Origin: Sedimentisphaerales bacterium
Lineage (GTDB): Bacteria; Planctomycetota; Phycisphaerae; Sedimentisphaerales; Anaerobacaceae
Length of the DNA stretch: 38,533 nt
NCBI GenBank assembly: GCA_016930645.1
Contig: JAFGGH010000011.1
Coordinates: 1 to 38,533, forward strand
Direction of reading: 5' to 3'
Below the pieces are notes generated by a model. The model had not been told where the DNA came from. It was given only the letters and a program-made list of their open reading frames with translations, and ran no database searches. Shown in pieces: positions 1 through 38,533 of this stretch. The number at the start of each line of letters is the position of its first letter. Within the stretch, counting starts at the first letter, position 1. The translations under genes were made by a program, and so were the position numbers.

Positions 1-141
1 ACCGATTCCTTTCAGAATAAACATCCTGAAATTTTTATCGGCAATCCCAATGCAACTGCTAAAAGCAAATGTTACGAGGTACTAGATAATAAGACTACTT
101 CATCCAGCAAGACAAAAACAGTCGAAAACCTTAAAAAATAA
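1..141 (+). CDS. C-terminal end of an unidentified protein (partial)
   Basis: An open frame enters from the left edge in frame 1 and ends at TAA 139-141, giving 46 residues that finish in a Lys/Thr/Ser-rich tail (ending VENLKK). No domain can be recognised in so short a piece. A small hairpin followed by a T-run at 210-233 could terminate it. It may be a chance open frame; support is only the absence of stops and a plausible amino-acid composition. Confidence 0.3.
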   Translation, partial: TDSFQNKHPEIFIGNPNATAKSKCYEVLDNKTTSSSKTKTVENLKK

Positions 142-182
142 GAAGAGCATCTTCCTGATTCCAGAATTTGACTTGTCACAAC

Positions 183-326
183 TTACCATAAGTATCTGAG
201 GATATTCCTTAAGATCCGTTGGATCTTCTTTTTGTGGTCATCCGGCAGAAAAAGCTGAACAACATATACAACTAACCCTGCTGTTATTATTCCGATACTC
301 GCTTCTAAAATATTTGACCAATCCAT
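183..326 (-). CDS. Candidate 47-aa single-pass membrane peptide
   Basis: A small minus-strand ORF starts at ATG 326-324 and stops at TAA 185-183. An AAGGG Shine-Dalgarno lies 8 nt upstream of the ATG. The peptide begins MDWSNILEASIGIITAG, continues through a hydrophobic stretch of about 20 residues (positions 9-28) and ends in a strongly basic tail (KKKIQRILRNILRYLW). This layout, one transmembrane helix followed by an amphipathic basic tail, is common in small membrane regulators and type I toxins, but no family is recognised. The minus-strand hairpin at 352-399 lies just upstream and could separate it from earlier transcription. Confidence 0.4.
   Translation of the reverse strand: MDWSNILEASIGIITAGLVVYVVQLFLPDDHKKKIQRILRNILRYLW
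210..233 (+). terminator. Possible short plus-strand terminator hairpin
   Basis: AAGATCC and GGATCTT form a 7-bp stem with a 3-nt loop, followed by CTTTTTG. It could terminate the partial CDS ending at 141. It also lies inside the candidate minus-strand peptide gene 183-326, so one of the two readings may be coincidental. Confidence 0.35.
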
Positions 327-351
327 TTCATTAACCCTTGTTCTTTTGAAT

Positions 352-399
352 AACTAAAAAGAAAAGGTCGGCTGCACACATTGCCGCCGACCTTTTCCA
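352..399 (-). terminator. Minus-strand terminator hairpin, 12-bp stem
   Basis: GAAAAGGTCGGC (361-372) pairs perfectly with GCCGACCTTTTC (386-397) around a 13-nt loop. Read on the minus strand the stem is followed by CTTTTT, the usual intrinsic terminator form. Only two very small ORFs lie upstream of it on that strand (579-581 start, 12 codons; 473-532, 19 codons), so it may end a short RNA. Confidence 0.55.
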
Positions 400-916
400 C
401 ATAAAACCCTTCATTATGGACCATAACTACTTTCTATAATTGGGTTATATGAGTTATTTCTCCGTCGCATGCTTAATCTGGACCTCGGCAGCGTACTTCC
501 TTTTGTTTGGAACGCTTCTCTATTAGATTCATAATTCGGCTCCTATTTTAATTTCCTGTTCTGCTCATTCTTTTTCATCATTTCCTCTATTCACTATTGT
601 AGACTGAACGACGACAAGAAAATGAAAATGTTTTTCAAATTTTTCAGCAAAAATATTAACGCTGTGAAATAACTATTATTTCGTCGAAATAGGAATTTTG
701 ATACGCTAAACAAACTACAGACTCTTGATTGGCTAAATGATTCCACCCAGCCCCCTTTCTACTTGCATGCAACCTAATTCTTGTCTGATTTCGCTAATAT
801 GATCAAGTTTAATGTTTGGTATAAGCTGTGACTGGTAACCCCAGCAAATGTAAATAAAATACATAAAAAATAAATTTTTTTTCATTTCTGCTAGGCTCTA
901 ATGTCTAATATCATAG
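400..916. other. AT-rich intergenic stretch with two tiny ORFs and a palindrome
   Basis: No gene of normal size is visible. On the minus strand a 12-codon ORF starting at 581 (GAGGAA ribosome site) is followed by a 19-codon ORF at 473-532 whose ATG sits 7 nt after AGGAG; together with the terminator at 352-399 they could form a short leader-type or sRNA transcript. A near-perfect palindrome, TATTTCGTCGAAATA, lies at 677-691, about 255 nt upstream of the sigma-factor gene, and could be a regulator site. None of this is certain. Confidence 0.3.
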
Positions 917-946
917 ATGGATAAGGGCTTTATAAAGGGATTTTAC

Positions 947-1450
947 ATGTTTGTAGACAAAAACGTATTGGATGAACTGATACATATTTACTATGAACGG
1001 GTTTTTACGTTTGTACGCTACCACATTTACTGTCTACAAGACGCTGAAGATATCACACAAAACGCTTTTCTAAGAGCCTATCGGCATAATATAGATGAAT
1101 CACCCTATAATTTTCTCTGCACCATTGCGATAAATCTTATTAAAGATTCTTATAAAAAATCAAAAACATGTAAATATCTGAGTTGTGACCTTGAACTACT
1201 TCCTAATAATCTCGTAGATTTGAAAGATATATCAAAGAAAGATGATCTAAAAGTATTTCTAAGAGAAAAAATAGAAATGCTCCTCTTGGAACAGAAGGCT
1301 GTTATTATTCTTCGTTATTTTGTTAGACCGCCTATGACATATGAGGATATCGGGAAAATTTTAGGCCGTTCAGTCCCGACGCTAAGAAACATCCATGAAA
1401 ACGCAATAATGAAACTACGTAAAGAAATTGAAAGATATTTAGAATTATGA
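947..1450 (+). CDS. ECF-like RNA polymerase sigma factor
   Basis: A protein of 167 residues with the two-domain layout of an extracytoplasmic-function sigma factor. Region 2 covers roughly residues 15-50, with the typical DAEDITQNAFLRAY core. Region 4, near residues 110-165, has ILRYF and the helix-turn-helix stretch MTYEDIGKILGRSVPTLRN. It would direct core RNA polymerase to a special promoter set. ATG 947 is chosen over ATG 917 because AAAGGG lies 6 nt before it, whereas 917 has no ribosome site. Codon use is AT-rich compared with the lpx-side genes. No classical anti-sigma gene follows; the next gene is convergent, 27 nt after the stop. The small protein at 2997-3311 is a possible partner only by proximity. 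Confidence 0.85.
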   Translation: MFVDKNVLDELIHIYYERVFTFVRYHIYCLQDAEDITQNAFLRAYRHNIDESPYNFLCTIAINLIKDSYKKSKTCKYLSCDLELLPNNLVDLKDISKKDDLKVFLREKIEMLLLEQKAVIILRYFVRPPMTYEDIGKILGRSVPTLRNIHENAIMKLRKEIERYLEL

Positions 1451-1477
1451 ATTATAACAAGTTCACGCTTCTCAAAT

Positions 1478-2653
1478 TTAGCCTTTAGTATGATTCCCTT
1501 TTAAATATTCCTTGAGCTTATCGTCTGTATCAATAACAACTGCTTTCCCCTCTTCCTCCCATCTTTTTAGATCGGCTGCTCGTCTTCTATCTGTATTTGA
1601 AATAATGTCTTTAGGCCGATCGGTCACAATAATGTATTCCCGGTCGTTTGAAACATCGAAAAGTTCACGGCCTTTAAGATTTTGATACTCGACAGCAGCA
1701 CCGGTATCCGAAAGAATTTTCTCCCAATCAATGGTTATAATAACCAACCTGCATCCAATTGGAGGCCTGAGGTGTATAATCTTCTCATTTACATCTGCCG
1801 GATAATCATGCCCGATCTTAAAACCATTTTCGAAAGAAAGGCTCGTGAAGCTCAATACGGAAGCCTGAACATCTTTCAAAACATCGCTTTTTGACTCCTC
1901 TTGTTCAAGCAGGCGCTCTGGTCCAAAAGAAGCTGTTCGGTAATTAAAGAAGAGTAAACCCGGGGGCATTTTAAGAGGTAATACCGCTAGGGAAATTTTA
2001 GACAACAGAAATTCCCCTTGTACGAGAGTGTTTGAAGAAACAATACTTTCAATCACCAACTCATCACGCTGTTTTATAATTTGCCTTGCAAGTTCGAACA
2101 TTGTTACACCTGTACTGAGCATCACGTGGCGGATTTGCTTGCTCCGCAATAAAGAGCAGACTTTATTAACAAGATTAAGCTTCTTGCCAGGATTTTCTTC
2201 GAGTTTTTTAAGCTTGTAATAAATGTCTTCTTCTGGCCCTGCATTAAATCTCCATAGAAGTTTTAGAATTTGCAGAGAAGGATCGTTTGCATTCTGGGCA
2301 ATTTTCCAAAGTTGCTCCGAAGTATCGTTTTTTGAATTCTTTAAGAGGGCAAAAGCAAGTTCAGCGGAACTTACATAATGTTCATTTTCTATTTGCAGCT
2401 CAGGAACATCCTTGCGTACTTCTTTCAATAATTTAATGAGTTTATGTTTTTTTACTTCCCCCTCTTTCAGACCTGCAAGCTGTGAATTTACGTACTTCCG
2501 CAGGTCGTCTATTTCCATTGAACCTTTTTTTAGAATTTCTTCGAGGATAAAATATTTTGCAGGAAACCATTCTACCTGCGTTCTATGGGAGGTTGTGGAA
2601 AGCCGCTTTTCATGTTTTTTTTTAACGACTCTACCTGTTCTTTTAGTAGGCAT
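1478..2653 (-). CDS. Unknown 391-aa protein, possibly with a DeoR-like sensor fold
   Basis: No family is firmly recognised. The first 27 residues are basic (PTKRTGRVVKKKHEKR). Residues about 30-95 look helical and could form a winged-helix-like N-terminal domain. The C-terminal half has a spacing resembling the DeoR sugar-phosphate sensor domain: VMLSTGVTMFELARQI, then IVSSNTLVQGEFLLS, then VIITIDWEKI and EYIIVTDRPKDI. That likeness is remote and by eye. No signal peptide or membrane segment is present. It is convergent with the sigma-factor gene (27 nt apart) and starts at ATG 2653 with GAGG about 10 nt upstream. AT-rich codon use fits an accessory gene. Confidence 0.6.
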   Translation of the reverse strand: MPTKRTGRVVKKKHEKRLSTTSHRTQVEWFPAKYFILEEILKKGSMEIDDLRKYVNSQLAGLKEGEVKKHKLIKLLKEVRKDVPELQIENEHYVSSAELAFALLKNSKNDTSEQLWKIAQNANDPSLQILKLLWRFNAGPEEDIYYKLKKLEENPGKKLNLVNKVCSLLRSKQIRHVMLSTGVTMFELARQIIKQRDELVIESIVSSNTLVQGEFLLSKISLAVLPLKMPPGLLFFNYRTASFGPERLLEQEESKSDVLKDVQASVLSFTSLSFENGFKIGHDYPADVNEKIIHLRPPIGCRLVIITIDWEKILSDTGAAVEYQNLKGRELFDVSNDREYIIVTDRPKDIISNTDRRRAADLKRWEEEGKAVVIDTDDKLKEYLKGNHTKG

Positions 2654-2996
2654 TTTCTCTTTACCTCAACATATATTTTCGGATTATTATAAGACTAAAA
2701 GCTTCTAAAATCAATCCGATTTTTGGTGTATTTCGTGACAATTTCCTAAAAATTGCCAAACATTGTATGTCTATTGAAAACAAGGAGTTATGTCCTACAA
2801 CTTAAAAATGGGATGTTTTTTGGAGTAATTTTTGTCAATTATTTGGCGGTTTTTTGATTAAAAATGAAGCAGAAAATTAGAATTATTCTAAGAAAATTTT
2901 TCATTTTTTAAATGCATAGCCGTCTATAAAAGTGGAAAGAACAGTTAAGATGTCAGTTCTTTATTGGCAAAAAAGTTTAAATGAAAGGATCGGTAA
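2654..2996. other. AT-rich divergent intergenic region
   Basis: It separates the divergently transcribed genes at 2653 (minus) and 2997 (plus). It is strongly A/T-rich with homopolymer runs. A TATAAA at about 2925 could be a -10 element for the plus-strand gene but lacks a convincing -35. AAGAAC and GTTCTT near 2937-2965 form a weak inverted repeat. No ORF or RNA gene is supported. Confidence 0.4.
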
Positions 2997-3311
2997 ATGG
3001 AAGAAGAAAACAACATTCGAAAACATTTTTCTCGTACGGATAGTTCATGCCGACGGAAACGAAAAGGCTATTTTGAATTGCTGACAGAATATGAGGAGGA
3101 ACTCTTAAAACATAAAAGCCCTGATCCTCGTAAGTACCTTGAAAAATGCCCTGAATCTCAAAAGGACAAAATGATATTGTCTCTAAATTTAGCAACGTTG
3201 TTCTTATCAAAGAATAACAAAGCAGAAAAACATGACGATGGACTCAGTAAATCAGAATTGAAAAAAGCACAACGCCAATGCTATGAGAATATCATCAAGA
3301 ACCACTGTTAA
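2997..3311 (+). CDS. Small unknown protein with a kinase-N-terminus-like segment
   Basis: A soluble, highly charged protein of 104 residues. ATG 2997 follows AAAGGA by 8 nt. The central segment, about residues 28-65 (beginning LLTEYEEELLKHKSPDPRKY and continuing LEKCPESQKD), recalls the short helical region found before the kinase domain in many planctomycete Ser/Thr kinases, where a 'PDxxxYLxxxPE' pattern is frequent. Here no kinase domain follows. No membrane segment is seen, and the three cysteines do not form a clear zinc motif. It could be a small adaptor or anti-sigma-like partner of the nearby sigma factor, but that rests on position and a weak resemblance. Confidence 0.55.
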   Translation: MEEENNIRKHFSRTDSSCRRKRKGYFELLTEYEEELLKHKSPDPRKYLEKCPESQKDKMILSLNLATLFLSKNNKAEKHDDGLSKSELKKAQRQCYENIIKNHC

Positions 3312-3443
3312 AACCTTATTGGGCCATTGCAAGCCGTATTATTGTTATTATTGTCTGAAGGCAAGGGGAATCATTGTTTGTGCTTTTTCGTGGCCATAAA
3401 CAATCGTTTAAACAGTGTAATCAGCGATTAAAATTCCGGCTTT

Positions 3444-4172
3444 TTATTTGCTTTTTGGTCTAAAGAGCAGTTTTAATACGGCTTTGATGAGGTGTCCACC
3501 TTCTTTGAAGATACGGCGAGACAAGCCTGCAATACCACGGTATTGATGAGGTTTTTCGGGGAAGTTGAGTCGGGCGAAACGGCCGTGGTACTTTTTGGCA
3601 GCACGATCATAGGCACGAGCGGCTTCGATTTCCGTTTTGAATGTGCCGAGATAGAGAGAAACGCCTTTTTTACTTATTTTCGTGCACCATACATTTCTGT
3701 TTTTGCACTTACTTACACCTTTATATTTCGAAGAAGCAATTTTGAGTCTTTTCCCCTGGTTATGACAGTTCTGGATGTGTAAGGCTAATCTCAGATTGGA
3801 TTTGAGGTTATTGAGGCCGTTTCCGTCGATGTGGTCAACGACTAACCGAGCAGCAAGGGCTTCGGGTAAAGCGTTTAACTTCGGGGTCATTATTAGTCTG
3901 TGCATTTGCAGGCATTTCTGTCTTTTCTGACCTGGTACGCGAACATTTCGCTGGGCATACCAAGTAGAGACACTTTTACTTACACACCATTTGTACTGGT
4001 TCAGATATTCGTAATCTTCGGGGTCAACGATTGTAAATTTGCCTTGCGATAAGGGTACCCGCCTGAACGGGTAGCCGTAATAAATCCGCCTTGCCAAAAG
4101 AACGACGACAACGAGGAACCGGTCGAGGCGGGGAGGGATTTTAAGTGTGAATTTGAAGGAGTATTCAGGCAT
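3444..4172 (-). CDS. HNH endonuclease with an AP2 DNA-binding domain
   Basis: A protein of 242 residues with the HNH-plus-AP2 layout of free-standing homing-type endonucleases. Residues about 40-60 have the VDPEDYEYLNQYKW lead-in. The HNH core follows at about 90-135, with MHRLIM, VVDHIDGNGLNNLKSNLR and the closing NCHNQ. The AP2 DNA-binding fold covers about residues 148-205, with KYKGVSKCKNRNVW, LGTFKTEIEAARAYDRAA and LNFP. Such proteins cut DNA and may spread by homing; this one interrupts no visible gene. ATG 4172 has no Shine-Dalgarno, and a period-7 repeat array lies right upstream, so the first 35 or so hydrophobic residues may be an artefact of a start placed too early. Confidence 0.85.
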   Translation of the reverse strand: MPEYSFKFTLKIPPRLDRFLVVVVLLARRIYYGYPFRRVPLSQGKFTIVDPEDYEYLNQYKWCVSKSVSTWYAQRNVRVPGQKRQKCLQMHRLIMTPKLNALPEALAARLVVDHIDGNGLNNLKSNLRLALHIQNCHNQGKRLKIASSKYKGVSKCKNRNVWCTKISKKGVSLYLGTFKTEIEAARAYDRAAKKYHGRFARLNFPEKPHQYRGIAGLSRRIFKEGGHLIKAVLKLLFRPKSK

Positions 4173-4176
4173 TTTT

Positions 4177-4211
4177 CGTATCGCGACGTGCGTATCGCGT
4201 ATTGCGTGCGA
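4177..4211. repeat. Degenerate tandem array, 7-bp period
   Basis: Five consecutive heptamers related to CGTATCG (others include CGACGTG and CGTATTG) begin 5 nt outside the start codon of the HNH-AP2 gene. It belongs to the same kind of array as 7564-7598, 10392-10454, 15630-15664 and 25060-25087. Confidence 0.7.
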
Positions 4212-4372
4212 GGAATCGCCTTGGGCGAGGATTCAGAGTTAGCTAAAATGTGGGATTTTGGGCTGAAAACGCCGTTTTATATTCTATATTATTCTAATTT
4301 TGTGGCATTTTAACATATTACTAAACACTTGTCAAGTAAAAAATCCGGATTTTTGAAAAAAATTTTGGGGAA

Positions 4373-4400
4373 TTGACTCAAAAAACAAAGCTGATACAAT
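4373..4400 (+). promoter_or_regulatory. Sigma-70 type promoter for the isochorismatase-like gene
   Basis: TTGACT at 4373-4378 and TACAAT at 4395-4400 are separated by 16 nt, close to the housekeeping consensus. The predicted start near 4407 leaves a leader of about 24 nt containing AGGG 6 nt before ATG 4431. Confidence 0.75.
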
Positions 4401-4430
4401 CATCGCCTAACCAATTTATAAGGGACCATT

Positions 4431-4970
4431 ATGTTTGAAATCGAAAAGTGCTGCCTGGTAATTGTCGATGTGCAGGGCAAGCTGGCACAATTGATGCACG
4501 AAAAACAAAGCCTGTTTAAACATATCCAAATCCTCATTAAAGCGGCAAAAATCCTCGATATCCCGATACTCTGGTGCCAGCAGGTGCCGGATGCCCTCGG
4601 TCCAACCATCGAGCAAATCGCCGAATTAATCGATAGCGAAAAGCCCATAAACAAGGCCAGCTTTAGCTGCTGCTGCGATGAGCAATTCAACAGCAGACTA
4701 AAACAGGCCGGTAAACAGCAAATCATACTGTGCGGAATCGAGGCTCACGTCTGTATCTACCAGACGGCGGTTGAGCTAAAACAAGCAGGCTTCGAAGTTG
4801 CGGTTATAGCCGACGCGGTATCATCGAGGACGGCACAGAACAAGCAAATCGCACTTGAAAAGATGCGTTCTTCCGGTATCGATATAAGCAGTACCGAAAT
4901 GATGCTGCTCGAATTATTGAAAACGGCGGAACATCCGCAATTCCGCGAAATCGCTAAACTGATTCGTTAA
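4431..4970 (+). CDS. Isochorismatase-family cysteine hydrolase
   Basis: A protein of 179 residues, the usual size for the family. The catalytic triad of the isochorismatase/nicotinamidase superfamily is visible: Asp13 (VIVDVQG), Lys75 (PINKASFSC) and Cys108 within LCGIEAHVCIYQTA, where the EAHVC stretch carries the family's cis-peptide. It should hydrolyse an amide or vinyl-ether bond of a small soluble substrate in the cytoplasm; the family includes YcaC-like enzymes of unknown substrate, and nothing here fixes the substrate. It has its own promoter at 4373-4400 and lies 175 nt before ftsK in the same direction. Confidence 0.9.
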   Translation: MFEIEKCCLVIVDVQGKLAQLMHEKQSLFKHIQILIKAAKILDIPILWCQQVPDALGPTIEQIAELIDSEKPINKASFSCCCDEQFNSRLKQAGKQQIILCGIEAHVCIYQTAVELKQAGFEVAVIADAVSSRTAQNKQIALEKMRSSGIDISSTEMMLLELLKTAEHPQFREIAKLIR

Positions 4971-5145
4971 ACGGCCGCGATGTAGAAAATATATAACCTC
5001 GCTTCCGTTCGGTGCTTGTGAAATCGCAAACCGGTGAAATGCTTTAATATGAGCTTCAATTTGTACAGGGGTTTGAGCTATCTTGCCGATATTAACATTG
5101 TGTGCGCTTTTAGTTATGTTGGTGCGCCTTTTATCGGACAGAAGT

Positions 5146-7563
5146 ATGGCAAAAAGAGTGGAAATCAGAAGGACATACAAAATCGCGATAGAATGCTCAG
5201 CGATAGCGGTTCTTTTGCTGTTGCTTTGCAGCTGCTTATCATTCGATATCGGCGACTGGCCGAGCAGGTATGTTTATCCCAATAACAGGCCGACGGAAAA
5301 TCTCTGCGGCATGATTGGGGCGTTCGCGGCGTATTATTTGCTGTATTATATCGGCCCGGGTGTGTTTTTGCTGCTGATTAGCGGAATAATGCTTTTAGCG
5401 GTCAGGCTGTTCGACAAGACCCTCGACCAGCTTATTCTCAGGAGCGTGGGGATGGCCCTTTTGACGGCGGCGGCATCGGCAAGTTTTTATTGTTTATGGC
5501 CTGACTCGATATACGAATTTCCAATCGGCTCGGGCGGAGTGCTCGGTGTCGGTGCGGTGAAGTTTTTGGGTAGGCATTTCGCGACATTGGGAACGTTAAT
5601 TCTTGTCGGGGCGACGTGGGTGGTCGGATTCGTGCTGCTGGCCGATACGTTCCTGTCAACTATCGTCAAATCGTTCGTCCGGATTTTGTTTAAGACGTTC
5701 GGGCTTGCCAGTCCGGCACTGGCGGTGGCAAAGCAGCATGGTGATGCGCTGGGCGAGATATGGCGAAAGCTGAGCCAAAGGCAAAAGCCGAAGAAGACCA
5801 TGTATGAGGCGTTGAGCTTTAATCGTGACAATCATATCGAAAGCCACTTCGACAGTAAAAACAAAAACGCCGTCGATATAGAGGAAATACCCGAGAAAGG
5901 TAAAGGCGCGGACAAGACAAAACCGGCTGCCAGGCAAAAAGCACCAGCCTCAAATGTATATGTGCCGCCGAGTTACGAGAATTATGTTCTGCCGCCTCTG
6001 GATTTGCTGGATGAGCCGCAGTACAGTTACAGCGCGGTGCAGAACAAGGTAATCGAATCGAAGGCCAGGGCTTTAGAGAAGCTTCTTTCGGAATTCAATA
6101 TTAACGCGAGGGTTGTCGAGGCGGAGACCGGGCCTGTGATAACAATGTTCGAGCTGGAGCTTTCGGCTGGGGTGAAGGTCGGCCAGATATCGGCTTTGGC
6201 GAATGATATGGCAAGGGCTTTAGGCGCAGGTGCGGTGCGGGTCGTGGCTCCTCTGCCGGGCAAACATACAATCGGTATCGAAGTACCGAACAGCGAAAAG
6301 GAAAAAGTCCGCATCAAAGACCTTATCCAGATGGCACCGGCGAAGTCCAATGATATGGGAATTCCGCTGTTTTTGGGCAAGGATTCGTCGGGCGATGCGC
6401 TGGTTTCGGATTTGACGGGAATGCCGCATTTGCTGATTGCGGGCACAACAGGTTCGGGTAAGAGCGTCTGCATCAACAGTATTATTACAAGTATCCTGCT
6501 GACCCGTCGGCCTGACGAAGTTAAAATGATTCTGATTGACCCGAAGATGGTCGAGATGACAGCATTTAATACGATACCCCACTTGATGAGCCCGATTGTC
6601 ACCGAGACGCAGCGTGCCGTTCAGATACTCGAATGGGCGACGGTGAAGATGGACGAGCGCTACGCGATTTTATCAGAGGCGAGGGTCAAGAACATTCGCG
6701 AGTATAACGGCCTCGGCGCCGAAGAAATAATAGCAAGATTCGACCCCGATACGCCGGAAGAGGAAGCGAAGATTCCCAAAAAGCTCGCCTTTATTGTAAT
6801 AATTATTGATGAGCTTGCCGACTTGATGATGACGGCGTCGAAGGAGATAGAGGCTTATATTGTTCGTCTTGCGCAGAAGAGCCGGGCGGTCGGTATTCAT
6901 ATTGTTTTAGCGACGCAAAGACCCCAGGCGACGGTTGTAACCGGCCTGATAAAGTCGAATATGCCTACGCGAGTAGGCTTCAGAGTAGCGGCTCGAATGG
7001 ACAGCAGGATTATTCTCGACCAGAACGGCGCAGAGACACTGCTCGGCGAGGGCGATATGCTTTTCCTCAAGCCCGGCACCAGTGACCTTATCCGCGCCCA
7101 GGGGACATTCGTCGATGAGCGGGAAGTCAAGCGGATTGTCAAGCACCTGAAAGAAATAGCAGAGCCGCAGTTCCATCCGGAACTGACGCAGCTAAACCAG
7201 ATGGACTTATCTGATATGCCGAAAGATGAGCTGTTCGATGACGCTGTTCGGGTTGTACTGGAGACAAAACGCGGAAGCGTATCACTATTGCAGCGGAGAC
7301 TCAGTGTCGGCTACGCACGGGCATCGAGGATGATTGAAATGATGGCATCGCTGAGAATATTAGGTGAATATAAAGGCAGCCAGGCACGCGAGGTGATTGT
7401 GACGCTCGAAGAGTACGAACAAATGATGGCTGAGAGAGGTGATATCGGGGGCGAAGTACCCGGCGACGATGAACACGATGCCGGACAAGAAGATGACAAC
7501 GCCCCTGCATACATAACCGAAGGCCAAAAAGGCTATGTCTCGATAGATAACGAAGAAGAATAA
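5146..7563 (+). CDS. ftsK: DNA translocase FtsK/SpoIIIE
   Basis: A septum-linked DNA pump of 805 residues that moves chromosome ends apart during division. The N-terminal part holds about four membrane helices (first at residues 12-33, last near 143-167). A charged/proline linker follows to about residue 290. The motor has AGTTGSGKS (Walker A, near residue 432), IIIDELADLM (Walker B, near 551) and LATQRP. The C-terminal winged-helix gamma domain (DDAVRVVLETKRGSVSLLQR, then GYARASRMIEMM) should read polar KOPS-like sites. The linker is short compared with E. coli FtsK. ATG 5146 (MAKRVEIRRT) is preferred; the open frame extends upstream to TTG 5083, but that adds a poor extra leader. The stop is followed at once by a period-7 array. 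Confidence 0.95.
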   Translation: MAKRVEIRRTYKIAIECSAIAVLLLLLCSCLSFDIGDWPSRYVYPNNRPTENLCGMIGAFAAYYLLYYIGPGVFLLLISGIMLLAVRLFDKTLDQLILRSVGMALLTAAASASFYCLWPDSIYEFPIGSGGVLGVGAVKFLGRHFATLGTLILVGATWVVGFVLLADTFLSTIVKSFVRILFKTFGLASPALAVAKQHGDALGEIWRKLSQRQKPKKTMYEALSFNRDNHIESHFDSKNKNAVDIEEIPEKGKGADKTKPAARQKAPASNVYVPPSYENYVLPPLDLLDEPQYSYSAVQNKVIESKARALEKLLSEFNINARVVEAETGPVITMFELELSAGVKVGQISALANDMARALGAGAVRVVAPLPGKHTIGIEVPNSEKEKVRIKDLIQMAPAKSNDMGIPLFLGKDSSGDALVSDLTGMPHLLIAGTTGSGKSVCINSIITSILLTRRPDEVKMILIDPKMVEMTAFNTIPHLMSPIVTETQRAVQILEWATVKMDERYAILSEARVKNIREYNGLGAEEIIARFDPDTPEEEAKIPKKLAFIVIIIDELADLMMTASKEIEAYIVRLAQKSRAVGIHIVLATQRPQATVVTGLIKSNMPTRVGFRVAARMDSRIILDQNGAETLLGEGDMLFLKPGTSDLIRAQGTFVDEREVKRIVKHLKEIAEPQFHPELTQLNQMDLSDMPKDELFDDAVRVVLETKRGSVSLLQRRLSVGYARASRMIEMMASLRILGEYKGSQAREVIVTLEEYEQMMAERGDIGGEVPGDDEHDAGQEDDNAPAYITEGQKGYVSIDNEEE

Positions 7564-7598
7564 CAGAAGACAGACGACAGATGACTGAGGACTGAAAA
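7564..7598. repeat. Degenerate tandem array, 7-bp period
   Basis: Five heptamers of the type CAGAAGA / CTGAGGA begin at the base directly after the ftsK stop codon. Every unit ends in a purine-rich GA or AA, and the series drifts gradually from CAG- to CTG- units. Confidence 0.75.
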
Positions 7599-7628
7599 AC
7601 AATTTCCCTTATTTATTGAGGTTCAACA

Positions 7629-8723
7629 ATTACAAATATTTATACCAAGTACGCCGAATTGATTGTTAATTACAGTCTGGAAATCAAAGCCTGTGACAAG
7701 CTGCTTATAAACTCAACTTACCTGGCGGAGCCATTGCTCAAGGAGATTTACAAAGCGGCACTTAAAGCGGGGGTGCATCCCGAATTAAAAATCAGCCTGA
7801 ATGGTACGGAAAAGATTTTCTATGATAACGCAAGTGATGAGCAGTTGAAATATGTCTCGCCTGCAAGCTGGTGCTATACGGAAAATTACGATGCGTTTTT
7901 GCACGTTCTGGCGCCGTTTGATGTGAAAGAGCTTCAGGATGTTGAGCCAGTTAAATTACAGACAGCAACGGCGGCCAGGGCCGAATTGAAAAAGACTTAT
8001 GTAAAGAGATGGGCAGAAGGTTCGCTCAACTGGACGCTTTGTATGTTCCCGACGGAATCAGCGGCGGGCGAATGCGGGATGAGTCTGGCGGAATTCGAGG
8101 AGTTCGTGTATTCGGCGTGTCATTTATACCAAGACGACCCGATTTCAAAATGGAAACAGGTGCACGAACAGCAGCAGCATATAGCGGATTACCTGACAGG
8201 AAAAGATAATATACGCTATGTTGGGCCTGACATCGATATTACCTTCAGCTCCAAAGAACGCAAGTGGATTAACTGCGACGGGCATAGAAATATGCCTGAC
8301 GGCGAGATATTCACATCGCCGGTGGAAGATTCGGTCAATGGGAATGTGAGATTCAGTTATCCGGGAATTTATCTCGGTAAAGAGATTGAAGATATTACGC
8401 TCGAAGTTAAAGCCGGCGAGGTTGTTAAGTGGGACGCTGCCAAGGGCAAGGAGCTTTTAGATAAGATATTCGAAATTGAGGGTGCAAGGCGGTTCGGCGA
8501 AGCTGCGGTCGGGACAAATACCGGCATAGACAAGTTTACCAAAAGTATTTTGTTCGATGAAAAAATCGCGGGCACTATCCATATGGCTGTGGGTTCGGCC
8601 CCGCCTATAACAGGCGGAAAGAATGAGTCAGCTATCCACTGGGATATGATAGCCGATATGCACGCCGGCCAAATCTACGCCGACAATGAGCTAATCTACG
8701 AAAACGGAAGGTTTATTATATAA
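7629..8723 (+). CDS. M29-family metallo-aminopeptidase, apparent ATT start
   Basis: A thermophilic-type (AmpS/PepS/AmpT) aminopeptidase that removes N-terminal residues from peptides with a two-metal site. Visible ligands: Glu in ARRFGEAAVGTN, Glu in FDEKIAGTIHMAVG, the His of that stretch, and His/Asp in SAIHWDM. Length, about 364 residues, fits the family. The first conventional start in frame is TTG 7659, but this would cut the conserved opening ('KYAELIVNYS...'), which is encoded directly upstream. The frame is open back to TGA 7617-7619 and contains ATT codons at 7629 and 7638. GAGG at 7618-7621 lies 7 nt before ATT 7629, so I place the start there. No ATG or GTG is available. Confidence 0.9.
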   Translation: MTNIYTKYAELIVNYSLEIKACDKLLINSTYLAEPLLKEIYKAALKAGVHPELKISLNGTEKIFYDNASDEQLKYVSPASWCYTENYDAFLHVLAPFDVKELQDVEPVKLQTATAARAELKKTYVKRWAEGSLNWTLCMFPTESAAGECGMSLAEFEEFVYSACHLYQDDPISKWKQVHEQQQHIADYLTGKDNIRYVGPDIDITFSSKERKWINCDGHRNMPDGEIFTSPVEDSVNGNVRFSYPGIYLGKEIEDITLEVKAGEVVKWDAAKGKELLDKIFEIEGARRFGEAAVGTNTGIDKFTKSILFDEKIAGTIHMAVGSAPPITGGKNESAIHWDMIADMHAGQIYADNELIYENGRFII

Positions 8724-8838
8724 GCGGCATTAATTCTTCTGCCTATACAATTCTATATTTTTCTTGATCATCTAAAATATATTGACCAACGCAGAAATAG
8801 AAGGTCTAATAGTATGAATAAAGTTCTAAGGATTGAAC

Positions 8839-9927
8839 ATGAGACCTTATACACCACAAAAACTGCCATTAAAGGATCTAGACTATAATCCTTTTGTGCA
8901 TCTTGTTTCTCTCTCAAACAGGCAGATAAGCAGATTCGACGGCATCGTTATGAACATGCTTAATCCTCAGATTCTTCTGAGTCCTCTGACAACAAACGAA
9001 GCGGTTCTTTCTTCAAGAATAGAAGGTACGCAAGCTACTTTCGAGGAGGTCCTCAAGTTTGAAGCTGAACCTAAAAAGCCCACAAAAAAGTACGACGACA
9101 TCCAAGAGATTATTAATTACCGTAAAACATTACGATACGCCATGGACAGGACAAAGGATTTGCCTCTTTGCGGTCGCCTGATGAGAGAAATGCATAATAT
9201 CCTGCTCGATAGTGTAAGAGGACATAATCGTCAAAGAGGCGAATTTCGCACTTCACAGGTACATATTGGACCACCGGGTTGTCCAATAGAAAAAGCAACT
9301 TATATACCTCCTTCATGCGAAAAGATCGGCGAGGCAATTTCTAATCTTGAAAAGTACCTTCGGTTCGACGAAAAAGATATACTCGTCCAAACAGCGATAC
9401 TTCACGCTCAGTTTGAAATTATTCATCCTTTCCTTGACGGTAACGGTCGAATTGGAAGATTGCTTATACCTCTATTTCTCTACGAAAAAAAGGTACTAAG
9501 CTATCCATCATTCTATATGAGCGAATACTTCAACAACAACAGAGAACAGTATTATGATTCTTTAAACAAAATCAGCAAGAAAAACGATTGGATTCAATGG
9601 ATCATATTTTTTCTCACAGCAGTAAATGACCAAGCTCAGGTCAACATAAATAGGGCTACAAAAATACTGAACCTCTATATGAGTTCTAAAGACAAAATGG
9701 TCAAGTTGACTCATTCTCAGTTTTCGATTCAGGCTTTAGATTTCATCTTCAATCGACCAGTTTTTTCAAGCCCCCAATTCTACGAAGGTAGTGGAATACC
9801 CAGACCTACCGCTGCACGTATCCTGGATATATTAAAAGAGGCTAAGGTATTAACTGTTATCGATCCTGGCAAAGGGCGTCACCCAACGACATACGCTTTT
9901 GTTGAATTAATAGATGTGGTCGATTAA
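8839..9927 (+). CDS. Fic-domain AMP-transferase with inhibitory helix and winged helix
   Basis: A protein of 362 residues that probably transfers AMP (or another nucleotide part) to a target protein. Residues 56-64 contain the inhibitory motif SSRIEGTQ (S/T-x-x-x-E-G type, Glu62) placed before the Fic core, as in class II Fic proteins, which are held inactive in cis. The core motif HPFLDGNGRIGR spans residues 196-207, with catalytic His196. The C-terminal 75 residues look like a winged helix (SGIPRPTAARILDILKEAKV), suggesting DNA binding or self-regulation. ATG 8839 is chosen because AAGG lies about 7 nt upstream; TTG 8833 also lies in frame. Stand-alone gene; the cluster of TGAGACGCAAA half-sites begins 1 nt after its stop. 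Confidence 0.93.
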   Translation: MRPYTPQKLPLKDLDYNPFVHLVSLSNRQISRFDGIVMNMLNPQILLSPLTTNEAVLSSRIEGTQATFEEVLKFEAEPKKPTKKYDDIQEIINYRKTLRYAMDRTKDLPLCGRLMREMHNILLDSVRGHNRQRGEFRTSQVHIGPPGCPIEKATYIPPSCEKIGEAISNLEKYLRFDEKDILVQTAILHAQFEIIHPFLDGNGRIGRLLIPLFLYEKKVLSYPSFYMSEYFNNNREQYYDSLNKISKKNDWIQWIIFFLTAVNDQAQVNINRATKILNLYMSSKDKMVKLTHSQFSIQALDFIFNRPVFSSPQFYEGSGIPRPTAARILDILKEAKVLTVIDPGKGRHPTTYAFVELIDVVD

Positions 9928-9928
9928 C

Positions 9929-10024
9929 TTTGCGTCTCATGAAATATCTATTAATTCGTTTACGTCTCATTTTTGGCGAAAAATGAGACGCAAAATAGTT
10001 TGTGTATAATTGGTGAGACGCAAA
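9929..10024. repeat. Nested inverted repeats of a TGAGACGCAAA motif
   Basis: Outer copies TTTGCGTCTCA (9929-9939) and TGAGACGCAAA (10014-10024) are perfect inverted repeats. Inside them a perfect 12-bp stem, CGTCTCATTTTT (9963-9974) and AAAAATGAGACG (9979-9990), has a GGCG loop. That gives four half-sites in about 96 bp. No transposase is present. The element could be a very small non-autonomous (MITE-like) insertion or an operator cluster. No U-run follows the stem, so a simple terminator is unlikely. Confidence 0.7.
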
Positions 10025-10182
10025 AATTATCACGCTTACTGCTTGAAAAACCTTAAATTTATAAGATAATCCTTGTTTTCAGTATTGAAAAGGGGGATTT
10101 TTTGCCGATAAAAAAGTCTTGCTTAGTTTTTGGTAATAATATATATTACCGCGGTTGTTAATACTCTGCCGTAAAGGGGCAG
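10025..10182. other. AT-rich spacer with no visible gene
   Basis: This part of the fic to tRNA interval holds no ORF with a ribosome site and no recognisable RNA. A run near 10091-10105 (AAGGGGGATTTTTTG) has no stem of its own. A TAATATATATTA palindrome lies near 10137-10148. Confidence 0.4.
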
Positions 10183-10278
10183 GACAGGTAATCAGGATAC
10201 CAGAGAATCAGGGTATCAGGAAAAGGGGAAATACACCCTTCCTGATAATCCGATGACCTGTTGTTCTGATAACCTATA
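10183..10278. repeat. Two opposing period-8 arrays forming an imperfect hairpin
   Basis: At 10183-10222 five octamers related to ATCAGGAT follow each other. At 10239-10278 the complementary series (CCTGAT-type octamers) runs in the opposite orientation. The two arms of about 40 bp pair imperfectly (roughly 70 percent by eye) around a short centre that includes GGGGAAATACACCC. No ORF is supported here. Confidence 0.65.
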
Positions 10279-10338
10279 ATGTGGGTCAGCAGTATCACGG
10301 CGTGGCTGACTCAAGCCTCCGGCAGAGACCTGTCTAAG

Positions 10339-10374
10339 CCCCCGCTGCTGTCTTGCGACAGCAAGACGCGGGGG
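10339..10374. repeat. Strong GC-rich stem-loop (REP-like)
   Basis: CCCCCGC (10339-10345) pairs with GCGGGGG (10368-10374), and inside it TGCTGTC pairs with GACAGCA around a TTGC loop, with a 4-nt bulge AGAC on one side. No T-run follows, so it looks more like a repetitive extragenic palindrome than a terminator. It lies 85 nt before the tRNA. Confidence 0.6.
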
Positions 10375-10391
10375 TTCCGTGACAGCTTTTT

Positions 10392-10454
10392 CGTAATGCG
10401 TACTGAGTGATGCGTCGTGCGTTACGCTGTACGCAGTACCGTTTACGAAATACG
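10392..10454. repeat. Degenerate tandem array, 7-bp period, nine units
   Basis: Nine consecutive heptamers of the CGTAATG / CGTTACG type end 4 nt before the tRNA-Gln acceptor stem. This is the longest array in the window and closely resembles the one at 4177-4211. Confidence 0.7.
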
Positions 10455-10458
10455 AGAA

Positions 10459-10530
10459 TACCCGGTGGTGTAATCGGTAACACATGGGCTTTTGGTGCCC
10501 ATATTCCAGGTCCGAGTCCTGGCCGGGTAG
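10459..10530 (+). tRNA. tRNA-Gln (anticodon TTG)
   Basis: A full cloverleaf can be drawn. The acceptor stem TACCCGG/CCGGGTA has the weak U1-A72 pair and G73 discriminator typical of Gln tRNAs. The D-arm is GTGT-AATCGGTA-ACAC. The anticodon stem TGGGC/GCCCA encloses TTTTGGT with anticodon TTG. The variable loop has 4 nt, and the T-stem CCAGG/CCTGG encloses TCCGAGT. The T-loop has C where U55 (pseudouridine site) is expected. CCA is not encoded. A period-8 array begins at the next base. Confidence 0.9.
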
Positions 10531-10600
10531 GTTGGTTAAATGGTTAATTGGTGAGTTGTTTCCGCCAGAGGCGGATAAAAATTGGTAAGATTGGTAGGAT
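10531..10600. repeat. Period-8 array flanking a TCCGCC/GGCGGA palindrome
   Basis: Octamers related to GTTGGTTA start directly after the tRNA (10531-10554). They are followed by TCCGCCAGAGGCGGA (within 10559-10579) and by further AATTGGTA-like octamers to about 10600. Almost the same layout occurs at 15291-15340, so this is a dispersed composite repeat. Confidence 0.65.
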
Positions 10601-10609
10601 TTAGAGAAC

Positions 10610-11002
10610 GTGAACTCTTACAGCTTTGAAAATCTTGAGGTTTATAAAAGCGCAAGACAATACAGAGTCAAGATTTACAAGCTGACTCATCAGTTGCCGG
10701 AATATGAAAAATATAATCTAACACTGCAAATGAGAAAGGCAGCTTTGTCAATAACCAACAATATCGCTGAAGGTCACGGCAGATACCATTGGCAGGAAAA
10801 TATACAGTTTATCAGGCAGTCACGCGGTTCTCTGCAAGAGATTATAGACGATTTAAACACGTGTCTGGATGAGAAATATGCGGCTGAGGACTTATTAAAC
10901 AATTTGAAAATCGAAGGTTATAACCTTCTGAAACAACTGAACAGTTATATGAAATATTTAAAGGGGCGCAAAGAAGCGGAAACGCGTCAGATGATTGCGT
11001 AA
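10610..11002 (+). CDS. Four-helix-bundle protein (23S rRNA intervening-sequence family)
   Basis: A protein of 130 residues matching the 'S23 / four helix bundle' family, first known from insertions in 23S rRNA genes but often free-standing. Signs are the opening SFENLEVYKSARQY, the middle LTLQMRKAALSITNNIAEGH and the amphipathic helices to the end. Its molecular role is unknown; the fold suggests a small pentameric RNA- or protein-binding bundle. It starts at GTG 10610, without a strong ribosome site, and lies 51 nt before glmU. It sits between repeat arrays, which fits a mobile history. Confidence 0.85.
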   Translation: MNSYSFENLEVYKSARQYRVKIYKLTHQLPEYEKYNLTLQMRKAALSITNNIAEGHGRYHWQENIQFIRQSRGSLQEIIDDLNTCLDEKYAAEDLLNNLKIEGYNLLKQLNSYMKYLKGRKEAETRQMIA

Positions 11003-11016
11003 GTGAATAGAATCAT

Positions 11017-11048
11017 AATTAACAAATTAACAATTTAACCAATTAACT
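11017..11048. repeat. Degenerate tandem array, 8-bp period
   Basis: Four octamers of the AATTAACA / ATTTAACC type fill most of the gap between the four-helix-bundle gene and glmU, ending 4 nt before the glmU start codon. No Shine-Dalgarno is left for glmU. Confidence 0.7.
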
Positions 11049-11052
11049 TTTT

Positions 11053-12054
11053 ATGGTGAAAAGAGTTGCGATAATACTGGCGGCTGGAATAAGCAGCAGG
11101 ATGAAGACACTTGTGCCGAAGGTGCTGCACGAGGTCTGCGGCAGACCGATGCTGGCTTACGTCTTAGACGCCTGCCGGGACGCCGGTGTTGACAGGATAT
11201 ACGTCATAATAGGACACGGCGGCGAGCAGGTTCAACAACGCTTTAGCGGCGCTGATGATATAGTCTGGGTCGAGCAGGCCGAGCAGCTCGGAACGGCCCA
11301 TGCGGTTTTGTGCTGTAAAGAACAATTAGCCGATTTTGACGGTCAGACACTGGTTTTGTGCGGAGACGGGCCTTTGATTCGGGCAAAAGCATTACAAAGC
11401 CTAATCGAAAAGTACGAATCGGGCGACTATGCTGCTGTTCTGGCGACGGCGGTTCTCGATGAGCCGGCCGGTTACGGAAGGATTATCCGTGACAGCAACG
11501 GAAATATCGAGGCGATTGTCGAGCATAATGACTGTACGGGCCAACAACTTAAAATTAAAGAAGTTAACCCAAGCTATTACCTTTTTGACAATAAGGTACT
11601 CTTCGAGGCCCTTGCCGAGGTAAAATGCGATAACGCCAAAGGCGAGTATTATATTACGGACACGGTCGAGATAATTCTGAGCAAAGGCTTAAAGGCAGCG
11701 GCAGTTGTGGCGGTTGAGCCGGAAGAGGCGATGGGCGCCAATGACCGCAGGCAGCTAAGCATAATCGGCAGGATAATGCAGCAGCGGATACAGGAAAGGC
11801 TTATGGCAGAAGGAGTTACGATAGTTGACCCGGCTAATACCTGGATTGACAGCAGGGCTGAAATAGGCGCAGATACAATCATCGAGCCGTTTTCTTATAT
11901 TCAAGGCAAAGTTAAAATAGGCAAGGCTTGTCGAATTGGGCCTTTTGCCTATTTAATTGACGGTACAATTTTGAAAGACGGGGCTGTGGTGGATCCTTCG
12001 GAGATTCTCCGGCAAGCTGAAAATGTTAAATCCTGTACGGAGGCAGAAAGGTAA
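11053..12054 (+). CDS. glmU: GlmU-like UDP-GlcNAc pyrophosphorylase, short form
   Basis: This enzyme should join UTP and GlcNAc-1-phosphate to UDP-GlcNAc, the precursor of lipid A. The uridylyltransferase domain (about 1-230) is complete: LAAGISSRMKTLVPKVLHEV, QLGTAHAVL, GYGRIIRDSNG, EVNPSYYLFDN, GEYYITDTVEI and GANDRRQL. The C-terminal left-handed beta-helix is cut short: only a few hexapeptide turns follow (about 255-310), and the protein ends at 333 residues against about 455 in bifunctional GlmU. The acetyltransferase active site is therefore missing. Synteny with prs, rplY and pth matches the glmU-prs-ctc-pth order of other bacteria and supports the name. Start ATG 11053; prs follows 4 nt after the stop. 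Confidence 0.85.
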   Translation: MVKRVAIILAAGISSRMKTLVPKVLHEVCGRPMLAYVLDACRDAGVDRIYVIIGHGGEQVQQRFSGADDIVWVEQAEQLGTAHAVLCCKEQLADFDGQTLVLCGDGPLIRAKALQSLIEKYESGDYAAVLATAVLDEPAGYGRIIRDSNGNIEAIVEHNDCTGQQLKIKEVNPSYYLFDNKVLFEALAEVKCDNAKGEYYITDTVEIILSKGLKAAAVVAVEPEEAMGANDRRQLSIIGRIMQQRIQERLMAEGVTIVDPANTWIDSRAEIGADTIIEPFSYIQGKVKIGKACRIGPFAYLIDGTILKDGAVVDPSEILRQAENVKSCTEAER

Positions 12055-12058
12055 GATT

Positions 12059-12994
12059 ATGAAGATATTTTCAGGAACCGCTAATCCGGCACTGACCAAG
12101 AAGGTGTGCGAATACCTCGAAATCGAAATGGGCAGGTGTAATATCGATGTCTTCGCGGACGGGGAGAAAATTATTAAGCTCGAAGACGATGTTCGCGGCA
12201 AAGATTGCTTCGTTATTCAGTCCACGTGCAAGCCTGTGGAGGTTAATCTCGTCGAGCTTTTGATTTTTATCGATTGTCTGCGGAGGGCATCTGTTCAAAG
12301 AATCACAGCGGTCATTCCGTATTTCGGCTATGCGAGGCAGGACAGAAAAGACGAGGGCAGAGTACCCATAACGGCCAAGCTCGTGGCTAACTTAATTACC
12401 ACAGCCGGAGCCAACAGAGTTTTGGCTATCGATTTACATGCGCCACAACTACAGGGTTTTTTCGACATTCCAGTTGACCACTTAACCGGCGAATTAGTCC
12501 TTACAAAATACTTTAAAGAGAAAAAATTTGAAGATCTGACAGTCGTTTCGCCTGACGTAGGCAATATGAAAATAGCCGCGAGGTACGCATCGGACCTCGG
12601 CGGCGATTTGGCAATAGTGCACAAGAGGCGGATCAACGGCTCGGTTGTGGAGGCGCAACAGATAATAGGTGATGTTAAAAACAGAACCGTCCTGATGTGT
12701 GATGATATAATCGCAACGGCGGGTACGGTTTGCAGTGCAGCGAAAATGGTAAAAGAAAGAGGTGCAAAAGCGGTTTATGTAGGCGCGACTCACGGTGTTT
12801 TGTGTGAACCGGCTTTAGAAAGACTCAGCCAGGCACCGATTGACGAGATAGTTATAACAGATACGATACCCTTTAAAGATGAAGCCAGGAAGATAGGTGT
12901 TAAGGTGTTAAGTGTCGCCGATATGCTCGGCGAAGCCATAAGAAGAATACACAATAACGAATCGATAAGTAGTTTGTTCAATAGCATTGAATAG
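12059..12994 (+). CDS. prs: Ribose-phosphate pyrophosphokinase (PRPP synthetase)
   Basis: It makes PRPP from ribose-5-phosphate and ATP for nucleotide, His and Trp synthesis. It has 311 residues, the family length. Visible motifs are FSGTANPAL at the start, the FADGE substrate loop, YARQDRK, DLHAPQLQGFFDIPVDHL, SPDVGNMKIAARYA and the PRPP loop CDDIIATAGT (commonly DDxIDTAGT, so one Asp is Ala here). ATG 12059 is chosen: GGAGG-like sequence lies upstream and the product starts MKIFSG as usual, while ATG 12023 would overlap glmU. It probably shares the glmU transcript. Confidence 0.96.
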   Translation: MKIFSGTANPALTKKVCEYLEIEMGRCNIDVFADGEKIIKLEDDVRGKDCFVIQSTCKPVEVNLVELLIFIDCLRRASVQRITAVIPYFGYARQDRKDEGRVPITAKLVANLITTAGANRVLAIDLHAPQLQGFFDIPVDHLTGELVLTKYFKEKKFEDLTVVSPDVGNMKIAARYASDLGGDLAIVHKRRINGSVVEAQQIIGDVKNRTVLMCDDIIATAGTVCSAAKMVKERGAKAVYVGATHGVLCEPALERLSQAPIDEIVITDTIPFKDEARKIGVKVLSVADMLGEAIRRIHNNESISSLFNSIE

Positions 12995-13058
12995 TATTGG
13001 TTTTGCAAGGCCTGGAGTTCAGCCTTGCTTTTATAGTTGACAATGTAAGGCAAAAGTT

Positions 13059-13703
13059 ATGGAAAAAAATTTAGTTCTTAAAACAGACAAGAGAGAGCAT
13101 ACAGGCAAAAAGGCGGCACAACAGGTCAGAAAGCAAAGTCAGATACCGGCAATTGTGTACGGCCATAAAGAAGAGCCTGTCTCGATTTCGGTTGACAAGC
13201 ACGATTTTACCGAAGGTATCCATCACGGCCGTCGTCTGATGGAACTTAAAATCGGCAGGAAGAAGGAAATCGTAATTGTCAAGGACCTGCAATACGATTA
13301 TCTCGGCAAGGATATTATCCATGCCGACCTTATGCGTGTCAGCGAAAGCGAGAGAGTTGAGGTTAATGTCCCGATTGAAATCAAAGGTACCGCCAAAGGC
13401 GCTGGAGAAGGCGGAATCATTGAAGAGCAGCTCGGCAGTCTTGAAGTTGAATGCATGGTAACCGAGATACCGGAAAAATTCGTTGTCCGCGTAAACAACC
13501 TTGATATCGGCGACAACCTGCACGCCGGTGACATTGAACTGCCGCAGGGTGTCAAGCTTATAACCGACCCTGAAACGGTGGTCGTCACCTGCCGTATGGT
13601 AACTGTAAAAGAAGTGGTAGCAGAAGCTGAAGAAGAACCAACGGCACCAGAGGTAATCGGCGAAGAAAAAGAAGAACCTGAGCAGAAAAAAGAACAACAA
13701 TAA
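13059..13703 (+). CDS. rplY: 50S ribosomal protein L25 (CTC/TL5 long form)
   Basis: It binds 5S rRNA in the large subunit. At 214 residues it is the long two-domain form: an N-terminal L25 beta-barrel (about 1-92, with VLKTDKREHTGKKAAQQVRK, PAIVYGH and RRLMELKIG) and a C-terminal TL5 domain (about 95-180, with VEVNVPIEIKGTAKG and PEKFVVRVNNLDIGDNLHAG). It ends in a Glu/Lys-rich tail of about 30 residues. It lies between prs and pth, the usual place of ctc. The 64-nt gap after prs shows no clear promoter. Confidence 0.95.
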   Translation: MEKNLVLKTDKREHTGKKAAQQVRKQSQIPAIVYGHKEEPVSISVDKHDFTEGIHHGRRLMELKIGRKKEIVIVKDLQYDYLGKDIIHADLMRVSESERVEVNVPIEIKGTAKGAGEGGIIEEQLGSLEVECMVTEIPEKFVVRVNNLDIGDNLHAGDIELPQGVKLITDPETVVVTCRMVTVKEVVAEAEEEPTAPEVIGEEKEEPEQKKEQQ

Positions 13704-13738
13704 TAACAGGCTTAGTAAGGTAATCGGTCAGGCGTTGG

Positions 13739-14320
13739 ATGAGCCTTGCAATGAAGATGATAGTCGGCCTGGGTAATCCGGGCAGTGAATATGCCGATAC
13801 GCGGCATAATATCGGTTTCGAGGTAGTTGATGCCCTATCTGAGTGGTTCGGCATAAAAGTAAAAAAAAGAAAATTCGAAGCTCGCATAGGCGAGACCGAG
13901 TTCGAAGGTAAAAAGTTAATATTGGTAAAGCCCTGGAAGTATATGAACCGTTCGGGTCAGGCTGTGGCGACGGCGGCAGGTTTTTATAAGCTGCCAATAC
14001 CCGATTTGCTTGTGGTAACGGACGATATGGCGCTTGAGTCCGGCAGAATAAGGATTCGGGCAAAAGGGTCAGCAGGCGGCCATAACGGGCTGAAGGACAT
14101 TATAGAAAAGCTCGGCACGGAGGACTTTGCAAGGCTGCGTGTGGGAATCGGCCAGGCTACTGAGTCAGAGGCTTATGATTATGTGCTGTCGAAAGTGCCG
14201 GCTGAACAGAAAGAGCCGATAGATTCGGCGATTGAACGGGCAAGAGATGCCGTTATCTGCTGGCTGCGAAACGGCATCGAGGCGACAATGAATGAATATA
14301 ATAAAACAGTAGATGAGTAA
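13739..14320 (+). CDS. pth: Peptidyl-tRNA hydrolase
   Basis: It frees stalled tRNAs by cutting peptidyl-tRNA. It has 193 residues, the normal length. Active-site elements are all visible: GLGNPGSEYADTRHNIGF with the catalytic His, YMNRSG with the substrate-binding Asn, VTDDM with Asp, and KGSAGGHNGLKDI with the second Asn. ATG 13739 (MSLAMKMIVGLGNPG) is used; ATG 13751 or 13757 would give a more usual N-terminus, and no start has a strong ribosome site. A period-8 array overlaps its last codons. Confidence 0.95.
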   Translation: MSLAMKMIVGLGNPGSEYADTRHNIGFEVVDALSEWFGIKVKKRKFEARIGETEFEGKKLILVKPWKYMNRSGQAVATAAGFYKLPIPDLLVVTDDMALESGRIRIRAKGSAGGHNGLKDIIEKLGTEDFARLRVGIGQATESEAYDYVLSKVPAEQKEPIDSAIERARDAVICWLRNGIEATMNEYNKTVDE

Positions 14321-14343
14321 ATGGGTAAATGAGCAGATGAGTA
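14312..14343. repeat. Degenerate tandem array, 8-bp period, across the pth stop codon
   Basis: Four octamers (GATGAGTA, then AATGGGTA-like units, then GATGAGTA again) start within the last two pth codons, so the final residues VDE and the stop codon belong to the first unit. Confidence 0.7.
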
Positions 14344-14376
14344 AGGATTTAACTTTTAGTTTTGGAGGTAAGTAAT

Positions 14377-14823
14377 TTGGAAACAATTACAACCAAGCTT
14401 TATGAAGGTATGTTTCTGGTAGATTCGGCGCTTGCAGCATCTGACTGGGAAGGCGTCAATGAGAATATCAAGTCAATTCTCGAAAAATTCGGCGCAGAAA
14501 TCGTATCCCTAAAGAAATGGGACGAGCGGAAACTGGCTTATCCTATCAGAGGCAAAAGCCGGGGAACATACATTCTGGCACTTTTCAGGGTTGACGGCCC
14601 GAAGATATCAGAAATAGAACGTGCTGTCAGACTTAGCGACAAGATTACCAGAATGCTGATTTTGTGCGTAGAAGACATAGACCCTGAGTACATCGATAAA
14701 CAGCCGCCTGTAGAAACAGTAAAATATTCCCAGGAGCAGAGGCCGGAGCCGGATTCAGAACCCCAAAATAGTATCGTGGACGAGTTAGAGCAGGATGGGG
14801 ACCAGGAAGATATCGAACAGTAA
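14377..14823 (+). CDS. rpsF: 30S ribosomal protein S6
   Basis: It binds 16S rRNA together with S18 on the platform of the small subunit. It has 148 residues. The ferredoxin-like S6 core covers about 1-95 (YEGMFLVDSA, SLKKWDERKLAYPIRGKSRG, YILALFRVDGP) and an acidic tail follows (DELEQDGDQEDIEQ). Start TTG 14377 is chosen because GGAGGT at 14364-14369 lies 7 nt before it; the in-frame TTG 14362 overlaps that ribosome site and can be discarded. It heads the classic rpsF-ssb-rpsR-rplI-dnaB order. Confidence 0.95.
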   Translation: METITTKLYEGMFLVDSALAASDWEGVNENIKSILEKFGAEIVSLKKWDERKLAYPIRGKSRGTYILALFRVDGPKISEIERAVRLSDKITRMLILCVEDIDPEYIDKQPPVETVKYSQEQRPEPDSEPQNSIVDELEQDGDQEDIEQ

Positions 14824-14885
14824 ACGTAATCTATACTTTTAAAGCTGTGAACCAGTAAACGGTTCTTAGGAAAGGCGATAAGCGT

Positions 14886-15293
14886 ATGGCTAATTATAAT
14901 AAGGTTTTATTAATGGGCAACCTTACCCGCGACCCGCAGCTGAGTTATCTGCCGAGTCAGACAGCGGTGGTGGATTTCGGACTGGCGGTTAACAGACGCT
15001 GGACGGGCAGTGACGGCTCAGCCAAAGAAAGCACCTGCTTTGTGGATTGCAGGGCGTTTAGCAAGACGGCTGAAACTATTAACAAGTATTTGACAAAGGG
15101 CAGCCCTGTTTTTTTGGAGGGCAGGCTGGATTTTGATATGTGGACAGCGCAGGACGGAACAAAAAGAAGCAAACACAGGATTACGGTCGAAAGATTCCAG
15201 TTTATCGGTGGTACAGGCACGGGCAACTCCGGCCAGAAACAGGAAGTCGAAGATGCCCCGCCCGCTCCCTCGGATGATGATATACCGTTCTAA
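14886..15293 (+). CDS. ssb: Single-stranded DNA-binding protein
   Basis: It coats single-stranded DNA in replication and repair. It has 135 residues: an OB-fold over about 1-110 (NKVLLMGNLTRDPQLSYL, VVDFGLAVNR, FVDCRAFSKTAETI, FLEGRLDF) and a short linker ending in the acidic tip DDDIPF that recruits partner proteins. ATG 14886 follows AGGAAAGG-like sequence. Its place between the S6 and S18 genes is the standard bacterial arrangement. Its stop codon is the first three bases of a period-8 repeat. Confidence 0.96.
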   Translation: MANYNKVLLMGNLTRDPQLSYLPSQTAVVDFGLAVNRRWTGSDGSAKESTCFVDCRAFSKTAETINKYLTKGSPVFLEGRLDFDMWTAQDGTKRSKHRITVERFQFIGGTGTGNSGQKQEVEDAPPAPSDDDIPF

Positions 15294-15340
15294 ACGGTTA
15301 AATGGTTAGTGGTTTCCGCCAGAGGCGGATAAAGATTGAT
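15291..15340. repeat. Composite repeat: period-8 array plus TCCGCCAGAGGCGGA
   Basis: Octamers of the TAAACGGT type start at the ssb stop codon, then comes TCCGCCAGAGGCGGA (within 15313-15333) and ATTG. The palindrome with its flanks is nearly identical to the copy at 10559-10584, so both come from one repeat family. Confidence 0.7.
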
Positions 15341-15372
15341 GAGTGATTAAAGTTTCAGGCATAGGAAAAGAT

Positions 15373-15627
15373 ATGGCAATGCAAAGAGCAAAAACAAAGA
15401 CAGAAGGCGGTGTAACAACCGTCCGTGAACAAACACAATGCCGTTTCTGCCGAAGCGGCACCGAGTACGTCGATTACAAGGATATCGATACCTTATCGAA
15501 GCTGATGACACATCGAGGTAAAATATACTCTCGAAAACGCAGTGGAAACTGCGCATCGTGTCAGCGAAAGGTCAAAAAAGCCATAAAACGGGCAAGGTTT
15601 ATGGCGCTGTTGCCTTATACGACGTAA
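15373..15627 (+). CDS. rpsR: 30S ribosomal protein S18, zinc-ribbon form
   Basis: It pairs with S6 on the small subunit. It has 84 residues. The cysteine pairs CRFC (residues 23-26) and CASC further on can bind zinc, which marks the C+ form of S18. The core continues YKDIDTLSKLMTHRGKIYSR and ends RARFMALLPYTT. ATG 15373 is chosen because AGGAAAAG lies just upstream; the in-frame GTG 15343 would add ten non-conserved residues. ATG 15379 is a second option. Confidence 0.95.
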   Translation: MAMQRAKTKTEGGVTTVREQTQCRFCRSGTEYVDYKDIDTLSKLMTHRGKIYSRKRSGNCASCQRKVKKAIKRARFMALLPYTT

Positions 15628-15629
15628 AA

Positions 15630-15664
15630 ATTTCAGATTATAGATTTCAAATTAAAAATTGAGG
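15630..15664. repeat. Degenerate tandem array, 7-bp period, carrying the rplI ribosome site
   Basis: Five heptamers all beginning with ATT (ATTTCAG, ATTATAG and so on) fill the gap from the rpsR stop. The last unit is ATTGAGG, whose GAGG lies 5 nt before ATG 15670, so the array itself supplies the Shine-Dalgarno of rplI. Confidence 0.7.
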
Positions 15665-15669
15665 CTGAT

Positions 15670-16221
15670 ATGAAAGTATTATTAGTAGAAGATGTTGAAA
15701 AGCTCGGCTTCTTGGGCGATATTGTCGAGGTCAGGGACGGATACGCACGTAATTATTTGCTGCCTCAGGGTTTAGCACAGTCGGCAATAGAGGATAATAT
15801 AAAGGCAATAGCCGAAGAGAAAGCAAAACGGGCCCAGGAGCGTTTATCTGAGCGCAAACGGATGGAAAAGGCCTGCGCAGAAGTTGACGGAGCCGAAGCT
15901 GTAATAGCGTCCAAAGCAAACGAGCAGGGTCATTTGTTCGGTTCTGTTACTGAAAAGGCTATAGCTGAAAACCTCCGGGCTCAAGGCTTTATGGTTGCCG
16001 ATGAAATTGTTAAAATGCACGGACATATAAAAGAGGTCGGCAGCCACGAAGTAACGGTGAAATTCGCAGAAGACCTCGAGGCAAAAGTCAATGTAACGGT
16101 GGTTGCTGAAGGTGCCGAGCTAAATAAGGATAATACCGAAACCCAGGCTGCAGAGAAATCAGAAAACGCAGCCGAGAAGGACCACGGCGAAAATAGTGGA
16201 ACAGTCAACACGGACGAATAA
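15670..16221 (+). CDS. rplI: 50S ribosomal protein L9
   Basis: It binds 23S rRNA and reaches out from the large subunit. It has 183 residues, longer than the usual 148-150 because of an acidic C-terminal tail. The N-terminal domain has MKVLLVEDVEKLGFLGDIVE and GYARNYLLPQGLA. A long connecting helix spans about 40-80, and the C-terminal domain includes LFGSVTEKAIAENLRAQG and SHEVTVKFAEDLEAKVNVTV. The tail (after about 155) is rich in Glu and Asn. The dnaB reading frame begins 26 nt before its end. Confidence 0.95.
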   Translation: MKVLLVEDVEKLGFLGDIVEVRDGYARNYLLPQGLAQSAIEDNIKAIAEEKAKRAQERLSERKRMEKACAEVDGAEAVIASKANEQGHLFGSVTEKAIAENLRAQGFMVADEIVKMHGHIKEVGSHEVTVKFAEDLEAKVNVTVVAEGAELNKDNTETQAAEKSENAAEKDHGENSGTVNTDE

Positions 16222-17629
16222 ATACAGAAATGAACGGCAAAAGGTCGAGCCGGTCAGCAAAACCCCGATGGACATTGGGGCCGCGAAGATGGTACCGGAA
16301 TCACTCTCGGCGGAGGCTGCCGTTCTCGGCTCGATGATTGTGGACCCCGAGTGCATCGGCGAGGTAATAGAATACCTCGGCGCAAGCGCGACCGGTGCGT
16401 TCTACCGCATCGAAAATCAAATGATTTTCGACTGCATGGTTCACCTCTACGAGCAAAACAAAGGACAGGGTATAGATGCTGTCCTGCTGCGGGATGAGCT
16501 AACCAAGCGCAAACAACTCGAGGCAGTAGGTAATGTCGAATACATCGGCAAAGTGGTAGAATCGGTGCCAAGCTCAGCCAATGTAATATACTACACAAAA
16601 ATTATAAAAGATAAGCAGCTTCTGCGTGAGCTTATCGCCGCGGCGAGTGAAATTCTGGATTCGGCGCATGATGTGACGGGCGAAACCGATGAGAAGCTGG
16701 ATTCCGCGGAGCAGAAAATCTTTGCCATTACAAATAAAAAAATTACCGGAGCGTCGACGGCTATACGCGATTTGGTTATTCAGGCATATGAAATGATAGA
16801 AAGGCGTCAGGGCAGTCATGTTACGGGTTTGGCAACCGGTTTTTTCGAGCTTGACGAGCTGACGTGCGGTTTGCAGAACGGGGAGATGATTATAATAGCA
16901 GGCAGACCGAGTATGGGCAAAACCTCACTTGCTCTTAATGTAGCGGAACATATCGCGGTTATCGAGCAGCGTCCGGTCGCGATTTTTTCACTGGAAATGG
17001 GTAAACAGCAGCTTGCCGAGAGATTTCTGTGCAGCAACAGTGAAATTGATTCCCAACTTGTCCGCAAAGGTATGCTCAGCACGGAACACTATCAGCAGTT
17101 AGTCAAATCCTGCGGCATTCTTTCCGAGTCACCGATTTTTATCGATGACAGCGCGGGAATTACGCCTCTTGAACTTCGCGCCAAGGCACGCAGGCTTAAA
17201 GCCCGCTATGACATAAAATGCATATTAATTGACTACCTGCAGCTTATGAGTCTTGGAGTCGGCAGAATAGAATCAAGACAACAGGAAATCACCACGATAA
17301 GCCGATATATAAAGGCAATGGCAAGAGAATTAGACATACCCGTAGTGGTCCTCAGCCAGCTTAATCGTTCGCCCGAGGGCAGAGAGGGACACCGGCCAAG
17401 AATGAGCGACCTGAGAGAATCCGGAAGTATCGAACAGGACGCTGATGTGGTTATGCTTCTGCACCGTGAAGACTACTATCACAGGGGTCAAGATGATTAC
17501 CAGGAAACCAACAGCGCCGAGGTCATTATCGCCAAGCAGCGTAACGGCCCCACCGGTAATGTGCAGCTTTCTTTTATGGAAAAATATACAAGGTTCAAGA
17601 ACCTTTCACATGCGGAAGAACCATTTTAG
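16196..17629 (+). CDS. dnaB: Replicative DNA helicase
   Basis: The ring helicase that unwinds DNA at the fork. It has 477 residues. The N-terminal domain (about 33-140) opens PESLSAEAAVLGSMIVDPE. The RecA-like motor has GRPSMGKTSLALN (Walker A, about 236-243), SLEMGKQQLAERFLC, ILIDYLQLMS (Walker B), VVVLSQLNRSPEGR and DLRESGSIEQDADVVMLLHR. GTG 16196 gives a 26-nt overlap with rplI; ATG 16268 and 16289 (just before the conserved region) are possible shorter starts. No intein is present, though DnaB often carries one. Confidence 0.96.
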   Translation: MEQSTRTNKYRNERQKVEPVSKTPMDIGAAKMVPESLSAEAAVLGSMIVDPECIGEVIEYLGASATGAFYRIENQMIFDCMVHLYEQNKGQGIDAVLLRDELTKRKQLEAVGNVEYIGKVVESVPSSANVIYYTKIIKDKQLLRELIAAASEILDSAHDVTGETDEKLDSAEQKIFAITNKKITGASTAIRDLVIQAYEMIERRQGSHVTGLATGFFELDELTCGLQNGEMIIIAGRPSMGKTSLALNVAEHIAVIEQRPVAIFSLEMGKQQLAERFLCSNSEIDSQLVRKGMLSTEHYQQLVKSCGILSESPIFIDDSAGITPLELRAKARRLKARYDIKCILIDYLQLMSLGVGRIESRQQEITTISRYIKAMARELDIPVVVLSQLNRSPEGREGHRPRMSDLRESGSIEQDADVVMLLHREDYYHRGQDDYQETNSAEVIIAKQRNGPTGNVQLSFMEKYTRFKNLSHAEEPF

Positions 17630-17642
17630 GAGCATGGATGTA

Positions 17643-20003
17643 ATGGACAAAAGGACTGTATCAGTTTTTTTGATAGTAGTGTTATTCGGCGTTTTTTTTA
17701 TCCCGATGTACATCGGGACAGAGGCACAGGCCGCAGAAGTGTCAGACCTTTCAATCGGGTCGGTTAATATTGTCGGTAACACTAAAGTTACCGACGAAGA
17801 GGTGCTTGCCAAGGTGCGAAGCAGGCCCGGCAGCATGTTCGCTTCAGGTACAGCCGAGGAAGACTGCAAACGTATAGCACAATTAGCCGGAGTGGAATAC
17901 GCTTATTATAACACGGCGGTAATCCAGGGCAGAATTGACCTGACCTTTGTCGTCATCGAGAAAAACGTCGTCAGGGCAATTGTCTTTGTCGGGAACAAGG
18001 CGTTCAAGTCGGATGTGCTCGGCAAGAAACTGGACTTTGAGCTCGGCGATTTCCTCGACCCCTTAAAGGCAAAAGCGGGAGCAACAGCAATCGCGGACTA
18101 TTACAGGGAAAAAGGCTATCCATACGCTAAAGTTGCCATCGACTCGGCGAGGCTTTCAGAAGGTAAAGTTATCTATAGAATCGAAGAAGGCCCAAGAGTA
18201 AAAATCGCCGAAATCAACTTTGTCGGGAACCGGCAGATAGAAACCAAAGAACTGCAAAAACTGGTCAAAACAAAAGAAAAGAAGTTTATGGCCATTGCTA
18301 CTTATTATATACCCGAAAACATGGAGAAAGATGTAAATAAACTTCAAAGCGCTTATTATGAAAGGGGTTTTCTTAACAGCAAGGTTACATCCAAACTTAA
18401 TTTCAGCGAGGACAAAAAAGAAGTTAAAATAACATTTGATATTTTCGAGGGCGCCGCTTACAAAGTCAACTCTATCGCCTTGGCAGGCAATACACATTTC
18501 GAAGAAAAACAGCTCAGAGAAGGGCTTCAGCTTGAAACAGGCCAGGTTTTTAACCAGAGAAAGGCCCAGCGTGATGAAAAAGAACTTCTTAAAAATTACA
18601 AAGAGGCGGGGTTCATCGAAGCAAAAGTCGAAAGCAAAAGACTTTTTGTCGGTGAAGACAAGGTTAATCTGGAATACACAATCGAAGAGGGGTCGCGTTT
18701 TAGTATAGGCAAAATCAATATTACAGGCAACAAGGATACCAAAGATAAAGTTGTCAGACATGTTCTCGATGAATATGACTTCAAACCCGGCAACTGGTAT
18801 AACGCCGATACGGCATGCGGTGACGGGACGGGTTACCTTGAAAAACTTATTCGAAATATGACCGTAGCGAAAGACGCGACTGTAACGGCCTCCGGCCAAT
18901 TGCCCGATGTAAGAGACGCCCAGGTAAATATCACAGAAGGACAGACAGGGATGATTCTTTTAGGCGCCGGCGTTGCCAGCGACAGCGGTGTTATAGGCCA
19001 GCTTGTGTATGAGCAGCGTAACTTCGACTTTAGAGATAAACCCAAGAGCTTATGGGAGATGTTTACCGGCAAAGCGTATAAAGGCGCCGGTCAGACTTTT
19101 AGAATCGCTATAGAGCCCGGTACGGAAGTCAGCCAATATTCAGTCAGTTTTACCGAGCCTTACTTTAAAGAAAAACCAATTTCCCTCGATTTGTCGGCAT
19201 CAAGCTACCAAAGGGGTTTCGAGGCACATGATGAAGAAAGGCTGAGAGGATATGTCGGCTTTGAAAAACGCTATAAAAACAAGTGGCGGCGAAGTATAAG
19301 TTTCAGAGGTGAAAACGTCGATGTGGCTTCACTGGATTACGATGCGCCGCGGGAAATCAGAGATGAGAAGGGTAAAAGCAATATCTTCGGAATCCGGCTG
19401 GGAATCGGTAAAGATATGAGGGACGACTTTTATAATCCCAGCAAAGGATATAGTTTCAGCGCCGGGTATGAGCAGGTTGCCGGAGACCATACGTTTGGAA
19501 TTATAGATGTCGTTTACAGGCGTTATAAAACACTGCACGAAGACCTTGCGGAAAATAAAACCGTGCTTAGTGTAAAACTTCTTGGCGCGGCTAATATCGG
19601 TAATGCTCCTTTCTTTGAAAAGTTTTACGGGGGCGGCACAGGTGCGCATGGCATCAGGGGTTTCGAGTATCGCGGTATCAGCCCGAGAGGTGTACCTTAT
19701 GATCCCTGCACCGCAACCTACACCGGTGAAAAGAAGGATCCTATTGGCAGCGACTGGATATTTATCGCAAACGCAGAAGTTACTATACCTTTAGGCAACG
19801 AGAGTATATCAGCATTGTTCTTTGTCGATTCCGGTATGGTGGATGAAGGCGGGTATCGAGCTTCTGTAGGTACGGGTTTGCAGATACTCATACCCCAATG
19901 GTTCGGGCCTGTACCTATGAGATTCGAACTTGCTATGCCGTTCATGAAAGACGGTGATGATGATACGCAGGTATTCAGCTTCTCGGTTGGAAGGCTCTTC
20001 TGA
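17643..20003 (+). CDS. bamA: Outer-membrane protein assembly factor BamA
   Basis: It inserts beta-barrel proteins into the outer membrane. It has 786 residues. A signal peptide covers about 1-31 (FLIVVLFGVFFIPM, cleavage near EAQA). About five POTRA repeats follow to about residue 410, with typical 'NIVGNTKVTDEEV', 'VGNRQIETKEL', 'ALAGNTHFEEKQL' and 'NITGNKDTKDKVV' strands. The Omp85 barrel fills the rest, with GGGTGAHGIRGFEYRGISPR and the closing FSFSVGRLF ending in Phe. AGGAG at 17628-17632 lies 10 nt before ATG 17643 and only 1 nt before ATG 17634, so 17643 is preferred. It is followed by ompH and lpx genes, a classical Gram-negative order, and so shows a true outer membrane. Confidence 0.94.
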   Translation: MDKRTVSVFLIVVLFGVFFIPMYIGTEAQAAEVSDLSIGSVNIVGNTKVTDEEVLAKVRSRPGSMFASGTAEEDCKRIAQLAGVEYAYYNTAVIQGRIDLTFVVIEKNVVRAIVFVGNKAFKSDVLGKKLDFELGDFLDPLKAKAGATAIADYYREKGYPYAKVAIDSARLSEGKVIYRIEEGPRVKIAEINFVGNRQIETKELQKLVKTKEKKFMAIATYYIPENMEKDVNKLQSAYYERGFLNSKVTSKLNFSEDKKEVKITFDIFEGAAYKVNSIALAGNTHFEEKQLREGLQLETGQVFNQRKAQRDEKELLKNYKEAGFIEAKVESKRLFVGEDKVNLEYTIEEGSRFSIGKINITGNKDTKDKVVRHVLDEYDFKPGNWYNADTACGDGTGYLEKLIRNMTVAKDATVTASGQLPDVRDAQVNITEGQTGMILLGAGVASDSGVIGQLVYEQRNFDFRDKPKSLWEMFTGKAYKGAGQTFRIAIEPGTEVSQYSVSFTEPYFKEKPISLDLSASSYQRGFEAHDEERLRGYVGFEKRYKNKWRRSISFRGENVDVASLDYDAPREIRDEKGKSNIFGIRLGIGKDMRDDFYNPSKGYSFSAGYEQVAGDHTFGIIDVVYRRYKTLHEDLAENKTVLSVKLLGAANIGNAPFFEKFYGGGTGAHGIRGFEYRGISPRGVPYDPCTATYTGEKKDPIGSDWIFIANAEVTIPLGNESISALFFVDSGMVDEGGYRASVGTGLQILIPQWFGPVPMRFELAMPFMKDGDDDTQVFSFSVGRLF

Positions 20004-20051
20004 TAATTACGAATTTATGAAATGTCGAAAATTCTACTCTGAAAGGATATT

Positions 20052-20636
20052 ATGATGACCAAAAAATCAATTCTCGCTGTCAGCTTAGTCGCTATAGCTC
20101 TTTCGGTTGTTGTTCTTAACAACAACATCGCGAAATCCGCATCTGCTGCCGGAGCCAAGATTGGAACTGTAAACGTTAAAAAAATCTTCGATGAGTCCAA
20201 AAAGAATACCAAATTCAAAGAAGAAATGTCCTCAGAACAGGAAAAAATCATTGCTGAAATCGATAAAACAAGAGCCGAAATTGAGGCTGAAAAAGCAGGC
20301 TTGAAGACAGTTAAAGCCGGCAGCGACGAACATATGACTCGCATGAAAACGCTTATGTCCAAACAGGCCGACCTTGGCGCAAAACAGGAATTTTATTCAC
20401 AAAAAATGGCAATGAAGGAACGGCAGTGGATTGTGACATTTTACAACGAGATAATAACTATAACCAGGGAAGTCGCCCGGGAAAGGGGGTTGGATTTGGT
20501 CCTTGAAAACAGCCAGATAGACCTCGAAAACATTCCCGATGAGACCCTCGTAATGAGCATTCTGATGCGGACAGCCATACATACCGAGGGCTGTACCGAT
20601 ATTACAGAAGACGTAATGGCAAGGCTGGATAAATAA
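20052..20636 (+). CDS. OmpH/Skp-family periplasmic chaperone
   Basis: A protein of 194 residues with a signal peptide (about 1-33, including SILAVSLVAIALSVVVL) and a long charged coiled coil (about 48-130, e.g. EEMSSEQEKIIAEIDKTRAE). This matches Skp/OmpH, which holds unfolded outer-membrane proteins on their way to BamA. The start of the mature part, IGTVNVKKIFDES, is typical (a 'VDxxxIF' strand). It lies 48 nt after bamA and 33 nt before lpxD, the same place skp has in Proteobacteria. Confidence 0.9.
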   Translation: MMTKKSILAVSLVAIALSVVVLNNNIAKSASAAGAKIGTVNVKKIFDESKKNTKFKEEMSSEQEKIIAEIDKTRAEIEAEKAGLKTVKAGSDEHMTRMKTLMSKQADLGAKQEFYSQKMAMKERQWIVTFYNEIITITREVARERGLDLVLENSQIDLENIPDETLVMSILMRTAIHTEGCTDITEDVMARLDK

Positions 20637-20669
20637 TTTCCGCCCATAGAGTCTATTTATAAATATAAA

Positions 20670-21707
20670 ATGTTGACTGTAGCGGAACTGGCAAAAAGAA
20701 TCGGCGCCGAATTATACGGCGACAGCTCAATAAATATAAAGGCGGTTGGTCCGATAGAAGCGGCATCGAAGGATGATATAACCTTTGTCGCTAATGATAA
20801 ATATCTGCCGATGCTCGAAAAGACCAAAGCCCCTGCGGTTATACTGCGAAAAAGAGTCGAGCATCTCAGCAAGTCCCAGTTGATTGTTAAAAATGTCAAC
20901 GCCGCTCTTATTGAAACACTAAAATTACTGGCGGTCGAAGCTAAACCTCCCAAACCGGGTATAGATAAGACGGCGGTTATCGGCGAAAATACCGAAATAG
21001 CTGATGATGCATCGATTGGGCCTTGTGTCGTAATTGCCGACGGTGTGAAGGTCGGCGCCAAAAGTGCCATCAGCGCCGGTTGCAAAATCGGTGCAAACTC
21101 CATTATCGGGAAAAACACAAGGCTTGATTTCAATGTCGCGGTTTATCATAACTGTAAAATTGGAAATAATGTAATTATCCAGGCTAACACAACTATTGGT
21201 TCAACCGGCTTTGGGTATGTCTTCCTCGACGGTGCACACAAGCTCATACCGCACAACGGCGGTGTTATTATTGAGGATTTTGTGGAAATCGGAGCAAACT
21301 GCTGTATTGACCGTGCTAAATTCGGCAATACCACAATAGGCGCCGGAACAAAAGTTGATAATCTTGTTCAAATAGCTCATAATGTTGTAATCAGCAAATG
21401 CTGTTTAATCATCGGCCAGGCCGGTATTGCCGGAAGCAGCAAACTCGGTGATGGTGTGGTGCTTGCAAGCCAGGCGGGTATTATAGATAATGTTTCTATC
21501 GGCGACGGAGTCATTATCGGCGCCCAGTCCGGTGTGGCGCATGATGTTCCAGCCGGCCAAAAAATGCTTGGCTCGCCCGCTATTGATTACAGTGAAGAAA
21601 TAAGGCGGATTACATTGGTCAAAAAACTGCCGAAGATGGCCCAGCGGCTAAAGGAACTTACCAAAAGGATAGATAAGCTTGAAGCTGCAAAAGACGATAA
21701 AAAATGA
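20670..21707 (+). CDS. lpxD: UDP-3-O-acylglucosamine N-acyltransferase
   Basis: The third step of lipid A synthesis: it adds the N-linked acyl chain. It has 345 residues. The N-terminal uridine-binding domain (about 1-100) opens MLTVAELAKRIGAELYGD. The left-handed beta-helix follows (GENTEIADDASIGPCVVIAD, and so on) with the active-site stretch VDNLVQIAHNVVI containing the catalytic His. A C-terminal helix (about 310-345) closes the trimer. The lpxC/fabZ start lies inside its last codons, a 29-nt overlap, which suggests coupled translation. Confidence 0.95.
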   Translation: MLTVAELAKRIGAELYGDSSINIKAVGPIEAASKDDITFVANDKYLPMLEKTKAPAVILRKRVEHLSKSQLIVKNVNAALIETLKLLAVEAKPPKPGIDKTAVIGENTEIADDASIGPCVVIADGVKVGAKSAISAGCKIGANSIIGKNTRLDFNVAVYHNCKIGNNVIIQANTTIGSTGFGYVFLDGAHKLIPHNGGVIIEDFVEIGANCCIDRAKFGNTTIGAGTKVDNLVQIAHNVVISKCCLIIGQAGIAGSSKLGDGVVLASQAGIIDNVSIGDGVIIGAQSGVAHDVPAGQKMLGSPAIDYSEEIRRITLVKKLPKMAQRLKELTKRIDKLEAAKDDKK

Positions 21708-22992
21708 AGCGAAGCTTAACGGAAAAGGGTTGTTCAGCGGAGAACCCGCAGGGGTATTGTTCAAGCCCGCACCTGCAAATTCCGGTATAGATTTTCTGCG
21801 CACCGACAGCGATAATCCAGTTCGAATCAGCGCCACTCCTCCAAATCTTGCCGAAAGAGCGCGGCGTACAACCTTAAAAAGAGATTCGGTAGTTATCGAG
21901 ACCGTTGAGCATTGCCTTGCAGCGGTCTGTGCCCTGGGAATCGACAACCTGCTTATCGAATTAACGGGAAACGAGCTGCCGGCTCCCGACTGCAGCAGCT
22001 TAAAGTATGTCAGAGTATTAAAAGAGGCAGGCTTTGCGGAACAGGACGCGGAAAAAAAAGAATACACGATAACTCAGCCTGTCAGCATAAGTTCAGGCGG
22101 AGCTTCCATATACGCTTTGCCCAACAACGATTTCAACGGTCTGAGTATCACATACGACCTGGATTACGGCGGACACACGGGTATAGGCAGGCAGGTTTTC
22201 AGTTGTAATCTTACGCCGGAGTTATTCGAAAAACATCTTGCGCCGGCGAGGACTTTTTTACTCGAAGCCGAAGCCAAGCAATTTCAGGCAAGGGGCATGG
22301 GCAAGCATCTCGGACCGCGTGAAATACTTGTAATAAATTCGGACGGTCCGATTAAAAACAGTTACAGGTTCGACAATGAGTGTGTCCGTCATAAAATCGT
22401 GGACTTAATCGGCGATCTTGCCATTGTAGGAAGGGCGATTAGAGGCAGAATAGTAGCGTATAAAAGCGGGCACAACTTAAACCAGATGCTTGTCAGGAAG
22501 CTCTACGATTCAGCGGAAAAGACAGAGCGGATTGAAAAATTCGGAACTGACGCCATCCTCGATATTCGAAGGATACAAAAAATCCTGCCTCATCGGTATC
22601 CCTTTTTGCTCGTCGATAAGGTAATAGAAATAGACGGCGACAAAAAAATCAAGGGCGTAAAAAACGTTACTTATAATGAGCATTTTTTCCAGGGGCATTT
22701 TCCGGGGACGCCGGTAATGCCTGGCGTATTAATAGTCGAAGCAATGGCACAAATATCCGGTTTGCTTTTTGCTCAGAGACTCGAACATACGGGTATGCTT
22801 GCGGTGCTTTTAAGTATGGATGATGTGAAACTGCGAAAAGCGGTTATGCCGGGCGACCAGCTTATTCTCATAGCGGAGACTGAACGAATACGAAGCCGAA
22901 CCGCCCGGTGCAAATGCCGTGCTATGGTCGGCGATGCCGTTGCCGCAGAAGCGAATATTAAGTTTATGCTCGTTGACGATGAAAAGATTTAG
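21679..22992 (+). CDS. lpxC/fabZ: LpxC-FabZ fusion: deacetylase plus hydroxyacyl-ACP dehydratase
   Basis: A bifunctional protein of 437 residues. Residues 1-285 are LpxC, the zinc deacetylase that commits UDP-acyl-GlcNAc to lipid A: Glu77-His78 (ETVEHCLAAV), His238 and Asp242 (RHKIVDLIGD) and His265 (KSGHNLNQ). Residues 292-437 are FabZ, which dehydrates 3-hydroxyacyl-ACP: HRYPFLLVDKV, then HFFQGHFPGTPVMPG (His340) and VEAMAQ (Glu354). The fusion joins the two enzymes that compete for hydroxyacyl-ACP flux; the same fusion is known in Bacteroidetes and other phyla. TTG 21679 follows AAAGGA by about 9 nt and gives the expected KLQKTIKNEAKLNGKGLFSG N-terminus. Confidence 0.95.
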   Translation: MKLQKTIKNEAKLNGKGLFSGEPAGVLFKPAPANSGIDFLRTDSDNPVRISATPPNLAERARRTTLKRDSVVIETVEHCLAAVCALGIDNLLIELTGNELPAPDCSSLKYVRVLKEAGFAEQDAEKKEYTITQPVSISSGGASIYALPNNDFNGLSITYDLDYGGHTGIGRQVFSCNLTPELFEKHLAPARTFLLEAEAKQFQARGMGKHLGPREILVINSDGPIKNSYRFDNECVRHKIVDLIGDLAIVGRAIRGRIVAYKSGHNLNQMLVRKLYDSAEKTERIEKFGTDAILDIRRIQKILPHRYPFLLVDKVIEIDGDKKIKGVKNVTYNEHFFQGHFPGTPVMPGVLIVEAMAQISGLLFAQRLEHTGMLAVLLSMDDVKLRKAVMPGDQLILIAETERIRSRTARCKCRAMVGDAVAAEANIKFMLVDDEKI

Positions 22993-23012
22993 CCGTAAGG
23001 AGAATATATTAA

Positions 23013-23819
23013 ATGATTGACGTACATCCAAGCGCGGTTGTAGACGAAACTGTTCAGTTGAGTGAAAACGTGGTCATCGGGCCAAATTGCGTCGTGGGCA
23101 AAGGTGTGTCTGTCGGAAGCGGCAGTGTTCTCGAGGCCAATGTAGTCATCGGTGACAATGTCAAAATCGGCAGCAATAATCGCTTTTGCCCGAACAGTGT
23201 AATTGGCGGCAGGCCGCAGGTGCTTGCTCTTGGACCGGATGACCCAATAGGCGGGTTGACCATCGGTAACAATAATACATTTAGAGAACAAGTTACTATC
23301 CACCCGAGTATGCATAAAGATGGAATAACAAAAATTGGCAACGATAATTTTCTTATGATTGGAGTTCACATCGGCCACGATTGCACTCTCGAAGATAAGC
23401 TTGTTCTGAGTAATTATGCACAGGTAAGCGGCCATATTAAACTTGAGACCGGTGTCTGGCTAAGCGGTATGGTTTTAATGCACCAGTTTGTAACTGTCGG
23501 CAAGTGGGTTTACGCCGCCGGTCTGGCTGGTATTAACCACGATGTACCGCCTTTTGTTATTGTAAGCGGTCATTATCCGCCGGAGGTTCGAGGCATAAAT
23601 AAGCGTGGTCTTTCACGTGCAGGCTTAAACGAAGAGCAGCAAAAGAAGATTTTCGACGCGTATAAAAGACTCTATCGAAACGGCGAGCCTCTTCTTGAAA
23701 CAGCTAAAGCAATGGCTAAAGAAGGCTGTCACGATGAAAATGTTATGGCTATGGTTGAGGCGATTATTAACAGCTCCAAACACCGTTTCGGCAGATACCT
23801 CGAAACTTTCAGGGACTAA
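23013..23819 (+). CDS. lpxA: UDP-GlcNAc O-acyltransferase
   Basis: The first step of lipid A synthesis: it transfers a hydroxyacyl chain from ACP to UDP-GlcNAc. It has 268 residues. A left-handed beta-helix covers about 1-185 (HPSAVVDETVQLSENVVIGP). The active site MIGVHIGHDCTL contains the catalytic His, and VLMHQFVTVG, VPPFVIVSGHYPPEVRGINK and the C-terminal helical domain are all typical. ATG 23013 follows AAGGAG by about 9 nt. It sits between lpxC/fabZ and a GnnA-like oxidoreductase, which hints at a modified sugar acceptor. Confidence 0.94.
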   Translation: MIDVHPSAVVDETVQLSENVVIGPNCVVGKGVSVGSGSVLEANVVIGDNVKIGSNNRFCPNSVIGGRPQVLALGPDDPIGGLTIGNNNTFREQVTIHPSMHKDGITKIGNDNFLMIGVHIGHDCTLEDKLVLSNYAQVSGHIKLETGVWLSGMVLMHQFVTVGKWVYAAGLAGINHDVPPFVIVSGHYPPEVRGINKRGLSRAGLNEEQQKKIFDAYKRLYRNGEPLLETAKAMAKEGCHDENVMAMVEAIINSSKHRFGRYLETFRD

Positions 23820-23830
23820 AAACTAATTTT

Positions 23831-24853
23831 ATGTCTTCGGTGAATAAAAAACTTAATACCGCTGTAATCGGCGCAGGGAAAATGGGCCAGATTCACGCAA
23901 AGGTTTATTACCAGCTGCCGCAAAGTAATCTGGTTGCTGTTGTCGATACCGATGCAAAAAAGGCCAAACAGCTTGCCAAAAAATTCAAGTGCTCATATTT
24001 CACCGACCTCAGCGAAATCATCGATAGAGTTGACGCTGTTACTATAGCCACACCAACAATTGCGCATAAGGAAACCGCTGAACCTTTCATTGAACGCGGT
24101 AAGGGTGTGTTAATCGAAAAACCGCTCGCATTGAACGTTACCGAGGCGCAGGAACTGGTATCTCTTGCTGAAAAACATAACGCAATTGTCGCAGTAGGCC
24201 ATTCCGAACGGTGCAATCCGGTCGTCCAGGCTATGAAACGGCTGAATATAGAAGCGAAGTTTATAGAGGCGCACCGCATCAGTCCATATCCATTCCGCTC
24301 GACCGATATCGGAGTTGTGATGGATGTGATGATTCACGATATTGATATCATCCTGTCGCTTGCAGGCAGTGAAATCAAAAAAGTCAACGCGGTCGGTATC
24401 GGTGTAATTGACAAAGATAAGGAAGACATCTGCAACGCACGTATTGTCTTTGAGAATGGGTGTATAGCAAATGTAACCGCTTCGCGGATAGCTTTGAAGA
24501 CGGAAAGAAAAGTCAGGGTCTTCAGCAAGCAGGCGTATCTGAGCCTTGATTACTTCAAAAAAACAGGGACCATAATCCAGGCTGATACCGACAATCTCGA
24601 ATTGATACAAAAGATACGCGACCTTAAAAGCGTCGGAAAGTTCGATTTGCTGAAAGCCGGCTGGAGCGACCTCGTTCATTATGAAAGGCTGCAAATCGAC
24701 GACAAAGAACCTTTGCGCGTCGAGCAGGAATCTTTCTTAAAAGCGGTAGCCGACAGAACAGCCAAGCCGGAAGTTACGGTCAGCGAAGGTTTAGCCGCGA
24801 TGAAATGCGCCCAGATGATTTTAGATTCCACAAAAGAACACAAATGGGAATGA
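23831..24853 (+). CDS. Gfo/Idh/MocA oxidoreductase, GnnA-like by position
   Basis: An NAD(P)-dependent sugar oxidoreductase of 340 residues. The Rossmann fold opens AVIGAGKMGQIHAKVYYQLP. EKPLALNV is the family EKP motif with the catalytic Lys, and GHSERCNP and MIHDIDIILSLAG follow. In bacteria that make lipid A with 2,3-diamino-2,3-dideoxyglucose, GnnA of this family oxidises UDP-GlcNAc at C3 and is encoded next to lpxA, with the aminotransferase GnnB. Here it lies 11 nt after lpxA, but no GnnB is in the window. GnnA is thus a good guess, not proven. It closes the plus-strand block. Confidence 0.85.
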   Translation: MSSVNKKLNTAVIGAGKMGQIHAKVYYQLPQSNLVAVVDTDAKKAKQLAKKFKCSYFTDLSEIIDRVDAVTIATPTIAHKETAEPFIERGKGVLIEKPLALNVTEAQELVSLAEKHNAIVAVGHSERCNPVVQAMKRLNIEAKFIEAHRISPYPFRSTDIGVVMDVMIHDIDIILSLAGSEIKKVNAVGIGVIDKDKEDICNARIVFENGCIANVTASRIALKTERKVRVFSKQAYLSLDYFKKTGTIIQADTDNLELIQKIRDLKSVGKFDLLKAGWSDLVHYERLQIDDKEPLRVEQESFLKAVADRTAKPEVTVSEGLAAMKCAQMILDSTKEHKWE

Positions 24854-24869
24854 AATTTTTGTCCCTCAA

Positions 24870-25628
24870 CTAACAGCAAAGTTTTGATTTCATTTTTGCC
24901 GCTTCGATATCCGCAAGCCTTGTCGGTTCGGGCAGGCGGAACTTTGGTGAGCAGAGCAGCACCCATTTAACCGCATCATCTAATCTGCACAGATTGCCCA
25001 CCGAGACAAAAACCGGCTTAACGCTATCTCTTGTTCTCAATACCGCGCCGATAACCTCGTCGCTTGTCGCTCGTCTCTCGTCCCTCGTGTTAGACTCGCA
25101 GACTTTTCTATCCGCAAGTAAGCTATACGAACCTTTTTCGCGCAAAGGCTCTTCAAATTGGCCTATAAGCCTGCTTTTAGCACAACCGATTGTCGGTTTA
25201 TCCAAAAACAATCCCAGATGCGCAGCTAAACCAAGTCTGCGTGGATGAGCTATACCCTGGCCATCGACCATAAACATATCAGGGGTAGTTTTTAATTTCT
25301 CGACGGCCGCCAGACAAACAGGCGCTTCGCGAAACGAGAGCAATCCGGGGATATACGGAAAAGTCAGTTTTTTAACGGCATGTTTTGTTTCGACAACTTC
25401 CCAACCTCCGTGACTCTTGTCGCGAGACGAGGCGGCAGAGAGTTCGGGATATTTTAAAACCACCACACAGCCGATTATCTTTTGCTTGTCTTTTGTAAAA
25501 GCGCAGTCAATTCCTGCTATGAGTTTGGGAGTTTTCTTAAAAGGTGTGAACCGTATACTGCCAGCCAGTTTTTTTTGAAGCTCAATCGCTTCTTTATATG
25601 ACAAATTCCATTTGTGCAGATTTCTCAT
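24870..25628 (-). CDS. nfi: Endonuclease V
   Basis: It cuts DNA near deoxyinosine (or RNA inosine). It has 252 residues against the usual 220-230. Core motifs are AGIDCAF (first metal Asp), FPYIPGLLSFREAP, DGQGIAHPRRLGLAAHLGLF and EVIGAVLRTRDSVKPVFVSV. Two extra pieces stand out: about 12 residues after LKYPEL (SAASSRDKSHGG) and about 13 residues before EVIGAVLRTR. The second is encoded by a period-7 array (25060-25087). ATG 25628 is used; TTG 25634 is also in frame and neither start has a clear ribosome site. The gene is convergent with the lpxA-side block. Confidence 0.93.
   Translation of the reverse strand: MRNLHKWNLSYKEAIELQKKLAGSIRFTPFKKTPKLIAGIDCAFTKDKQKIIGCVVVLKYPELSAASSRDKSHGGWEVVETKHAVKKLTFPYIPGLLSFREAPVCLAAVEKLKTTPDMFMVDGQGIAHPRRLGLAAHLGLFLDKPTIGCAKSRLIGQFEEPLREKGSYSLLADRKVCESNTRDERRATSDEVIGAVLRTRDSVKPVFVSVGNLCRLDDAVKWVLLCSPKFRLPEPTRLADIEAAKMKSKLCC
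25060..25087. repeat. Period-7 array inside the endonuclease V gene
   Basis: Four heptamers (TCGCTTG, TCGCTCG and two more) lie within the coding sequence. On the coding strand they give the charged stretch TRDERRATSDE, placed just before the conserved EVIGAVLRTR strand. No other endonuclease V known to me has this segment. Confidence 0.7.
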
Positions 25629-25685
25629 AGGCAAAAGATATGTTGGAATTGGCGGGTAATCAACTTCTTTTTGGAACAGTTACGT

Positions 25686-26654
25686 CTATTTCAGCCAGTC
25701 ATCCGCCAGGTATGCTATATCTGCATAGTCCACAGTTCCATCGAGGTTAATGTCGCCGTAAAGCTCTGTGCCTTCCTTGCCCCAATCGCTTACAAGCAAG
25801 GCATAATCTTTGAAATTGACTTTGTTGTTATAATTTATATCCGCAGGATAAACCCTTTTCCATACACTGGTTCTCTGCCAGCTTTTGGCTAAGCCGGCAA
25901 ACTCCGGAAAATTTATAATTCCATCGACAGGCATATCACCGAGTGTATCTTCTGTTAGCCATCTATCGGCCAATGTTCTTAAATCCCAATTATCAACTAT
26001 GCCGCTATAGTTAAAATCAGCTTCAAGCAAGTAATGCCCTGTTCCTTTAAAGTCTAAAGTCATAAAACCATCCGGAAGTTCAAAAACACGCTGGATAGTA
26101 ATAACTGGAATTGGGAAATTTTGAAACTGTTGACTTATCCAATAATTAGGACTGTTGGCGATTATATTTACCACATCCATCCCGTGAATCACCCGCCCAA
26201 AGACACAATAGCCGTAACCATCGGCATAATTAGCTTTATCAAACAGGGTATTATCTTCATGGTTAATGAAAAACTGCGAAGTTGCAGAGTCGGGGTCGGT
26301 GGTTCTTGCCATAGCAATTGTTCCACGCAGATTACTGAGTCCGTTATAGCTCTCGTTTACAATTGGCTCACGGTCAGGTGTTTTTATATATATCGTATAT
26401 CCAATAACATTGTAGCCGCCTCCCTGGATAATACTGAATGAAGAATTATTATCTACGCGATGTATACAGGTTTCATCATAAAAACCTGTTGTTACGTAAT
26501 GTAGGAAATTCTCCACAGTAATAGGAGCGTCTGTTTGAAATAACTCTATTATTATATCACCAAAAGTAGTTCGCATAACAACGCAGGAATTATCCGCATG
26601 GCAGATAAAGCATAAAGACACCACAAGCAGAGATATTATTACTGTTTTTCTCAT
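25686..26654 (-). CDS. Secreted cyclophilin-type peptidyl-prolyl isomerase with dockerin-like repeats
   Basis: A protein of 322 residues. A signal peptide covers about 1-20. The cyclophilin domain (about 23-190) has TTFGDIIIELFQTDAPITVE, IHRV with the catalytic Arg, GTIAMARTTDPDSATSQFFI and CVFGRVIHGMDVV. It should speed proline isomerisation outside the cytoplasm. After a short link come three or four Asp/Asn-rich EF-hand-like repeats of the dockerin type: ADFNYSGIVDNWDLRTLADR, then PADINYNNKVNFKDY, then GDINLDGTVDYADIAYLADD. Such repeats bind calcium and, if true dockerins, a cohesin partner; none is seen here. ATG 26654 is used, with GTG 26657 also possible. Confidence 0.9.
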   Translation of the reverse strand: MRKTVIISLLVVSLCFICHADNSCVVMRTTFGDIIIELFQTDAPITVENFLHYVTTGFYDETCIHRVDNNSSFSIIQGGGYNVIGYTIYIKTPDREPIVNESYNGLSNLRGTIAMARTTDPDSATSQFFINHEDNTLFDKANYADGYGYCVFGRVIHGMDVVNIIANSPNYWISQQFQNFPIPVITIQRVFELPDGFMTLDFKGTGHYLLEADFNYSGIVDNWDLRTLADRWLTEDTLGDMPVDGIINFPEFAGLAKSWQRTSVWKRVYPADINYNNKVNFKDYALLVSDWGKEGTELYGDINLDGTVDYADIAYLADDWLK

Positions 26655-26776
26655 CACCCTATAATCGAAGATAAACTGCCCCGGCTATAGCCGAGACATC
26701 CTTTAGATAACAATTTTACCAGATTTTTCGGGAAATATCAATATAAGGCCCCTCAATATCAATTTTTAGCGAATAG

Positions 26777-26806
26777 AAAAAAAGCCGCACCAAAAGGTGC
26801 GGCTTT
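26777..26806 (-). terminator. Intrinsic terminator of the ParA-fusion gene
   Basis: GCCGCACC (26784-26791) pairs perfectly with GGTGCGGC (26796-26803) around AAAA. On the minus strand it is followed by a run of seven T. It lies 28 nt after the stop codon of the ParA fusion and separates it from the isomerase gene. Confidence 0.9.
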
Positions 26807-26834
26807 ATCGGACAACACTAAATATGCTTTATTT

Positions 26835-28094
26835 TTAGCTTACTTCTACTACTGAATTCAGCTCTCCGAAGGGATTCATCTCTATTGTTTCATTATACGG
26901 GTCCTGCTGCCATTTCCCGTCCACCACAAGCCGGTAGCGGTATCTTCCCGGCTGCAGATTCATCTTGGCCTGCCATACTCCTGAGCTGCCGACCTTTTGC
27001 ATTTTCGTCTTTTGCGGATGCCAGTTATTGAAATCGCCTGCAATATATACTTCCTGGGCGTGTGGGTAGAGACTTACAAAAACAGTGGAACCGTTTATAT
27101 GATTAACGCCGTAATAGTCACTGAGTTTTTCTTCCAGTTTCCGTTGCGGCGGTTTTGCCGGTACACTTGCCACCGGAGCTACGGCGGGCTTTTGCAGTGG
27201 CTGCGGCTTCGGCTCTTCGGTTTTTACCGGTTGGGGTTTTGCTGTCTTGAGCAGCTCATCGGCAGACGAGCTTATCCTCTCAAGCTGGCCTGCAAGGGTA
27301 TTGACCATCTGGTGCTGTTCACTTTTGGCTTGAAGCGCTATCACCTCTTCTGCAAGCGCTCTGAAATCAGCCTGGCCTTTGCTGGCGGGGTCATATTCGC
27401 ATATAGGCTGGCCGAAACTCGCCGCTTCTTTTATCTTGGTGTTAAAATTGACCACGGTTTTGAACATCTTGTCCGAGAAATGACTTCGCAATTCACCGAG
27501 AATCTCACGGGCCATCTTTGTTCTTATATCGTACATGCTGGTAAGCACCCTGACGTTGATATGCTGGTTGCATCGCTTGCATAATATACTGAGCGTCTCA
27601 AGCTGTTTACTTAGGCCGTGAAGTGCGAAATAACCGGTCTCAGCCGGCACGATAACATCGGTAGCGGCGCGCAGGGCGTTAAACGTCAACAAGCCAACGG
27701 CAGGCGGACAATCAATAACTGTGTAATCATAATCGTTCCTGGTTTCACTGAGGACATTACGCAGGCAGCTTTCCCTGTCCATAATTCCGACCATCTGCTG
27801 CTCGAATGCGCTAAGATCAATACTGGCGGGAGCTAATTCCAGGTGGTCGCTTATCTGCCAGAGAATTTCCTTTAATCGTACCGGCTCGCCCCTGCTTTTA
27901 CTGATAAGAACATCATATACACTTTGTTCTATTTGATCTTCCGGCACGGCAAGGCCAACCGCGCAATGTGATTGAGGATCCAAATCGACAAGCAATGTTC
28001 GCTTACCGAGTTCAGCCAAGGCACTTGCAAGATTGATTGAAACTGTAGTCTTGCCGCATCCGCCCTTTTGATTCACTACCGCTATCGTTCTCAT
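26835..28094 (-). CDS. ParA/Soj-type ATPase fused to a glycogen-binding (CBM48/AMPK-beta-like) domain
   Basis: A protein of 419 residues with an unusual fusion. Residues 1-255 are a ParA ATPase: deviant Walker A KGGCGKTT (10-17, signature Lys10), LLVDLDPQ, and YTVIDCPPAVG (124-134). A helix-rich stretch (252-285) and a Pro/Lys-rich linker (286-325) lead to a carbohydrate-binding module (336-418). In it IAGDFNNWHP, YRYRLVVDGKWQQDP and FGELNSVVEV match the AMPK-beta glycogen-binding domain; Trp358, Arg388, Trp395 and Asn413 stand where AMPK-beta1 uses Trp100, Lys126, Trp133 and Asn150. ParA proteins move cargo on the nucleoid; this one may place glycogen-like granules, an inference. No parB or parS is near. 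ATG 28094 is chosen because GGAG lies 6 nt upstream; ATG 28106 overlaps that site. Confidence 0.92.
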   Translation of the reverse strand: MRTIAVVNQKGGCGKTTVSINLASALAELGKRTLLVDLDPQSHCAVGLAVPEDQIEQSVYDVLISKSRGEPVRLKEILWQISDHLELAPASIDLSAFEQQMVGIMDRESCLRNVLSETRNDYDYTVIDCPPAVGLLTFNALRAATDVIVPAETGYFALHGLSKQLETLSILCKRCNQHINVRVLTSMYDIRTKMAREILGELRSHFSDKMFKTVVNFNTKIKEAASFGQPICEYDPASKGQADFRALAEEVIALQAKSEQHQMVNTLAGQLERISSSADELLKTAKPQPVKTEEPKPQPLQKPAVAPVASVPAKPPQRKLEEKLSDYYGVNHINGSTVFVSLYPHAQEVYIAGDFNNWHPQKTKMQKVGSSGVWQAKMNLQPGRYRYRLVVDGKWQQDPYNETIEMNPFGELNSVVEVS

Positions 28095-28242
28095 AGCCTT
28101 CTCCATAAGACCATATTACCTAAATTCACAGGCATACTTTTTATGCCAACAGCATCCCTGCCGGCAAAGAAACGGCAGTTACCCATTATCTATACTATTC
28201 GGCTTTCCCATTAAAAAACTTTATAATTTTATGGGACGCTCG

Positions 28243-28266
28243 ACCGAAAAACGCCGTTTTTAGTCC
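28243..28266 (-). terminator. Palindrome between the E2 gene and the ParA fusion
   Basis: AAAAACG and CGTTTTT form a short palindrome (about 28256-28262 and flanks), with GAC/GTC pairs outside. It could be a weak terminator after the E2 gene. A very similar AAAACGCCGTTTT lies at about 4266-4278, outside any gene, so it may instead be a small repeat. Confidence 0.35.
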
Positions 28267-28362
28267 TAATACCAGCGATTTCAGACTCTGTTTTAAGACA
28301 ATATAATAAACCTCGGATAAGTCCGGAGCGATTTAATCTACTGATAAACGCGGTTTTCGCAA

Positions 28363-29466
28363 TCAAAACCGGGCCGGGTCTTCAAGCAATTTCCTTACAA
28401 AATCAAGAAATTGGCCGGCATACGCGCCATTGGCCACCCTGTGGTCAACCGACAAATTAAGGTTCATTACTTTACGAACCTGAGGCTCTTTCGGCTCGGG
28501 TAATAATGTCTCGCTTATCTGCCCAACTCCTAATATGCTGCACTGGCCAGGTATCACTATAGGAATAAACGAATCCACGCCGAAAGAGCCAAGATTGCTG
28601 ACTGTAATACAACCGCCTTCTAAATCCTCCGGCAGGAGCTTGTTATTTTTAGCCTTTTCGATAAGCCGGCTGGTATCCGCCGCTATCTGCTGAACGTTTT
28701 TCTTGTCCGCATCGGCAATTACAGGCGCGACTAATCCGCCTGGTGTGTCAATCGCCAAGCCGATACTTATCTTTTCAGACAATCGAATGTTATCTCCATC
28801 AAGCTGACCGGTCATCAATTCAAATCTGTCAAGGCCAAGCGCGACCGCTCGAATTACGAAGTCATTATAGCCGACTTTTACTTCGCTTTGATTATTCAGC
28901 CTGGTTCGGTATTCAACCAACTCTGTAACATCCGCCCTTGCGGTAAGATAAAAACACGGTATCTCGCGTTTGGATTTGAGCATCCGCTGTGCGGTAAGCT
29001 TCTGCATTCGGCTCGGTGTAAAAACCTGTCCAAGCTTATACTTCATTTCGGTTTGCTCTGCGGCAGCTGAAGCGATTTCGCCGGTGTTATTGTATGAAGA
29101 TGTGTTTTCAATAAACGACTTCTGGGCTTCACTCTTTATCTTCGAGCTGCTTTTTTTTAATGACTTTATCAGGTTATCAGGAATTTCAGCTTCTCTTTCA
29201 GCCAAAATCATCAGCGGGTAGTTTACGCCGACCATATCGCCTTCCCCTACAAGTATTGCTTTGACCACACCATCGAAAGGCGATTCTATCTCGACCGTTG
29301 CCTTGTCGGTTTCAATCTCGAAGATTATGTCTGCGCGTTTTACCTTATCACCGACTCGGCGCGGACAACTAACAATGGTGGCGTCTTCCATAGTTTTGGA
29401 CAGTTTCGGCATATAGACAACATGCGCTTCTGCCGGTAGATTTTTGGCTGGTGCATCAGAAGCCAT
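28363..29466 (-). CDS. Dihydrolipoyl acyltransferase (E2), without a subunit-binding domain
   Basis: E2 of a 2-oxoacid dehydrogenase complex, most like the pyruvate type. It has 367 residues. The lipoyl domain (about 15-90) has the lipoylated Lys55 in IETDKATVEIESPFDG. Residues 92-145 are a Ser/Lys-rich linker in which I cannot see the E1/E3-binding (PSBD) fold. The catalytic core (about 150-367) has FTPSRMQKLTAQRML, GCITVSNLGSFGVDSFIPI and SVDHRVANGAYAGQFL. His342 is present, but the HxxxDG Asp is Asn346. No E1 or E3 gene is near, so the other subunits must be encoded elsewhere. It could be part of an acetoin or branched-chain complex. Start ATG 29466 gives the usual short N-terminal lead. 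Confidence 0.88.
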   Translation of the reverse strand: MASDAPAKNLPAEAHVVYMPKLSKTMEDATIVSCPRRVGDKVKRADIIFEIETDKATVEIESPFDGVVKAILVGEGDMVGVNYPLMILAEREAEIPDNLIKSLKKSSSKIKSEAQKSFIENTSSYNNTGEIASAAAEQTEMKYKLGQVFTPSRMQKLTAQRMLKSKREIPCFYLTARADVTELVEYRTRLNNQSEVKVGYNDFVIRAVALGLDRFELMTGQLDGDNIRLSEKISIGLAIDTPGGLVAPVIADADKKNVQQIAADTSRLIEKAKNNKLLPEDLEGGCITVSNLGSFGVDSFIPIVIPGQCSILGVGQISETLLPEPKEPQVRKVMNLNLSVDHRVANGAYAGQFLDFVRKLLEDPARF

Positions 29467-29564
29467 AGACGATTTTCTATTCCTGTAAAGTGGAATTACC
29501 TTTCACTTGCTCTATACCTGAAGCAGTTTCAATTATCGATCGCCTAATAACCGATTTTTCTCCG

Positions 29565-31358
29565 TTACGGTGTTTGCATCTGCTGTTGCTGCTGCATTTG
29601 CTGCATCATAAGCATTTGCATGCCTGTCATAAGTTCCTGGATGTGTTGCTTGGGAATCGCAACATCGGCTACCAGTTTGCCATCGGCGACTTTGCCGGCA
29701 AAGGCGATATTGCTGGTTGTGGGTATCTGGTCGAATGGTATCGGCATAGGCATCGGCATAAAGCTCATCCCCATCTGCATAAGCCTGACAATATTAATCG
29801 AGCCGACAAAATCAGCCTCAGCGGAACCTTCAATCAAAGCCATTGCGGCGCTAACTTCACCGGATGGAGCTTTCATTTGGCCTGATTTTGCTGAATCAAT
29901 CAATCCTTTAATCGCAGCTTCCTTATCGCTGCCTATTGTGGCAATAAAATAATTATCCGTCAGCGCCATCAAATAATTAATACCCTCACCATACATCTGT
30001 TTAATCATCATAGCCTGGGGTGAATTGGTATCTGTCATTTCAATACTGTATTTCAAAGAATCTATCGCGACACCGTTATGGCTGCTGGCAGCCTTTTTGT
30101 AATCAAACTTTATATCAACTCCCATTTCTTTATAAAAGTCAGCCATTGCCCCTTCGGTCATCAGCTTCATCGACTCATCATATACCTGCTGGTATTTGGC
30201 TTTGTCCTTTATTTCAACAACATATTTTACGGCAAAAGGCGGCTTTGCGGCGGTATCGGCTTTACAGGTCATCATCAAGGTATTACCCATCGCTGCAACT
30301 CCATCGTTCATAATCTTCTGCCACTTGTCCGCTTCTTCCTGGGCCATCATAGACTTATAGAAGTCCATACTAAGTTTGCCGCACTTTTCCATCCACTTGC
30401 TTTGCACCTTCGCTGCACAGTTAATTGCGGCTCCATCTTCCATTAACCCAGCCAGCTTGTTTGTCTTTGGAAGTGTTGAATCGACAGTGAGCAGACCGGC
30501 CATATCCGTACCGGGTTTGGCTGCAATAATTTCATGGATTCTTAAAACTGTCGGTTCGGGTTTTAAGGAAACACTGGCGTATTTGCCCTGCCCCAGAAAA
30601 TCATTAATAAGACCAAAGTAAACATTCATCATTTCCGACATTTTTCCCATCTGGGGCATACCGGCTGATTGCTGCTGCATCTGGGTTTTGGCTTCGGCAA
30701 AGGCCTTCTGTATCTGCGGGCCGAATACTTCGTTGATTTTCTCAATGTCACCATAAGCCCATATCGGCATTTCAGTCGCCAGCTTGGCCATATCGGCATC
30801 GATTGATTTTGCCATCGAATTGCTGCCGCTTGAGACCGCTTTGGCAATTTCAATCAGTTTCGCCGAATCAGCTTCTTTGCCTAACATTGCAAAGCTGCCG
30901 GCTTTGACGGCTACCATTGGTTTATTCGCTATTTTGCTGACGCCCTGCGCATCCGGCTCACCGACAGACGGACTGGCACTGACAAACTGCTGGTAATCCT
31001 TGACCGGCAGTAAAACAACAACATATAAATCAGGCTCGCCTGTTTCTTCTGTTTTTTCCTTAGGCAAACCAAAAACGGCAAAATTGCCCGCTGTATTTAA
31101 TCCGCTAAGCGTCGGGTCGCCAAGCAGGCCTGCAATCTGCATTCTAAGCATCATTGAAGGCGTCATTGGTGCTAAGCCCATTGTAAACTGGTCAAGCTGC
31201 CCAATGGCGGCGTCAAAATTATTGACCTTAACGCAGAAAAGACTGCCCTGCGGAACCACGTCCAGAACAGCATCAGCGCAAAAACCTACGCTGACCAGTG
31301 TAATTAACGTTAAAAATAAGCACACTAATCCCCTTTTTGCCAAATTCTTTACCTGCAT
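29565..31358 (-). CDS. Secreted Met/Gln-rich protein of unknown function
   Basis: A protein of 597 residues that I do not recognise. A signal peptide covers about 1-27 (LVCLFLTLITLVSVGFCADA). The body is alpha/beta in pattern with two apparently related halves, each opening with strands like GSLFCVKVNNFDAAIGQLDQ and followed by GNFAVFGLP, or GDKE-like DNYFIATIGSDKEAAIKGL. It is rich in Met; the C-terminus has MPMPMPIPF and a final Met/Gln run (MLMMQQMQQQQQMQTP). It should be periplasmic or cell-surface. Start ATG 31358 has GGAGGT 8 nt upstream. The long leader holds a REP-like element, and a promoter fits at 31477-31505. Confidence 0.8.
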   Translation of the reverse strand: MQVKNLAKRGLVCLFLTLITLVSVGFCADAVLDVVPQGSLFCVKVNNFDAAIGQLDQFTMGLAPMTPSMMLRMQIAGLLGDPTLSGLNTAGNFAVFGLPKEKTEETGEPDLYVVVLLPVKDYQQFVSASPSVGEPDAQGVSKIANKPMVAVKAGSFAMLGKEADSAKLIEIAKAVSSGSNSMAKSIDADMAKLATEMPIWAYGDIEKINEVFGPQIQKAFAEAKTQMQQQSAGMPQMGKMSEMMNVYFGLINDFLGQGKYASVSLKPEPTVLRIHEIIAAKPGTDMAGLLTVDSTLPKTNKLAGLMEDGAAINCAAKVQSKWMEKCGKLSMDFYKSMMAQEEADKWQKIMNDGVAAMGNTLMMTCKADTAAKPPFAVKYVVEIKDKAKYQQVYDESMKLMTEGAMADFYKEMGVDIKFDYKKAASSHNGVAIDSLKYSIEMTDTNSPQAMMIKQMYGEGINYLMALTDNYFIATIGSDKEAAIKGLIDSAKSGQMKAPSGEVSAAMALIEGSAEADFVGSINIVRLMQMGMSFMPMPMPIPFDQIPTTSNIAFAGKVADGKLVADVAIPKQHIQELMTGMQMLMMQQMQQQQQMQTP

Positions 31359-31397
31359 GATTTAATACCTCCAGATTTTTAAGTAATTTTTAAGGTA

Positions 31398-31470
31398 GCA
31401 CGGGCATCCTGCCCATGCTCCACGGGCTGCCCGGCTGCGACACGCTTCGCTGTGGCGAGGAAGCCCGTGG
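31398..31470. repeat. REP-like palindromic element in the leader of the Met-rich protein gene
   Basis: Two palindromes lie in series. GCACGGGCA (31398-31406) pairs with TGCCCATGC (31410-31418) with one mismatch. CCACGGGCT (31420-31428) pairs with AGCCCGTGG (31462-31470) perfectly and encloses a GC-rich stretch that can fold again (CGACACG...GTGGCG). GC content is much higher than around it, as in dispersed extragenic palindromes. Confidence 0.65.
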
Positions 31471-31476
31471 CACGCC

Positions 31477-31505
31477 ACTATACGCCAACACGAACCTCTT
31501 TACAA
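31477..31505 (-). promoter_or_regulatory. Sigma-70 type promoter for the Met-rich protein gene
   Basis: On the minus strand TTGTAA (31505-31500) and TATAGT (31482-31477) are separated by 17 nt. The start of transcription would be near 31470, exactly at the edge of the REP-like element, giving a leader of about 110 nt. Confidence 0.55.
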
Positions 31506-31561
31506 GCACTTTTCCGTACCATTACATAATTACTAAAGACGCCCTGCCGGCCAAATGTTTA

Positions 31562-31597
31562 CAAAAAAATCCCTCTCGGCGCTATATTTCAGGGATT
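31562..31597 (-). terminator. Second terminator behind hsp20
   Basis: On the minus strand AATCCCT pairs with AGGGATT around about 16 nt and is followed by a T-run. It lies just beyond the main hsp20 terminator and could act as a back-up. Confidence 0.5.
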
Positions 31598-31608
31598 GTC
31601 GCAGAAAT

Positions 31609-31652
31609 GAAAAAAGCCTCCCCCGATAAACGGCATCGGGGTCGGAGGCTTA
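31609..31652 (-). terminator. Intrinsic terminator of hsp20
   Basis: On the minus strand AAGCCTCC then CCCCGAT pair with ATCGGGG then GAGGCTT, with a small GA bulge, followed by TTTTTT. It lies about 40 nt after the hsp20 stop codon. Confidence 0.85.
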
Positions 31653-31689
31653 TTATTTTAATCTGTTATGCAGTTGTTACGAGTTTGTC

Positions 31690-32133
31690 TTACTGGCCTT
31701 TTACCTTGATTTTAGTGGTCTTGGCCTTTTCGGCTTTGGGCAGCGTGATTGTCAGCACACCGTTTTTGCAGGCGGCTTCAACCTTCTCACTTTCGACATC
31801 GGTCGGCAGATTTACCTCGCGGCGGAAGCTGCCGTAGCTGCGCTCAATGTGGCAATAGCCTTTTTCCTTCTTTTCTTCTTCGTGCTTCTTTTCGCCGCTG
31901 ATAGCAAGGGTATTGCCGTGCACCGAGATGTCGATGTCTTCGGCGTTGCAGCCCGGCACTTCGGCCTTGACGATAATCTCATTTTCGTTGTCGGCTACAC
32001 CCATCGCAGGCCACACCGCTCTTTCTGTACTCAGTGTCGGCCAGTCGCCGAAAAACGTGCCGAACAAATCATCCATATCCCTGTGTAATCTTGCCAGGTC
32101 ATTTCCTTTTCGTCTTGGACTTAACATAGCCAT
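31690..32133 (-). CDS. Small heat-shock protein, Hsp20/alpha-crystallin family
   Basis: An ATP-independent holdase of 147 residues that keeps unfolding proteins soluble. A short N-terminal arm (about 1-40: RRKGNDLARLHRDMDDLFGT) precedes the alpha-crystallin domain (about 42-140) with VKAEVPGCNAEDIDISVHGN, ERSYGSFRREVNLPTDV and the signature GVLTITLPKAE; a C-terminal KIKVKGQ tail follows. ATG 32133 has AGGAGG 7 nt upstream; the in-frame ATG 32169 overlaps the leader and is rejected. A perfect sigma-54 promoter lies at 32214-32230, so stress control by an enhancer-binding protein is likely. Confidence 0.95.
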   Translation of the reverse strand: MAMLSPRRKGNDLARLHRDMDDLFGTFFGDWPTLSTERAVWPAMGVADNENEIIVKAEVPGCNAEDIDISVHGNTLAISGEKKHEEEKKEKGYCHIERSYGSFRREVNLPTDVESEKVEAACKNGVLTITLPKAEKAKTTKIKVKGQ

Positions 32134-32213
32134 AGTTACACCTCCTTTTTTATTTTTTGTTCCATTCATCTCTTTAAATAATTTTTAATACTTTCTTTTC
32201 CATACAACTAATT

Positions 32214-32230
32214 TGCAAAGTCCGTGCCAA
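32214..32230 (-). promoter_or_regulatory. Sigma-54 promoter of hsp20
   Basis: On the minus strand TTGGCACGGACTTTGCA fits the -24/-12 consensus (YTGGCAC-G-R-NNN-TTGCW) at every fixed position. Transcription would start near 32203, about 70 nt before the hsp20 start codon. Confidence 0.8.
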
Positions 32231-32290
32231 ACGTATTTACCCTGAAAAATCAGGCCAAAAACGCACATTTTAGCCCCCCGAAGCCGCACT

Positions 32291-32328
32291 TTTGACAATC
32301 CAAAACTGCCAATTTGACACCTCCAAAA
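32291..32328 (-). promoter_or_regulatory. Paired upstream repeats, possible enhancer sites for the sigma-54 promoter
   Basis: TTTGACAATCCAAAA (32291-32305) and TTTGACACCTCCAAAA (32313-32328) are direct repeats with a 22-nt step, close to two helical turns. They lie about 75-115 nt upstream of the -24 element, the usual distance for enhancer-binding-protein sites. Confidence 0.5.
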
Positions 32329-32392
32329 TGTGAAAGACCGCTATAGAAAAGTGCAAAAATATACGGTCTGAATAAACAATTTATATTGGCTG

Positions 32393-34219
32393 TTATTTAG
32401 CTATTGTTGTTTTTATCAAAGGGCGCGGCGGCTCTTTCATACCTTCACCCACATAAAAACTGGTATGAGCCGGCTGATTGTAACCCACATTTTGCCACGC
32501 GATACTCAGCCTGTATTGGCGGTCGTGCATAAAGGTATAAAAACGCCTCTCTGTCGATATTGTAGTGGTATAAATACGAAGATACTTGTTATCGCTGGTC
32601 CTGAAGATAACTTCCTCTCGCCAGTCTCCTAAAATATCGGCGCACAGGCAAGGATTGGCCTTGCTTGAATTATTGCTCCGGCAGCCGTCCGCGGAAAACA
32701 ATCTTACCGTTCTGTTATTGGCATAATCCCATTTGGTAATTGTGGTACCATCAAGTAATTCACGCAGCACATCACTATCCCACCAGATACCCATACGGCA
32801 TGAAGATGGTTTGGACTCGGAAATCTTTTCACCCTTGCAGTTGTACAAACCATCGTGGTCACAGTCCAAAGAGGCCCAGCATTCGTAACCTCGATAACGC
32901 GGGTCGATGTCCATAGACAGTCCTCTTCCTACATCTTCGGAGCTCATCCCCCATATAACTTTTCCGGTCGCGGCGTCGCGGAGGTTCGCGGCGTATGGGT
33001 GAGACGGTCTTTCATGGATACCAAAGACCTCCATGCCGGGCTTGTCCGGGTCGATATCCGACAGATGCATAGCATCTCCGTGACCCAGGCCGGCTGAATA
33101 CAGGCCTTTGCCGTTATCGTCAATCGCACAGGCGCCATATACAATTTCATCCTTACCGTCGCCGTCAATATCACTAACGCTTAGATTATGATTGCCCTGC
33201 CCGCTGTAATCACTGTTACCAGGTGTCCCATCTTCGCTGTCAAAAGTCCACAGATGTGACAGCTTTTTGTCTCTGTAATTCCACGCAGCCAGCACTGTAC
33301 GAGTATAGTAACCGCGACACATTACAAGGCTCGGTCGTTGGCCGTCGAGATACGCAACGCACGCCAGAAATCTGTCAACCCTGTTTCCGCTGCTGTCTCC
33401 CCAGCCGCTGCCGTCACCGCCTCGCGGCGGTATATAATCAACTGTAGCAAGAGCGGCACCGGTCAGACCATCGAATATGGTAAGAAACTCAGGCCCTGCC
33501 AGGACAAAGCCGCTATCATTTCGATAGTCAGCGTTTGGGTCGCCGATTACCTTACCTTTTCCGTCGATGGTTCCATCCGCTGTTTTGCAGGCAACTTCAG
33601 CTTTGCCGTCACCATCAAGGTCATATACTATAAACTGAGTATAATGCGCACCTTCGCGGATGTTCTTTCCCAAATCAATCCTCCACAAAAAAGTGCCGTC
33701 AAGCTTATATGCTTCGAGCTTTGTCTGGCCTGTCGTGCCGCTACGCGCATTGTCGCGGGGCCGCTTTTCCTGCTTTAATACAATTTCATACTCACCGTCA
33801 CCATCGATGTCTCCCAAAGATGCATCGTTCGGCCTATAGCCTTCGGGCGTTTGAAGTGGAATCGACAGGTAATTGTGACTCCATACTTTCGCAGGTGGAG
33901 AAGCTTCACCAATCGAACCGTTGATAAAAGCTTTGACAGTATAAACAGAGTTGCCGGTTCCGTTGGCATCTATAAGATTAGTTGATTGCGTTATCGGCTT
34001 GCTGTTAACAAGTGTTCCATCTCTGTAAACATTGAAGGCGATATTATTAGGGTCTGTTCCCAGTATGCGCCATCCCACATAAACACCGCCATCGGGCATA
34101 TCAACCGCGATAAGCCCACGACCCAGCTTTTCCATCTGATACTGCACCTGCTCCCGCCCGGCGGCATTGAAGAAAATTACAAAAAACAAAAATGCAATAA
34201 CTGCAAATTTTCTGCTCAT
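32393..34219 (-). CDS. Secreted rhamnogalacturonan lyase, PL11 family
   Basis: It cleaves the rhamnogalacturonan I backbone of pectin by beta-elimination. It has 608 residues with a signal peptide (about 1-21: FAVIAFLFFVIFFNAAG). A fibronectin-like N-terminal part (EKLGRGLIAVDMPDGGVYVG, FNVYRDGTLV) comes first. The eight-bladed propeller follows with calcium-type Asp boxes: GDIDGDGEYEIVLK, YDLDGDGKAEVACK and SDIDGDGKDEIVYG. Also typical are GAHYTQF, GLGHGDAMHLSDIDP, GNHNLSVSDI and ADILGDWREEVIFR near the end. The enzyme shows that the organism uses plant or algal pectin. No other pectin gene is adjacent; pckG lies upstream. Confidence 0.93.
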   Translation of the reverse strand: MSRKFAVIAFLFFVIFFNAAGREQVQYQMEKLGRGLIAVDMPDGGVYVGWRILGTDPNNIAFNVYRDGTLVNSKPITQSTNLIDANGTGNSVYTVKAFINGSIGEASPPAKVWSHNYLSIPLQTPEGYRPNDASLGDIDGDGEYEIVLKQEKRPRDNARSGTTGQTKLEAYKLDGTFLWRIDLGKNIREGAHYTQFIVYDLDGDGKAEVACKTADGTIDGKGKVIGDPNADYRNDSGFVLAGPEFLTIFDGLTGAALATVDYIPPRGGDGSGWGDSSGNRVDRFLACVAYLDGQRPSLVMCRGYYTRTVLAAWNYRDKKLSHLWTFDSEDGTPGNSDYSGQGNHNLSVSDIDGDGKDEIVYGACAIDDNGKGLYSAGLGHGDAMHLSDIDPDKPGMEVFGIHERPSHPYAANLRDAATGKVIWGMSSEDVGRGLSMDIDPRYRGYECWASLDCDHDGLYNCKGEKISESKPSSCRMGIWWDSDVLRELLDGTTITKWDYANNRTVRLFSADGCRSNNSSKANPCLCADILGDWREEVIFRTSDNKYLRIYTTTISTERRFYTFMHDRQYRLSIAWQNVGYNQPAHTSFYVGEGMKEPPRPLIKTTIAK

Positions 34220-34278
34220 AACTTATCCGTTACCGGTAATAAAAAAGAGCTTCCGAGTCATTCAATAGACCGGAAAAT

Positions 34279-36159
34279 TTATGCACTTGTTAAGTCAAAA
34301 GGTGATATGTATTCGCCGTGTTTTTCCTTTGCCGCTTCGAGGCGCCGGCGGACTTCATTGAATGTGTCAAATAATATCTTTGGCGTGTCGTCCACTTTGG
34401 TCTTATAGATTTCCTCGACGCGGTCGAGCTTGGCGAGGTTTTCCGGTACACGAATTGTAAACTCTTTTACATAATCAGCCTGGGTATAATCCTTTTTGAG
34501 TTTATCTTTGAATAGCTTGGCAATATCCTCGTATTTGGGGATACTTCCCGTTGGAGTTTCGACACCTTCAACATCGCCGTTGACTCGCATCTCAGCCCAG
34601 AGCACCCAGACTAATTTGTCCGCCATACCGTTTAGGTACTTGCCGTTTTCATCTCGTAAAAAATAATTTACCGAGAAAATCTTCGGCGGCTTCTTTACAC
34701 CGTTTGCGAAGTTGAGATTATTCTCGATGTACCTGCCTAAAGGAATCGAAACAAATGACAGATTGCTCATCAGGTCAAACTTCCGCACACCGACAACACC
34801 AATCGCCGCAGCGGTTGTCTCCGACTCGATTGATGCCCCCTTTATGATGATGCCTTCAGTCCAGTTGTAAGCTTCCTCGACCGGCACCCATATGTCACTG
34901 TCGCGCCCGCCGTAGAGGATTCCGCCTACCGGTACACCGTTCGGCTCATCCATCATCGGGTCTTTATTTACCAAATCACCAATCCGCACCGTATATCGTG
35001 CGTTCTTGTGCGAAGGAGTAACTTCCTTTCCATCCGGGCCGGTCATACCTTCGGTATATTTGCCTGCATAGTTAGTTCCCTCTTTCGGCAGCTCACAACC
35101 CATACCAAGCCAGTGCGGTTTACCGTCATCGGTTACAAGTACATTGCCGAATATAACCTCACCGGGTGTGGTAATCGCTTCATAAATTACCGGGTCGTCA
35201 TCAGGATTGACATCCTGAATAATTCCAAATATTCCCTGCTCAACATTGACACAGCGCAACCCCCTGTCAATTTTTCTGAGATACGCAATATCATCACCGA
35301 CAATCGTCTGGCCGGGGAGCATCGAAGTTGATGTCTTGCCGCACGCCGATGGAAACGCGCCGGTGAAGTATGTCACCCGACCGCCGGGGCCGTGAACACC
35401 CATAACGAACATGTGCTCGGCAAGCCAGCCTTTCTTGTCGGCTTTGTTGATGGCTAACCGCAATGCGAGTTTTTTCAGGCCGATCGTATTCCCGCCGTAC
35501 TGAGTATTGACGCTATACACAGTCTCATTGTCAAGGTCGATATAAACCCGGCGCTTCTCGACGTTCTTGCTGACGAAATTCTCCAACTCGCCTTCACTGT
35601 GCAGGAACCTGAAAAAATCCTCCGAACCGCCTATACTTTTAAACTGTTCGTATCCCGGTCGATATAAAATCGACTCACTGTGCGCAACATAAGGTGAATC
35701 GGTTATCTGCACGCAAGGGATACTGAAAACCGAATTGACAGGCCCAAGGCACCAGAAGCACACAAGCATCTGCCGGCCTGACATCAAGCCGGAAAGATAA
35801 CCGCGAACTTCGGCAAGCCCATTGTCCCTGTCAATCGAACTGATTCGCTCACCCAAATTCACGCCCGGTCTCAGCAGATATTTCGTAGCGCCAGGGTCGC
35901 GTCCCTGGTCATAATATCCGTCAAAATGAACAGTGTGGCCTTCTATAGCAAGCTGCTTTTCTTCGCTAAGTTCTACAGCCTGCTTTCGTATATACGCCGC
36001 ATCTTCCGCTGAATCGGTCATTACAAACACCGAATCAGGCTGACAAAGTCCAATCGCATCAGCTACGAACTTATGAAGCTTGGGATTAGCCAAAGCCATA
36101 AGTTTATCGTAGTTTTTTCCGGTAACTTTTTCCTTCAGTACCGCGTTTACATCCACCAT
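34279..36159 (-). CDS. pckG: Phosphoenolpyruvate carboxykinase (GTP)
   Basis: It converts oxaloacetate and GTP to PEP and CO2, the entry to gluconeogenesis, or runs the reverse way for fermentation. It has 626 residues, the normal size of the GTP class. Visible are the P-loop FPSACGKTSTSML (about 270-282, with the reactive Cys of GTP enzymes), GDDIAYL, NPDDDPVIYEAI, MDEPNGVPVGGILYGGRDSD and the substrate-site stretch VRGYLSGLMSGRQMLVCFWC. ATG 36159 is used because a promoter fits at 36211-36238 just upstream, so ATG 36219 cannot be the start; AAAGG lies about 12 nt upstream. Confidence 0.95.
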   Translation of the reverse strand: MVDVNAVLKEKVTGKNYDKLMALANPKLHKFVADAIGLCQPDSVFVMTDSAEDAAYIRKQAVELSEEKQLAIEGHTVHFDGYYDQGRDPGATKYLLRPGVNLGERISSIDRDNGLAEVRGYLSGLMSGRQMLVCFWCLGPVNSVFSIPCVQITDSPYVAHSESILYRPGYEQFKSIGGSEDFFRFLHSEGELENFVSKNVEKRRVYIDLDNETVYSVNTQYGGNTIGLKKLALRLAINKADKKGWLAEHMFVMGVHGPGGRVTYFTGAFPSACGKTSTSMLPGQTIVGDDIAYLRKIDRGLRCVNVEQGIFGIIQDVNPDDDPVIYEAITTPGEVIFGNVLVTDDGKPHWLGMGCELPKEGTNYAGKYTEGMTGPDGKEVTPSHKNARYTVRIGDLVNKDPMMDEPNGVPVGGILYGGRDSDIWVPVEEAYNWTEGIIIKGASIESETTAAAIGVVGVRKFDLMSNLSFVSIPLGRYIENNLNFANGVKKPPKIFSVNYFLRDENGKYLNGMADKLVWVLWAEMRVNGDVEGVETPTGSIPKYEDIAKLFKDKLKKDYTQADYVKEFTIRVPENLAKLDRVEEIYKTKVDDTPKILFDTFNEVRRRLEAAKEKHGEYISPFDLTSA

Positions 36160-36210
36160 ATAAACAATTACCTTTAAATAACGGGTTTTCCAGCTATACA
36201 CAGCCTGGGC

Positions 36211-36238
36211 ATTGTACAAAAATAAATTCCCAAATCAA
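36211..36238 (-). promoter_or_regulatory. Sigma-70 type promoter of pckG
   Basis: On the minus strand TTGATT (36238-36233) and TACAAT (36216-36211) are separated by 16 nt. The start near 36204 leaves a 45-nt leader before ATG 36159. Confidence 0.6.
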
Positions 36239-36318
36239 GGATTAATGTTAAAGGTCGGTTCCACTCCAGAAAGGCTAAAAGCCATCAAAACGGCTTGAAG
36301 GCTTTTTAAAAATAGGCA

Positions 36319-36355
36319 CAAAAAAATACCCCGGCAACCAGGGGCCGGGGTAAAA
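36319..36355 (-). terminator. Intrinsic terminator of the DUF2617-like gene
   Basis: On the minus strand TACCCCGG pairs with CCGGGGTA around a 10-nt loop, followed by seven T. It lies about 20 nt after the stop codon at 36373. Confidence 0.85.
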
Positions 36356-36372
36356 TTGTGTATTACCTCTGT

Positions 36373-36918
36373 TTAATGCAGTTCGAAAAGCGACTGCGTT
36401 TTAATCATTGAGACCTGGTCCGGATAGGCACTAAAGGAATGAATGTGCAATTCGCCCTGTCTGGCTTCGAAGTCGATATAGCAGAAAGGCTCAAGGTTGC
36501 CAACCTTCATGTCGGGATAGTTTACAAAAATGCCCCGGTTGCGGGCAAAACGCTCAAGGTCTATGTGACTTTGCCGATACAGATTCGAACTCATCTTCTC
36601 AATCTGAAAATCGGTCATATAACTCATGCCGCGACTCAAGGTACATTTGTGAGACCGCGGCCCGCGAAAATGAAAACGTTCAACCAATCCTCGCTGCGGA
36701 AGCATCTGGCCTGGACCACTTACAACTTCACTGAGACACATATCGGGACCGAATACACTAACAACATGAGTGCAGCCGGTTACCCAGATAAGGGCCTCAT
36801 ATTTGTCTGTTTTTATTTCACGCTTTGCGTATATGTTAAATAACTCAGGATGCAAAGGCCTCTGAAAAAGATGAAAGGTCAATTCTTCAATCGCTACATT
36901 AATCTGTGGTAATTCCAT
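36373..36918 (-). CDS. DUF2617-like protein
   Basis: A soluble protein of 181 residues that resembles the DUF2617 family. Signs are the opening VAIEELTFHLFQRPLHPELF, the central VTGCTHVVSVFGPDMCLSEV, the basic LVERFHFRGPRSHKCTLSRG, and the ending SAYPDQVSMIKTQSLFEL, which recalls the 'HAYPQTGELV' ending of that family. No enzyme motif is known. The start is set at ATG 36918 (GGGGA 5 nt upstream), because the promoter at 36961-36990 overlaps the earlier ATG 36990. It forms a single-gene unit with its own promoter, palindrome and terminator. Confidence 0.65.
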   Translation of the reverse strand: MELPQINVAIEELTFHLFQRPLHPELFNIYAKREIKTDKYEALIWVTGCTHVVSVFGPDMCLSEVVSGPGQMLPQRGLVERFHFRGPRSHKCTLSRGMSYMTDFQIEKMSSNLYRQSHIDLERFARNRGIFVNYPDMKVGNLEPFCYIDFEARQGELHIHSFSAYPDQVSMIKTQSLFELH

Positions 36919-36960
36919 AAACGTCCCCAAAGCAAAAATGACCTCATTGGCAACCCTCGT

Positions 36961-36990
36961 ATTATACACTAAAAGGTGCGTAAATTTCAA
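36961..36990 (-). promoter_or_regulatory. Sigma-70 type promoter of the DUF2617-like gene
   Basis: On the minus strand TTGAAA (36990-36985) and a perfect TATAAT (36966-36961) are 18 nt apart. The predicted start is near 36954, about 35 nt before ATG 36918. Confidence 0.7.
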
Positions 36991-36995
36991 GTGAA

Positions 36996-37011
36996 TTATC
37001 AGTACTGATAA
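36996..37011. promoter_or_regulatory. Perfect 16-bp palindrome next to the -35 element (operator candidate)
   Basis: TTATCAGTACTGATAA is fully symmetric and ends 5 bp upstream of the -35 hexamer of the DUF2617-like gene. The size and place fit a dimeric regulator site. Confidence 0.55.
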
Positions 37012-37121
37012 GGCGGTTTTGGAGCTTTATAGGACTATTATCTTGCAAACTCTGAAATCTAAAAGACTAAGGCCTGCAAACTTTTTTTAAAAAAATTTGC
37101 AAGTGAATACTTTTTATGTGC

Positions 37122-37937
37122 TTATTGCCCGCTGAAAAACAAAACGTTGATAAGCGTTGCGATTATATCGTAAAAACTGTGGGCCCCTGCTGTTATTCCG
37201 AATCCCCGGACAGCGAAAAGCGAGGCGAAATAAACACCGGCGATAGTCCTGAAGAAAAAGACACCAAGTGAAAAAGACTCGACCAATCTGAACTGCCCGT
37301 CAATGAAAACTATATGGTGGTGTGCGCTAAAGAGCGCCGCGGAAACCAAAACCGCCATAATTATCGAATTGCTGTGGCTTATCCTCAATAAATCCTGGAA
37401 TATAATCATCAACAGGCATATTAAAACTAATCGAAATACAAGCTCTTCATAGATACCCGCACCGATGCCGGTAACAATGTCCGCTAATACAGAACGCTGC
37501 ACAGGTCCCGCTTGTAAAGCAGCCGCCGCCGGCGATGAGCTGTTTAGCACAATGCTCAGCACTATCAAAGGCAATGCAAATAAAATGCATTCGACCGCCA
37601 TGGGTAAAATGTCGCTTGCTAAAAACCTCCATCCCCTGCGGCTTGTCGCCTGCAGCAAAATCAGAATAATCACAACTACAAAAGGCGGAAAAATCCACGC
37701 GAACTTTCCGCCAAGCCCGATATATTCCAGGCCCTTTTGCAGCCATACAAACGCGATAACTCTTACCTGGCTCTGGTCAAGAATATTGGTGTTGATAAAT
37801 ATTGTGCCTATCTCATAAAAGATTATGAACGGCAAAAGAAAAATAAGCGCATAAATCGGCCTGCTTGTACGCTCAAGGTAAGAATCCCGCTGGAAATTAA
37901 ACAGTTGACTCGTAGTAAATTTGATTTTATCTTCCAT
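37122..37937 (-). CDS. CPBP-family intramembrane metalloprotease
   Basis: A membrane protein of 271 residues with about seven or eight helices (first at about 28-48). The CAAX/Abi (CPBP) motifs are present: EELVFR (Glu164, Glu165, Arg169), FSAHHH and HSFYD near the C-terminus, which together form the intramembrane active site of the Rce1-like glutamyl proteases. It may process membrane proteins or a small peptide; the substrate is unknown. ATG 37937 has no clear Shine-Dalgarno. It lies alone, about 200 nt upstream of the DUF2617-like gene on the same strand. Confidence 0.9.
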   Translation of the reverse strand: MEDKIKFTTSQLFNFQRDSYLERTSRPIYALIFLLPFIIFYEIGTIFINTNILDQSQVRVIAFVWLQKGLEYIGLGGKFAWIFPPFVVVIILILLQATSRRGWRFLASDILPMAVECILFALPLIVLSIVLNSSSPAAAALQAGPVQRSVLADIVTGIGAGIYEELVFRLVLICLLMIIFQDLLRISHSNSIIMAVLVSAALFSAHHHIVFIDGQFRLVESFSLGVFFFRTIAGVYFASLFAVRGFGITAGAHSFYDIIATLINVLFFSGQ

Positions 37938-37968
37938 TGACTTTTAAAATATAATTCGTCTTTGTAAG

Positions 37969-38001
37969 ATGGGGCTTTATCCGCCGTAGGCGGATTGCCC
38001 C
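37969..38001. repeat. Perfect-stem palindrome GGGGC...GGCGGAT...GCCCC
   Basis: GGGGC pairs with GCCCC, and inside it ATCCGCC pairs with GGCGGAT around GTA. The core TCCGCC/GGCGGA is shared with the repeats at 10559-10579 and 15313-15333, so it may be a third, diverged member. It lies upstream of the CPBP gene with no T-run behind it. Confidence 0.6.
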
Positions 38002-38140
38002 ACCAATTACTGTTATTAATTCGCAAAAGTTTAATCCATCAAAGTCGATATTTCAATATCATTTGCAGAAAAGAGAAAACATACTACGCGAATGATTCCA
38101 GGGCAACATCAAATCCGAATATTTCGTCTATAACCTACTC

Positions 38141-38169
38141 TTGACAGCCAAGACTGAATAAATTATCTT
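38141..38169 (+). promoter_or_regulatory. Sigma-70 type promoter for the right-edge gene
   Basis: TTGACA (38141-38146) and TATCTT (38164-38169) are 17 nt apart, giving a start near 38176 and a leader of about 45 nt. Confidence 0.65.
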
Positions 38170-38220
38170 TCCGAAAGTTTATCCAGTCAATTCATCATTA
38201 TCTTTTAAGGAATATCTGGC

Positions 38221-38533
38221 ATGAAAAGATTTACTAAAATTGTCACCGTGCTTTTTATTGCTATTTCAACTCCATTTTTAATTGCCGACCAAAAAGAAGA
38301 TATATTAAAACCGCTTGACACCGAAGGTCTGCATTTTTTGCGCAAGAGTGAGCCGCAACCAGACGGTAGAATTAAAGTTGGCGGACTTGTAGTTACAAAA
38401 GAGCCCGGCCAAAAGTATGCAATGGTTGAAATGGCACGTTTAACAAATAACAGTTATAGTAAAGAAAATATTGATATTAGACTAATCCCCGAAATTCCGA
38501 CCGGAATCACCGGCCCCGGCAGCCAACTTAAAT
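38221..38533 (+). CDS. Secreted protein of unknown function (partial, runs off the edge)
   Basis: An open frame of 104 codons starts at ATG 38221 and has no stop before the window ends. AAGGAA lies 8 nt upstream, and a promoter fits at 38141-38169. A signal peptide is clear (FTKIVTVLFIAISTPFLIAD, residues 4-23). The mature part visible here has strands such as IKVGGLVVTKEPGQKYAMVE and Pro/Gly-rich text, suggesting a beta-rich exported protein. The family is not recognised. Confidence 0.75.
   Translation, partial: MKRFTKIVTVLFIAISTPFLIADQKEDILKPLDTEGLHFLRKSEPQPDGRIKVGGLVVTKEPGQKYAMVEMARLTNNSYSKENIDIRLIPEIPTGITGPGSQLK

Follow-up and report, generated by a model that had tools for sequence, protein, structure and literature searches.

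A sigma-54 element and a conserved upstream palindrome at hsp20 point to a two-component chaperone regulon in Planctomycetota

We analyze a stretch of DNA of 38,533 nucleotides (“the window”) from a Sedimentisphaerales bacterium and find that its hsp20 gene carries a real sigma-54 element, which we follow through related genomes. The promoter, a palindrome upstream of it, the spacing between the two, the set of genes that they precede and the conservation of the arrangement can all be read directly in the DNA, and they point to heat-shock control through sigma-54 and one two-component regulator, not through a textbook heat-shock sigma factor. A predicted chaperone regulon under sigma-54 and the palindrome, comprising hsp20, dnaK, groES/groEL, clpB, lon and htpX, very probably spreads through Planctomycetota. 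We consider it likely that the hsp20 element serves as the promoter for a member of this regulon, with a response regulator that we label P0002-type as its probable activator.

Background

In R. baltica kept at 37 °C, the same set of chaperone genes was induced while transcripts of rpoN, rpoH and rpoE were unchanged, and the authors suggested “a significantly different response cascade” (PMC2754498). A 2025 study described sigma-54 promoter enrichment at the GroEL, GroES, IbpA/Hsp20, DnaK, DnaJ and GrpE groups in Planctomycetota and Bacteroidota (PMC12316311). To judge by the accessible part of that study, it predicts sigma-54 promoters at chaperone groups, as we do here, so that such promoters at planctomycete chaperone genes are already reported and not new; it differs in that it presents a statistical enrichment, names in that part neither an activator site nor a cognate activator, and includes Phycisphaerae at a small share only. 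For the palindrome and its activator we found no prior description. An analysis of the activators of Pirellula sp. strain 1, reportedly published by Studholme and Dixon in 2004, may overlap with ours.

Results

An exact sigma-54 element precedes hsp20

The hsp20 gene lies on the reverse strand at positions 31,690 to 32,133 and encodes a small heat-shock protein of 147 aa; the gene call of the first-pass annotation is borne out by its translation and by a match to PF00011 (E 7e-26). A ribosome-binding site, GGAGGT, can be read at 32,140 to 32,145, 6 nt before the ATG at 32,133, and 80 nt separate this ATG from the element TTGGCACGGACTTTGCA (32,214 to 32,230, reverse strand), which is the distance originally given. 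As had also been claimed, the element fits the consensus exactly: it is the one exact match to YTGGCACRN4TTGCW in the window, where 100 dinucleotide shuffles give a mean of 0.01. Once two mismatches are allowed, the window holds no more sigma-54 matches than expected by chance, so the evidential value of the hsp20 element lies in its exactness. It has the TGGCAC-N5-TTGC form, with GG at -24 and GC at -12 at the fixed spacing, and the GG and GC are invariant across 25 aligned promoters. By sigma-54 geometry, transcription would start at about 32,203 (reverse strand), some 12 nt past the GC of the element, and a consensus scan predicts a terminator-like stem-loop 3' of the gene at 31,621 to 31,641 on the same strand. 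The neighboring genes, for a rhamnogalacturonan lyase (family 11; 32,393 to 34,219) and a GTP-type PEP carboxykinase (34,279 to 36,219), have no stress role.

Our statements about the source genome as a whole come from pattern searches and fetched stretches. By these means, TGGCACN5TTGCW was found at 8 strict sites, compared with 0 for the reversed pattern. The rpoN gene, whose absence was to have counted against the promoter, is present on contig C48 (PF04552, E 1.7e-57). For comparison across relatives, we used the sigma-54 elements to align the DNA that precedes hsp20 in other members of its family and order, of which 28 have readable upstream DNA. A strong element is found before hsp20 in 24 of these, 74–176 nt upstream of the match start, and is absent in the other 4.

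A palindrome at a conserved distance upstream

The palindrome TGTCAAATTGGCAG (32,306 to 32,319, reverse strand), a putative upstream activator site, lies at -90 relative to the sigma-54 element and is the sole match in the window to the consensus TGYCAWWWTGRCA. With up to two positions off, this consensus occurs in 23 of the 24 relatives that have the element, at -86 to -91 or, in 4 of the 23, at -77 to -79, and the two position classes differ by about one helical turn. A conserved position around -90 is what is expected of an activator site acting at looping distance, and conservation and spacing give strong support to the sigma-54 promoter with an upstream activator site that had been proposed for hsp20. 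A degenerate, putative second site, TGTCAAAAGTGCG (32,285 to 32,297, reverse strand), lies 22 nt downstream of the main palindrome and has a similar copy in two relatives (L043, L049); about six other relatives have a second palindrome copy 20–21 nt upstream of the main one.

The first-pass annotation had drawn this region as two direct TTTGACA-n-TCCAAAA repeats. A conserved site is indeed present; its unit is the palindrome, not the repeat. The two repeats read TTTGACA-A-TCCAAAA (32,292 to 32,306) and TTTGACA-CC-TCCAAAA (32,313 to 32,328), with unequal spacers of 1 and 2 nt, and they measure 62–98 nt upstream of the element rather than the 75–115 nt claimed. Relatives show no conservation of the TCCAAAA half, and the suggested genome scan for further pairs returned no other copy. 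TGTCAAATTGGCAG covers one repeat's TTTGACA half together with the stretch that separates the repeats; what had been seen was the palindrome plus a half-site, with the unit drawn wrongly.

Beyond the palindrome, roughly 100–150 nt upstream of the element, relatives L033, L042, L047, L048, L050 and L051 share a further block of conservation, which reads roughly TTGTNG-N17-TANACT on the opposite strand; it could be a divergent promoter and is absent from the window.

The site heads chaperone and protease genes

We searched the 89 family genomes with a family pattern, the palindrome followed by 55–85 nt and a sigma-54 element; it matched 56 times, in 43 of the genomes, and the reversed pattern did not match at all. 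Besides the hsp20 subfamily of the window, the targets are htpX, dnaK, clpB, further hsp20 genes, one HNH-AP2 gene and one unassigned gene. Across the phylum, we found the combination in 75 of the 392 planctomycete genomes searched and the reversed control in none; the gap limit is part of the reason why this share is small. Sixty-eight of the 71 phylum sites inspected head hsp20, dnaK, groES/groEL, clpB-family or lon genes or operons, with identities assigned from similarity to reference proteins and from reading of the translations; no recognizable heat-shock gene lies behind one family match (L105) and three phylum matches (L200, L221, L232).

An HNH-AP2 gene, which is homing-endonuclease-like, stands behind a palindrome and a sigma-54 element in genome G000 (contig C83, L024 4548–5436; palindrome at -124) and in G102 (contig C38, L094). 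At L219 and L220 (family f67), the gene that directly follows the heat-shock promoter, ahead of groES-groEL, is small (~130 aa) and receiver-like; we considered it as a regulator targeted by the site and set this aside, as it opens the groES-groEL operon.

A stricter pattern applied to 84,980 species returned at least 80 loci. Among the matches listed, 59 of 80 have a gene for a chaperone or a quality-control protease directly downstream, and among those listed in records with planctomycete titles a heat-shock gene directly follows in 47 of 49. Nine further heat-shock-gene loci among the matches listed come from records titled as Bacteroidota groups, Kiritimatiellota, Poribacteria, Delongbacteria or Longimicrobiales. 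By a rough estimate, about 10 random matches are expected in a scan of this size, which fits the matches in other groups that lack a heat-shock gene.

dnaK genes fetched independently of the pattern

We fetched dnaK by protein similarity, leaving the pattern unused, from 30 family genomes, mostly ones that the pattern had missed. A strong sigma-54 element precedes all 27 readable dnaK genes, and the palindrome precedes 24 of them, nearly always as TGCCAAAATGGCA; as at the 68 phylum sites, a common site thus stands before genes of the kind that define a heat-shock regulon. The palindrome lies at -99 to -135, mostly at -110 to -115, and the family pattern missed these sites because its gap limit excludes that range. 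We therefore rejected a genuine absence of the site from many family genomes, which is largely an artifact of the pattern. The dnaK gene of the source genome has CTGGCACAGCTTTTGCG with TGCCAAAATGGCAT at -111. When the distinct spacings of hsp20 and dnaK palindromes are pooled, they fall in steps of ~11–12 bp, and 1 of 2000 random sets was as periodic; with related genomes and a fitted period, this helical periodicity is suggestive. Directly before dnaK in G000 (contig C48, L460 838–4617) lie genes that by eye are mcsA/mcsB-like (protein arginine kinase).

A candidate activator

Sigma-54 promoters require an AAA+ activator, and the window holds no sigma-54 activator, as had been stated. We found seven convincing ones in the source genome. 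The P0002-type regulator is a protein of ~458 aa with a receiver (PF00072), a sigma-54 AAA+ domain (PF00158) with GAFTGA and a Fis-type helix-turn-helix (PF02954), i.e., an NtrC-type group I activator, and in the family its gene usually lies behind pnp and a short histidine kinase gene that encodes no sensor domain. Each of the 32 family genomes with a completeness of 90% or more and a contamination of 5% or less has a single copy; as it is universal in good genomes, its presence can show no correlation with that of the site. Among three well-assembled genomes whose activators were compared (G010, G011, G029), it is the sole activator class in common, and in G478 (98% complete), which has a palindrome site at clpB, it is the only sigma-54 activator found. 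It was further found in G498, G353, G062, G065, G067, G069, G182 and G329. The P0002-type proteins group in a single clade (support 0.99), and their recognition helix, GERTLYRK, does not vary. The regulator is missing from the source assembly, which is 78% complete and may simply have a gap there, and also from nine other incomplete genomes that carry the site. On balance, we favor the P0002-type regulator as the activator of the chaperone regulon. A purely eliminative argument makes it the likely protein to bind TGYCAWWWTGRCA, and its candidate target sequences are TGCCAAATTGACA and TGCCAAAATGGCA.

Several other candidates were tried and rejected. Of the 89 family genomes, 54 have a true orthologue (at least 65% identity) of the NtrC-type response regulator on contig C29 of the source genome, but three site-bearing genera have none, so that it does not serve as a universal activator; the PspF-like activator is missing from site-bearing genomes, e.g., G010, whose activator list is complete; and the GAF-type activator is missing from G011 and G029, whose lists are also complete. 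Nor did we find a convincing palindrome for activator autoregulation beside the activator loci.

Two further observations concern activator genes of G000. At L029 (3138–7925, contig C23), a short sigma-54 activator with no recognizable GAFTGA lies downstream of Hsp70-like, TerB-like and unassigned genes. Contigs C27 (L022) and C59 (L021) each hold a GAF-domain sigma-54 activator gene, behind which come a sigma-54 promoter and two genes named, by eye, as those of a putative outer-membrane protein and a putative ammonium transporter.

Discussion

The arrangement suggests a classical mode of control. Sigma-54 RNA polymerase would be held closed on the -24/-12 element until proteotoxic stress leads to activation of the P0002-type regulator, encoded in the pnp–histidine kinase–regulator operon, presumably by phosphorylation. 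The activated regulator would bind TGYCAWWWTGRCA through its Fis-type helix-turn-helix, contact the polymerase by DNA looping from a preferred helix face, and open the promoter with ATP, upon which hsp20, dnaK, groES/groEL, clpB, lon and htpX would rise jointly. Here, we infer heat as the signal, the binding to DNA, the phosphorylation and the identity of the regulator.

The most serious competitor, which we regard as unlikely, keeps the sigma-54 chaperone regulon and assigns it, in the source lineage, to another activator: the PspF-like one on contig C98, the NtrC-type regulator on contig C29 or the activator on contig C23. These three are in the source assembly, where the P0002-type regulator is not, and the C23 activator gene clusters with an Hsp70-family gene, downstream of which it lies. 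However, C29-type orthologues are missing in three site-bearing genera, the PspF-like activator is missing from G010, whose dnaK has the palindrome site, G478 has the P0002-type only, and a motif scan finds no recognizable GAFTGA motif in the C23 protein. We give considerably less weight to a reading that makes the palindrome the site of a repressor or some other general factor and has the sigma-54 promoter respond to a non-heat signal, e.g., oxidative stress or nutrient limitation. Many stresses do trigger a chaperone response, but a palindrome that precedes the -24 box by 64–122 nt, at distances that step with the helix, suits an enhancer rather than an operator, and the targets together make up the classical heat set, which is heat-induced in R. 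baltica (PMC2754498).

Equally improbable is control by HrcA/CIRCE, by sigma-32-type promoters or by an RNA thermometer, with the sigma-54 element secondary. Although rpoH is annotated in R. baltica (PMC2754498), no CIRCE-like repeat (TTAGCACTC-N9-GAGTGCTAA) occurs within 3 mismatches in any fetched locus, and no sigma-32/sigma-70 -35/-10 hexamers were found in the hsp20 intergenic region by a TTGACA/TATAAT consensus scan, the reach of which ends short of diverged promoters. The hsp20 leader is unstructured (folding z-score +0.85) and has no Rfam match, and so lacks the structured, site-hiding leader of ROSE or fourU thermometers. That the hsp20 element is a chance match, as the two-mismatch count in the window might suggest, can be given almost no credence: its exactness, its deep conservation and the 8 strict genome sites against 0 reversed all argue otherwise. 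We thus retain sigma-54 control with the P0002-type regulator as the preferred reading.

Several known systems resemble parts of this one. The E. coli ibpB gene is said to have a sigma-54 promoter (“third regulon of heat-shock response”). The parallel that the first-pass annotation drew with ibpB holds insofar as a small heat-shock gene has a sigma-54 promoter in both; it does not hold as an isolated case, since the planctomycete hsp20 appears to be one member of a phylum-wide chaperone regulon. In E. coli the sigma-54 promoter is an extra, beside sigma-32, whereas in the present system all of the chaperone genes in the set have the element in front of them, and our scan at hsp20 turned up no promoter of the sigma-70 type. 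The chlamydial chaperone operon (hrcA-grpE-dnaK), from a related superphylum, likewise combines sigma-54 with one two-component activator, AtoC; its main heat control, however, is HrcA/CIRCE. The solved NtrC-family group I activators (4l4u, 1ny5, ZraR 1ojl) share with the P0002-type a receiver, AAA+ domain and Fis-type helix-turn-helix, from which the P0002-type differs in its own clade, its own recognition helix and its proposed chaperone targets. The architecture is therefore classical, and what appears to be new is the wiring of a whole chaperone set through a defined site and a candidate regulator.

Among the matches listed in the wide scan, single records of Bacteroidota, Kiritimatiellota, Poribacteria, Delongbacteria and Longimicrobiales have the palindrome and element before chaperone genes. 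On this basis, we tentatively raise a possibility to which we give somewhat less than even weight: a heat-shock regulon of sigma-54 and a two-component system may be the ancestral chaperone control of Planctomycetota, perhaps of the wider PVC/FCB groups, with the sigma-54 promoter of the chlamydial hrcA-grpE-dnaK operon as a remnant.

For the planctomycetes, a sigma-54 regulon with one activator would explain the R. baltica pattern (PMC2754498), in which unchanged rpoH, rpoE and rpoN transcripts are to be expected if control lies in the activator. Our analysis supplies concrete objects to work with: a site of 13 bp, a rule for its spacing, a list of target genes and a single candidate for the regulator. 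If the reading is true, a core stress response that is nearly universal can be placed under a sigma factor that depends on enhancers.
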